Translations under genes and position numbers: made by a program
Source: Symbiotaphrina buchneri
Lineage: Eukaryota; Ascomycota; Symbiotaphrinales; Symbiotaphrinaceae
Reading direction: 5' to 3'
DNA: 64,000 nucleotides
Assembly (NCBI GenBank): GCA_001599915.1
Contig: BCIG01000003.1
Span: forward strand, 558,001-622,000
In this document: piece after piece, positions 1-64,000 of the stretch
Layout: every line of letters begins with the position of its first letter
Numbering within the stretch: position 1 is the stretch's first letter
The notes under the pieces: generated by a model
What the model was told of the DNA's origin: nothing
Databases searched by the model: none
What the model saw: only the letters and a program-made list of their open reading frames with translations

Positions 1-3000
1 GAAACTGTGTGGATGATCCCAAGAGGCTCCATAGTGCTGAGATAGTCATGTTGAGGAAGCTGGTGTGGCAGCTGCACTTCGCGAGTGTTGCCCACTTGTG
101 GTACCATGACGATGGTACGGACCTCCTTGATCTGATCATTGTCAGGCGGTGAAGAGCCGTACAGATAACCTGCTACCTGGACACGCAGATCCGCTATGGT
201 TATGAACTTCTTCAGCACGTTCTTAGGCATAATGTAAGTGTAATGACCATCCTCCTTGATATCATCGGATGAGATGTAGATATTGTTGGCTCGAGTCCGC
301 AGATTGGAGGTAGCGATTGCCCTGGTCCTCCATTCTGTCTTGGAAGCAAATGTCTGCTGCTCGAACTGAGAGGTTGTGGTGACAACAATTTCTTCACCAC
401 GGACATTCTGGGTCTTCGTAGTAACAGCTGTGAGCTGCGCCTGTTCTTGTTGCTGCTTTTCGATCTCGGCCGCTTGTTGACGTTGCATAGACGGTGCACT
501 AATTTCCATACCCAAAATGATGTCACGAACTTCGCTGCTTGTCAGACTTGAAGTGTTGACATTGTTCTTTTTGCCATAGTCGTTCAAAATCAGGTCACGT
601 AACTGCACTTCCACTTTGATCCAGTCTTCATCTGACAATGTAGGCCAGATATGGTGCTCCTGGGTGATGACTGTCTTGTCGGGCCGTAACAACAGCTTCG
701 TCTTGTCTTGGTTGACATGCAGAGCACGCAAGATCAAGATCAAACGTGAGAAGGCCGTGTATGAGGAGATAGTCTTCAGCCAATCATCATACAAATTGAA
801 CAATACCATTTGAGGTTCAGTAGCCCGAAGGATCATGTCGCCCAGTTTCTCCACCTTCATTGCTGCCTGGAATGGCAACTGCAGCTCCGACGCCCTGATA
901 GAGATATTAGGGAAGTCAAGCAAATGCACCTCAAGAGGATCCAGAAGACCCTTCCGCGTGACAATAAGTTGCTTTGGCTGTTCCTCGACAGGGAGAGATC
1001 GGATCAATGCAGCAACTTCTTCAGCTGTCTTCCACTTGGCCAACTGACCTAGACGCTTCTGACCGGCCCACACGCTTGTGTGGATGATCTTCAAAAACAA
1101 CTGGCCAGTGCGAGGGTTGAAGATAAAAATCGCACCATTGATTGGCTTGGTAGTCAAGTTTCCTTCGAAGGTCTTGTGAATGGTGACACGGTAAACGTTG
1201 GTATCATCGATGAAAAGCTGGATCTGGTTGCTGAACAGCTCCGAGTAATTCTGGGAGTTCAAGAACTCTTGATTGCTTTCAGAAGCGTAAAGCTGAAGAC
1301 CTTTCCTGATACGTTCGCGCAGGACATATAGAGCCGGATTTGCTTTCATGATCTTGGCCATCGCTTGCTGGACTAACGTCTTCAAGCCAGGGAAATACTG
1401 GCCGTATGCCGAGTACAAATTGTAAGCCAGGTCGATCCCGATCATGAGACCAGTCGCTGATGGATAAATACTCATGCTATCGGTAGTGTAGTCGAGATAC
1501 TTGGCACGAACGTACCGCTCAATATCATGCGAATCATAATCACCATACCGGAGCTGAACATCGACCCAGAATTTGTTAGTAGTCGTAGGCTCGATCACGT
1601 CCTTAGTGTCAAAGAGTAGTGATGGACGCGTGACGTTCCACTTGTGACTGGCGAATAGGAGGATATCGGCGCAAGAGCTGTTCATCTTGTAGGACTTCCT
1701 AGGGTGGATAGTCTCCTTCTGAACAGTCTCAATACCAAGAGCTTCCAGTTCTTGATCGAAGACTTGACACAAATCCATAACCACTGACTCGTGAATCTTC
1801 TGCCATAAATGGGCCCGGAAAATTTGTATAAGGGAAATCTTGAGAGTCGGGATCTTCCCGTGCAAGAAAATACCGGTCAAATCAAGCTGAACTTGGAAAC
1901 CGACATAAACATTGCTCCTGTTGATCGTCGGACTCCACCAGAGAGTGAATCGACGGTTAGGGATTTGGTTTAGACCGGAACGCTGAGCATTTGTGAGCTT
2001 CTTGAACTTCATCGACTCCTCAAAGCCACTGTTATGAAGCACGAGATTGTCATGCCGCAAATACAGCTGGTCTTCATCGACCCTAAAACCGGCCCAGTCC
2101 GTTGCCACAGGTTCGAGGGTGATATCCTTCACGACAAAGCTATGAGCTTCAGGAATAAAGTTTTCTGCTGCTTGGAAGAGTCTATAGTTGCGTCGCTCTA
2201 TCCTGTCCAGAGCCGCAAATTGAGCTGCTGTAATCTCAACAGTACTCTTCTGCCGGTATAGGACCAGAATATGGTTTGGCGTGACCACAAGATCCTCCTT
2301 CAGAGCGCCCATCTTGATGCGATACAGGCGTTCTTTGCCTTTCACAACATTGAATGCGCGACGTGGCCCTCCGTCAGGCCCAAGGAGCAGATCCCCTTCC
2401 TTAACGTCTTCAACCGCCACCTGGGTGCCATCGTACCGAAGCAACCGTGTTCCATAGGCAAGACAAGCCTTCTCCCAGAAGAGACCTTCCCAGGATGGGA
2501 AAGCTGTGGCTTTGAAAAGAGTGTGTTCAAGAATGGTTTCAACACCACCAAGAGCCTGGATGACATCCGTCCGGTACGCGTTCAAGTTCCACAACTTTCC
2601 ATCATGCCTCTGACTAGTCCACCAGAAGGGGTTGCTCTTCATCAGCTGGTACTGCTTGAACTCAGTCCTAGCACGGAAGCCTTTATCAAAGCTCAATGTA
2701 CTCCGATCCTTCTGGAAAAGCGTATTGATACGAGGTAAACCGCGATCCCAGCTGTCCTCCAGATCTTCCAGTGTCAGTCTTCTGTTCTGCTGGTTCGCCT
2801 CCTGGCGCTTCTGCGAGTACTCAGTCCATACGCGTTGCGAATCGATGAATTCAGCTTCCCAAGGTATGATATAGCGGAAAATATTTGGTATCAATGTCTC
2901 CTCGTCGTGGGTCATACCAGAACGGTAATGAGTGACGCCAGTGTCAGTTTGCTTCGACCATCTCTTATCGCTAGCAGGGATAAGAATGTGAGATCCAGAG

Positions 3001-6000
3001 ATCATACCGAGACCACCCAGTTCTTTGGGAGTATAGAAAACCGCAGGCGGGAAACGAGACGGCATTTTGGAGTTCAGTCCAATCTTCACTCGGGTCTGGA
3101 TCTTGGTCTCGCACTTGACAATGGTGTCGAGCAAGTTCACGGTTGCCACAGCGGCCTCACGATAGTACGTGAACAGAGCGATAAGACTAGTGTTCCACTT
3201 GTTGGCAATCTTTGTGAACGTCGTAGACCCAGATGACATTAGAATTTGCCTGATACGGTTGTTGAATTTCTGGATATCTTCTTCGGTAACTTGCAAGAAT
3301 GCATGGGCTGTCCGCTCCTTCGTCGTGTTGTCGACCAATGACCAGACACTATCTTTGACCGGAAACTCGTCGTTCAGGTTACGGATTTTAGGCAGGATAC
3401 GTACTTCGAAGCCGCACATCGAAAAGAGCAAGTTGGGGTTGTCTCTGCTGTAGACGCTCGCAAATGTATCATCCCACTCAATCGTCGTGATAGAGCGTGG
3501 CAGGCGATTCTTCAGATCCCAGAATACAGCGCGGCCAAGGTTAACGTCATGTCTCATCAATCTCATTCGTGAGTCTCTTGGCCAGCACTTCTTGTTCCGA
3601 TATCCGATGACATTTTCAAAGTTTGGATCCGGCTGTTCTGTGAGGAATCGTTGTATGAGATCCCTTGATTCATCTGCAGTGAAGCGCAGGAAAACCCAGA
3701 TCCGGTCAACGTAACGAGCATACAGTCGAATCGGGTGCCTCCCCTCTGTCTCACGATCTCTGAATTGAAGGAAATCATTCGGTGCCTGTGGTGGACCGGC
3801 GATCTCACTTGCACGCTGCAAACCGAGGAGGAGCAGGTCGATGACAAGGCCGTAATATTGGAATACGAACGCGGAGAACTGCAAGCCACGAATCATACCA
3901 TAGCTGTTGGTATGGTTCATGTCCTTGTAATTGAGCTGAACGTTGTTTTTCGAAGTGATATAGTCAGCCAAGTTATGATCCATGATCAAGCGGAGTAATC
4001 GATTGAGCAGTGTAAGGTCAATCTTTTCGTACACCTTGGACAGCTGCGTCTCAATCATGACATTGCATTCGCCTTCCGCGGTCTCCCACACTTGTGAAAG
4101 GTTGTTGATGCCCTGGGCCCACTTGAATACAAGAAGAGGAGGGACTTCCGAATCGGACGGCTTAATCCAGGCAGGAAACAGGTGACGTTGGTCGCCCTGA
4201 TACCAAAGATACTGATCGAGGTAAGCGTCCGTGATTTTCTCCACAGGCTCGATATCATAAACGGGATTGATCGTGCTGTAATTGTCGTTCATATCGATGC
4301 CAACTTCCTTGAAGGCTCTCTGTGTAAGCAAAAAGCGCTTGATTCTGGCCAACGTCGTCCCTGGAGAATCGTAGGCTTGTTCGATCAGTGCCAATTCTTC
4401 ACGCTGACTCTGGTTGAGACGGCCCTTGACAGAATATGCCTCCCTCAGTCGTTCAAGAGCGAGGATGAGAATTTTGGTGTCATGTTTGTAGGAAACGCTA
4501 GGGAACGGGATCGGCGAGAACTTCCGCGATTCAAGCCAATGCACTGTCGTCGTATAAATTGCGACAGCCTCTTCCGAAGAGACATATGGGCCATCCTTCA
4601 TGTAGTTATGTTGCCTTTCTTGCTCCGCTTTGAGCCACAAACGAGTGAGACGACCCAAGTTCTTCTTAGCCACAGTCTTATCAACAGTAGCTCCACGCCT
4701 AATGCGCTCACGGTTGTAGTGTGCCACAGATATCCACCAATCGGCCTTGCTCTTCACATATCTCAGGATGATGTTCTCGATCGGCGCAGGAAGACCTGGG
4801 ACCTTCCAAGGAATGTTACTCTTCCAGCACCTCCAGGCTTCGGAGAGATGCTGCAAGACGGTGTTGACCTTGTTCTGTTTGATACCCTCGGGCATCATGT
4901 CCATCAAGTCTGCCATGACTGAAGCTCGGAGTTCAAGATCAAAATGTGACTCCACACGCTGCTTAGTAACGGTCTTCGCAACGCCTTTGCTATGGCGACC
5001 CTCGAATTGACGCGAAAGAAGGTTTCCGAGCCATCGTTCAAGCAGTGGAATGATACCACGCATGAAGAGCAACCAAACTCTCCATGCAGGGGCCCAGAAA
5101 CCACATCCAGGACCTTTGCCGACCGAGCCGGAGTTGAAACGATAGTAGACCAGATGCTTCAGATCCTTGCAAGAGCGGATTTGATGCATAAGTTTGTACT
5201 TGTACCGGTACATACCGGTGAGCTGACCAACATGGTTAAAGGCATACATGATGCCATCTGCCAGCTGGAAAGCATCAATGTTGCCCAGTCGATATTGGAC
5301 CTGGGCATCAACAATCAATTTTGTCAACCTCAATATCTCTCGCATGAGATGGAATGCATTTCCAAAGCGCGATTTCTTCCGCTCCTTGGTCGTGAGGGTT
5401 TTGACAGGCTTGAGGTTAAAGTTATAGTCAAGATGGAGATACGTCAGGTTCTTCCTGTGAATCAAGAGATTCAGCATGTTGAAACCTTGCCGGCAGACTT
5501 GAAGACCAGCTTCAACCCAGTCGATGGTAGTTTGCTGGAAGAATTTCGTCGACTTCAGTGACTTGAGAAGATCCTGCTTGTTTTGCGCTTTGGGCTTCTT
5601 TTTATGGAGCTCATTCAAGACAAAGGTCTTCAGCAGTTTCTGATAGGACACCCGAACTTTAACAGGCGACGAGTGGGGAACATGCTCGAGGTACCATTGT
5701 TTCACCAATGGTACATCTTGGGCGCGGACCATCTTACCGGATCTCCTATCGAATGGATACGGAGCCCACCAGAGGGAAATAGCGGCCGAGGTATCATCGT
5801 TATAGAGTTCCTGCTCACCGAGGAAAGGTTCCACTTCGCCGGGGAACTCAAAGTCCTCATCTTCGTCATTGCCGTATCCGAAGATTTCGTCTTCGTGTGA
5901 AACGGTAATGTTCTTTGGTGCAACTGATCTCAAAGAAATAGGGTTTATAACGGGATCGAAGTAGAACGCTGGTAAGTTGGGGTCATCAGAGCGAACATAG

Positions 6001-7034
6001 ACCACTTGAGGGTACGAGTACCATGACAGCTTCACGCTGCGAGGTAGAGAATTGTAGAGATAGGGGAACGCGACTCTGTACTCCGTCCGGATGGGTGCAC
6101 GAAAGATGATCCGGTTGATGTCGTTAAACTCCCCAAAATCTTCATCATTCGGATCCACGTCTTTGTACAGGGGTTCAAAGCGAGGCCCTCCGGGAATGGC
6201 AACATTCAGCGCTTTGGCAGTAAGAAAGCTGTTCAGATCGAACATGTAGAAGTAATTCTTGTCCACCAAATCACTGAGCAACTGATGACTCAACCGATAA
6301 AGCGTGGCCATTTGGGGTAATGTAAGATTCCACGTCTTGTAGTTTGGGCCGTTAACGTGAGGTGTGTCCAACAACGGCCTATGCTCATAGAACCAGTCGT
6401 ACACCGGGGAATCTTCATTCTCATCGAGCTCCATCTGTATAGGCTCCAAAGGTTCAACGTCCTCGATGTTCTCCGACCATGACAGAGGAGGCTCCTCATC
6501 ATCGAAGGGCGGAAACCTCATTCTTTTGAAGTGCCTCCGATCGGCCTTTTCCCGTCTCATGACCACCCACATGGTCGCCCACTGGGCATGGAAGACGGGC
6601 TCGATGACCCTGGGTACCTCATTTACCAATGTCAGGCATCCGTTGACGTGGTACAGCACCTTGACCTCCCTGGCCGACTCCCAAGGCATAGGCATGTTCT
6701 CCAACAGCTTCAGGACTGCATGGGGCATAAACTTCAAAGCTCCGAGATAGCTCCTCTTATCGCTGCTAAACTTCTTTTGTGAGACGTCTCCAATATCCTT
6801 CACGATCTTCCTTAAATGCTCCGGAGGCATGTCAGCCTTCTGTGTCTCCACGAAACCTCCTTTGCGCTTCTCGCTGAAGCGGTTGCGCTGTGTCCGTAGC
6901 CATTCTTTCTTCTTCTGCTCGAACTTCGCGACCTTAGGATCTTGAGGCGGCCGGTAGCCTGGAGGAGGCGGTTGCAGAGGCATGGCTGGAGGGCCGGACG
7001 CACTCCATCCAGGAGGAGGAGGCAGGCCAGCCAT
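1..7034 (-). CDS. PRP8: Pre-mRNA-splicing factor PRP8 (partial, C-terminus off window)
   Basis: PRP8 is the central U5 snRNP scaffold that holds the spliceosome's catalytic RNA core in the nucleus. One uninterrupted frame of 2344 codons runs from ATG at 7034 to the left edge. The start shows the family's proline-rich N-terminus ([10 protein letters not shown]). Other recognisable stretches are [40 protein letters not shown] after the intein, and MEPLGIIHT inside the C-terminal JAB1/MPN-like domain. The last 150 or so residues lie outside the window, judging by the known family length of about 2335-2400. The frame includes an in-frame 145-codon intein (2031-2465) just before the SGFEESM motif. 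No intron is needed anywhere, unlike most neighbours. It is divergent from eL34, with 443 bp between the starts. Identity is very secure. Confidence 0.98.
2031..2465 (-). mobile_element. PRP8 mini-intein (145 aa, no homing endonuclease)
   Basis: This is an in-frame protein-splicing element inside PRP8. It begins with Cys1 in [14 protein letters not shown] (block A), directly after the host residues FWEKA. A block-B motif TPNH (residues 62-65, in [11 protein letters not shown]) follows. It ends with ...RHDNLVLHN, the penultimate His and terminal Asn, and the next host residue is Ser (SGFEESM). These are the residues expected for Cys1 acyl shift, block-B activation, Asn cyclisation and a Ser+1 extein nucleophile. 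At 145 residues it has no room for a LAGLIDADG endonuclease, so it is a mini-intein. The insertion point matches the site I know from other fungal PRP8 inteins. It looks intact, with no stop or frame break. Splicing activity is inferred, not shown. Confidence 0.95.
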
Positions 7035-7477
7035 ATTGACTAGACTGACGTGTCAAGAAGGTATTGCGATTAAGAAGACGTTGATCGTCTCGCGATCCCG
7101 ACGATGTCAAGCACCGTGACTCGGGGTTCTCTCGTAGGCCCAAACGACAAAGGGTATGTGACAGAAAGGAAATAAGAGAAGAAAACCCAAGCACAGAAGT
7201 GAAAGTGAAAATAACCACTTCACGACCGCGATGGAGATTCGAGTCTCCTGCTCCACGCGACAGCAGTGGCGTAACAAATCTTTGAGGAGATGCTGCCTCT
7301 CCTCGCCAAGCCACTAGCGCAGCTCACTTAATGGAGGCTCAACGGCAGAGCCGCACTTGCGCCTCTTGGGGCAGAAGCCCTCTTTGCCCGCACAATTAAG
7401 CGAACCTTTTTGCACGACTCCAACATTGAAGGTCTGAAGAAGGATCCAACGACCATCGACGCCGGCAAATATTCACG
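7035..7477. other. Intergenic, divergent PRP8/eL34 promoter region
   Basis: This 443-bp gap lies between the divergently transcribed PRP8 and eL34 starts and presumably holds both promoters and 5' leaders. I see no credible ORF. A short tRNA-B-box-like string near 7232-7250 was examined and rejected. Confidence 0.6.
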
Positions 7478-8242
7478 ATGCCTTCGACAAGACTGACATA
7501 CGTATGTAACAAGCCCTATCTTGGTACTTAAGATGTTGGAATCTCATCATACTGACCTCTTTCCTTGTACAGCGTCGCCGGAACCCGTGAGTGACCCTTC
7601 AGTTCCTCGAGACCAGCATGGTGCCAAAGGCGGACGGCATTGGAGCTTTTAAGAAGAGACGCATACTAACAGCACACCGCGATTTAGATACAACACCCGG
7701 TCAAACAAGGTCCGCGTGATCAAGACCCCGGGTGGAAAACTTCGGTACCTTCACACCAAGAAGAAGGGTTCCGCACCGAAATGCGGTGACTGCGGTATCA
7801 AACTGCCAGGTGTAAGTGACCAAATACTTTTCCTGGGTCGGATGCGTCATGGGCTGGTGGAGCTTTTTCAAGATGGAACTGGTGCTGCTGGATGCTCGAA
7901 TATTCTTGCGAAACAAGCTCAATCTGGCAGGCGATGGGTCTATCCAGTTTCTTTTGGTCAAGCCACGAGTGCCTGGGCGGATAGGATGTCGAATTCCTGG
8001 CTTCACGACGCACTGGCTCATTTGGCGAACTCTTCTTGCTAACATGCATTCTGCGTCAGGTTCCTGCGCTCCGTCCTCGTGAATACGCCACCATCTCCAG
8101 ACCAAAGAAGACCGTGCAGCGTGCATACGGCGGTTCTCGCTGCGCCAACTGCGTCAAGGACCGGGTCGTGCGGGCTTTCCTGATCGAGGAGCAGAAGATT
8201 GTGAAGAAGGTGCTCAAGGAGTCGCAGCAGAAGAAGCGCTAG
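7478..8242 (+). CDS. RPL34: 60S ribosomal protein eL34
   Basis: A component of the cytosolic large ribosomal subunit. There are four exons: 7478-7501, 7573-7586, 7688-7811 and 8060-8242. They are joined at GTATGT...ACAG, GTGAGT...TTAG and GTAAGT...TCAG introns of 71, 101 and 248 bp. The 114-residue product contains the hallmark eL34 strings RRRNPYNTRSN, VIKTPGGKLRYLH, CGDCGIKLPG, PALRPREYAT and QRAYGGSRC. It ends in a basic tail, KVLKESQQKKR. The CGDC and CANC pairs form the four-cysteine zinc site of the family. Very small 5' exons and relatively long introns are typical of fungal ribosomal protein genes. The last intron is long for this window; I saw no C/D snoRNA boxes in it. It converges with the alkaline phosphatase gene. 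Confidence 0.97.
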
Positions 8243-8444
8243 GTTGCTAGGCGGTATGGGGAGTAGCTGTCATGATGGTCGTCATTCGGGAAAATTCATC
8301 GGGGTAGTTGGGTCCTTGCATTGCTTGCATTCATGAGGGTCTCGACGTCGGCACAATGCATGCTGTAACCTAGATGCAATGCCAAAAGGGTATCCTGCTT
8401 CAGCTTGATCACTGACTGTGGCCCGCTTCGATTCTATCTGATGT

Positions 8445-10296
8445 CTATGCATACACGGAACGCGGAAAGACGCCGTTACTCAAAACTTCGAACGCAATTA
8501 TCTCGCCATTATCGCCATGGTAATGATCCAGTCCCTCCAACATCTTACTCTCCACAGGAGGTTCGCCCATCCAGCTGAATGGCCGGTCATCCTCAGCGAT
8601 ATTGTACAACACACCCTTCTCCTGCAGCTCCTTGGTGATATGATTGAGGTCAAGGTCCAAATAATCAGCGATAAATTCCCCTACTTCCGTGTTCTCGTGG
8701 TTACTCCGGAGTTTGTTCGCGCCAGCAGAAGCGTAGATGTTCACGTCAACTGCAGAATGACCATGCGTCGACCAACCAACTTGGGCGCGACGGCTGACCA
8801 TGTCGGCAAAGAAGTAGGTGCTGGGAATTGGATTGTCGATCAGTAGTTGAAGTTCCTCATCCGTAGCGTCCTGAATACCCAATCCGGTCTGAACAAGCTC
8901 CTTGTTGACTGTCGCCTTGAGGTCCTTCGCGGACGATGAAGAAGATGCTAATAGATCTTTAAGGCGCGCGGCCAGGTATTCTGCCGAGTGCGAGGCGTTC
9001 GCAAGGACGCCGGGCAACCATAGGTACTCGGGGTAGGATGCATGGAGTTCTACGGCCATTGTTAGCCACGTTGGAGAAAGCGATCCTCAAGGCTGAGTAA
9101 TACTCACGCCGAGCGGTGGATAACCCTCCCGTCTCATGGTCACTGGTGCTCACAACCACACCGGCAGTATCAGAATCGTCCAAGAAGTTCAATACTTCTG
9201 CAAATGTCTTGTCATATTCAATGACTTCATGGACCTGCGCTACAGGGTCATTGTGATGACCGCCATGATCAATTCGGCTGCCCTCGACCATTAGGAAGAA
9301 GCCTTTATCACTGTCACGGGTAGCCTCTGTCAATGCCTTGAGGGCGACCCTAGCCATTTCATGCAAGGCAGGGTAGACGTCGTTCTGAGTCCTACGGTCG
9401 ACCTCGTAGGGAATATCTCCTCCAGCGAAAAGGCCAAGGAGCGGAAGCTTGACAGCGCCACCCATCTCGAGGCCATCGAAGCCTTTCCGATCATCAATAT
9501 ATGTGAAGCCATTATTCTTGGCCATTGCAACGACATCTTTGTCATCCGCCCTGCACGATCCAGCGGTGCTATTTGGCAAGAAGTGACATCGACCGCCGCC
9601 AAGCATAAGGTCAACCACTCTGCCCAAGGGGTAATTCCCGATCTCTTGCTCCGCAATTCTATCCTCTTCCGCCCTCGTGTTCACATGAGCAGCGAAACAT
9701 GCTGGAGTTGCGTCCGTTATCCTTGTCGTGACTACCAGGCCCGTCATATAGCCAGCCTGCTTCGCCGCTTCCAGTACTGTGCCGCAGGGCGAATGATCCG
9801 GACGGACTGAGATGGCGCCGTTATAACTCTTGAATCCGCAAGAAAATGCGGTAGCCCCCGCGGCTGAGTCTGTGACCAGACTGTTGGATGACCTGGTCCT
9901 TGAAGTTCCGATCAGATGCTGGTCGAGGACTAGTATATCATCAATCGGCAGCCCCTGCTGGTATTGCCTGAAGGAGCGCGTCAATGACAAGCTCGCCGGA
10001 CCCATCCCATCAGACACCATGAAAATCATATTGCGCTTTCCGCTAGGCTTTGGTTGCCGACTGCCATGCGTTGACTGTTGATGTTGCCATAACGCCGCGA
10101 TAATTATCACCGCCGTGGTTGCCAGCATCGCCCACACGAAAATCCCGACCTCTCTCCAGAAAGACCATGGATATTTTGAACCCCTCCTTGGCTTTTGCGT
10201 ATGTTGGCCAGTCAGCAGGGCATCCTCTTCAGCCCCTGCCTGATCATCATCGCGCTCACTTGACGGTGAGTCTGATAATAATGGTTCTTGCGCCAT
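8445..10296 (-). CDS. PHO8: Vacuolar alkaline phosphatase (PHO8-like)
   Basis: A metal-dependent phosphomonoesterase, expected to act in the vacuole lumen as a type II membrane protein. Two exons (10296-9108 and 9049-8445) flank a 58-bp GTGAGT...GTAG intron with a CTAAC branch site, giving 597 residues. The N-terminus is cytosolic and charged, with one transmembrane helix at about residues 47-70 (VGIFVWAMLATTAVIIIAAL). The catalytic features are MVSDGMGP (metal Asp), VTDSAAGATAF (nucleophilic Ser), SRIDHGGHHNDP and STSDHETGGLS (metal ligands), and GWSTHGHSAVDV in exon 2 (metal His). All ligands expected for the alkaline phosphatase fold appear present. It is divergent from the isochorismatase-like gene with 436 bp between them. 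The symbol is by analogy with yeast. Confidence 0.95.
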
Positions 10297-10732
10297 GACG
10301 GGGACTCCCGCTGGCCGAGGCCGGCAGAGTAGACTCTGGAGATGTTATGAGGCGGCAGACGGGTGTTGATGCTGGATAACTCAATCGAATCTGTCCCGCC
10401 TCCAAACGCGATAATAGACAGCTTGTATGAAGTGGTCCGTCTGCCTATCCCCAACTCCAGTCCAAGTTTCCGGCGCCTCGGGTCCAGATGCCGCATGTGA
10501 CCTTAGTCCGGTTTGAGTTGACTAAGGCACGGGGTTACGCCCATTTATGCTGCTATTATTGCATCACACCTAACTTCATAATTGTACTCGAGTACTCTAC
10601 GGTAATTTCTGCAGTAGTACTTGGGCGTCAATCCGTAAATTATAGACCCTCAATATTGACGAAGTGCGCGCTTCTCTGCTCGCTGTATCCATTCTTCGAG
10701 GCTTATCCAAAGCGTGGTGATCCTCATTCAAG
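10297..10732. other. Intergenic, divergent promoter region
   Basis: This 436-bp spacer lies between the divergent alkaline phosphatase and isochorismatase-like genes. It contains a perfect 12-bp palindrome, GTACTCGAGTAC, at 10584-10595, about 140 bp upstream of the hydrolase start. No function can be assigned to it. Confidence 0.5.
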
Positions 10733-11290
10733 ATGACAACAGCGCTCCTGGTTATTGATATGCAACATTTCTTCCTGGAAATGTCACATGCAGCAATTCC
10801 CAACATCGTCAGATTGATTGGTCACTTTAAATCTCACAACATGCCATGCATCTTCACCCAACATGGCCACTCCAAAGAAGAGCTGACGCCCCCCTACAAA
10901 AACCAGCTGGTGAAAAAGTGGGGTCCAGATGGTTCCATACATATTGGTAGCGCGGATTGGGAACTTATACCTGAACTGAAAAAGCAGATCGACGGGCCCA
11001 CTTGTGAGGTGTTGAAGGGTAAGAACACGTACGACGCGTTCATCAACACCAATCTGGAGAGTCTTCTCAAGGAGAGGGAGGTTGAAAGGGTGGTGGTATG
11101 CGGAGTTATGACAGATTGCTGTTGCGACACCACTGCAAGGAGCGCATTCAACAGAGGGTTTGAGACATGGCTCGTGGACGATGCATGCGGGACAGCTTCC
11201 AAGGCACAACATCAGGCAGGATTGAAAGGATTCGGGTTTGCGTTTGGTGATGTTTTGAAGACGTCCGATGTATTAAGAAGACTCAAATAG
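10733..11290 (+). CDS. Isochorismatase-like cysteine hydrolase
   Basis: A single-exon, 185-residue protein of the isochorismatase/nicotinamidase-like superfamily. The catalytic triad is visible: Asp9 in LLVIDMQ, a Lys at about residue 97 in LKGKNTYDAF, and Cys130 in GVMTDCCCDTTARSAF. The length is right for a complete single-domain enzyme. The physiological substrate cannot be told from sequence: family members hydrolyse isochorismate, nicotinamide, N-carbamoyl compounds or related amides. It lacks an obvious signal peptide or targeting sequence, so it is probably cytosolic. Three consecutive cysteines at the active site are slightly unusual; by alignment with the usual TDxC pattern the middle one is the nucleophile. 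Confidence 0.9.
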   Translation: MTTALLVIDMQHFFLEMSHAAIPNIVRLIGHFKSHNMPCIFTQHGHSKEELTPPYKNQLVKKWGPDGSIHIGSADWELIPELKKQIDGPTCEVLKGKNTYDAFINTNLESLLKEREVERVVVCGVMTDCCCDTTARSAFNRGFETWLVDDACGTASKAQHQAGLKGFGFAFGDVLKTSDVLRRLK

Positions 11291-11455
11291 CGGCTTGCCA
11301 CGCTCTGGTGGAATGCCAGCTATACTCCTGGTTGTAATGAGTGTCGTTTCATATTCACGACACATAGTCTGAATGTCTTCAAAAATACAAGTCCAGGTGA
11401 ACTGAAAGCCGCTCCCATCGCCGCCGTCATGCAATATGGTACCTATGCTGTATAA

Positions 11456-12269
11456 TCATGACCTCCATCCGATTGGAACAAGGGCCGCCGCAATAGTTTG
11501 AACACCCCTTTCGGTCGCGAGCAGATTATATTGGGCAGCTGCATTTCTTGTGTCTTGAATCTCAAGCCGTATGCCTAGAGAGGCAATATACGACCTCGTT
11601 TCTGGCGATAGTGGACGCATGGTAGGACCAACGCCGAGGATGAGTAGCTCTATAACACGGCACGGCAATTTAGCGGTCGCACCATGACTTGGCCCTGAAT
11701 TGATATTGAAACCTACCAGGCTTTGGCCAGACCAGGTCCAGTAAGCCCCAAGCGCTTTTATCGACCTGCCATTGACCTTTGGGATTCACCAGCTTCTGCC
11801 CTTGCACAGTTTCCCATGGCTTCCAGGTGAAGGCCTCCCCCGCAACCAGAAGGACACCACTTCCGATAATTTTGAGGCCGCTATTCAGGTGAAATCCATC
11901 AGGCGTACAAGCATCAATCCCAGTAGTAGGTCCCTCAGCTGTCCCCAGGACATTGAGTTCATTGAAGTCGGTCACAGTGTCTTCTTCGGATTTTGGGCCG
12001 CGATCATAGGAGGCCGGCTTGGGAGGCCATGACCAAGCGGGCGAGGAATGCAAAAAGCGATAGTATGGAGCATGGCATGGGCGTAGAAGTTCAGGGGACT
12101 GGTAGGTGTTTGTAAGTGGCCGCGCACCTGTTGAGGAGTGTCGAGAGCGGATGAGAGGGGAAAGGAGCTGTAGATTGGAGCGGTGCATCCCGATACGCTG
12201 CAATTTCCCAGCAGTTAGATACGAAATCCTCATATTGAACGATGCAGTGAAGGCCCCTTTGCTAGCCAT
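11456..12269 (-). CDS. NDUFAF3-like mitochondrial complex I assembly factor (DUF498)
   Basis: Two exons, about 12269-11717 and 11649-11456, are separated by a 67-bp GTAGGT...ATAG intron with a CGCTAAAT branch. The mature part reads through VLGTAEGPTTGIDACTPDGF, LLVAGEAFTWKPW and LDLVWPKPELLILGVGP. It ends in IRLEIQDTRNAAAQYNLLA and ALVPIG, the typical Mth938/DUF498 fold. Human NDUFAF3 of this family helps assemble respiratory complex I in mitochondria. The N-terminus is Arg/Ser-rich with few acidic residues, as in a mitochondrial presequence. The start is uncertain: ATG at 12269, 12233 or 12188 are all in frame. The frame stays open to about 12347 but without an earlier ATG. A paired GATA inverted repeat lies 130-167 bp upstream. 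Confidence 0.88.
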
Positions 12270-13184
12270 TGAAAGCTCTCCAGACTTGCTGTTGTTACGT
12301 CGCAAATTCGCAGTCGCATTTGTATTACAACACGATAGACGTGACAACGGAGATTTCCTTCGAGGCCCCGGAGCTATGACCTCTGATCTATGGAATATCT
12401 TATCTTATCGCATCTCAAGCTGAACGATAAGATAAGGATCTTGATGAACCGATCCCAGCAAGGCAGATCCTCCTGCAACGACGTGTGTTGTTGCATTTGT
12501 TGAACCTGCCGACATGATCCCACCGGAGACCAAAATGTAAAATACTAGGTGGCTAAACTCATGCCTTCGCTGGGCAGATAGACTTGTGTTCTGGGTGAAG
12601 CAATGACTCGCAGCAGCATTTCTCACGGAAGAGTGCGAGTGAAACCCCGAGCCGCTGATAGGAGTAGGCCAGATTGGTACCTTTCCTAAGGTGGATGTCG
12701 TGATAGCTACGGATAACCTGACAAGCGTGTAAAAAGCTGTAGAAATCAGGCATGAGGTGGCTACGGAAGATGGCCGAGAAGATAGTATATCCTGTGCGCA
12801 GATGCACAGAAGGGCTGACCAGGCGTTGACTGACACTGTATTAAAAGCGAGGCGAAGTTGTCCAAAGACCTACGAGTACTCCTTCTTGGGACGCCGAAGA
12901 TAACAACGATGCAATTATCTGCAGAGAGGGAACAAGTATTGAATCGATCAGGAAACTCGGAAGGAGGCTGGGTTTGCGCTAACGGAGTGGGATGGACAAG
13001 ACATCCTCCTGCTGATGGGATACGTTAATGAACGGCGGCTTTTAAGTTTGGAAGCTTTATAATAAATTGTGCCATCCATGCGCTCCTCTTCTCAATGTTT
13101 ATCTTCTCAGTAGGTCTCAAGTACCCTAAACCATGGCACTATGGGCTAGTGAGGGCGTGAATGAATGTGATGCAGGGATTTCAT
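12270..13184. other. Intergenic, 915 bp
   Basis: This gap lies between two minus-strand genes. Apart from the GATA inverted repeat near 12399-12436 I see nothing recognisable. A minus-strand open frame at 12405-12836 has no ATG at its beginning and no family resemblance. Confidence 0.5.
12399..12436. promoter_or_regulatory. Inverted repeat of doubled GATA motifs
   Basis: CTTATCTTATCG at 12399-12410 and CGATAAGATAAG at 12425-12436 are exact inverted copies separated by 14 bp. They give four GATA cores in two tail-to-tail pairs. They lie 130-167 bp upstream of the ATG chosen for the NDUFAF3-like gene. Fungal GATA factors (AreA, SreA and LreA/B classes) bind HGATAR-type sites and often prefer paired ones. 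Regulation is inferred. Confidence 0.5.
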
Positions 13185-13892
13185 TCAGCGGCCGAAAGTA
13201 CTCCTGCGAGTTGACGCGATGGTGCTCGCATTCGACCTTGTCCTCGAAGGTGGCATTATGCGTATACTACCAGAGTACTTCGAACTTGGCGACATAGGCG
13301 ACCCCGGTGAGAGTGGTGAGAGTGGAGAGCTAGGTGTCCGTGCCCTAGTCGGCGTGAATCCCTCCTTGATGGCCCACTCAATGATCACATCCCTGACCTT
13401 GATCGGATCGAATTTCGCCCGTCGGGCTGCACACATGACGATTTTGCTGACCCTGGCAATGGGGAAGGAACCCCCTGAATCGCAGAAGAACCAATTATCA
13501 AAGGCCTCGTCTTCCTCTCGCATTGCGGCAGCTATGGTCTTCCAGTGTGGCGAGAAAGGGATATCCTGCGCTATCACCATGTAGTCTTCCAGCTGGGCAG
13601 CGACATCGAATGCGTGCTCCTCGTCTAAGTCTGGAGCAAATTCTTCGCGCTCTCTAGCGTCGAGCATGAGATCCGGGATCTTGTCATAGGCCATCTTGAA
13701 GAGGAAGTCGAGGAGGGGTAACTCTGAGTCGACGAGGAGTTCTCTGGCTAGGTCGACGGCTTGAGGCGTTCTGGTGCCCTCCCCTTCTTCTTCTGTAGGC
13801 GTGGCCGGCTCGGATGGCAGATTGGATGATGAGGTAATGGATGCAATTGTAGGTCGCCTGCTGAGGGCCTGGATTTTAGGGGACGTGGTCAT
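13185..13892 (-). CDS. Conserved-looking protein of unknown function
   Basis: A 235-residue single-exon frame from ATG at 13892. The upstream frame stays open to about 14132 but has no ATG there. Residues 1-40 are Ser/Thr/Pro-rich. The centre is a compact acidic-helical domain with VDLARELLVDSELPLLDFLF, FDVAAQLEDYMVIAQDIPF and DNWFFCDSGGSFPIARVSKI. The C-terminal 60 residues are a basic Ser/Pro/Arg-rich tail containing SPLSPLSPGSPMSPSS. I do not recognise the family. The domain composition suggests a real folded core with disordered ends, and no signal peptide or membrane helix is seen within the chosen frame. Repeated SP sites in the tail could be targets of proline-directed kinases, which is inference. 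Confidence 0.7.
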   Translation of the reverse strand: MTTSPKIQALSRRPTIASITSSSNLPSEPATPTEEEGEGTRTPQAVDLARELLVDSELPLLDFLFKMAYDKIPDLMLDAREREEFAPDLDEEHAFDVAAQLEDYMVIAQDIPFSPHWKTIAAAMREEDEAFDNWFFCDSGGSFPIARVSKIVMCAARRAKFDPIKVRDVIIEWAIKEGFTPTRARTPSSPLSPLSPGSPMSPSSKYSGSIRIMPPSRTRSNASTIASTRRSTFGR

Positions 13893-14359
13893 GCCGACGG
13901 AATCTAACAGTGTTCTGTCCAGGATCGAGACGCTCCAGAAGTCGAGTTGAGGGTGAGTTGCGGCGGTTGAGTTGACAGGAGAAGAAACCGCCAAACCACG
14001 ACAGAGATTAAGGTATATTGCAAAGAGGTTTCCATATGAGGACGAAAAGAGCAGGAGCAACCCAGTGAGAAGCAAAAGACAACGTCTATGGCATACTCGA
14101 GAGGTTGACGGACCGACAAGAGACGATTGCAATTTTATGCATGCAGGACGATGCGATGAATCATAAGGAACTATTAAATAGCACTGAGCAAGGTGCTCTA
14201 CAGCGCTTCCAGTAAAGTTACCTTGGGCATATCAGTCACAAACATTGAAGTGGAAAAGTATTTATCTGTTCATGTCAGAATCTGCTGTCTAATGTCCTCA
14301 GCCAGACCCAAGGTATATGCAATTGATGACAACATCATCAACCTAAGACATGCAATGTA
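13893..14359. other. Intergenic, 467 bp
   Basis: Spacer between RPN11 (end) and the unknown gene (start), both on the minus strand. It presumably carries the unknown gene's promoter and leader; nothing specific was recognised. Confidence 0.5.
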
Positions 14360-15563
14360 TCAAAGCTCTTCATCGACCTCCATGGACCCGTTCTGATGGC
14401 CGTGCGGTTCACTATCCATCCTCGCCACCGATGCTTCTTTGTCAATCATCTGCCTCGAGACAGAGACGATGTTATCCTCGATGAGTTGCTGGCCAACATC
14501 TTCCAGATCTGCATCGGCGTTAGCATGAAGACAACACAGCGGCAGGGCTCTTGATTCAAGAGGCAACCCTTGAATACATACGTTTCTTAGGGTCCAGCTT
14601 CCCTACATATCTTGTCTTCAATTGGTCCTTAGTGAGCTCCGTCTCTTCCTTCACCCGCTTTTCGTATCCTTCTGCCAAACTAACTAGTCTCTTCATCCTC
14701 TCCACGTTCTTGTGCCCTTCCTCCCGGAAATCGTCCATTTGTAGAGCTTCTGTCCAGACGTGTTTGTGCAGATTCATCAGCATGTTCTCCTCCAACCCAG
14801 TTTTCCGGTAGTTGATGCCAATACTGTAGTAGTGCCGGTTTAGGCCATGTATAAGGGCTTGAATGGAAGGTTTGTTGAGGTGCCCCAAGTTAGATGTAGT
14901 CTGCCGTGGCTCATGGCCCATCATCAGGGTCTGAGGGTTGATCAGGCGGAAGGCGTCGATGACAACTTTGCCTTTTACTGATTGTATTGGGTCTACCACG
15001 ACGGCGACGGCACGGGGAGTGAGTTGTTCGAAGGATTGTTGTGTGTTGATGTCGACGGACGATAGCCAGCAACCAAAACCTGGATGTGAGTGGTACCAAC
15101 CAACGACAGTCTCTGGCCTGGTCGAACGCATTAGCCCTTGTTCCTCGCTGTCTGATACTCTTATCTTACCGTCCAGTTTGCCTCAACATCTCCATCATCT
15201 TCATCTGAAAGACTGGATCCACAGCTTCTACGCTTACGCCTGTGCCGCTTTGGGGCATAGCGAACACATCCACCACTCTGACTGTGTAATCGTCCACGAA
15301 CTCGCCCAGCATCAGACCCATTACTTCCATCGGCACTCCAGCCCTACCGTGCCGCAGCATCTTGAGCAGAGCTAGGGAAGAGATATACACCGTCTCGGAG
15401 TTATCTATCAGATTCGTGTCCTAGAATCCAGTAAGTTCAATACTCCTGGCTCCCCCAAGCTTCGCGCCCGAGTATCAGGTGTCAAGCTCACCTGGCCTGG
15501 TTGGCTGGAGCCCATCCCCTGCATCCCCTGCGCAGCTTGCAACATCCGATTCAGGCGGTCCAT
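14360..15563 (-). CDS. RPN11: 26S proteasome regulatory subunit RPN11 (JAMM deubiquitinase)
   Basis: The lid metalloprotease that removes ubiquitin chains from proteasome substrates. Four exons: 15563-15492, 15420-15170, 15117-14582 and 14508-14360, joined at introns of 71, 52 and 73 bp (GTGAGC/CTAG, GTAAGA/CCAG, GTATGT/GCAG). The product is 335 residues, close to the usual 308-310 plus a short C-terminal extension ([14 protein letters not shown]). The N-terminus is [18 protein letters not shown]. The MPN+ zinc motif is complete: His117, His119, Ser127 and Asp130 in [17 protein letters not shown]. The C-terminal helices appear as [20 protein letters not shown], which forms only across the last intron. 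It is head to head with the RpdA deacetylase gene. Confidence 0.97.
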
Positions 15564-16042
15564 CTTGGTGAATGTGAAGTGCGCGAGCGCCGAGAGAGAA
15601 AAACCCGGCCGGTTGGGCGTCAAGCGGCGACTTCTTGTGGAGTTTCAGAGCTGACCTTCTCAACCGCACTGCAGCTTGCCCAAGGCAACTGAAACCCCCA
15701 GAACTGCAAGAAACGAGATTCTGTCAAACGTTCCGCTCACACCGGAAGTAAGTGACGAGTATTCACGACCTCTGACAACTGTTTACAGTTCAGATAGCAG
15801 TGAGCGGTTGAAGGTTAACGAAGTGACAGAAGATGAATGATATGGGACGTGTACTTGCTGCCCTTGGTGGTGGCAGCAGCAGCTCAGGCGGTGATGCGGC
15901 TCCTCGCTTAGGTAGAGCTCCTCCGGCGCTAGCGGGGATGCCAGCCGAACAAAGTCCGTCGTCCTGTGGAGAGCTTCCAATGCTTCCTACGCTCCCATCA
16001 CCAACCCTCACCCATTCGAGCCTCTCCTCTCGTGCCTCCACC
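15564..16042. promoter_or_regulatory. Shared divergent promoter of RPN11 and RpdA
   Basis: 479 bp separate the two divergent starts. The half nearer RpdA is an open frame continuous with RpdA back to an ATG at 15833. The leader is therefore either a 5' UTR or an optional 70-codon N-terminal extension. No TATA-like or other motif was assigned. Confidence 0.55.
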
Positions 16043-18312
16043 ATGGCTTCTTTTGCGCCGCTCGATGAGCCCTCGACTCAGAGCATGTCGAACAAGCGCA
16101 AGGTGGCGTACTTCTATGACTCCGATGTGGGTAATTACGCCTATACCGCGGGGCATCCTATGAAGCCTCACCGTATCCGGTTGGCGCACAGTTTGATCAT
16201 GAACTATGGACTCTACAAGAAGATGGAGATTTATGTAGGTACCACTGTTCTCCCAGTTGCTCATTTGCTTCAGCGTCGCTCTGTTTGCACGTCTTTTATG
16301 GGCCCAATCTTTCGCGGAAGCTGTTTGTAGCTTGAAAGCCAGTGGCGCATATCGCAGGCTTTACTTCTCCGTTTGTCAGGCTGTGGACTAACATGTTGGT
16401 GTTTACAGCGCGCAAAACCCGCTTCACGCTTCGAGATGACCCAGTTCCACACCGACGAATATGTTGACTTCCTCCAAAAAGTCACGCCGGACAACATGGA
16501 CGCATATAGCAAGGAGCAGGGCAAGTACAACGTGGGAGATGACTGTCCGGTATTCGATGGTCTTTTCGAGTTCTGTGGCATCAGTGCTGGCGGGAGCATG
16601 GAAGGGGCTGCCAGACTGAACCGCGGCAAGTGCGACGTTGCAGTGAACTGGGCGGGAGGCTTGCATCATGCAAAGAAGAGTGAGGCTAGTGGTTTCTGCT
16701 ACATCAATGGTTAGGGAAAACCCCTGAAATCTACTATTAGCATCACGCTGACTGGCCTGTCTGCCAGACATTGTGTTGGGCATCTTGGAGTTGCTTCGCT
16801 ACAAGAAGAGAGTGCTTTACATCGATATCGACGTCCATCATGGAGACGGCGTTGAAGAGGCTTTCTATACTACGGACCGTGTCATGACCGTGTCTTTCCA
16901 CAAGTATGGCGAGTATTTCCCTGGCACAGGTGAATTACGTGATATTGGTGTTGGACAAGGGAAATACCATGCTGTCAATGTGCCACTACGAGATGGGATG
17001 AATGACAGGGCGTACAAGAGCATTTTCGAGCCAGTCATCCGAGCTGTAATGGAATACTATCAACCAGAAGCAGTCGTCCTCCAGTGCGGCGGGGATAGTT
17101 TGGCCGGCGACAGACTGGGCTGCTTCAACCTTAGCATGAAAGGCCACGCCAATTGCGTCAATTTCGTGAAAGGCTTCAACTTGCCTACTCTCGTTCTCGG
17201 CGGCGGCGGCTATACGATGAGAAATGTTGCTCGCACCTGGACATTCGAAACTGGTATCCTCGTTGGTGAGAGCCTTGGGCCCAATATGCCTTACAACGAC
17301 TATTACGAAGTAAGTACCTGCATGGTCGTTTCGTGGGCATGATCGCTGATTCATCTTACAGTATTACGGGCCTGACTATGAGCTGGACGTTCGTCCTTCA
17401 AACATGGAGAATGCCAATTCTGCGGAGTATCTTGAAAAGATCAAGACCCAAGTTATCGAAAATCTGAAGCGGACTACATTTGCTCCTTCAGTGCAGATGA
17501 CGGACGTACCGCGTGACCCTGAAGGCATGGACGATGAAGCTGATGCAATCATGGATGACCTGGATGAGGATGAGAATCCGGACAAGCGACACACTCAACA
17601 CCGCTGGGATAAGTACGTTGAAAAGGATGGTGAGCTTAGCGAGAGCGAAGATGAAGAGGGGGATTCGAGGAACGGCGTTCGCAAACAGAACGGAGCGCCT
17701 CGCCGCCGAAACATCACGGATTATCAGAATCCTGATGCGGTTCCGGATTTCGCTGGAGACAGTGCCGTGGGCACGCCTGAACCGGCTGGCGATCAGTCCA
17801 GTGTCACCGCTGCTAACGCTGCTGTCAGCGCTGACTTGCTTGAGAAGAAGTCCGTATCTCCTGTAGTCGCGCCGGAGCTCGCAGCATCTACGACTTCTGT
17901 GAAAGGATCGCCCGCTCCGGTTGCCGATACTGCAGCTGCTACCACGGACAATGACGGTGACGTCGACATGGATAGTGGCCCGAATACTGAAGCGCCGGTG
18001 GCGGCAGCGGCTCCTTCCGCTTCTTCAGCTCCTTCTGTTCCCGCGGCGACAAATCCTGCTGTTGCTGCTGGAGCCCAAGTCACTCCACCTGCTTCTCCAC
18101 CTGCAGCTGCTGCTGCCTCTGCTGGTGCAACGGCTGCAGTTCCATCATCCGAGGTGGCAGCGGAGACTTCTACTGCCGAGGACCAGAAGATGGAAACTGA
18201 TGAGCTCGAACAGGACCACGCGGATGCGAAGGAGGAAGGCAAGGAAGAGAGACAGGCAGAAGAAGTGGCTGGTGAAGTTGCAACCGAGAAGGTTGCTGAA
18301 GAACAGTCATGA
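16043..18312 (+). CDS. rpdA: Class I histone deacetylase RPD3/RpdA
   Basis: A zinc-dependent lysine deacetylase, catalytic subunit of Rpd3/Sin3-type corepressors in the nucleus. Exons are 16043-16234, 16409-16709, 16768-17309 and 17362-18312, giving 661 residues. The catalytic domain runs to about residue 400 and contains [40 protein letters not shown] (tandem active-site His), [20 protein letters not shown] (Asp/His zinc ligands), [13 protein letters not shown] (Asp ligand) and LVLGGGGYT (with the Tyr). The long C-terminus is first acidic ([14 protein letters not shown]...SESEDEEGD), then Ala/Pro/Thr-rich and then Glu/Lys-rich. Fungal RpdA enzymes are known for such extended acidic tails. 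I placed the start at the ATG that gives a compact [11 protein letters not shown]-terminus; an in-frame ATG at 15833 would add 70 residues. Confidence 0.97.
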
Positions 18313-18892
18313 TACAGTATGCTCTTTCCGTCTGCCGCGTTCAGCCTAAATTTCGCAAGCATACGGCGTATTTGAGGACGGGATGTCTTGGATCGGTGTG
18401 GGAGGGTTGTCCTGACATCCGCGAAATCATGGAGTTCATAGGCATATGGGCGCATATCAGGAGTACGGTTGACGTCGTCTCATGTTGAACGGGACTGGCG
18501 GCATTAAGTTCATGGATAGATGAGCAATCTTGGAATGAAGAATGTCTTGTTCGCCATCGGCATATGAGCCTGTCATTGTGCAGTACGAAGCGCCTTTCTA
18601 AAGCGCTTCACGTAGACCCCGGATGTAACCAACCCCGTTTGATAAGCTGGAGTCAGACCCGGAGCGCCAGCGACATTGGCAGTCACTCTGCGAAATTCCT
18701 GTTCGCGCATGGCTCTCTTTCAGCCTTCCGACGCCCCGCTCTTCTCGTCACCCTAACGCCCCAGTTGGCTTCCCCACATCCTCCTAGCCCCAGGCGAATA
18801 TGGTTTCCATCCCCCTTTTATCCCAGCCATACCCTCAGCATCCGTATGCTCCATGCTATTGAACATTGGCCCGCGCCCTTGATGCCAGTCCT
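18313..18892. other. Intergenic, 580 bp between convergent genes
   Basis: 3' flanks of RpdA and the UPF0390 gene. No ORF or repeat is supported here. Confidence 0.5.
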
Positions 18893-19221
18893 TCATTTGC
18901 CAGTCTTCGCCTTAGCCTTTGCGTCTTTGGAGTCCTTCTTTCCTCCCTTCAGTATCTCCAGATGGCCTGCCTTTTCAGCAAGGTTCATCTCCGTTTTCGA
19001 CACAAGACCAGCGTTGTATTTCTACAGTTACCATGTCAGCGATCAATTCTCCAGTGTGGACGATCTGGCGGGCAGGTAGGTACCTTTGTGATCCGGTTCT
19101 GCGCCTGCAGTTTGCGGTTCTTGGGCGCGATGGTGCGAGCGCCCTTCTTTGTCACGCCTGCATTCCGTGATGATTTGGGCGCGGAAGCCCTGCCGGCCTT
19201 CTTTGGTTGATTCTGTGCCAT
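18893..19221 (-). CDS. UPF0390/DUF2462 small basic protein
   Basis: An 88-residue Lys/Arg/Ala-rich protein from two exons, 19221-19084 and 19021-18893. They are joined in phase 0 at a 62-bp GTACCT...TGTAG intron. It begins [20 protein letters not shown], then [15 protein letters not shown], and after the intron [20 protein letters not shown] and EILKGGKKD. This matches the UPF0390 family (human C19orf53, Leydig cell tumour 10-kDa homologue). Family function is poorly defined; the basic composition suggests a nucleolar or ribosome-associated role, which is inference. Without the intron the first exon would run into an unrelated tail, so splicing is needed to obtain the conserved C-terminus. 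It converges with RpdA. Confidence 0.88.
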
Positions 19222-19504
19222 TTATGTTGGTGAAAGTTGTAGAATTGACGGTCACGAAGGTGCCGGAGAATCTGGACTTTTTCGTGGACCGATAAGACTG
19301 CGCACGGACCTCCTCCATCTCCGCTTCGAGGGGGTCTAGTCCCGGATCATTGCATTATTATTTCAAGGATATCAAGCTTCCTGTAATCGATGAAAGCGCC
19401 GAAATCACAAAGACACCATATCCCCTTCCAGCAGTCTTGTACTACAGGCCTCTACTGATCATAATCTCAAAAGAAACCTTTCCCATCCGCACATGGTGTA
19501 TCAA
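19222..19504. other. Short intergenic spacer (283 bp)
   Basis: Spacer between the MTC1-like gene's 3' end and the UPF0390 start, both on the minus strand. Nothing recognised. Confidence 0.4.
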
Positions 19505-21167
19505 TCAAATAGCCCTGGCGGCCTCCCCGCCTCCGCTCTCCAGAGCCTCTTCCCTTCGCTTTCCTCTGCCAATCCCTCCTTCACCAACACCCATGCGCCT
19601 GGCGACATACCGTTGGGCGACAATGCCGACCCCGAGCGCAAGGACTTCCTCGACCCATTCAGCCACCCATTCGCGAGGATCAACCCCTCCGCTGGCGACG
19701 ATCTCCGCAATTGGTTCAGGCAGTGTAGGGTCGAGTTCTGGCCGTTCATGTTCCTGAGAGATCCGACCGAAGAAGCCACTCTTCTCATGACCCGGGGACA
19801 GGGCTGCTTCTGGTGGAGGTGCATCTAGCCAGTCAATCCATTTTTGTGGTATCCATTGCGTGACTGTGGGGAACGTAATGCTGTGGACCGGATCGTACAA
19901 GTATATTGCGAAGCCAATCAACTCGTCCGGTTTCTCGTCCGGGTCCTCTACTTGACCCTTCTCCTTTTCTGGAGGGCCTCCAAACAGATCTTCTCGGGCT
20001 GTGTGGGAGATGGCTTGCATCGCCAGGAATATGTCGCTGCTGCGGACGGGGTTGCTCTCGCTGAGGATCTCGGTCGCTTGCTTTGCCGCTGCTTCCACCC
20101 CTCCACGAGATGCAAAGTGCTCATTTGCGTAAGACTCCGCACTGACACGGACTAATTTTGTGCCTTCGATGACCCCTTTCACTGCACCAATGCTGCGACG
20201 TTCGGTAGGTGAACGCCACCAAGGCCCATCATGCCATCCGATTCCGCCAAAGGAATGGTCGTTTGAGCCTCGTCGTGGAGACGATTCATGACCACGCTGT
20301 ATCACCATGAGATCGCCACCTTCGACTTGTGCCATGACGCGGGAGAAAGTGCTGTATATCAAAGGGTCAAGCGATGGATAGTTGATTAGGTCATGGGTGA
20401 TATGGATTTGCAGGCGCTCGTGCGTCGATATGGGGGGAGCAATGGTATTTATGATGGATGTAAATGTGGGTAAAGCTCTTGATCGCAGTTCGCCGCCTAT
20501 GTGCATGCTATTAGCACTACTCTATACCACAATGGAAGACTGGGTCACACATACCGAGCCCACGTAAAGCGCCGACATTGCCCTTGACTTGCTCCGCCCA
20601 CCGCTGGGCTTCTTCGTTTTTCTGGATCTCCTTCACGGCTGCTTCTGCTTGCTTTACTGCCGCACTGGCAGTCGCGAATATACCGCCCCACCAGCCACCT
20701 CCACCCCCTTGGCCAGTCTCCTGAACAGGGCCTGGGTCGGGTTTCTTCTCAATATCGGCCTCATCCGCGACAGTCGGCTGGGATGAATTCGGAGTAAAGC
20801 TGTTATGGAATGACCTTGCGCTATCACCAGACTTCCTGGCTAAATGCTGCTTGTCCTCGCTTGTTCTTCCTGAAGGAGCTGAAGCTGCTGATGGCTTCTT
20901 CGGAGAGGACTGGGCGGTGGGAGCGTTAGAGAGGACACGAGGAGTATGAGGTCGACTGGCAGGCCTTTCAGCTGCCAGATTATCTAGCTCGGCGAGTATA
21001 TCTTGTTCGGATTGTTGGGACGCCTCTGGAGGAGGTCTGGACGACTTGGCGGCTGCTGTAGACTTAAGAGGTTTGGATGGCGGCGCTTCGTCCTCACCAA
21101 GACCCTCGAAGAGCTTTGAGAGCTCATCGTCGGTAGCAGCTTGCTTTGTCTTTTTGGAACTCGCCAT
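19505..21167 (-). CDS. MTC1: MTC1-like protein (maintenance of telomere capping 1)
   Basis: Two exons, 21167-20555 and 20496-19505, flank a 58-bp GTATGT...CATAG intron and encode 534 residues. The N-terminal half is disordered (Ser/Pro/Lys-rich) after MASSKKTKQAATDDELSKLF and LFEGLGEDEAPPSKP. The conserved core contains GGGGGWWGGIFATASAAVKQ, then EAQRWAEQVKGNVGALRGLG across the intron, SLDPLIYSTFSRVMAQVEGG, SFGGIGWHDGPWWRSPTERR and SDIFLAMQAISHTAREDLF. It ends near DPREWVAEWVEEVLALGVGI. Yeast MTC1 is a conserved cytosolic protein tied genetically to telomere capping and to Golgi/COPI traffic; its biochemical role is unclear. Family assignment rests on these motifs from memory. Confidence 0.88.
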
Positions 21168-22110
21168 CTTCCGCGATCGCTTCTTGGAGATGTCTGACTG
21201 GCCGTCAACAGATGTAACAATAACAAGGAGAGGTGTGGGTAACTTCCGAATTGGGACAGCTTCGTCGCTTTGCGAGCTGGTTCAGGCAGCTGGAAAAGCG
21301 GCACTCCTAAAGTACTTTGTGGCCTGTACTGTGTGCTAAGGTACCAGTGCTGCGCTAACCCATTATCAAAAGGGGTCCCTGAACGACACCCTCTCTCCCT
21401 AAATATCCAACAAGATGTTTTGGCCAGGCCAGGGGAGCGCATTTACGGTCAGGGTCACTTATATCCATCCAGAAGGCTTCATGAACCAGAGGTATGAACG
21501 CTTCCGGATCACAGAGCAGACAAATGTATGTAGTCGGTCGTTGTTGCACGAAATGCACGGGAGGAGCGGGGTGCATGGAATGGAAAGCCCAGCCCAAACA
21601 GGAGGGATGTTTCTGGTAGAAGATCATGAGAACAGACATATGGAGTGCCCCTGAGCCATGTATTGTCAATATATACGAAGTAGATATGATTCGAAAGCGA
21701 GCCTATTGTCAGGACGACAATGACAATACTCCTGTAGCCATCTTCACGGTGAATCCGAGGATATTGGGCTGGAGCCAGAAAGAAGTCCTATTGAGAATCT
21801 GACAGCTATTGTGGTTGTCGATTTACGCCAACCAACAAAAGCATCAATAGAATATGTTCTCTAGAAACCAAACCATTGCCGTCAACGTCAATAACAACAA
21901 CAATACCAGATGGACATTAGGGCCACCCTCTTATACTCCTTGCCAGCCCATCCTCTCCTAACTCCAAGCTTCTTCTCTCCTCTTACTCCCCTTCTGACTC
22001 CCGATATCGTCCGCGAAACCAAACTCTGCGTCTTTTTTAATATTTCCCCATCAAGCCACCGTGCTGGCCACGGCCCTTTCATCAACATCTTTCTCTTTGT
22101 TCCGGTAACA
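21168..22110. other. Intergenic, 943 bp
   Basis: Divergent spacer between the MTC1-like gene and the AT-hook-like gene. It has a CAACAACAA-type microsatellite near 21890-21900 and pyrimidine-rich sequence before the 22111 start. An in-frame ATG at 21910 exists but would add a low-complexity 67-residue leader. Confidence 0.5.
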
Positions 22111-23088
22111 ATGTCGCCGGAGAGTACCAACCTGGTGCAGCAGCACCTGGAGAAGATTAGCCTGTGTCTAGATGACGCCGGGAAACCTCGAAGAAAAGAC
22201 ACCAGAGAGATCCTTAAAAAAGCAAAGGAGGCCGTAGAGGCCGTGGCAGCGAACGGGATCTTCGGAACCGGTCTAGAAGACATCGGCCAGGTCTTCCAGG
22301 CCGTTGCTGAGCCGCGTGCAGCGGCCAAGAGAGAAAGATGGACGGAGGCAGTCGAGAGCCTGTTTGCCTTGAGAGACATGAACGATTCCCAGCATGTTGG
22401 TGAGTGTAAGCCAGATCGTCCGCTCAATACCTTTGCAGACCAAACCACTGACTTACCAGACGTTCATGCTGAAGAAGAGGAGGCCGAGTCCACTGGGGTC
22501 TCTGAGGAGAACACGACTGCACAGAATGCCGCCACGGAAGCGGCCCCAACTGCCCCAGCCCGGCGCGCGGTCGCAACCGAGGCCCTTGTGAAGGCAAACG
22601 TGAAGCTGAGCTTCATGGAACACATGCTGGGCATGTGTCTCATGGTTTTGAGACGCCTCAACACGCCTCAACACGATGAGCATCTCAACTATGTCATGAA
22701 TACCATGCGGACAAGCGGGCTGTGGCCCACAATGCCTGACCTTCTGCAGCAAGGGACTGCAGTCTTGGAGCAGAGAGAAGCCGAAGCTGCGGAACAAGGA
22801 GATGCTACCGCCGCACCTACTGTCGGAACGATCCCATCGGCCCTTCCAGCAGCACAAGCACCAGCGAGCAAGCCAAGGGCATCAGCGGTCGGTCGACCGA
22901 CCAAGAAGGCAGCTGAAAGGAATGAGGTGGCACCTCGGATGCAAGCCAAGTGCAAGAAGAGGGCAAGGCCCAAGGAGGATGAGGAGCTGGATGGTGCACA
23001 GGAAGCCCGGCCACCTCCGAAAAAGAGAGGTGGTCGGGTAAAGGGAAGCAAGGTGGTGAACGGCAAGGTCATCCCACCTCCACATTAG
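22111..23088 (+). CDS. Unknown protein with basic AT-hook-like C-terminus
   Basis: The frame from ATG at 22111 contains a probable 60-bp intron (22400-22459, GTGAGTGTAAG...TTACCAG with CTGAC). Its length is a multiple of three, so it does not interrupt the frame. Spliced length is about 305 residues. The N-terminal 95 residues are helical with many Glu/Lys (MSPESTNLVQQHLEKISL...). The middle is Glu/Ala-rich, then a hydrophobic helix SFMEHMLGMCLMVLRRLN. The last 100 residues are Ala/Pro/Lys-rich with GRPTKKA and KKRGGRVKGSK, reminiscent of AT-hook or nuclear-localisation elements. I recognise no family. A DNA-associated nuclear protein is a guess from composition. It may be lineage-specific. 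Confidence 0.6.
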   Translation: MSPESTNLVQQHLEKISLCLDDAGKPRRKDTREILKKAKEAVEAVAANGIFGTGLEDIGQVFQAVAEPRAAAKRERWTEAVESLFALRDMNDSQHVGECKPDRPLNTFADQTTDLPDVHAEEEEAESTGVSEENTTAQNAATEAAPTAPARRAVATEALVKANVKLSFMEHMLGMCLMVLRRLNTPQHDEHLNYVMNTMRTSGLWPTMPDLLQQGTAVLEQREAEAAEQGDATAAPTVGTIPSALPAAQAPASKPRASAVGRPTKKAAERNEVAPRMQAKCKKRARPKEDEELDGAQEARPPPKKRGGRVKGSKVVNGKVIPPPH

Positions 23089-23890
23089 TGGGGTGAGGAC
23101 AAGATCATGGGGAGGACGATGGAGGAGATAATGTAGTTTGACATTTGTGACCATCGCTCAGTTGTAATGGAATCAGCCTGCTGGCAGGTTGACTTCCAGA
23201 GAGCGTACATGTTTAAAGCACAACAACGGTCATGGATGGCTTGAACTGTTGAACATAAGATCTCCCATTCAGTCTCAAAGCACATTGATTCGCGCTGCTA
23301 CACTTGATGCGGCGCCTTCCCTTGAATTCTCCGCTCCAGTAAAGAAGGGTCGAGGAAGGGCTGCGTTGTATCGCGGGATGAGAATTCAACAACTTTGAAG
23401 GATATCAACTCGAGTAACTGTGAATCGGGACCACCTTATAGCTCACCGGTGGGAGACTCGGACACCTTTGCGGTCAAGACCAGATCTCCGCGCGCCGATG
23501 AAGACTGCGTATATGACACAGGGTGAACTGAACGAGGGACAGGCCTCAGGCGCCCCTTGATTAATTCTCGCTCTTCGAATTCTCCCATATAGACAAAGAT
23601 CACTCTGCTACGTGTCTGGCGAGCTGGTTACATCAAGCGGAACCCATAATCCATAGTTGCTGGGTAAGGTTGGTGGTTCTCTTGGCTTGATGAGTCATCG
23701 GTCACAACTCGCACAATTGGCGCCTGTGGCGCTTGATTCAAAAGCCGCGTGCAAAAGCCTTGTCTGTCTGTCCCCTTCCCCTTTTTCCCCTCTTCGGACC
23801 TGCCGCCGAAGTCGGATTGATTGTTACTATCTTATCTACAAGATCAGTGAGAAACAAGGCATACCACCCAGGGCCCTTCCCTAGTAATGA
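23089..23890. other. Intergenic, 802 bp
   Basis: Upstream region of the Leu3-like regulator gene; pyrimidine-rich tracts at about 23755-23800 resemble a fungal core promoter. No ORF is supported. Confidence 0.5.
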
Positions 23891-26250
23891 ATGGACGCCG
23901 CCCTCAATCCATCGACCACCACGCCGGCGTTGCAAGGAGCCCATGCCAGCCCTGCATCTGCATGGGGTGGGACCAAGAGGAAAACGGAAGTTGCTGGTTT
24001 GGACTCGTCTCCGAGAAGTGCCGAAGACGCAACGGAGGAGGGGGAGGGCCATGACCGACGACGATTACCTGGAGTGAAGAGAGCATGCAACGAGTGCAGG
24101 CAGCAGAAGGTGAGGTTGTCTAAAGCATAATTGTGCCAGTAGTTACTCACCATCGGTTGTCTCCAGTTACGATGCGATGTTGTGCAAGAACCTTTCGCCG
24201 CTTGTTCCCGATGCCGGCGCCTCGGGTTGGACTGCAAGATAGAATCGAATTTTAGGCGTGTTGGAAAGCGCAGCAAGAATGCGGAAATGGAAATAGAGAA
24301 ATTGTCGAACTTCGTAGGCAACTGGCGGAGAAGACACAGAATAGCTCGACCCATACATCCCCAACCGTCGCTGGAGCAATGACTGCTGGGCAAAGCCCTC
24401 TGATGTACCACAATGCCGCGAATCCGGACTCATATATGGGCTCGCATGAAGCTGTGGCTTCTCTGCTCGACCTTAAGTCCGGACTGGATGGATCGGGACA
24501 GTATCCTGGCGGTGGGACTCGCCAGAATATTCCTCTGAGAACCATCGAAGATGTCACATTGACGACGGAAACCGTGGAGACTCTGTTTCAAAAGTATGTT
24601 TACCACATGCCGTTGCGCGTGTCTTGATGCTGATGTACAGGCTAGTTTCTTTTCGTTCTACCACCCTTTCCTGCCTATCCTTGATTCCTCTCTACCACCA
24701 GACCACTACCTGGATGCGTCTCCTCTTCTTTTCTGGACCATAGCAGCCATCGGCTCCCGACGGTATCATGAGGACGCACCCCTACTTGCTCGATTGTGTA
24801 ATCCTGTGACTCGTCTTGTCTGGAGCACGCTTGCAGGTGTTCCGCAGAGTCATCACGTCGTCAAGGCACTGGCCTTACTCTGCTTTTGGCCCTTTCCTAT
24901 TAGTAGCACATCAGCTGATCCGACATTCATGCTAAGCGGAATCATGATGCGGGTGGCTATGCAGATTGGTCTACATCGTCCGTCCCATGCCCAAGATTTC
25001 TCTAAATTCCGAGTTGAGCTTCGGCAAGAGGAGTTGAATGATAGGGTTAAGACGTGGGCTGGGGCCAATATCGCCTGCCAAAGGTTTGTGCCTTACTATC
25101 CATTCGCGCGCGATATTTGCCTGACAAGTCCTGTCCTAGTGTTTCTACAGGATATGGTCAACCTCCTTCTATTTTGTACGACTGGACGCTATCTCTCAGC
25201 GCCAAAGACGCAAGTTACACTTTGCCAGAGGAGCTAGAACAGAGAGTTCGCATCGAGAAATTTGCGGACAAGGTTTCCAAAGCCCTCTATTTCAATCAGA
25301 CAGACCCAGTAGGGTTGATGAATGACAAGGAACGGATCCCTATGACCAATCTCCTTGCCAGAGATTTTGAAGATCTCACAGCGGATCTAGGCATCGGCAT
25401 CTCGCCTATAACAACTCTCTACCGTCTTGCAACAGGTTTACACCTGCGGCTGTCTGCTTTTTTCGACTCGCCGACATCTCCGGATTATCTGCAGGACCTG
25501 CTCTTACTCTACTTCGCAACGACGTCCTTCCTTGAACACGCACTGGATCTTACAACTTTGACGACTGGTTCCACGTCGATGCTGCCATTCGCTCCTTACT
25601 ACATCTTCAACATGATCACCGCCGCAGGCTTCACGCTCCTGAAACTCCTCAACAGCTTCTTTGCGAGACATATCGACCTCGAGCACGGGAGACAACTCTT
25701 CAATCGTACAATAAGTGCCATGCGCACCATGAGTGTTGCGAATAATGATCTCCCTGCTCGCCTCGCTGAAGTACTTGCGCAGCTTTGGAGGGGCGGAGGT
25801 GCCGGCTCGGGCGCAAGCATGGCCATGCTCGACCCTACTGGAGTGGACAGCACGCTCCAGCTCAAGGTGCGCTGCCGTATGAGTATGTCTCTCGTATTTG
25901 ACAGCGTCTGGCGTTGGCGAGAAGAATTCCAAGCCAAAGGGCGCGGCAATCTCGACTCTGCAGTGCGTAATCCTACCAACCCAGACAGCTCCGCGACCTC
26001 TGCATCTGGGGTCGACTCCGCCGACCCTAGTCTTGCTCCGGCGGTTGGGATGTCTGGCATGCCCGGCGGCTCAGGCATGATGACGCCGTCGAGTGCGGCT
26101 TTCATGGGGGATCCGAATTACGAAGTTTTTGACCCTTTGAACTGGATGCTTGATGGACTGGTGGATTTTCCATATCCGCTGGCGACCCCGACTGGTCCGG
26201 GAGCCACGCTTGGACTTGATCCACTCATGCAACAGCCGGGAATGGTATAA
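23891..26250 (+). CDS. Zn(II)2Cys6 transcription factor, Leu3/LeuB-like, with internal frame offset
   Basis: Exons are 23891-24109, 24167-24593, 24646-25083 and 25140-26250, with introns of 57, 52 and 56 bp. The zinc cluster forms across the first intron: ACNECRQQK|LRCDVVQEPF, then ACSRCRRLGLDCKIE, i.e. C-x2-C-x6-C-x10-C-x2-C-x6-C. FRRVGKRSKNAEME follows, the linker typical of Leu3-type regulators of branched-chain amino acid genes. Downstream are the fungal transcription factor middle region (YHPFLPILDSS, FMLSGIMMRVAMQIGLHRPS, STGYGQPPSILYDWTL) and a C-terminal MLDGLVDFPYP acidic segment. In exon 2 the conserved reading frame shifts at about 24293. The zinc-cluster frame ends at a stop near 24380, while the conserved continuation (EIVELRRQLAEKTQNSS) lies two bases further on. 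This may be a sequencing error or a real lesion. Confidence 0.8.
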
Positions 26251-29200
26251 GGCTAGGGTTTGAGATTCGGCGGTGTTTTGGCAGTCTTAAAATGGGTTGG
26301 TGTTTGTGATGGCATATACCCTTAATAGACGGCTACTAAGGGACTACAAGCCCAAAAGCGTGCTTCATGATTCATCGCTCTCACCTGGAACATGTAATCA
26401 GATTGAAGTGGTAGAAATTGTATGAAATGGTAATTTTAATAATGTACACGACCGTCTTTCGCTCGACTTGAAAAGGAAAATGCGAGGAGGCGGAGGGATC
26501 AGCAAGTGAATATCCGAACTCTGGACTCCAGATCTCCATAACAGTCAAGATTCCTAATGATTATGACAAATATAGGAGCGAATTGAGTCCATCTCGGATC
26601 AGCACGTGAAGACCGACTTAGATTGACGTATTAGATCGAAACTGAGGAAGTTTAAGCTTAAGCGGACAATAACTATCACATGTCACAGGTCGAATATTTT
26701 GCAGCATGGAGATCCAATAATCGACATAGTCAGGCTATTTTGCTGTAGATGTCTTTTCAGTGATTATATATAAATTCTCCATATTGTTTGCAAGCAACTA
26801 CATCGTGTCTACTTCGCTTTTCGCACTGGTTGTCATAGTACGCTTTATTCTGTATGCTGCATCATGACTCGTTGTTGCAGACACTCCCGAATATCCGAAT
26901 GTCTAAATACCACACGATTAATGTCTTGTCTAGCGGAGCTGCCCCGGCTCTCGTCATACATTTGGAGACATCGATCATGATGGTCCAGTTGTCACTGTTA
27001 TTGCTATATTAATTAACCAACACATGGTCAAAGCCAAAATGCTCTTCGCGTCTGGAAGGCTACAAACAGGTTGTTGGCAAAAGTCCTCGCAGAGCTTGCA
27101 CGAGATGCGCGCTCGGTCCTATGAAGGTGCATGTCGCACATGTACTACAGTGGAATATATCCTGCTGTCACTACTTCAGTAGTCTGCACAGCCACAAGGG
27201 CAGACCGTGAGGTCGTCATAACCTGGTGGGTACCGCCATATGTGGGGAGTCGGTTTTCAAGGGGTGATGGCCCCTACGAAGATATTCCGTCATAAGTACG
27301 CGGCAGCAGCATCTCCAGAAGCGATGCCGCCAATGAGCGGCCAAGAGGATCCACAGCGCACAAACCGAGAGAGGCGTTTCGTACTGATGAAAGTGAAATT
27401 GCGTCGTGAAATCAAACCGAATTGACGCACCTTGCCCCAGTGACTCTCGTTCACATACGTGCTACGTAGTCGTACAACAGCAGTACAGCTCTCTTCAACA
27501 GCTTCGGCGTTTGTTAGCTATCCCAGAATATACGGATCTTCACGACAAGTTATTGCTGATTTATCAACTGATTCAACTGAAACTGGCTCCACATGCTTTA
27601 AGGACACGGGGAAACGGAGATGCACCCGTCATTCTCTCCAGGTATTGATTGGTCGGGCTTCCTGTGTAAAGCAGAGTGTCAATCTCGTTCGTCTTTAGCC
27701 AACCGATGATGTCCAGGACAGCTTCATATAATCAGGTTGTCCAATCGTCCTTCACCAAAGTCATCTGTACTTTGGTTTAGCGACCGTTTCAGCTAGTGGA
27801 AACATGGCGTAAGGCACGTCGAGACGACTGGCCCGCCGTACGACTCGAGCCGGTCTCGGATATTCTGAAGCTCTTGACGCTTACGGTTGACGGTTGTCGA
27901 TCGTCCATGGAGGAGCGTTTGGTGATGACATCATGCGGCCTCTCTGGAGGCTAGTGCTGTCGATCCGTTTTGGTGGTTGGCTACCATCCGTGTGGAGAAT
28001 GTTTGGACCTCAACCGAGACTCTAAAGGAGTTATTCGTACTGAATCTGTCAAAACCGTCACCGTTAGCAAAAAGACGAGAGTGAAGTCTTGCATGAGGGA
28101 CTCCTCTGTACAACGAGCTCTAGCATGCCGGAAGCTCATATGGGCGCCTTGCCTACGTCCACGAATGATCGCCAGGCTTGCACTCGGTCCTGCCGTTTAC
28201 GACACCGAAACGCTTGAGCCCTTGGTGTGTGGAGATTAAATCGAGGTCCTAGGGAAAAGCAGAGGGATACCGTCCCCATTTCAGAAGCTAACTTGGATTA
28301 GCCGCCCCGGTGAAATAGACGTGTACTCTATCGTTCTCATCAAGAGTACTTCTTCGTTTGTCGCCTTCCTGGCAACGTACGCTTCGTAGTTTTATGGATG
28401 GCTTTGCGCTTGAACTTGTACTTGGAATGGCTGGAAACTGGACGAACGAGCACCCGAGAAGCCGTGAACCTTGGCAAAGGGTGTCGGGAGGACCACATTT
28501 TGTTCGTGCTAGCACCTAGATCTACTGGGCTACCAAGATAGTTCTGGCTAGGGATTTAGCAACCCGAATAACAGGCGCGCTGGCGCCAAGGGACCCCTAC
28601 TTTATGACTACGTCGTACCACGCCGCGATCCTGGCTTGTATCATCATTGCTCTCGAAGAAGATCAGGTAAGGTTGGAGGTTGCTCCAAAACTCTGCCCTG
28701 GCACCATCTCCCAAATCTCGTACGAAGGGTTCACACAGAGCACTCGCGCCCTCGCTTTACTCCTGGCAAATTGACATCTCGACCGGGGTGCGACATTGTA
28801 GGTGCCGATTGGGATCAGTCTATCCATTCCGGAGCTGCGACGAGACAGAAAAATGCTCGAGGTGAGTTGAAGATGACATCCAGACATGTCTCTCTTTCCC
28901 TTTGCTCTTTCCTTTTCGCGTTTCGCCCTTTCCCTGTCAGGATTTGTCACATCAAGCCACCCGCACGTTTTTTGTCAGCCGCACGCAGGGCGCCTACGTC
29001 ACTTCCCATCTCTTTTGTTCCCTGAGCCTGGGCGAGCGCTGCCACCAGCATTCCCGTTTACGGAACAGCGGGCATAAGGTCGCATACCTTAGGAACCTTA
29101 CCTGGGTGCTGAGGACGGCGAGTGCTTGATAATTATTGTTATCATTATTCTCTCGTCGGTCGCTCTCTGGGGCGCTGATCAGAGCAAACATCTGCTGCTG

Positions 29201-29607
29201 CCGTGGTGTGGGACGACGGTTCGAAGCGCTCCCTCCATTCCGGCCGCCGCCCTGTGCGTTCACTGAACTGGGGAATCCGCTTGCACCCTGCACTTGCGCC
29301 TGCACCTTGCACCTTGCACCTTGCACCCTGAAGCGTCATCGGCACCTGCTCGCGTTGCTCCTTCCCGCCTTCCGTCATTTATCGCCGATCAACTCTAACT
29401 CATCTTGTCATACACCCCAACCCAACCTTCCCTCTTGGTCTCTACTCCGCTCCCCCCTGCACTACTATTATTGTACCCTCACTTTGCTGTCTTGTGCGCA
29501 TCACCTTGCATCTTCCCATCTTGCGGCCCTCGTATCTGCACGAGCCCCTCCCTCCAGAGGCTCTCTCTTTTCGAGAAGCTTGCGACTGAAGACCGCACAC
29601 GCTGAAC
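26251..29607. other. Gene-poor intergenic stretch, 3.36 kb
   Basis: The longest gene-free interval of the window. The first kilobase is AT-rich with TATATA strings (about 26765); the middle (about 27000-28600) is of mixed composition with only short frames that resemble nothing. The last 700 bp are pyrimidine-rich and hold a heptamer repeat, as expected for the kinase promoter and leader. I could not identify a transposon, tRNA or conserved coding segment. Confidence 0.5.
29282..29328 (+). repeat. Heptamer tandem repeat (TGCACCT-like)
   Basis: Four adjoining heptamers at 29301-29328 read TGCACCT, TGCACCT, TGCACCT and TGCACCC; two degenerate copies precede them at 29282-29295. It lies 280-330 bp upstream of the kinase start codon. 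Confidence 0.8.
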
Positions 29608-31997
29608 ATGAGCACGATGCAGAATATCAAGAACTTCATACGCCACGGCAAGCAGGCCCGCGTCTCGAACCCTCCTCATGGCGATGCTACCACGAACGTG
29701 TCGCCGGTGCACGCACAACAACAGCGCTACAACAACACCTACGCGGCGCCACCCCATCAGCAACACTATGCCATAAGCGACCCGAACATCCACGCCGACC
29801 AACATAAACCATTACAAGCCGCAGCGGGAGGTCCAGCAGACTATTCAGCCGCCGTCGTGGATAACCGGAACGTTGCCGCGCAGGCAGGCGCTGCCGCTGC
29901 CCAGGCGGTCGACAGGGAACAGAAGGCGCAACAAAAGGGCATCGACCCAGCCGAGATCGAACGGCTGGTGGCTGAAGAGAAGGAGAGCCGGTCGAAGATG
30001 CCGAGGTATCCCGGACTAGAACGATGGGCTCTACTGGAGAAGATGGGCGATGGCGCCTTCAGCAATGTATACCGAGCAAGAGATACCACGGGAGAGATGG
30101 GCGAAGTAGCCATCAAAGTTGTCCGCAAATTCGAAATGAACTCTAGTCAGGTGAGCAAAGGAGTCCTGGCGGGCGGTTTCATTGGATATTACCGTCTTTC
30201 CTCTGGCAACTTGTCTTCTTACCGTCCTCATGTCGCTGTCCAACGTATCATCTGAGCTTTCCATCTCTTTTTTTCACGTGTCGTTTTGTTCCAGCTTTGT
30301 ACCTCTATTTAAGCAATCGCCAACATAGACGGGCGGGTGTTGTAGGGCGAAAACCATCTACATCCGGATTTCAAAAAACAACCGAAGACAGTAGAGGTGC
30401 GGCTCAACCTCTGCCCTTCCCTTCCTTGAGTTGCATCGCGTTCCTGACCCTTGGTTTGAACTTGGCAACAATCTCCTTTCATCATTAAAAGGCATGGCTG
30501 ACACGTATCTGTTAACCTAGCGTGCAAATATCCTGAAAGAAGTTCAGATAATGCGGCAGCTCGATCACCCTAACATTATCAAGTTGATTGACTTTTCAGA
30601 ATCTCGACAATATTACTACATCGTTCTAGAGCTATGTCCTGGAGGCGAACTCTTTCACCAGATCGTCCGTCTCACCTACTTCAGCGAGAACCTCAGTCGG
30701 CATGTCATCACGCAAGTTGCGAAAGCACTCGAGTACCTGCATGAAGAAAGTGGTGTCGTACATCGGTCAGTTTGCCTCTATCCTGGATATCGGAATGTGT
30801 CTGACATCATCGATTCACAGTGATATCAAACCCGAAAACATTCTTTTCTACCCTATTCCATTCATCCCAACCAAGAACCCGAAGCCGCGCGGTACGGACG
30901 AGGAAGACAAGGCTGACGAGGGAGAATTTATTCCTGGTGTCGGCTCTGGTGGTATCGGTCAGATCAAGATTGCCGACTTCGGCCTGTCCAAGGTGGTGTG
31001 GGACAGTCAAACGATGACTCCATGTGGTACTGTTGGGTACACCGCTCCAGAAATTGTCAAAGACGAGCGTTACTCCAAGAGTGTCGATATGTGGGCCCTC
31101 GGTTGTGTTCTGTACACCCTACTCTGTGGCTTTCCTCCCTTCTACGATGAGAGTATCCAGGTGCTCACAGAAAAGGTCGCCCGCGGACAGTACACCTTCC
31201 TCTCTCCCTGGTGGGACGATATTTCGAAGTCGGCGCAGGATCTTGTCTCGCATTTACTTACTGTCGATCCCGAAAAGCGATACACGATCAAGCAGTTCCT
31301 GAACCATCCATGGATCCGGCAGTCGAATGAGGAGACAACGCCAGCTGCGGATGCACCACCTCTTGCTACCCCACTCCTGCGGCAGAAGGGTGGTCAGACG
31401 CCCAACTATGTCCAAGCAAGCCCTGACGCTCAGGCTTTCTCTGCACAGTTCCTCGACGACACGCCAGGTAGTGCTCGCCGTATGGATTTCCGGTCGCCCG
31501 GGGCTGTCAACCTTCGGGAAGTCTTTGACGTCGGTTATGCCGTCCACAGGCAAGAGGAAGAGGGTAAGAGGCGGAAGAATTTCAAGCAGGGTTATCGTGG
31601 CGCTACGGGCGTCAATGGACTTAACGCCCTCGATGAAGAGGATGATTACGAGGACGGAGTTGACCACCCTGAAGCTGCCGATTATCCTCCACAAGCTCAG
31701 AATCCACCTGCCAAGCTCCCGAAGGCTCGAGATGCCGACGTGAGCGGTGTAGAACAGTCGCTGCGGAATACGAGAATAGGGAACAATGGCCCGGCTAAGC
31801 CGCCAACGTCATCAGCGGGACAGCAGCGAGGGTATGGTCAGCACAGCCCTGCCGTCGCAGCGGCGGCGAAACAGCAAGTTCGGAAGAACAGAGGCGCTTT
31901 TGAGCTAAGTCTGGACAACGCAACACTACTTGGGCGGAGAGGGAAGAAAGACCAGCCCGACCCAAGCAAGTTGAGGGAGTCAATAGTGGCTAGTTGA
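29608..31997 (+). CDS. CaMK-like Ser/Thr kinase, RCK2/Srk1 type
   Basis: Exons 29608-30150, 30521-30765 and 30821-31997 encode 654 residues; the introns are 370 and 55 bp. The first 135 residues are Gln/Ala-rich and disordered. The kinase domain starts at about 140 with LLEKMGDGAFSNVYRARD and AIKVVRKF (ATP Lys170). It continues with VVHRDIKPENILF (catalytic loop completed across intron 2), KIADFGLSKVVWDSQTMTPC, CGTVGYTAPEIVKDERYSKS and VDMWALGCVLYTLLCGFPPF, and ends near HPWIRQSNEE. An insert between HRDIKPEN and DFG (PFIPTKNPKPRG) is characteristic of the yeast RCK1/RCK2 and fission-yeast Srk1 group. These are stress-MAPK-activated kinases acting on translation and cell-cycle entry. The C-terminal tail is disordered and ends in a basic LGRRGKKDQPD region. 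Confidence 0.92.
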
Positions 31998-33131
31998 GCC
32001 TGAAATTTGCAAATGTTTGCAATTCGAAGTGTGTTATATTGGCAACTGATTCTTTGGTCCCGGATTGCTCCTCACCAGAAGGTTGCTTGTTGGCAGGCGT
32101 CAGTAACCACTTTTTTTTCCTTTTTCATATGGCTGGGCGTCTCATTCTCAGGGTGCTCTAGAGGTGTGAAGTTGTCTGTCTCTCCGAACAACGGGTTTCA
32201 CCCGCTTAGGCTATGAGGGCGTGGCGTTCCTTTTTTCTTTGTCTTGCTTTCACGTGCTTTTCGTACAAGGCATTACATGGTCATCTGCCGTCCTTTCAGG
32301 CGTGCAGGTCGTCGGACATGCGTATGTAGTCGTTTAGAGCACGCAAGGCGTTGCATCTTGCTTTCAATAAAACATGTCTCTCCGAGAAAATGGCTACTGG
32401 ACCCTACAGTGGAATGGTATGGTCGTTATCGTTCATGCTTCTACCGAGAAGGACTATTGTGAGCGTATGGAGCTACGAGTGTCGCAACGGCTACAGACAG
32501 AAGCGGTAAGAAAGCATCGAGTATTTCATTTCTCGCAGCTATGTTAAACAGCAGTCGTATCCTCAGGTTGCACTCCCTCACGGCCGTGCAAATAGAAAAA
32601 CCAGCAAAGAATAGATGGATCATCTAGATCGCAACAGTAAGCGTGAAAGCGTAACTCATCAAGCATCGACATGGCACGTCCTTATTCGTATCATCGCATG
32701 TGGGCATAGCCAGCATCAAGATTAGTGCAGAAGAGCGAAAAAAAACGTCATACAAAATAGCGCTTTAACAAGATCTGATAACAACACAGGATCCAATGAG
32801 CCAGAGCCGGACCAGCCAGCTGGTGGACAAGATCTGAAGAATGCGATTGGAAAGCAAATAACATGGCGAATGGAATGCAAAGAGCCACCCAGCGCTAGAT
32901 AATCGTGACATGCGTCTATGCGGGGAACTGTGGAATAAAAAGGTCAACAAATCGTAAGATATATATAAGCAGCCGCGTGAGAGTGTGTATTAGCGGCTCC
33001 AGGTGACCGTGTTCCATGGTGGGTCGTAAGGTCTCCTGACCAGCAAAGTCAGGAATAAAGCTTGGAGCGAGGGCACCAGCTCCGAGAACGACAGATTGCA
33101 GACTTCTGTCGGTCCATTCACGGTGGACTTC
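31998..33131. other. Intergenic, 1.13 kb between convergent genes
   Basis: 3' flanks of the kinase and of the disordered-protein gene, with poly-T stretches near 32110 and poly-A near 32738. No gene, RNA or repeat was recognised. Confidence 0.5.
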
Positions 33132-35894
33132 TCAGAAGATCTTGGCATCGGGCTGCACGATCCTCATGCCGATGCTCTTGCGTAATCTCTCCCTCTCACG
33201 CTCGCGCTTTTGGAGCTGCGCCTTTTCACGGCGCGCCCGCAGTCTGTCATGCAGCTCCCGCAAGCCAGCAAAGTCGAGCTGTAGGCCCACTCCTGGAACC
33301 TTGCGGGCCTTTAGCCGTCGCTGCTGCTGGGGAGTGGCCGGTCGTTTCATTACTCTCGTGACGCTGTTGGCAGGAGACGTAGGCCGAATGATGACGTCCC
33401 GGTCTCGGGTTTGCGAGTGCTTGGACTTGGTGGTTGAGGTTGATGCGGATGGTGAGAAGGCAGAAACAAATGCATTCCGCGCCTGGCGCTTCGCGACACG
33501 CTTCGCATGTGCAGCTGCGACAGCTCGGCCGATGATCCAAGGATTGTCGGCCTCGGACTCACTGTCGGTAGACTCGAGGTCTGCAAAGAAGTTTCGTCGC
33601 GCCTGCCAGGTCGGATGCAAGTTCGAGGAAGCTTGACTATTACTGACCGTGGCACGACGCTTGGGGAGACCGGATTCTTTGTCTGTGGGGAGACCGGATT
33701 CTTTGTCTGTGGAGCTGACGTACGAATCAGACCGCCGGCGGCCTGTCGAAAGTGCTCGCTTGACAAGGTAAATTGGACCTATGGAACGTGCTTTCTCTGA
33801 GCGGGAGCGTTGACAATCCTCATGACCTAGCTGCCTGTCCACCTCCGAAGCCGGTGTTGGAGGGATGATCTTGAACGCAGGAGGCGTAGGAGGTCGTCGA
33901 GGATTCCTGAGAGGCGATTCGACAAGCGGTGCTGCTATGTCTTTCGGAGGCGGTGTTGATGGTGCGTTGACCGCCGATGCGGGCTTCGGAGGTTCTTCAG
34001 GGCTTCCTTGGAGGTCAGCAGTTCCTGTCACAACTCTGGGATGCTGCACCATAACCAGCGATTCATTATGATGGGGATATAAGTTAACGGCCCTTGCTTC
34101 GTTGTATTCAAGGGCTTCCGACGGCGTTGACGCATTCGATAGCCGAGTCTGATGCCCAATAGAGACTGAAGTTCGCCTTTGTTGCGACTCATCTTCCGCA
34201 ATGGATCCAACACTGCTTGCTACGCGGGGATGATCAACGCTGTTTGCACGCACGGACGGTGGTAACGGGTCTTCCGACTGATCAGCCGGACTGCTATGCT
34301 TCCGGAAAGTTGAGTTGATGCTTGCACCTGCGGGGCCGATTTGGTTCACCGAAGGCCATATTGAGAGCTGTCTGATTGCCGCTGTTGGCAATGGAGTTAC
34401 TGTCTTTGTCTTACCCTCGACCGATATCTGGGCTGTTCTTGACGGATTCGGATCCGATACGACCCTGTGTTTTCCTTTTGGAGATCCAAAGTAACCATCT
34501 CTAGCCTCCGGTGCAGTGACTGGCCGAGAGCTGGAAGCACCGTTGGAGTTAGACTTAGCTGCAGAGATGGGTATGTCCCTGGGATTTGACTTTAGGGACG
34601 AGCGTCGCTGAGGAACAACCACCACAGAAATGCTCTCCCGCTTTGGTTCAGTTGAGCTGGAGACCGTCACGGTGCTGGAGATATCTGAAGCTAGGCTGTT
34701 CCGGTTGCTCCGATTTGGTATACGGTCATTCTTATGGACGAGTCTTGGGACACGTCCTGGCGAGATCGAAGTTCTACCTGCCGAGGACGTAGAATTTCGA
34801 TTGGATCGGTTTGGCGACGACCCTTCACTTCGAAGATCTATGGTCTTGCTGGTGTGTCGAAGGGTGCGCCGTCTCTGTGGTTTCATTTCTACCACCATCG
34901 CCTCAACGACAGTCGATGTACCAGAAGTTGCTGAAGACCGGCGATTATCTGTATCAAGACGTTTCAGAAATCCTTTCTCCGGCATTGGCCAGGCAATTTG
35001 CTGCGCGAAGTCCTCCGTGGAAGGCGTCAACGGCATATCAAGTTGCTTTTGGACCCTGTCTCTAAGACTGGGCGCCCTTGTTACGCCAGGTAAACCGTCA
35101 ACCCCATCTTCCCGCGCCTGCTCGTGTGCTTCGTGGTTGTCCTTCCGCCTTGACCTCGGTTTCCCACCCAAGGCTTTCAATAAATATCCCGTATCTAATC
35201 CTTGCCTTGGCTGCTGATCGCTATGGCGGCTGGACCCCGCCTCGAGACCATCAGGTCGCGCGAGCGCCTCCATCCCTAGACCGTCCGCTGATTCTCTGGT
35301 GGGCGTCTTCTCCCCATCTGATTCGAGCCCGAGTCCAAGTCCGATCGTACCCAATCTCGTCTTCCTTGTAGAGTCCAGCCAGTCCTGCGTTCTTGCTCTG
35401 GTAGGTTCCTCATCGGAAGACCACTGATTTTCTCGCGCTGTTTCGAACGAATCGTTTCGAGAAGAAGCGTAATGTTCGCTCACAGAGGGCTGCTGAAGTA
35501 ACACGTTTGGACGAGGCCGCCTCCTAGGAGGTGTATCATCCGGTGTAGGAGGGCTTCTCTGATTTGTTGGTGTCCCTGCACTACGTCGATGCGCTAGCGA
35601 TTGGGAAAGCTCGCCGTCTGCTTGTCCGCCCTGAATATCATTTGCACTTCCAGAAACACCTTCGCTGGAGTTTGAAGGTGGAGTGGGAGGAAGGACGAGA
35701 GCCCCAGGAGGAGGTATGGTTGGCTTGATCTCCTCAGTATCCTGAGGGGTCGAAAATCTTAGGTTCGCTTTGGTTGAGGTTGGCTGGGCTGAGAGTCCGT
35801 CAGGAGCTGGTCGTGGCAGAGTCTTATGGGATTTAAGCATGATGTCCGATGTAGCAGGGGCAGTCGGCACCCCGCCCAAAATACCAGTGTGCAT
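33132..35894 (-). CDS. Large disordered Ser/Pro/Arg-rich protein of unknown function
   Basis: A single-exon 920-residue frame from ATG at 35894 (MHTGILGGVPTAPATSDIML). An upstream in-frame codon at 35981 is GTG, not ATG. Most of the protein is low-complexity Ser/Pro/Thr/Arg with many SP and RxxS sites, so it is probably disordered and phosphorylated. Islands that look conserved include SIGPIYLVKRALSTGRRRSD, WQARRNFFADLES, NPWIIGRAVAAAHAKRVAKR and a C-terminal basic coiled coil (GLRELHDRLRARREKAQLQK, ending GMRIVQPDAKIF). I do not recognise a named family. A 24-bp in-frame tandem duplication gives two copies of TDKESGLP. A nuclear or cytoskeletal scaffold is possible but unsupported. Confidence 0.8.
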   Translation of the reverse strand: MHTGILGGVPTAPATSDIMLKSHKTLPRPAPDGLSAQPTSTKANLRFSTPQDTEEIKPTIPPPGALVLPPTPPSNSSEGVSGSANDIQGGQADGELSQSLAHRRSAGTPTNQRSPPTPDDTPPRRRPRPNVLLQQPSVSEHYASSRNDSFETARENQWSSDEEPTRARTQDWLDSTRKTRLGTIGLGLGLESDGEKTPTRESADGLGMEALARPDGLEAGSSRHSDQQPRQGLDTGYLLKALGGKPRSRRKDNHEAHEQAREDGVDGLPGVTRAPSLRDRVQKQLDMPLTPSTEDFAQQIAWPMPEKGFLKRLDTDNRRSSATSGTSTVVEAMVVEMKPQRRRTLRHTSKTIDLRSEGSSPNRSNRNSTSSAGRTSISPGRVPRLVHKNDRIPNRSNRNSLASDISSTVTVSSSTEPKRESISVVVVPQRRSSLKSNPRDIPISAAKSNSNGASSSRPVTAPEARDGYFGSPKGKHRVVSDPNPSRTAQISVEGKTKTVTPLPTAAIRQLSIWPSVNQIGPAGASINSTFRKHSSPADQSEDPLPPSVRANSVDHPRVASSVGSIAEDESQQRRTSVSIGHQTRLSNASTPSEALEYNEARAVNLYPHHNESLVMVQHPRVVTGTADLQGSPEEPPKPASAVNAPSTPPPKDIAAPLVESPLRNPRRPPTPPAFKIIPPTPASEVDRQLGHEDCQRSRSEKARSIGPIYLVKRALSTGRRRSDSYVSSTDKESGLPTDKESGLPKRRATVSNSQASSNLHPTWQARRNFFADLESTDSESEADNPWIIGRAVAAAHAKRVAKRQARNAFVSAFSPSASTSTTKSKHSQTRDRDVIIRPTSPANSVTRVMKRPATPQQQRRLKARKVPGVGLQLDFAGLRELHDRLRARREKAQLQKRERERERLRKSIGMRIVQPDAKIF
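33663..33710 (-). repeat. 24-bp perfect tandem duplication in coding sequence
   Basis: Two identical, adjoining 24-bp units (33663-33686 and 33687-33710) encode the repeated octapeptide TDKESGLP in the disordered protein. It keeps the frame and is probably a recent slippage event. Confidence 0.9.
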
Positions 35895-37469
35895 GGTGAA
35901 GCAACGTGCTTGTATGCGCCTCCTAATGATGTCCAGAGACTGGTTGAGGATATGTGTTTGCGTAATGCGCTTCGACTCCACGATAGCGCTTCTATGCTTC
36001 GTGCACCCAAGTCCACCTCTTCTGGTCCTTTTCGATTATCGTTATCGATGGCATGAAGCAGAGTGTGGCCCAGAAGTCCTTTAACATCGATGCCTTGTAT
36101 GGTTCCTATGTATTGGAGACTCGTCGCAAGGTACTCTTTTCAAAAACGGGTAGCTCCTATATATGTATGTCCTCAGATACGGACATTGAATTCATATCTT
36201 GGACTTCCAGTTCCAGGACGTCCAAGCTAGGCGCACGGGCACCGAAGGGTCGTGTTGGGCGCGCCGGACGGTAAGGAATGCTGGCTATTCCAGATCCCGC
36301 CTCGCTCTCTGCGAGGAGTCCTAACAGCGCGGGGCAGATGAGAAGTCGACACTGGAGCCAAGGCGATGCTCGGCCGGTTTCTCTATGAGCCAGGCGAGAT
36401 TCGCAGAATAGAAGAAGCTGACCGTTTGGAGGAGACTGATAAGGACAAGGACATATGGCGACAGGGAATGAAAGGCAGCCTATGTCGTCAAGTCAAAGCT
36501 GCGGCCGGTCGGTCTTGGCGAGCTTAGCCAAACTGAGGATCTTAAGATTGATGATGATGACTGAGGGAGCAGATCTGCGACATGAGATGTTTTCCTAAAT
36601 CGATATCCTAGATTCACAAGTGGTGAAATCAGAGGATGATGGGCTCTGGACTATTTTACTTTAATGCGCCTCCCTGGATCGAAGGGTAAGCGGCCGCGAG
36701 GGAAGGATTTCTCTCTCCGAAGGTGAGGGGGTAAATTCCTGGCGCTGAATGGCTGGTCTCGGTGGTCTGCCCACTTTCCTCCAACCAACCAAGACTCGAG
36801 AGAGTAAGGTACGCCGTACGAAGATGCAGCTTGGTAAGAGCTTTATGGCCTAGAGGCGCAGCTTGCATCTGCCCGTCTTCAAGGTAACTTTCCCCCTTTT
36901 TGGGTTCAGACCAACTGCATCCATCGCATATCCTCTGCTCCAATGGCAGCCCCCGCTCGCCGCGCCCTTTTCCTCTTTTCCGCTTTTCCATGCAAGGCAG
37001 CAATAGCAATTGTCGCGAGCTGCAGACTGGCTTCATACAGGACGCATGATCGCTTCTCAACACCATCAAAGCACATTATTGTGTTCCCCTGCATCTGATG
37101 CCCGCGCTCCTGCAGGTTGTACATGTAAGATTACTTGATTCGTCATCTTTCATTCACAGGCGGGTCTTCCAGTTACCTAGGTAAGAATGTGCGCTGGAGG
37201 TATACAGATCCCTCCGTTTGTCAGATTACAAATTACTAAAAGTGTTTATGTTGAGAGATACACGGATCGCATTTGAGGTATGCTCTCCTCCATGGACTGC
37301 AGGACGGCATGCGCACTACCTATTTTAGCTACAAAGGCCAAACTTGTATGGCGGAAAGAATTAGCCCCTCATGAGAGCAAAGCCTTCAGTGACAGGTATC
37401 GACTCCCTTTACACCCCTTGTACTGGCCGAAACTCCATGCGCCTTCTTCCTCGCCAGATCATGAATTCT
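35895..37469. other. Intergenic, 1.58 kb
   Basis: Between two minus-strand genes. It contains a CT-rich block at about 36960-36980 and otherwise only short frames without resemblance to known proteins. Confidence 0.5.
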
Positions 37470-40341
37470 TTAGGAGCTCCCTTGGCCCATGTCGCTCTGA
37501 AATACTACGAGGGGCCAAGGCTGCTGTCCATTGTCATGCCCGATCCCGTTGCCCTGCTGTGCAACGGTGCCCGTCATGTCTGCCACCGGCGCTCCCTGCG
37601 CATCTGCCTGGGCCGCCAGATCCCTGCCGCCGAGCTGCATCAACGCTGAAGCGGAGTAAGCATCTTGTATCTCCAGGTTTCCCGTCATGGCACCAGTCCA
37701 CTGCCTCCGTGACTGCGATGTCCCGTAAGATGCCGGATGCCCCCCTTGAAACATGAAAGCGTCAGTGGAGCTGGCATCCGAAGTCGGAACACCCATGTTG
37801 AGGCTTGCATCAGCAGTACTATAAGGAGCGGACTCGAACGCATTAACTTGGGGGTTAAAGGACATGGAATTGTTAGCGTTTGGTTCCGGATACGAGTATT
37901 GCACGGGTCCTGAATATGCCTGGCCATGGGCTGCCAAAGAATCGTCGGTGGCCATGTAGGCATTGCCAGGATTGCTCTGAGACCCATTGGCAGGGATAGT
38001 GGCAGAGGCAAACGCATTGCCATATCCGCCTCCGCCTCCGTTCGCATAATTGTTCGCCTGCTGTAGCGCAGCTTGAGCAGTGGAACGCTCTGCTGAATGA
38101 TTACCCATGTTATCAGGTCCGGCCGAAGACTGTTTCGTCGCGAGATGACTGGACAATCGATTGAGCGTGCCGTCTACAACCACACGAGCCGAGTCGCGAA
38201 GGCGTTTGCCGGAGCCTGCATTGTACATCAGGTTCGACTATTGTGGACCATGTGATTCAGAATTCTTACCAAGAAGGTCACCCACGTCGCTCAAGATATC
38301 CAGCCATGAATCCATCTCAACCCTGAGCGTCGAGATATCAGCTTCGGTGATGTCATCCCTCCGTTCCCAATTGACGAAGAGGGTGGTGGTGAGCCCAAGC
38401 AGATATACAGCAGAGTTGTACCATGTGGTATCGAGAGACTTATACTTCTGTATCTGTTTGACCACCTTTAGCATCCCGCGTGAAGACTCCAAGCACACGT
38501 TCAAGTTCTCCTTGTTGAACTCAGCGACAGTGGTGAGTGACAGAGATGGGTGTCGAAGCAATAAACGGAATTCGAAGATGAACAGCTGAAGATAGAGAGC
38601 AAAGACTCGGCCCTCCTGGTCATTAAGCGCCGACTCATGAACCAGCTCCGGCGGTAGGGATTCACGCCACTTTTGTAACTTGTTCTCCAGGCGGCGGACA
38701 GTCTCGATGTAGGTGCTTGGTGACCTTTTCACAGCGTAGACGTTGCTGTAGAGCTCGATGAACAATGGCGCAAGTTTGAAGGCTTGTATGCCAATCAGGA
38801 AATTACACTTCCCGGGCCGACTGGTGTCGATGCCAGACTCTGACAGAAGATCATCATCGACCGCTTCAGGAAACTCGACATCCATGTCTTCCGACCGAAG
38901 AACCATCGGCCTGCCAAGCTTGCCGCTAATCGTGATATGGATGGCTAGTACACTCCAAAAAGTGCGCTTGCGCATCTCAATCTCCAACACATTGACCTCC
39001 GGTGATGGGTGGCCCCACCGCTTTGCTGAACGATGCAGTCCAAGTTCGAGCGCGACTGACATGGTCGTGTTGATTGCCATCCAGCTGGCACCAGGCTTAG
39101 GGAAGTTGCGAATATGCGAACTTATCATGGTGAGGGCTTGAACATCCTGCAATGTATGGCTGGCGAGCAGCTCATAATAGAATCCCAGAGAGTAGTGATA
39201 ATGCAGGTTGGAACGAGTGTTAAGGTCCGACTGCTGAGAAGAGTTCTCCCAGTTGCGAGCTGAGTATTGGAAGAACAGGATCGCAAACATCATGTGGACC
39301 ATCACTGTTTCAGCAGCAGTGGGGGCGAAGTTCGGATCATCGTAGAATCGTAACAGCTAAATGGGATTAGCATCCTGACCAAGCTGTTGCGGTGTGATCC
39401 TTACCAAGTTCATGAATGTGGGCTTATGCAAGACCGGAAGATACGGGTTCAGTACACGAAGGTACCATTGCGCATATGTGATGCCTTCGCTCCTTGGGGG
39501 CAGTTCCACCTTGTCGATTTTCATGTTCACGTTGAAAACCGATTGCAAATACGCCTGATAGCTTTTGTTGTGGAGCACCGGCTCAAACGTTCCAGGCGGC
39601 GGCTCATCCATATCGGGCGACTTGAAATCTGCAAGGTCGATCTCGAGGCCAAGGACCCTGAGAGCCGTGCCTTGTATGGCGCTGATGCTAGAAAGACCAG
39701 CGGACACACCAAGGTAATTCTCCCCATTACAGCCTGCTCGGAAAACCGGGAGCGTACGGAACATGTTCGTCTCCTGCGGCGGCGTAGAAGTGCCCGGCGG
39801 CGTAGGACCATAGGGCATCATAGCTGCGGGCAATCCCCTCCCTGCGGCAGATTGGCCATCCCACATCTGAGGGCTAACATTGAGTCCATTCTGACTCCAA
39901 TCCATTACAGGGGCCGTATTACTTTCGAAAGTGGTAGGTTTGATTTCGACGCCCATAGAGATGAGGCGCGCTTCGAGCTCCTGGACACGCTCTTCCAGGG
40001 AACGGCATCTCTGCTCGAGATTATCCACGTAGCCACGGGAGGTGGCACGGCCAGTGATTCGATCTGTCGTCTTGCACTCGACCTGATTCTGGATACATGG
40101 AGAGCACCCTCCTGGCAAGCCATCACAGCGAATCTTGCGAACCTGTTTCGTGTCAACGAGCAATCGCGAGTTACTCGGTCCGGCATACCTTGCAACGATC
40201 GCAGGCCTGGCCGGTCCTGGTCGAGGTCTGTAACTTCTTCCGGACCGTGGCCGAGAACTCCTCCGGGTTCTGGCTGTCCGATCTTGGTGTCTTAGACGGG
40301 GTGCCCGCGTCGGGACCCGTAGAGGGCCGTTTGGGCGGCAT
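37470..40341 (-). CDS. Zn(II)2Cys6 fungal-specific transcription factor
   Basis: Exons are 40341-40189, 40142-39405, 39356-38270 and 38215-37470, giving 907 residues; introns are 46, 48 and 54 bp. The zinc cluster is assembled across intron 1: ACDRCK|VRKIRCDG, then GGCSPCIQNQVEC, exactly C-x2-C-x6-C-x6-C-x2-C-x6-C. A coiled-coil dimerisation segment follows (YVDNLEQRCRSLEERVQELE). The middle homology region is evident in YLPVLHKPTFMNLL, TVMVHMMFAILFFQYSA, HYHYSLGFYYELLASHTLQD and NTTMSVALELGLHRSAKRWG. The C-terminal 200 residues are Asn/Gly/Ser/Ala-rich, typical of an activation region. Target genes cannot be told from the sequence. It is divergent from CGI121 (569 bp between starts). Confidence 0.92.
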
Positions 40342-40910
40342 GATGGTCAAGGGGTGTCAAGGAATTTGCCGGCTGACGGCGTTCTCCTTTCGCTGTTGCA
40401 ATGATGGGACGAGAGCTCTTGAGGAGATGGCAAGATCCGCGTACACGAGGTATCACCGCGAACTCGTCGTTCCACGATGGCCACGCGCTGCGCTTCAAGT
40501 TTGCATCAACCTGCGATGACGGGCTGATCTGATGACGCGCGACTGATGGTGAGGAAAGGAAGACAGGGCGGCGGCCGGTTGTCTCGATCCCTCTCTTACG
40601 CTCCATCCTGCGCGAGTGGTGACGGAAAACGCGCTAATCGAATTGCGTCTAGCGCCGTTTTGGGGTGAAAATGTGGCCCTTGCGGCGTTGCTCTCTCGTC
40701 CTCGATGAAGTTTAGAGATGAAGCATGACTGACAGTCTGGTTCCAGTGCGCATATCTGCAGCGCTGAGCCCGAATGCTGAACAAAGGGAGTCATTGCCTT
40801 GCGAGAGCTAGCACGCTGCCTCCCTTTGCGGCCCTCTCCGCCGCACGCCGTTGACGGGAAAGCCCATCCACGGAAGTTTCCTTAACCACGCACGACTACT
40901 TCGTATGCAA
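40342..40910. other. Divergent promoter region, Zn2Cys6 factor / CGI121
   Basis: 569 bp between divergent starts. No ORF or repeat is supported; regulatory sites were not identified. Confidence 0.5.
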
Positions 40911-41668
40911 ATGGCGACTGTTCAGACATTTCATCTGTCTCATCTTCCTGCTGAGCTGGCGGTTCATGTAGCTCTATTCCGGGATGTTCAAAATGCTACG
41001 TTCCTCCGTGAGCAATTGCTAGCCGGCAACGCCGAATTTGAATATGCCTTCATCGACGCCAGCGTCGTATGTGAAGCTCTGCCCTAAGGTCACAACCCTT
41101 GCCAACTGACGGGGCTGTAGATACTTTCAATTAAACATATTCTCGCCGCGGTCTTCCGGGCTGCTAATGACTCCATCCATAACCGGTTGCGTACTCGAAA
41201 TGTCCACTCTGAGACCGTCTTCAGTCTCAGTCCGAACAATAATGTATTTACTTCGCGCCGAAACCTCTGCAAGGGATGAAGAGCATTGGCTGACCCGGTC
41301 ACGGACAGATTGCTGAATCATTCCGCCGGTTTGGCATCAGTGATACTACAACAGACCTGGTTGTTGTCAAACTAGCAACAGATGGTACTTTCACGAGCCA
41401 AGCTGTGCAGAGCCACCTAAGTCAATACGTCCAGGGCACTCAGCTTCCATTGTCCGACGTGACTCTGGAGAATATTGCGAATATTGACAGGATAAATAAG
41501 ATCTACAAGCTAGGCGTGCCAACAAAGGTCTCCAACAAGAAAGCCCAGAGGGCAAACAACACGGGCCAACAATTCCCAACTGCACCGGGACCCACGAGCA
41601 TCCGTGATAGCAGAAAGGAATTGGAGGTGGCCGTCCTGGGGATCATGGCCCTCAAAGGCTCCTCCTGA
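40911..41668 (+). CDS. CGI121: KEOPS/EKC complex subunit CGI121
   Basis: CGI121 binds tRNA for the KEOPS complex that makes N6-threonylcarbamoyladenosine (t6A37), and in yeast the complex also affects telomeres and transcription. Exons 40911-41066, 41121-41243 and 41309-41668 (introns 54 and 65 bp) encode 212 residues, slightly longer than yeast's 181. Family strings are visible: [65 protein letters not shown], then [20 protein letters not shown] and the C-terminal INKIYKLG. The order and spacing match the single-domain CGI121/TPRKB fold. An ATG six bases upstream (40905) is an equally possible start. It ends 1.0 kb before the kinesin gene. Confidence 0.92.
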
Positions 41669-42692
41669 GTCGGTTCGCGGCCTGCGCATATATGTGGCGC
41701 CTAAAGGAACCTAAACCACAAGATTCACCTGCTCAAACGGTGCGGGTCCAGCCAGAATCTTTCTTGCTGGCCTGGGCTTTAGTTCTCTACACGGCCGTGA
41801 TGCACCGTCTGCTCTTTGGCCCCTCTGAGCCCATCCCTTGTAAGTTGGATCAAATCTGTTGATGGCTCTATAAAGGTGGCTTTCGGGGAGCGTAAGCTCG
41901 AGCATCAGTGTGCGGTGGAAGGACAGATGCATTACCGGGGCTTAGGGTAGCCGCCCTCATTAAGCATAAGGTATCTTGGGCACCCCCATCCGGTGGAGTC
42001 GGCGATGTTGATCCTGGTTTACCGTGGTCGCGAGCATGCAGTCATCCTGCTTCCTGAGGCGCCTGCTACCTTGGAGGGACTCCTGCACAATTACCTTACC
42101 ACAAACCTACCGTAAACTGCCTGTCTACCATAGCTTAAGCTCAGGAGCGTGTTCCGAGTCTTCGACTCGGGGAACATCTAGCTTGCCGTTTGGCATTGTT
42201 AGCTGAAATTATTTTCAGGGGGTAGAAGATGCACAGCTACCTTACTCAGTAGGTACAAAGCATCTTACCTAAGGTACGGACGTAGCTACCCGATCTCGTA
42301 CGACTACGATGTATTTACCTTGGGTGACTTGGTATTCCCCATAACGTTACCCACTAAGATTTTGGTGGTTGGCGGGTTTCGTGTGTTGTTGCTTCCCGCT
42401 TGCGCTAGCCATTAACGGAAGTATGTGTTCTGCACTAAATCTTGCGCTGGAGTGAGCCTACCTAACTTCACGCTCTTTACCTCCTTCGATACAGCTTCAC
42501 AAACGTGAGCTATCGGACAACCGTGTCTCCCTTTACTTCTCAATTGCTTACTGTCTGCGTATGGACTCTTAGTACTGCCTTTCGCTAGCAAGATTCATCT
42601 ATCGCTAGTACTCGCCTCTGGCATCCACAGGCGTCAACACTGGGAGCAAACAAAGCCAGCTCCGTGTTTACACACAACGTTTGGCAGGAAAT
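41669..42692. other. Intergenic, 1.02 kb upstream of kinesin
   Basis: Upstream region of the kinesin-8 gene. From about 42050 to 42350 it is rich in TACCT/AGGTA-type strings, and there is a cluster of direct and inverted copies at 42240-42275. Nothing coding is supported. Confidence 0.5.
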
Positions 42693-45600
42693 ATGGCAGA
42701 GGACGGCGCCTCCTCGATATCAGTGACAGGTACGCATATATGATGATCACCCGAGGCAGGCTTGATTGAACCCTGACTGTCGCGCAGTCCGTGTTCGGCC
42801 GTTCACTATTCGAGAGGCGGCGCAGCTGTAAGTCCATTTTATGCAGTTACTGCGGAATTCAGATAGAAAGAGTGCTCATTCAAGCTCACGAATAGGACGA
42901 AATGCGATGATGGCCCCCTATTTCTCGGAGATGGCTCTCTTGCAGCGGTCCCTACTCCTAAACTTACGCAGAAGGGCATACGATCCGTCATAAAGGTGGT
43001 GGATGACAAGTGCCTGTCAGTACCTGCTCAATGACTCTCGACTCGCATCATAAAGCTGATCAAACATTATCTAGCGTTTTCGACCCTCCGGAAGATAATC
43101 CAGTCCAAAGGTTCTCACGGTCGGTAGTGCCCAATTCAGGAAAGAGAGTCAAGGACCAGACGTTCGCCTTTGACCGTGTATTCGATGAGAACACGACCCA
43201 AGGCGATGTATATGAGGCAACAACAAGGAACCTTCTCGACAGCGTCTTGGATGGTTACAATGCAACAGTTTTCGCATATGGGGCCACTGGCTGCGGCAAG
43301 ACACATACCATCACGTACGTCAGGCTAGGACTCTATCAGAGTGTACTTCTAACTGGATGTGACAGAGGTACTGTTCAAGATCCAGGCATAATCTTCTTGA
43401 CCATGCAAGAACTCTTCGAACGAATTGCGGAGCGACAGACCGAAAAGCATACAGAGGTCTCACTATCATATTTGGAAATCTACAATGAGACGATTCGTGA
43501 TCTCTTAGTGGAACCTTCAAGTGCGCCTAAGACTGGGCTTATGCTGCGTGAAGATGCAAACCAGACGGTCTCTGTAGCGGGCCTGTCGAGTCATCATCCT
43601 CAAAATGTCAGTCAGTGTCTGGACTTCCGTAACATAGCAAGCTGACGCCCAGAAGGTGCAAGAAGTTATGGACATGATCATGAAGGGAAACGAATTACGG
43701 ACTATGTCTCCTACGGCAGCAAATGCGACTTCGTCCCGGTCTCACGCGGTGCTGCAGATCAACCTCTCTCAGAAAGATCGCAATGCAGACATCAACGAGC
43801 CGCATACAATGGCAACACTGAGCATCATTGATCTCGCTGGAAGCGAGCGAGCCAGTGCAACTAAGAATCGAGGCGAAAGACTTATCGAAGGGGCGAATAT
43901 CAACAAATCACTCCTCGCCCTTGGGAGCTGCATCAATGCACTATGCGATCCCAGAAAGCGTAACCATGTCCCATACAGAAATTCTAAGCTTACCCGATTG
44001 CTGAAGTTCTCGCTTGGTGGCAACTGTAAAACGGTCATGATCGTCTGTGTCAGTCCGTCAAGCCAGCACTTCGATGAGACGCAAAACACCTTGCGGTACG
44101 CCAATAGAGCCAAAAATATCCAGACCAAGGTAACGCGAAATGTTTACAACGTCAACCGCCACGTAAAGGATTTCTTGAAGAAAATCGACGAGCAAATGCA
44201 ATTGATAAACGAGCTTAAGCAACAACAGAAGGACTATGAGGCGACAGCCTTTACAAAATTCAGGAAACAGACTGAAAAACGAGATGCGGTTGCTAGAGAA
44301 GCGGTGGCTCGGATACGCAACGCGTACGAGCACTCCTCAGCTGAAAGGCTAGAGAAGATGAACAACATGCGTAAACTGAGACAGATTGAACGGAGAATCT
44401 CCATGATATCTGCCTGGGTGGCTGCCTTCGATGGTGTCTCTGCCGCTCGCGAGGACGGAGATGCGCTTTCAAACCTGGTCGCTGTTAGGAAAACAGCACA
44501 AGGTATCCTTCTGGAATTGGAAGGTAGCCGGCAGCACATTCATCAGCGGCTCGCGAAGAGTAACTGGGAGAGGGCTGTCGATACAGCGCTGCAAACTGGG
44601 ATTCGCCAACTCAATGAAGTGGACGGTGGCGGTGACAGTTCGATAATCAGCAGCTTGACCAGAGAGGCGGAGCTGCTCAAAGCTAACGCTGACCGGGAAG
44701 GACTACTAAGCGTACAGGATATGGAGAAATCTGGGGACGCTGTAACGGTGCAGGTACTGCTGCAAGCTCACTTCGAAACAATATCCACAGTCCATGACAT
44801 GATGACGATGAGCCAGGAGGAAGCTGTTGAATTGGCAAGGGCCATTCTTGGTAAAATCATTAACTCCTGCTCGCAGGCAACTTCTCAAGTTATTAAACCA
44901 GATGGGGGTCTGCAGATTGATGAGTTCACAGTCCCGCCACGGTCATCTACACCCAAACGGAAGAAGCAGGGGAAGCTGGTTGCGGCATCCCCTTTGCTGC
45001 TCATGTCTCCAGCTTTGACAAAAGCACCACATTTAATGTCCTCCCCACTGAAAGCTTCGCCAAAGAGGCGGAAGGTTGCTCTGGCGAAGAAGGGTGTCTC
45101 TTTCACACCCAAGAAATCTCCTGGCAGAGCGAACAAGAGGGCTGTTAGGTGGAGAGACGATGCTGAAGAGGGTGCTCTTGCCGAATTCGAGAAGACTCCA
45201 CAAAAGCTCGATTTGACCCCTTCTGTATCATCGTCAGAACCTATTATCGGTACGACCTCGCCTGTATCAAGTTTAGGTGTCAATGCGGTTGTTGTCTCTG
45301 ACGGCTCGTCGCCATTGGGCCCGCCTCCAGAGACGTCCATTGACCTGAAGCCCAAATCCAACCGGTTCCAAACGGGCTTTCTGGCGAAGAAGCCTTACTC
45401 CTCGCCGCCTCCTCCTCGTCGGACACATCACTCATCTTCTGACTCAGAACAGTCCCCTCTGCGAGATCTTGAGCCTGGCAAAGCTACGAACCGGTCTTCG
45501 TTGCACATCATGGAGAATGTGTCTTCTTCGGCCACTAACAGCGACAATGGTGGCGGTAAGTCGTCATCTGACGGCGAGGGCAAGCCCTGGAAGACGAACC

Positions 45601-45941
45601 ACGTTGATGCCGCCAAAGTTAAGACGGCGATCAAGCGTGCGTCGATGGCAAGCGGCACGCATCGCCGTAGGAGCCCGGTTGGAGCTGCTTCAGGAAGTCC
45701 GCCCAACGAGAACAACATGTTCACAGCAAGCCATGCTCGTCGAATGGTAAAGAGCGAGAAGGATGGCGAGTGGAAAGGGAGCGTCTTGAGTCCCCGGACT
45801 GCACCGGTGGTAAAGCTGGGCAGCGCGAGACGTTCCACTCTTTCCGAGGCAAGATCTCGGGAAACATCTGTAAGGCTGAGCGTTGCCGGCAGTGCTTCAA
45901 AAGTCAGGGACAGTGGTGCTATGCGGCCACCGTTCAGATGA
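42693..45941 (+). CDS. Kinesin-8 motor protein (KIP3/KipB-like)
   Basis: A plus-end-directed microtubule motor and depolymerase controlling spindle and nuclear positioning in this family. Six exons: 42693-42729, 42788-42827, 42896-43015, 43075-43314, 43366-43606 and 43653-45941, giving 988 residues. The N-terminal motor contains [36 protein letters not shown], the P-loop [10 protein letters not shown] (about 135-144), [14 protein letters not shown], switch [14 protein letters not shown] and switch [18 protein letters not shown], then [40 protein letters not shown] and a coiled-coil neck follow. The C-terminal 450 residues are basic and Ser/Pro-rich, as expected for a microtubule-binding tail. 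The last intron ends in a CAGAAG tandem acceptor, so Lys inclusion (43653 or 43656) is ambiguous. Kinesin-8 rather than another class rests on the neck and general similarity. Confidence 0.93.
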
Positions 45942-46665
45942 AGGGATGCTCGGTTTGCTGCAGCTTTACTCCTCGGGCCAGCAATGGCATTCGGTCAAGA
46001 CAGACTCCGCCCTTCGATGCCGCAACCGGGCGACGAAGAGCATAATGAATACGCCCTCCTCACAAGGATGCCTCATGGTTGTTGTTTCAGTTTTGTTCAA
46101 GGCATGTTAGGTGTCACGGCTTGGATTTCGGGTGAGCATCATCAAATTTCTGATAAGCCAAAGACGGCTGGTTACCATCCCGTTATCGGTTATACCTCAG
46201 CGTCTGGGTGTTTCTTTTTCATGTTCAACTCGAATCACAAACACCTTCAAGGGTATTATGGTCCTTATTTACTGTGCAGTAATCCGTAATATGCAAGATG
46301 TCATGGTGACGATCACTGAAAGCAGTACACAAGTAAATGGTGCTGCAAGAGGAGACGGACCCGAGTATTATTGTCCCTATAATAGATTGATTTGGAATAA
46401 ACATGTTGATGTCTTTCTGTATTGGGATGATTTGTCAATCAATCGATGACGGCAATCGGAATCGGAATCGGAGCTTACTTAATACCGCCCCCGCTGACCG
46501 GGCAAGGCTGAGTGAGCTTGCAACGAAGGCGATCATGATCATCTTTGCATCTGTACATATCTCACCTGCTTGAAACCCGACTGTTACTCAGAAGATCGAC
46601 CCCTAATATTTAAATTGAAGATCATACCCCGACTCATCCCCCTAACCCTCGCCATCATCGCTGTT
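45942..46665. other. Intergenic, 724 bp
   Basis: 3' flank of kinesin and promoter of MsrA. It contains three perfect AATCGG hexamers in tandem (46454-46471). No ORF is supported. Confidence 0.5.
46454..46471. repeat. AATCGG hexamer x3
   Basis: Three perfect tandem AATCGG units lie about 200 bp upstream of the MsrA start codon. A minor microsatellite. Confidence 0.8.
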
Positions 46666-47408
46666 ATGGCTTCAACAATGCCGGGCTTCCTCTCGCGCCT
46701 TTTCCGGCCATTCACCAGCAGTACCCGCATGGGCATTGCGCCCGACTCGTCCGCAGGGCAGAACTTCCCAGCCGACGCACAGAAGTTCACCGTCGCTGCG
46801 GGGTGCTTCTGGGGCGTTGAGCACCTCTATCGCAAGCACTTTGCCAACAAGGGGCTGCTCGACGCCAGAGTGGGGTACTGCGGTGGCGACACCAAGAATC
46901 CCAGTTACAGAGCCGTGTGCTCCGGGCGGACAGGGCGTGAGTGATTGCTCACCAGGCCTCGAGGCCGGGCTGTTTAGGATCTCACTGACTGAATTAGACG
47001 CCGAAGCGCTGCAGGTCATCTTCGACCCGCACAAGGTCAGCTACCGCACGCTGCTCGAGTTCTTCTACCGGATGCACGACCCGACGACCAAGGACCGGCA
47101 GGGGCCCGATGTCGGCTCGCAGTACCGCAGCGGAATCTTCTACCATAATGAGGAGCAGGAGCGCATCGCGCGCGAGGTGACGGAAAAGGTGCAGAAGGAG
47201 TGGTGGAAGGACGGCAAGGTCGTCACGGAGATTTTGCCCGCCGGCGAGTGGTGGGATGCCGAGACATATCACCAATTGTATCTGGGTAAGCTTGCTATGA
47301 TCGGTCGTAGCTGTGTGACGCGGGTGCTGATGGTCGATAGAAAACAATCCCAGCGGCTACGAGTGCCCCTCGCACTTTGTGAGGAACTTCCCACCCCTGA
47401 GCGAATAG
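46666..47408 (+). CDS. MXR1: Peptide methionine sulfoxide reductase MsrA
   Basis: Reduces methionine-S-sulfoxide in proteins using thioredoxin. Exons 46666-46936, 46998-47285 and 47341-47408 (introns 61 and 55 bp) encode 208 residues. The catalytic motif AAGCFWGVEHLY places the nucleophile at Cys47. Other family strings are VGYCGGDTKNPSYRAVCSGR, HAEALQVIFDPHKVSYRTLL, FYRMHDPTTKDRQGPDVGSQ and YRSGIFYHNEEQERIA. The C-terminus YLENNPSGYECPSHFVRNFP is obtained only after splicing the second intron. The first 30 residues (MASTMPGFLSRLFRPFTSST) are basic and hydroxylated, compatible with mitochondrial targeting or dual localisation; this is inference. The frame upstream of 46666 lacks an ATG. Confidence 0.95.
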
Positions 47409-47824
47409 GAGTCTGGTGGCGCCTGACCGAGACCGGGTGGGAGCGCGTGTGATTGACCGGAGGATATACCATACATAGAATGTCGATATTATGATCCAAT
47501 GTTACGATGCGACAAGAGATTGAACCCCTGCGACGCCCTTCGTGTGTTGGAGTCCTTGTTATGGATGGACCGCAGTTCCATCTATTTCAAGGCTAGGATA
47601 TTGAAATTCAAATCATAAAAGTCAAGGCTATGCTGAACAGATTGTAGGTGAAGGCATAGTTCCCATGTCAAATGGTAACGAATTGATACCAGGGATAAAG
47701 AGCGGTTATAGCAGGAACAAGGCTTGCTCCCAGGATCTGCCTGCGTGCATTTTATTTCTATTTCATTTAGCTCTTCTTCCGAGCCATAAACTTCCATCCT
47801 TCTGGTCATTTCCTTCTCGCCTTC
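47409..47824. other. Intergenic between convergent genes (416 bp)
   Basis: 3' flanks of MsrA and of the propeller-like gene. Nothing specific recognised. Confidence 0.5.
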
Positions 47825-49882
47825 CTAGACGTCTACCGGGAAAAAGCCTAAAACAGGCATACACTTATCCGGAGATGCAGGCCAAAATCCATAAGCGGCC
47901 AAAGGGCCTTCCGTTTCGCTCCAACCAAACGCGACATGACCTGTGGCGTATTTGCCTTCAGCTGCTCTAGGATCGAATTCCCCTGCATCAAGCCGGATTA
48001 CACGGTGCCCCGAAACATTCGACTGGTACTGCAGGCTTCTGGGAAAATACCCAGTGCTTGTCATAGGCGCAGGGATCGAAAGAAGGGGTAATTTCGTGGC
48101 AAAACGAGGTTGTCGCAGGTCCAAGAGCGCCATGTTAGGATTGTGAGCTGTGGTTTCTAGGTCAGTTGGATCGAATACCAGACAGTATGCATCCTGCCGA
48201 GCCCTTCCGTTCAGAGCTGCTATGATGACACGTTGTCCTGACGGATCGATTGCCATGGACAGGATTTTGTAGTTCTTGAATTTGTGGACCTTCCAGTGCT
48301 TTGCTTCCCACTTTCGAATCCATACCGTCCCCCTATACACGGCCCTCGCGCTCTGACCGTTCGATTTGTCCCAAGCACCGCTACTGGCGACTTTTTGAAG
48401 GAGCTTATGGCGCCGCTGAGACAGCAGAAAGTTTGTAAAGCCCCGGAGCGCGCTTGTTACGTTATTGTAAATCTCACAAATCCCGTCAATGAGCCAGTTG
48501 GGCGTTGGCTCGAAAGCATAGTCCTGAGCCTGATTTCTGTCCCTGGGATCCTGGAAGGGGACACTGAGAGTGAATATGTGGACCTTGGACGCATTATCTC
48601 CGTTGGTTGTCAGCAAAACTGTAAACTTGCTTGAGTGACCGGTGCCTTGTCCTTCACTCCAGGGCAGTAGGAGCAGATCCTCAATACCGCTAATACAATG
48701 GCCGCCTTGAACTGCAAGTTTCTTGTTGGTTCTTCCGACCTGCCCGGCGAAGAAGTCAAGGCCGGCTTCAACATGAAGCAGACTTCGGGAATGGAAGATT
48801 CGTCTGACGCTTATCATCCCGTCATCTGATCCCATGACCAGTAGGCTGTAACCTTCCTGCATGTGCTTCGTGTCAGGACTCGAGGCTTTGGAATATGTTT
48901 TTGCAGGCATCATTGGGCTGCCTTCTGGCACTCTGCTTGGCATATAATAGTCATTCAGCTCTGCCATGTCGTTAATGTCGCCGAATGCGCTGGTATACTT
49001 TTGAGCGGTCGAGCTGCTCAGAAGGGAAATGAGCGATGTGGATTGATCTCGCCGAACTGGTGAAGGTGAGTTGGCCTCAAGGGTCCATTTCATGCAGCCG
49101 AGTCTCCTTCCTCGGGCATTCATAATACATGTCCTCTGGCCAGTACGCATACTCCACAGCCATACTCCAGCAAACTCTGTGGCCACAGCCAGCCATGTAT
49201 TGCTGCCGTCCGATTCGTAGCTGTTGGGCGAAAATTGAAGTGAGGATACACTTCCTACAAAAGGCTGCTGCAGCGAAGGGTCGACTTTAATCAAGCATAG
49301 AGTATCCACTTGTCGCACTGGTTTCTTGGTCACAGATTGCCGTCTTGGACCGGTGAGGAATAACTCTTTTTCCAGTGTCAGCATGGTCACTGTGCCGTTT
49401 GCATGTCCGATGGCCAGGTGGTTGGAACTCGAGAACTGCATACACGTTAGGCGGGAGGTAGGCACGACATGCCCTTCCACCGACCGCTGCTGGGGGATAC
49501 TGAAGCTCGCATAGACTTCAGACATGTCTGCTCTGTAGATATTGACCTGACATGCATCATTCTGAGTGCGAATCCCAGGCTTGCAAGGCATAGCAACAGC
49601 TATCAGTGGATGATGAGGGTGCGACGCCATTGTCGAAGGAGCATGGCCTTCTGGTATGGCTGCGAGCCGAGTCATATACTCATTCAAGTCTTTATATTCC
49701 GCTGCTTCGTTGATCGACGTGCAACGGCCGAGTCCATGGGTGTTCTGAACACAGCGTCCCAGTACTCTGAGCCCATTTCGTTTGATTGAGCTTATAAGAA
49801 TATGCAGTGGGACTTTGGTGGTTAGATGGATGAAGATCAGGACAAGGGCTACCATCTCTGAAGCAGTCCGGAAGAAAGACAT
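47825..49882 (-). CDS. Membrane-anchored WD40/beta-propeller-like protein, unknown function
   Basis: An uninterrupted 685-residue frame from ATG at 49882. Residues 8-31 form one hydrophobic helix (EMVALVLIFIHLTTKVPLHI), either an uncleaved signal anchor or a signal peptide. The rest has repeated blade-like strings of WD40 type: LTCMQFSSSNHLAIGHANGT, SVSSLQFSPNS, TWLAVATEFAGVWLWSMRTG, GYSLLVMGSDDGMISVRRIF and YKILSMAIDPSGQRVIIAAL. It ends in VAFGWSETEGPLAAYGFWPA. A full seven-blade propeller would fit the length. I know no named homologue. The propeller assignment is by pattern, since WD dipeptides are mostly degenerate. Absence of introns over 2 kb is like PRP8 but unlike most neighbours. Confidence 0.8.
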   Translation of the reverse strand: MSFFRTASEMVALVLIFIHLTTKVPLHILISSIKRNGLRVLGRCVQNTHGLGRCTSINEAAEYKDLNEYMTRLAAIPEGHAPSTMASHPHHPLIAVAMPCKPGIRTQNDACQVNIYRADMSEVYASFSIPQQRSVEGHVVPTSRLTCMQFSSSNHLAIGHANGTVTMLTLEKELFLTGPRRQSVTKKPVRQVDTLCLIKVDPSLQQPFVGSVSSLQFSPNSYESDGSNTWLAVATEFAGVWLWSMRTGQRTCIMNARGRRLGCMKWTLEANSPSPVRRDQSTSLISLLSSSTAQKYTSAFGDINDMAELNDYYMPSRVPEGSPMMPAKTYSKASSPDTKHMQEGYSLLVMGSDDGMISVRRIFHSRSLLHVEAGLDFFAGQVGRTNKKLAVQGGHCISGIEDLLLLPWSEGQGTGHSSKFTVLLTTNGDNASKVHIFTLSVPFQDPRDRNQAQDYAFEPTPNWLIDGICEIYNNVTSALRGFTNFLLSQRRHKLLQKVASSGAWDKSNGQSARAVYRGTVWIRKWEAKHWKVHKFKNYKILSMAIDPSGQRVIIAALNGRARQDAYCLVFDPTDLETTAHNPNMALLDLRQPRFATKLPLLSIPAPMTSTGYFPRSLQYQSNVSGHRVIRLDAGEFDPRAAEGKYATGHVAFGWSETEGPLAAYGFWPASPDKCMPVLGFFPVDV

Positions 49883-51571
49883 GGTCCTCGCCTTGGTTGA
49901 TAAAGTTAAAGAGGCTCTGTGCTAGGAAAGTATGAAGGACCCTGGGACATGCACTCGCTGTCAAGGTGCAAGCGCGATCGCTTGGGGCAGGCAGAGTGGA
50001 GATAGTTGAGGCAAGCGCAGCAAAGGCTGCTCAGAGACGCAATTGCATAAATAACACAGTGCAGAAAAATGAAGTTAAGAACCAAGTATCAACGAGTGAA
50101 TTTAAACATTCACTTTGCCCCGTGAAGGGTGAATGGCTACCGGCCTATATTCGAAGGGAAGTAATAACATTGCAATGCAACTAACAGCTTATATTTACCT
50201 TATTCTACATGCGCAGCCAAGGACGCACACAGCAGAAGGATGACGGGTTGGGAGGGACTTTAAGGGCACTGGCGCCACGGCACGCCGGCACACCAGAAAA
50301 ACCATGTCGGGGTAGAAAAATTGTCACAGTCAATGAACCTGGTGAAGAGAGACCTGGGTGTGTGTGGAAGGTGCCCACATCGCTGAAACGATTGATGGCT
50401 CTTCATTGTCTCTTTATGGGCAGTTGGTGTTGACAAGGCTGGCCCGCTCGCTGTCTCCCTGGCGCTCAATCTGTCCCCCTGGTCTTAGCTTAGGTAATAT
50501 AAATAATGCCGCTACCGGTATCTTCGGTATGATGCTTGTTATTGCCTCATAAAAGCAGCGCCGTGCGTCACCACAACGGCCGTCGCATGTTCCAGCGGGC
50601 TTCCAGAAGATGACATAATTCCGGCCTTGTTCTGTGCTGCGTAGGGGTCCCTACCTGCGGTTAGGATACAAGAGGATTTCCGTACGACTAGAGTCTATCA
50701 AGAGGATTTAATCACTGCAGCAAATACAAATCAGCAATGGGAAGTATAAGTGCAGCGATCTTATGTTTGGTTCACTTTGGTCCATCCGGACGTGTTCAGT
50801 CAAACAAGCAACTTGCCTTTCCCGTAAGGTCATAAAGGCAGGAACCCTGACGGCTTGGTGCTAACCCTAGCGCTTCTTAGTGATCCGCTGCAAGAGGGTC
50901 TGAGATGCGAACACTAAACTCCACCATACCTTACCTACCTTGCCTCTAGAACATCAGCTACAGCATAGAGGCCTGTGCCCATCCCGAAGAGCTCGCCGAC
51001 CAAATCTCACAGCCAGCTGATCGCAAATTCAGAAAGGTGAGACACACCGGGACGGTCATCCCAGGTGCTCTCTCTGGACTTCCGACTCCCAACCACTGCG
51101 GCCCCGCGCGCATTTACAGCTGAGCTTGGCAATCTCCCGGGCGCTGTCAATTGAACGAGCCCCCTCGGCATCCGTTCATTCGGCTTGATTTCACTACCAC
51201 ATACGGACGCCCATTTGCTACAACCTGTTGGAAGCCCACACGCAGGTAACATACCTGGACGGTTACTGCCAGTCCTGGCGACGGATCGTGAAACAGGCCG
51301 TCATTGACAGCACGGCTGCCCGCGTCCGCCAATCCCCAAACCTACTGGTGCGATTCACATGTCCTTCTCTTTGATCAATCGGATGCTAACTCGATTTTCG
51401 CGCTGATAGGCATACTCGCTATCTTTGATCGGCCTGCGTCTGCCCCCTACCAGCATCGTGGACAGATCCATCATGCTTCGACCGTCATTCCTTGTACAGC
51501 TTCCAACGGGCTTTTAGGTCGTCAACCTTGCGGAGTACTGTGGCAGATGCTTCGGCAGTCAGTAGGGCCCA
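49883..51571. other. Intergenic, 1.69 kb divergent spacer
   Basis: Between the divergent propeller-like gene and the F-box/CNBD gene. A run of TACCTTACCTACCTTGCC lies near 50927-50944. Short frames at 49966-50552 and 51304-51588 have no recognisable content; the latter may be part of the long 5' leader of the F-box gene. Confidence 0.5.
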
Positions 51572-54394
51572 ATGCGTCGACACAGTAGGGCCGGTGGGGC
51601 TATTACCGCTCATGGAAAGAATGGAGGTCCGAAAGTACCAGATACCTTACGGCTCATTCGTAGCTTCGATTCAGCAATCAACCCGTCTCAGCCACAGAGG
51701 CCATCACCGCTCTCGGCATCACAGATACAGGACATACCACTGGATCTCCTGGATCGCATGCGATCATTCCCCCTGTTTCTCTCTGCTCCGGAGAGCTTCC
51801 TTGTCGCCATAGCCAAACATCTTCGTCCGCAGATGCATTCAGCACATGATTATATCATTACGGAAGGAGACGAGGCCAAATCGATGTTTTGGCTGGTCAG
51901 GGGTGCCGTCTCCGTAACTTCTAGAGATGGAGAGAGCACTTATGCCGAACTCAAGCCAGGATCATTCTTTGGGGAGATTGGCGTCTTGATGGACATACCT
52001 CGTACGGCGACCATCATAGCTCGAAGCCGATGTCTTCTAGTCGTACTGAAGAAGGAGGACCTAATGAAAGAGCTTCCCAATTTTCCCTCGGTGGAACAGT
52101 CAATCCGTGAGGAGGCCCAGGAAAGGCTGAGCATCCTGCAACGGAAGAAGAAGGAGGCTCAGACTACACGAGCAGATAGACGCGCAAGAGACGGAACAGA
52201 TGGCGAGGTTGCCGTGGGAGAAGAAGGCATTTTGACCAGTGCTGGAGTTGTCAATCACAAGAAGAGAAAGTCGCCGAGCCCTGGCTTGGTTGAGCTACCT
52301 CTTTCCAGTGCCTTGGGCACAGGATCAGTGAGCGTCAGGCAATTATTGAAGGAATTTCCGTTATTCTCCACATTGCCTGCGGAAATACTTCACTTCCTCG
52401 GGTTGAATGCGCAACCAAGGTCATATCCTCCATTCACAGATATCATCCGTCAAGATTCGCAAGGCAGAGATGTGTTCTTCATTGTGACGGGTGAAGTGGA
52501 AGTTGTCGATGAAAAGCCCTCTCGGCATGCTGCCAGGAGAGAAGCAAATGGCCTTGGCAAAGGCGTCGAGCCGCGTGTGAAAGCGAGATTAAGACAAGGT
52601 CAATACTTTGGGGAGGTGGCTAGTCTTTCGCTGGCACCCCGACGCACGGCGACGGTCCGTTCGGTGACCTCTGTCGAGTGTCTGATGATTAGCGCAAAAG
52701 TCCTGGACGAACTGTGGGCAAGGTTTCCTGAAAGCGTACGCCAGCAGGTTGAGCAGACCGCTAGAGCCCGCCTCAAATCTGCAGAAGATGACGATATTAC
52801 CATGACGGAGGCCGAACCTACACCCCCCATCAATGAGCTTGCAATTGCGGATCTACCCCACCGAACATCCAGGAAAGGCGGCCAACCGGTCGTGAACCTG
52901 GCACAGTATAGAGCGGACCCACCACAAACCGCTGCTATTGCGGATGTGTCTAGCGTCGAACCTGCGGACCCCGATCCATTCCTCGGCACTGAACTTGACA
53001 GCAGACTGTCGAGATCTCGAAGAGCGTCCTTGGCGCCAGCATCACCGGAAGGCAATCTTGCAGGCTCAAACGATGGCCAAAACATTCGCTTTCCTCGGAC
53101 TAAGTCACCTTCGGTCAGATACAAGTCAAACAGCCTCGGTCGTGAACACGGCTCGTATGCCAAGCGCCCTCGAACAATCCAGAGAAGACCGAGCGAATAC
53201 AGCAAAGGCATTTTTCCAGATAAGATCCTGATCAAAATATTCCAGAATCTCCACATATGCGACCTTATGCGACTTAGACGAGTGTCCATCTACTGGTCAA
53301 AATTGCTCAATACTTCCCCTGAACTTGCACATCATCTGGACCTTACCCGTCATAACAGAAAAATTACTGATGACATACTTATCAATCGTATCTGCCCTTT
53401 TGTCGGACCCCGTGTTGTGGATATCAGCAATTGTTTCCATATATCGGATGAAGGATTTCGAGCACTAGCTACTACCTGCGCTGCCACGGTTCGGGTATGG
53501 AGGATGAAGAGTGTTTGGGATATCACTGCACAAGCAATTCTCGACATGGCCAACGCTGCAAAGGTTCTTGAAGAGGTGGATCTCAGTAACTGTCGCAAAG
53601 TCAGTGACACGCTGCTTGCGAGAATAGTGGGATGGGTCGTGCCAGAAGCTCCATCGGCGCCTCAGCAGCAAGTGATGCCTAACCCGAATGCGCCTAATCG
53701 GCAAGGCTTCACTCAAGCGGCTCCTGGAACAGTCATAGGTTGCCCAAAGCTAAAGAGACTAACTCTCTCTTATTGCAAGCATGTTACTGATCGATCAATG
53801 GCGCATATGGCGGTGCACGCGTCATCCCGGCTTGAAGAGATCGATCTAACACGGTGCACGACAATAACTGATCAAGGCTTTCAACATTGGAGTATCTATC
53901 AGTTCCCGGTGTTGACGAAGCTATGCTTGGCAGATTGCACATATTTGACCGACAATGCTATAGTATACCTGACCAATGCGGCGAAGTCCCTGAGGGAACT
54001 TGATTTGGTAAGCTTTTTGCGTCGCATTCGGTTGCACTGGCTAACGTCAGGCATCACACAGTCTTTTTGTTGTGCACTGTCGGATACGGCGACGGAAGTT
54101 TTGGCGCTGGGCTGCCCGCTTTTGACCTCACTCAACCTGTCGTTTTGTGGCAGCGCCGTCTCGGATTCATCTCTCCGCTGCATTGGCCTACACCTGCTTG
54201 ACCTTCGCTTCTTATCTGTCCGCGGTTGTGTTCGAGTTACTGGCATCGGTGTTGAGGCTATCACAGATAACTGTCTAAGACTGGAGGAGTTTGATGTGAG
54301 TCAATGCAAGAACCTGGTCCCTTGGATTCAGGCTGGCGGGATTGAACGTGCACCGGAGAGGATCAAATTCAATACGGTGGCCAAGGGGCGTTGA
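51572..54394 (+). CDS. Dual cyclic-nucleotide-binding domain / F-box / LRR protein
   Basis: Two exons, 51572-54007 and 54062-54394; the 54-bp GTAAGC...ACACAG intron has a GCTAAC branch site and preserves the frame. Spliced length is 922 residues. Two cNMP-binding-like domains are visible. The first, about 65-170, has IITEGDEAKSMFWLVRGAVS and FFGEIGVLMDIPRTATI. The second, about 255-395, has IIRQDSQGRDVFFIVTGEVE and YFGEVASLSLAPRRTATVR. The FGE...PR(R/T)TAT signature corresponds to the phosphate-binding cassette. An F-box follows at about 546-590 (GIFPDKILIKIFQNLHICDL). AMN1-type leucine-rich repeats then run to the end (LEEVDLSNCRKVSDTLL, LKRLTLSYCKHVTDRSM, LEEIDLTRCTTITDQGF). An SCF ubiquitin-ligase substrate receptor responsive to a nucleotide is the natural inference; whether it binds cAMP is unknown. 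Confidence 0.92.
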   Translation: MRRHSRAGGAITAHGKNGGPKVPDTLRLIRSFDSAINPSQPQRPSPLSASQIQDIPLDLLDRMRSFPLFLSAPESFLVAIAKHLRPQMHSAHDYIITEGDEAKSMFWLVRGAVSVTSRDGESTYAELKPGSFFGEIGVLMDIPRTATIIARSRCLLVVLKKEDLMKELPNFPSVEQSIREEAQERLSILQRKKKEAQTTRADRRARDGTDGEVAVGEEGILTSAGVVNHKKRKSPSPGLVELPLSSALGTGSVSVRQLLKEFPLFSTLPAEILHFLGLNAQPRSYPPFTDIIRQDSQGRDVFFIVTGEVEVVDEKPSRHAARREANGLGKGVEPRVKARLRQGQYFGEVASLSLAPRRTATVRSVTSVECLMISAKVLDELWARFPESVRQQVEQTARARLKSAEDDDITMTEAEPTPPINELAIADLPHRTSRKGGQPVVNLAQYRADPPQTAAIADVSSVEPADPDPFLGTELDSRLSRSRRASLAPASPEGNLAGSNDGQNIRFPRTKSPSVRYKSNSLGREHGSYAKRPRTIQRRPSEYSKGIFPDKILIKIFQNLHICDLMRLRRVSIYWSKLLNTSPELAHHLDLTRHNRKITDDILINRICPFVGPRVVDISNCFHISDEGFRALATTCAATVRVWRMKSVWDITAQAILDMANAAKVLEEVDLSNCRKVSDTLLARIVGWVVPEAPSAPQQQVMPNPNAPNRQGFTQAAPGTVIGCPKLKRLTLSYCKHVTDRSMAHMAVHASSRLEEIDLTRCTTITDQGFQHWSIYQFPVLTKLCLADCTYLTDNAIVYLTNAAKSLRELDLVSFLRRIRLHWLTSGITQSFCCALSDTATEVLALGCPLLTSLNLSFCGSAVSDSSLRCIGLHLLDLRFLSVRGCVRVTGIGVEAITDNCLRLEEFDVSQCKNLVPWIQAGGIERAPERIKFNTVAKGR

Positions 54395-54961
54395 CAGATA
54401 CGCCAAGAGCGGCGCCAGGATCTCGATAAGCATTTTGGTTTGGTTTGTCCCACATGACATTTCGTCGCCTGGTCATGAAGCTGCATTACAGGGAACGGCG
54501 CATCAGAGGGTCTGGCCGATGTTCGTTCACATTGTTATATGGGCATGATATCCACGAACGTTTGCGAAGGCTGCGGCGATATTTTTGACTTTTCATCATA
54601 TAGTCTGTATCTATATCAGGATCATCATTGGGTGTGATGGGCAGAACCAATATATGGATACTGCTATATATTTTCTTCCTTGCGCTTGGTTCCGATCCAC
54701 GATGTGCGGTGTCAGGGGAAGTCGCGAGAAAGCAGGGAGAAGTGAGTGGATGGCGGGGGTGGCTCTTCTGGAAAATTCCGGTACGTCACTGAGGTTGTGG
54801 AGTAGAGCTAGCTACCTTAGCGTCGTACAATGAACTCTTTCTATTTCCTTCACCAAAGCCTTCGTCCGTCCGCTTCCCCCCCAACCATCGCCACTTTTCC
54901 CTTACATCCATCCTGTAACGCTCATTTCTCTGGGCTTGACGGTATCCTCACCTTCGCCAGC
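54395..54961. other. Intergenic, 567 bp
   Basis: Promoter and leader of the BAX-inhibitor-like gene. The frame is open upstream to an ATG at 54830, but the ATG at 54962 gives a better mitochondrial N-terminus. Confidence 0.5.
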
Positions 54962-56044
54962 ATGGCTTTTGTCCTTCGACGGCCTTTCGCCGTGTCTGCG
55001 GCGCTCAAGCAAGCTCCCAAAGCTTCCAGCTCGACTTCCCGGGCCTTCCATCAAGCGGCCTTCAACTCATTGCGAAACACCTTCTTCACCTCCAAGGCGA
55101 CTCCTTCCGTCACCGGCATCGCCAAGTCACAGAATGTCTTCCGGTCAGCGTTCCGCCGCTCATATATGCAAGAATCTTACAACGTGCCCCGGCCAGACTC
55201 AGGCTCGCTGACCCAGCGTCTGCTTTATGGCGCGGGCATCTTCGGCGGCACGCTCGTGGCGATCAACTTCATCTTCAACCGGGAGACGCGCGAGGACGGT
55301 GGCATGCCCATGTTTGAACGGAGCTTCCTGAACGAGACTTTCCTGCATACGGGCTTGGGGATCGGCATCATCGGTGTGGCGGCGCGGGCTTTACACATGA
55401 ACGGATGGAGCTACAGACTTATGGCTACAAACCCCTGGCTTGTCATCGGCGGTAGCTTGGTCCTCAGTATCGGCTCGATGTATGGTACCTTTGCTACTGC
55501 ACCGGAAAAGTAAGTGCCCGTTCTCCTCGATGATGGCGCTTCGGCTGATCGAGTAAATAGCTATGTACAAAAGTACGCCTTCTGGACTCTCTTCAACGTC
55601 ACTCAAGCCGCAACTCTCTCTCCGCTCATGTTCCTCCAGCCAGCCTTGCTAGCCCGTGCCGGCCTGTACACCGTAGCTATGATGGGCTCCATCGCTTTCG
55701 TCGGCGCGACGGCTAAGCAAGAGAAGTACCTGTACCTCGGCGGCCCTCTTCTGGCCGGTGTCGCTATTGTCGCCGTGTCTGGCTTCGCTCCACTTGTCCT
55801 GCCCGCTACTGCGGTGCGCACGTTGATGTGGAGCGAGAAGATCTGGCTGTATGGAGGTCTGGCCGTCTTTGGAGGATTCACACTGTACGACGTGCAGAAG
55901 GTGCTGCACCATGCCAGGTTGGCTGAGCGGGGCTTGATCAAGAGGGATGCGGTCAACGAGAGTATCAGCCTCGAGTTGGACTTCCTGAATATCTTCATCC
56001 GGATGGTACAGATCTTGGGCATGCAGCAACGAAACAAGAAGTGA
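54962..56044 (+). CDS. Mitochondrial BAX-inhibitor-1 family protein (GHITM/TMBIM5-like)
   Basis: Exons 54962-55509 and 55561-56044 (51-bp GTAAGT...AATAG intron) encode 343 residues. The first 75 residues are Arg/Ser/Ala-rich without acidic residues (MAFVLRRPFAVSAALKQAPK), a typical mitochondrial presequence. Multiple hydrophobic helices follow: GAGIFGGTLVAINFIF, HTGLGIGIIGVAARAL, PWLVIGGSLVLSIGSMYG, VAMMGSIAFVGATAKQEKYL, LLAGVAIVAVSGFAPLVLPA and WLYGGLAVFGGFTLYDVQKV. The C-terminus SLELDFLNIFIRMVQILGMQ carries the conserved BI-1 acidic motif before the last helix. TMBIM5/GHITM works in the inner membrane in cristae maintenance and calcium/proton exchange; the fungal role is less clear. An upstream ATG at 54830 would add 44 residues. 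Confidence 0.92.
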
Positions 56045-56304
56045 AAATTTCTTTGATTCACGGAAGGGCATTTGGGCAATCGTTCAGAAGGAGTTTGGCT
56101 GGTCACAACAAGTCCCTATATAGCTGGGCTTCGGAACTCTACTCATAGGTCTCTGTCTACGAGTTCATAGTATTGTATTTCATGACAAGGGGTGATCCCT
56201 CTCAGCAGGGCTAGTGTCTGATAATAATGCCTTCAAATTGCGCCGCCCTTCTCTTATGATTCGTAAGGATCTCTGGCCCTCATTCTCATTTCCAAGTAGA
56301 CCAC
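56045..56304. other. Short spacer between convergent genes
   Basis: 260 bp of 3' flanks; nothing recognised. Confidence 0.4.
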
Positions 56305-59029
56305 TCAAAATCTAATTCTCACCCCTCCCCTGAGGTTCAGTTTCGCCACACAACAGATACCCATACTCTCGCACCACTCTCGGACCGTCCCGGCGTGAAC
56401 CTCCTCATCAACGCCGACCGTCACCAACCCCTTGGTGTTCAGCCACTTGGCAAGGTCCTCCACTATGATCGGGTCATAGAGAAGCATCTTCTCATACCAG
56501 GACGGATTGGCTGGATCGGTGGAAGGCGGAGCACCTTTGACGGCCATGCTCATCGCCTCGAACAGTTCCTTTTTGCTCCTTCCAGGCGTGAGCTCTTCCG
56601 TGACGCATGGTACACCAGCGGGCGTAGAAAGCGGGAGAGAATCAATTGGTTTGGAGGGCGAACGGCGCCGCGGGGGTGATGGTGTCGGAGGCGTGTCTGA
56701 GTCGGAGATCTCTTCCACGACGTGTTTGGGGTCGTTTTTGGCCTTCTTCGGGGTGGTAGCATTCTTAGGCATCCTCTTCTTCTTCACGGGGCTTTTGACT
56801 GCAGGGGCTTGCTCATCCATGGGTTGAGAGCCCTTCTTAGGTCTACCACGCGGTCGCTTTGCTGGTTTAGCTGCCTCATCCACTGCGGGAGGAGGGTTCG
56901 GCTGACCTGTAGTCTTGACCGTGTCCTTCTGCGTGTCGGATGGTAGCTTATGCACCTTCAGGTTCGACTCTAAAGTCTGTAGGGCTACTCTGTTCTTGCC
57001 CTCCCAGCAGCGTTCCAGTAGCGCAATCATCTGTGTGCGGTTCTTGATAGGCTTGAAGCCATATGCTTTGATCTCTTTCTCAAGTGAAGTCTGGTTTTGC
57101 CGGCCGTCCATGTTGTGAATCGGCAATGGAGTTCATGGTGTCGTTATTTGGGGCAGCCAGGACAGACGATGTCGGCTTGTAGGTATTCGCAAGGAGCGCT
57201 GCTGTTGATACACCTGCAGCGGCTGCCACTCGACCCACTTCTGGTCGATCTATTCCCTTTGTTGAAGGTATGGCACGGCAGCTTGGTCGTCCTGATTCTG
57301 GTGAACTGCCAAGAACGACCCAGCCTTCCTCCTTCTCCATGGGCCGCAAGGACTCTACAGGGACACCTTCTGTACTGCATACTGGAGCGCTCCCTTGGAG
57401 CTGTGGGCGACAAGAGTCGAAGTTTGTAGGTTTGGAGGGTGATTCAGATAGGTCGACAACGTCAATCTCCATCAATGAGCCTTCTATGTCCCTTGAAGCA
57501 GCGGACCATAGGCTTCGTTTAGCCGCGAACATACTGGTCACGGACCTAGAGGAAGTGACCGAGATGCAGCTCTGTGCTACATCAGAGCGTGCTTGGGATA
57601 GTTCCGTTTCGACTTCCGACACCTTCAAAGCCTGTTGTAGGTCACGAATCATCCTTGGCGACTCCTCCCTGACGAGCTGGCTAGATGTCCCGAAAAGAAG
57701 ATCCTGCTTCTCAAGCGTCTTCAACGCCGATACGGGGGAGAGTAAAAGAGGCGCCGTCGGCTGGGCAGGTTTAGCTTTGCGACTTCCACTCTTCTTTTTC
57801 TCCTTTTTCTCCGTGCCCTTCCTAGTTGTAATCTTCATGCCTTGAGCCGCACCCGCCAAGTCGCTATTAGGGATCTTGAAACGTGCAGTTTGTTCATTGA
57901 AGTAATGCAGCAATGATGAAGGAGGGGAAGGTTCTTTCACCATATATTGGGCCGTTGCAAGCCCCGTGATAGTTTGAGCCTTCTTCTTGGAGGCTTTCTG
58001 CTTTTTGGACTTTGGCGTAGCATTTGAATTGGCCGAACCGATCACCGAGACGTCGACGTTCTCGGATTTCCTCTTCCTTCTCACGGGTTTCTCCTGAGCC
58101 GTATGCTCGATTGAAGTCGTACGAGGAACCGGTACGGCAGGGTCATAGGTAAAACTGCGAAGTATGTCACCGAACCCAGCATGGACATCTTCTACATCCG
58201 TGTCCGGTAAGACTGATCCTGGCCCATCTGGATTCCCATTTTCCTTCCCGGATGTTGCTACGGGCAATAGCGTGTCTGATGGAGGCGTCCAGTCCCTTCG
58301 CCGTGCGCTTGCTTGGTCAAGCTGTAAAGGTTCGATAGCGCAGCTTACTGACGAACTCTTTTCATTTTCTTTCTCTCCATTGGATACGGTCAATCCAATA
58401 TGCTCAATGTAAGTGTTATTGTCCTCTGATTTCTTGCTGCCCTTGGTGACCCCTTCATCCTCTGTGGTAGTTCCCGTGATGCCGGGTTTAGAGAGCTTTC
58501 CCTTGCGAAGTCTGGTCTGGGTCTCTCCATGCCTTGATCGACGTTTGCTTGCCTTTGTAGTCCGCAAACTTTCTACTGAAGCCTGACCACTTGGAAAAGG
58601 GAAATCGTAGATGTCCACTGCGTCTTCATTGCTATCCGGCTGAGCCAGTAGAGGTTCCGCTTGCGCCTCTGAGTTCTTTTTCCGACCTGCCTTCTTTGGA
58701 GCCACTCTCCCGTCATCTCTGAAGGACTTCGGGGCATGGATCGAATTTCTCGCCGTCCCATTCTCGCCACTTACATATCCTATACCGTTACAAGCGTCCA
58801 CGTCGTTCTTTTCGGCCAGTAACAGGCTTACAGCGGTGGTGAAACCAGTAGTAACGCCTTCCGGAATCTTCGCAGCTCTAGACCCGCTAACAAGGCCTTT
58901 CTTCGGCTTCTTCAACAGTGAACTTGGTGAAGGCAATCCCGGAGACGAAGACATTGCTCGACGCCCAGCGTTGACGGCAGGCGCGCTTAGGGGCGATGAA
59001 GAGAGCAGGATGACCTCGGCGCCTGCCAT
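56305..59029 (-). CDS. SLX4: SLX4 structure-specific endonuclease scaffold, split over two frames
   Basis: SLX4 is the regulatory subunit of the SLX1-SLX4 resolvase that cuts branched DNA. The N-terminal part runs from ATG at 59029 (MAGAEVILLSSSPLSAP) to a stop at 57080. It is disordered, with Lys/Ser-rich stretches and the family's FGTSSQLVREESPRMIRDLQ near the end. The C-terminal part, in another frame from about 57110 to 56305, carries LEKEIKAYGFKPIKNRTQMI, an AT-hook-like KRPRGRPKKGS and the conserved C-terminal domain (YDPIIVEDLAKWLNTKGLVT, VREWCESMGICC, LNLRGGVRIRF). The halves meet at about 57080-57100. A 73-bp intron 57091-57163 would restore the frame but has a poor donor (GTCCTG) and no clear branch site. 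A short indel is the alternative. No single uninterrupted frame encodes the full protein. Confidence 0.88.
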
Positions 59030-59647
59030 TGCCAGATGGCGCCCCACGCATCGGAGAAGTCGTGCTATTGCGACTGAAGCTCTTTCCAGATGCAAGAAGG
59101 ACAAATGGTTGATGGTTCCGGAGTAGGCAGCTGAGTATGCTCTGTTGTCGGCTTTTCTCAATTCCCATGTTTGTTTTCGCGGGGCTGGCTTAGTCAGTCA
59201 ACTTTCGGTGGTGCCCCGTGCGCGGGCCCCCTTGCCCCTGGCCCCGTCTGCGATACTAATTCTATCTCCAGCTCGCCGGGACAACAAGGTTCATTCAGGA
59301 TATGGAGACTCCCCATCGGCAGTTGTTTCTACGCTACTGGTAACTTGAGAAGCATAAGTGAGGCAGCGACACGTTGATTCTCAAGATCAGGTCATATATC
59401 ATCATCAACGCCCAATGCGACCTTATTGCGTCGGATATAGCGCGAGACCAAAACCACCTCCGGTCCCTTACTGGATGCTACCTCAATGACGGCACGCGAT
59501 TGGCAGTATATCTTGTCCAAACTGGCGTGCTGATAGACATCAATGCAGCTCAGAACCATGTTCTGTTAGACTTGGCCAGAGTCCCGAGGCAGAGGAGGCT
59601 TTCCTCAATAGCTCATCTCATCATAGCGATCATAGACCCCATTAACT
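59030..59647. other. Intergenic, 618 bp
   Basis: Upstream of SLX4 and downstream of the 59648-60130 gene. It is GC-rich near 59220-59250 and otherwise featureless. Open frame upstream of the SLX4 ATG lacks an ATG of its own. Confidence 0.5.
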
Positions 59648-60130
59648 TCATGTATCTCCACTCTCTTGTTGATCACCATAGTCCTCCAGGGTAGGGAGTA
59701 GTACATCCCATGCCTCTTCACCCTCAGGCACATCTTCAGCGCCAACTTCATCCGTCCCCTTGAACCGGAAGGCCAATACTCCGCCATCCCTTAGCCCCGC
59801 ACCTTGGGGACTAAGAGGATTCTTTGTTTTCTTCTGTGTAGAGCTACCATCGATGCTATCTGAGGGAGGATGGCTGAGTAGTTTCCATCCTCTGGACAAG
59901 TCATAGTTGTCTACTGGCAAGCCGAATATGATGTCTTCAGTATCTGAGGGGATCTTTCGTCCGTTCAGCTCGCCATCTGCATGGATTTCCTTCAAAGTCT
60001 GCAGAAGTTCGGCCTTGATGTTGTTGAAGGTCTGTAGTGGATCCACGTAGAGTATGACTGTCGTTTTGTGCTGCTTGAACCGCAAGGTCCAAAGCATCGG
60101 GTTCGGCTCGACGGAGGGCTGGCATACCAT
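59648..60130 (-). CDS. Conserved-looking small protein, possibly ubiquitin-like fold
   Basis: A single-exon 160-residue frame from ATG at 60130; a second in-frame ATG lies 11 codons later (MLWTLRFKQHKTTVILYVDP). The N-terminal half alternates strands and a helix as in a beta-grasp domain: LRFKQHKTTVILYVDPLQTF, NNIKAELLQTLKEIHADG and IIFGLPVDNYDLSRGWKLL. The C-terminal half is more polar with an acidic end (EVGAEDVPEGEEAWDVLLPT). I recognise no named family; the ubiquitin-like reading is a pattern guess. It is divergent from the Tim17-like gene, 424 bp away. Confidence 0.72.
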   Translation of the reverse strand: MVCQPSVEPNPMLWTLRFKQHKTTVILYVDPLQTFNNIKAELLQTLKEIHADGELNGRKIPSDTEDIIFGLPVDNYDLSRGWKLLSHPPSDSIDGSSTQKKTKNPLSPQGAGLRDGGVLAFRFKGTDEVGAEDVPEGEEAWDVLLPTLEDYGDQQESGDT

Positions 60131-60554
60131 TCGTTAGCGGAGGTCGGCAATGATCATTAATATCGAAGAGATAAATCTGCCTACCATATTTACGTCACTC
60201 TAACTGCAGTCCTTGGGCTGCCTGGCGTTGACTCTCTAGCTGTGTGGCTGTCCGAGTCAGGGCATTGTATGCGTGAATCTAGCCTCGCGTTCTTCGCGAT
60301 CTGGGCCTAGGGGTCAATAACTATACTGCCGGGCGGTGAGTCGCTAGCCTTTGAGTCTAAAATGCTGCAAGCTCATGGAGCTTCTCCTCCACCCCAAACA
60401 CCGAATCGGTCAAAGCATACAGTCGCTCAATTGCTCCGCCTCCATACTTCTTGGAGCTCACTGTGGCCGCCTTCGGAAATCGGAACCACTTCGAGCCGGG
60501 CATGGACAGGTTTGCTATTTCGGTCCGTTCATAGCAATACAGACGCCACAGCAA
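60131..60554. other. Divergent promoter region (424 bp)
   Basis: Between the small unknown gene and the Tim17-like gene. The frame of the latter is open upstream to 60351, but the ATG at 60555 gives the better N-terminus. Confidence 0.5.
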
Positions 60555-61309
60555 ATGGCTACTGAACAGGCCCCTATCACTGCGGAGTCAGATGATGCTG
60601 CTCAACAAACTTTGGACCCAGCGGATGGGTCTCCGCAAAGGCAGCGACTTTCCCTCCCATTCGGTGCCCGACTGCCTTTAAGCATGTTGCTCGGGTTTGG
60701 GACAGGAGCAGCGTTGGGTTTGAGTCACGGGAGCGCCACTGCTGGACTCCGGTTCCGTGCTGAGAATGCACACCGCCTGCCTACGACACATACGGGCTGG
60801 TACTTGTACCACAAAAGCAAGAACTATCATGTGATGCTTGGGGGAATCAAAGAGGGAACGAAAATGGGCTTCAAGACCGCATTCTGGGTGGGAGGATTCT
60901 TTACTGTGGAGGAGGCGGTCGATAGACTTAGGGATACCGTTGCTGCGGAGGTTGGCAAGGAGATGGGAGGGCGCAGGGACTTCATGAGCACTGTCATCGC
61001 GGGGCTTGGGACCGCTGGCGGTTGGAGTTTGTGGAGTAAGTTGTAAACTCCCGTTCGAACAAGTTTTCCCGACCTGCATCGGCACCTCTGGTATGTGAGG
61101 CTGACGTTCTAGACCGATTTCCTCTTATTACGGCTGCCCGAGCAGCAAAGCAAGGTCTCCTATTCGGTCTCTTCTTTGGGTTGGCTCAAGACGCCCTAAC
61201 TTTGGCCCGGGGCAACCGGCTAGCATACGTGGATTTTCTATTTGGAGGCACGAGACGGCGCAGAAGAGCAGAGGCTGAAGCGGGCGTGAAGGAGGCTGAG
61301 CAGATTTGA
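60555..61309 (+). CDS. Tim17-like small membrane protein
   Basis: Two exons, 60555-61035 and 61113-61309 (77-bp GTAAGT...TTCTAG intron), encode 225 residues. After an acidic 35-residue N-terminus come several short Gly/Ala-rich hydrophobic segments: LPLSMLLGFGTGAALGLSHG, GFKTAFWVGGFFTVEEAVDR, FMSTVIAGLGTAGGWSLWNR and GLLFGLFFGLAQDALTLAR. It ends in a basic Arg/Glu tail. The glycine-zipper pattern and spacing resemble the Tim17/22/23 superfamily, so an inner mitochondrial membrane protein is plausible. I cannot link it to a specific translocase or complex I subunit. The conserved segment WSLWNRFPLITAARAAKQGL is made only after splicing, which supports the intron. Confidence 0.78.
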
Positions 61310-61840
61310 GAGTTTCCAACGTTGCCTCAGTAGGCCTCAGACTCCAATGAGCTCGTCTAGCGTTGTATCACAGCAAGACCTGCTTTCGTGTAACAGGATT
61401 TGTCTGCCACGCCTATACAAAAGTCTTCTGGTATACAAAGCAGAGCCGGCGTGCCTGAAAGAAGCAGAAGAGCACAGGGCGGCCTGGCTCAATCCGTCTG
61501 TGGACGATACTTGTCTGGACTAAACGTTCATATCAAAGACGACCCCACCATAGGACCAAGTCCGAAAGGACGCGTTTGATACTCAAACTCTATGACTCCG
61601 CTATCATCTGCTAGGCTGGTCAAACAACCGAAAACGTGGAAACTATTGCACACCCCCTAGGAGGCCGCCAAACTGGATGGTAACAAACTCGCAAAGGTGT
61701 ATGCGCAGACTTCCGCTGTCCCCGCCGCTCTAGAACACCTAATGGCCACAAGCACTTTGCAGCCGACCATGTTCACAGAGCAGCATTTGTACCAGCAAAC
61801 TCTCACAGTGCGTTCAGAATCTCTCGGATCGGATTGGGCT
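61310..61840. other. Intergenic between convergent genes (531 bp)
   Basis: 3' flanks of the Tim17-like gene and the small Cys gene. Nothing recognised. Confidence 0.45.
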
Positions 61841-62089
61841 TCATGTCCAAGCTCCCTGGCCGATGTAAGACCATCCGCGGCACCAGTCGCAGATTGTCTC
61901 GTAGCGAAGAGGCACTGGCCTTGCGTTGTTGGAGATGCATGGCGGATCTTCGTATGGGATGTCGAAGTGTCTCCGCTCACGGGGGTCGTTGATACGGTAA
62001 AGCTGGTCCTGGGTTGCACGATAGTAACGCAAGATCAGGAAGCCGGAGGTATGGCCACATGTGTACTCCTCAACAGCCAAGAGGCACAT
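61841..62089 (-). CDS. Small Cys-containing cytosolic-type protein, unknown
   Basis: An 82-residue frame from ATG at 62089 in a good context (CCACAATG). It begins MCLLAVEEYTCGHTSGFLIL and ends ETICDWCRGWSYIGQGAWT. The CxxxxxxxxxCGH and CDWC pattern could form a small zinc site. Short proteins with a Met-Cys start and a TCGH-type motif are, as I recall, scattered in Pezizomycotina without known function. The frame continues open upstream (to about 62173) without an ATG. No signal peptide is seen. Coding status rests on pattern alone. Confidence 0.5.
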   Translation of the reverse strand: MCLLAVEEYTCGHTSGFLILRYYRATQDQLYRINDPRERRHFDIPYEDPPCISNNARPVPLRYETICDWCRGWSYIGQGAWT

Positions 62090-63319
62090 TGTGGTTGCGT
62101 GTTTTTGCGTCTCACGAAAAGCGCCGCTTGAAATCCAGTGTCGGGGCTCCGGAGGAGGCGGTACGGTTGCCAAAGGCTGGAACCAGGGCCGGCTGCTCTT
62201 TGAAAAGGTCGTGATCTCCAGTATAAGTAGTCTCTTTCTTTCCAGTGCTTACGGTTGCTTGTCTCGCTCAGCCAGAAGAGAAAGAAGAGTGGTTTTAAAG
62301 ACATGGAGTTGCTGCAGGAGATGCAAAGAAGGTCGGCTCCACAAAGATATAGGTGGTGCTCTTCCATTGCATATATAGGGGAAGAAGCACCTTTATGCTT
62401 AGGCCTTGTCAGCTGGAAAGAAGGGAGAGTTAATTGCTCGCCGCGAATCCTATCATTGCTCTGCAGGCCCGCCGGTGTAACTGACCGCGCCGTGTTTGCT
62501 GATGGCGCCCACTGTACACATTCCCGCCCTCCGACCCTACATCCTGCTGTCTTTTCTGGCTGTCGTCAACGGAGATGCCTATGTAGAATAAGAGCTATAC
62601 GCAGGCCCCGAATGCAGCGGGTGGTGTTGAATTGCCGGGAACGCGCCAGACATCCGGCTCTGGCCATCCCGTGTCAAGCAGCAACACAGACAAACTTTGT
62701 GTGAGGCTCATCAGGTCCATGAACATGGACAAAGTATCGTGCCTTTATGGCGCTGTGCTTCCACTTGAGACATGGCTATACGCGCCTCGAACGCATACGT
62801 CTACCTGCAATAAAACACTACAGTAGTGAATCGACGGCGGCTGTTTACCATGTGCGTTTGCTTGTCCAAGGGCTGCGAGTGAAAAAGGTGTATATCACAC
62901 AAGGTATGCCGGGATCGTGGAAGATTATATAAGTTGCCCAATATAGTCAATGTTGCACTGCGTGGCGCTTTTTATATACCATGCGTCTTCCGTGACCCCA
63001 ATGTTTTACAGGGGATGTAGAGTCTGATAGACCTCCTGAGTTGAGTGACTGTTTCCTGCCACATGAAACAGAGGCCGTGGCTCATGGAGCGGGCAGTGCC
63101 CCCGATATGAACATGCCAGAACTGAGTAGTTCATCAACTTGGTAGATTTCCAACTGGAGAATAATGAATGCCTATGCGCTAATTAGAACATCGGAGAAGA
63201 CCTGGCCTTGAAACCAGCGAAACGCCACTATAAAATGCACAAGCAATGAAGTGCCCACCCAGGTGTAGCCGCAGCGACAAAGAAGAAGCCGATTCCTGAA
63301 ATCTATCATGGACAATGCT
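62090..63319. other. Intergenic, 1.23 kb
   Basis: Between the small Cys gene and the 3' end of the GH16 gene. It contains a short ATG frame at 62502-62591 that looks like a signal peptide (see findings). Otherwise nothing is supported. Confidence 0.45.
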
Positions 63320-64000
63320 TTACAACGCCACAATGGCAAGAACAAGAACCAGGGCAGCAAAGCCGCTCCCGTGCATGGTCCGCCTCATGCTGAACGAAGC
63401 ATCGCTCTTCTCGCTAGAAGACCCCACGCTTGTACCACCTTGAGAGAAACCGCTAGCACTTGTGGACGAGGCACTAGCTCCGGCCTGGGTTGCTGTTGCA
63501 CTGGAAGCGGAACTGGCGCTACTCTCTGCATCACTTTGGCCAGGAACAACGCCAGGACCGGATATACCAGGAACCACTGCGGCATCAGAGGTGGCAGCCG
63601 CTGAGGCAGTACCAGAGCTAGCGGCAGAAGCATAATCTGCAGACATGTTTGTACCGGTGCCGAGAAGAGATTTCAGCACGGTTGGTTTGTCCGTGATCTC
63701 CACAGTGTCATTTGTGCCGGCATCGGAAGTGTAAATGTACGATGTATTCCCCTGCACATTGGCGCCGGAGGGCGGGTCGTAGCACGTGACATTGACTGAC
63801 TGGACCATTGCATAATAGTATCCGTTATTCTTGATGTCAGGTGAGTTGTCTGACCAATCAATTAGACCGCCAGCCCAGGCGATGGTGCCCTCGCCATTGC
63901 TCTCTTCTCCAGCAGGCCAGATGGAGAGTTCAATTCTTGCCGGCGTCTGCGGGAAATGGTACTGATTCGTTGTCGCATTCCATGTCTCATTCCGGTTCTT
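63320..64000 (-). CDS. GPI-anchored GH16 Crh-like cell-wall transglycosylase (partial)
   Basis: Only the C-terminal 226 residues are in the window; the catalytic domain start and the signal peptide lie beyond the right edge. Visible family strings are YHFPQTPARIELSIWPAGEE, GTIAWAGGLIDW and NNGYYYAMVQSVNVTCYDPP, typical of the end of the Crh (UTR2/CRH1-type) GH16 fold. These enzymes cross-link chitin to beta-glucan in the wall. About 110 residues of Ser/Ala/Thr-rich stalk follow (SSASSASSATATQAGASASS). The end is a hydrophobic tail (GFAALVLVLAIVAL) after small residues, the usual GPI-attachment signal. The catalytic ExDxE motif is not in view. Confidence 0.88.
   Translation of the reverse strand, partial: KNRNETWNATTNQYHFPQTPARIELSIWPAGEESNGEGTIAWAGGLIDWSDNSPDIKNNGYYYAMVQSVNVTCYDPPSGANVQGNTSYIYTSDAGTNDTVEITDKPTVLKSLLGTGTNMSADYASAASSGTASAAATSDAAVVPGISGPGVVPGQSDAESSASSASSATATQAGASASSTSASGFSQGGTSVGSSSEKSDASFSMRRTMHGSGFAALVLVLAIVAL

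Follow-up and report, generated by a model that had tools for sequence, protein, structure and literature searches.

An in-frame insert at a conserved point of PRP8

The PRP8 gene of Symbiotaphrina buchneri is interrupted within a highly conserved part, and the question is whether the interrupting segment is an intein that is translated with the protein and splices out of it, an intron removed from the RNA, or a degenerate element that leaves PRP8 split. We analysed the window, the whole stretch of 64,000 nucleotides around this locus. The PRP8 frame occupies the minus strand and runs without interruption throughout window positions 3-7052; it is one open frame, whose stop is located beyond the window start. 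Six PRP8 Pfam domains were matched in this host frame, each well above its cut-off. Counted from the first Met, the protein comprises 2498 amino acids with the insert and 2353 without it.

The insert consists of 435 bases, or 145 codons, on the minus strand, and is placed in frame between ...GLFWEKA and SGFEESM... (Table 1). The preliminary description had reported a 145-codon in-frame insert directly before the SGFEESM motif, with a Cys start, a TPNH block B and a His-Asn end followed by an extein Ser. Its coordinates proved exact, the segment is free of stops, and all of these residues were read at their places. Cys1 is the sole Cys of the 145 residues, and residue 61 is Val. With uniform codons, the chance that 145 codons stay open is approximately 1 in 1000.

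In all five alignments printed by phmmer against the PDB, the PRP8 chain of another organism runs on unbroken past the insertion point: four have adjacent residues (e.g., 1530|1531 in spp42 of 3jb9), and one overlaps by a single residue (9l5r, 1633). In human PRP8 (3jcr), the first matched stretch ends at 1506 and the second begins at 1507. This search, run with the flanked insert, returned 17 distinct sequences, namely three intein constructs and 14 PRP8 chains; five of these chains (3zef, 4i43, 5gm6, 3jcm, and 5lqw), which we take to be S. cerevisiae, are listed with the first half alone, and for them adjacency is not readable. The match to one of the constructs, 6owu, extends beyond the insert into its flanking residues (query 49-196). 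The in-frame position at a conserved PRP8 point before SGFEES is that of the Prp8i-a inteins.

Table 1. Features of the PRP8 locus, in window coordinates unless a contig position is given
Feature	Position	Strand	Basis
PRP8 mini-intein (predicted), site a, 145 aa, without endonuclease domain	2031..2465	-	Exact in-frame insert, phmmer, Pfam Hom_end_hint
Cys1, first nucleophile, block A	2463..2465	-	Sequence; aligns with first Cys of solved PRP8 inteins
Block B TPNH, residues 62-65 (TxxH)	2271..2282	-	Aligns with THNH of solved PRP8 inteins
Block G His144-Asn145, C-terminal splicing residues	2031..2036	-	Aligns with terminal HN of solved PRP8 inteins
C-extein Ser+1, second nucleophile	2028..2030	-	Sequence
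PRP8 N-extein coding part, from first Met	2466..7034	-	Open frame and Pfam domains
PRP8 C-extein coding part	1..2030, on to stop at G000:C3:557538	-	Open frame
PRP8 Pfam domains matched: PRO8NT, PROCN, RRM_4, U5_2-snRNA-binding, U6-snRNA-binding, domain IV			

Homology to PRP8 inteins

A search of the insert against solved structures gave nine distinct sequences up to E 1. The best matches are the PRP8 intein constructs 6mwy, 6mx6, and 6owu (phmmer, E 3.2e-35 to 3.9e-34), which bears out the earlier identification of the insert as an intein; the best single match, 6mwy at E 3.2e-35, ties the insert by homology to Prp8i-a. The alignment to 6mwy contains 48 identities over 76 aligned residues in the first half and 33 over 71 in the second, with three query residues shared by both stretches. 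We take the three constructs to be Cryptococcus PRP8 inteins. This assignment fits the crystal structure of PMC6805012. The next matches are chains of the VMA intein (E 4.9e-5 to 6e-4); in the S. cerevisiae VMA intein PI-SceI the weak similarity covers the first 51 residues of the insert (E 4.9e-5), whereas PI-SceI resides in another host protein at another site and bears an endonuclease.

Among the profile models, Pfam Hom_end_hint matches the insert with 42.6 bits against a curated cut-off of 32.1, while three other Hint-type Pfam models (Hint_2, Vint, and Intein_splicing) and the NCBIfam model intein_Nterm stay below their cut-offs. An AlphaFold2 model from the single sequence without relatives has a mean pLDDT of 39 and is uninformative on the fold of the insert, HINT or otherwise. 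Up to E 1, Pfam gave no Hom_end or LAGLIDADG family for the insert, and a genome search with Hom_end gave no match at the PRP8 locus and matched on contig C17 alone. The 145-residue insert is thereby without a homing endonuclease domain, as a mini-intein is. Its Cys1, TPNH at 62-65, His144-Asn145, and Ser+1 are those of a class 1 intein.

An intron that by chance contains no in-frame stop would also leave the reading frame intact: the length is divisible by three, and the insert contains one donor-like GTRNGH and one branch-like CTRAY site. However, the sole excision that restores the exact DNA junction has TG...AC ends, and no GT-AG, GC-AG, or AT-AC excision in a stretch reaching 30 bases beyond either end of the insert yields an uninterrupted protein; moreover, the encoded product strongly resembles solved inteins. 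Since no excision with these ends in this stretch restores the PRP8 protein, we rejected the RNA intron, whose probability is negligible. Judged by its sequence, the insert is a PRP8 site-a intein without endonuclease, as supported by homology, the exact boundary, and the failure of the RNA-intron reading. It would almost certainly be a cis-splicing class 1 mini-intein that is translated inside the PRP8 precursor.

Proposed splicing and inheritance

The splicing pathway of class 1 inteins is established knowledge, and the chemistry, efficiency, and mode of inheritance proposed here are drawn from it. Cys1 would attack the bond to Ala-1 in an N-S shift aided by Thr62 and His65, and Ser+1 would then receive the N-extein. 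Asn145 would cyclise with the help of His144, and the exteins would be ligated as ...WEKA-SGFEES.... Because all splicing residues are present, the mini-intein most likely splices. The preliminary description had called it intact; this holds at the sequence level, where the splicing residues are in place, and its activity is what we infer from them.

In an intein that had lost splicing, PRP8 would be left interrupted. The small size could be taken in this sense, as could the fold, which AlphaFold2 leaves unconfirmed: 145 residues are fewer than in all 13 mini-intein rows, by our own count, of Table 1 of the 2006 survey by Butler et al. (PMC1508164). Against this, PRP8 is termed essential in an excerpt of PMC6805012, no loss was seen among the catalytic residues compared, and a 300-residue C-extein stretch has a single match in the assembly (23.4 Mb, 82 contigs). 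We therefore consider a degenerate element very improbable and retain the splicing-competent mini-intein as the predicted state. The intein itself likewise has a single match in the assembly; with one match each for the intein and the C-extein stretch, no empty second PRP8 copy is seen.

Lacking a homing endonuclease, the insert is expected to have stopped homing; the PRP8 mini-intein would be inherited vertically and kept because of its splicing. The third-position GC of the insert is 0.524, near the low end of the values for window extein stretches of equal length (range 0.517-0.724, with a mean of 0.594). As this value is inside the extein range, it gives no clear indication that the insert arrived recently, and a foreign origin on the grounds of composition was rejected. 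Two stretches of viral contigs fit a pattern, and tblastn found no relative among them.

Comparison with known PRP8 inteins

According to the excerpts of Green et al. 2019 (PMC6805012), approximately 100 PRP8 inteins are located at site a, where nearly all fungal PRP8 inteins are found, including that of C. neoformans. Mini-inteins are described as common among PRP8 inteins in the portion of PMC1508164 used here, which gives 153-180 amino acids for those at site a, with the endonuclease wholly absent. An excerpt of PMC10849329 mentions a smut PRP8 intein of 284 amino acids. One of PMC5784728 states that eukaryotic inteins at large reach down to 123 amino acids, so 145 amino acids is within the known size range of inteins.

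The Cryptococcus PRP8 mini-inteins share with the S. buchneri intein the host protein, the insertion point, the lack of an endonuclease, Cys1, TxxH, and the terminal HN, but they have 170-172 residues in the excerpted PMC1508164 compared with 145 here. Most of this difference in length is located around residues 75-77, and seven residues are missing farther on. In addition, Val61 and TPNH in S. buchneri stand in place of Cys61 and THNH in Cryptococcus. In the case of the ascomycete PRP8 mini-inteins (Aspergillus/Neosartorya and Uncinocarpus), compared by published description only and from the same excerpt, the site and the complete absence of the endonuclease are alike, whereas their 153-180 residues exceed the 145 found here.

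The excerpts of PMC6805012 also describe the residues involved. The PRP8 inteins analysed there have in common C1, the His of block B, and the Asn at the C-terminus. In the C. neoformans intein, C1, H65, H170, and N171 are located at the zinc site; their counterparts in the insert are Cys1, His65, His144, and Asn145. C61 is not conserved in PRP8 inteins, with Val being the commonest residue at this position, and a C61V variant of the A-1V reporter spliced much as its parent did (PMC6805012, same excerpts). We infer that the S. buchneri PRP8 intein may be inhibited by zinc. It is a possible but rather doubtful reading that the insert belongs to the shortest natural PRP8 inteins, as a nearly minimal splicing domain with the C. 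neoformans zinc-site residues retained; if true, it would allow a clear-cut test of whether the core active site alone suffices for metal-responsive PRP8 splicing.

The insert is a real but ordinary further example of a known element, at the commonest PRP8 intein site. It adds one more fungal genome to the known patchy distribution of PRP8 inteins and leaves the general picture unchanged. A small site-a intein could serve as a splicing tool, and it is a possible test case for inhibitors because PRP8 inteins are discussed, in titles and abstracts, as antifungal targets.

Genome setting and a putative GLT1 intein

Several other genes are recognisable in the window. An alkaline phosphatase-like open frame adjoins PRP8 (window 8959-10344, minus strand; Pfam Alk_phosphatase, 303.5 bits). 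On the plus strand, an open frame at 51566-54394 contains two cyclic-nucleotide-binding stretches, an F-box, and leucine-rich repeats, and one at 43638-45941 carries a kinesin motor domain with only profile positions 171-327 of 327 in frame, probably owing to an intron upstream of the partial motor domain. A Pfam Fungal_trans domain is also present.

In searches of the whole genome, Hom_end_hint matched the PRP8 locus alone, and Intein_splicing had no match in this genome and matches in six of 14 control genomes. Both searches missed an insert in GLT1 (glutamate synthase) and thus do not amount to an intein census of the genome. The GLT1 insert lies outside the window at G000:C17:281834-283795, minus strand (L004:4335-6296), has 654 amino acids between MMRK and CHLNSCPVG, and looks like an endonuclease-bearing intein from its sequence features. 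Its first residue is Cys, and it ends in VVQN, so that the penultimate residue is Gln where His would be usual. By eye, LWLGDG and LIESDG were recognised as two Asp-containing LAGLIDADG-like motifs, and residues 398-654 match PI-SceI (E 5e-5). Hom_end was above cut-off at this insert in the genome search (23.9 bits); in a scan of the whole GLT1 frame, Hom_end and LAGLIDADG_3 came just under cut-off and no Hint family was listed. A BLASTP comparison of the GLT1 insert with the PRP8 intein gave 28% identity over 129 columns (E 4e-4 for the single pair). Endonuclease-bearing GLT1 inteins are already known, according to an excerpt of PMC5056185.
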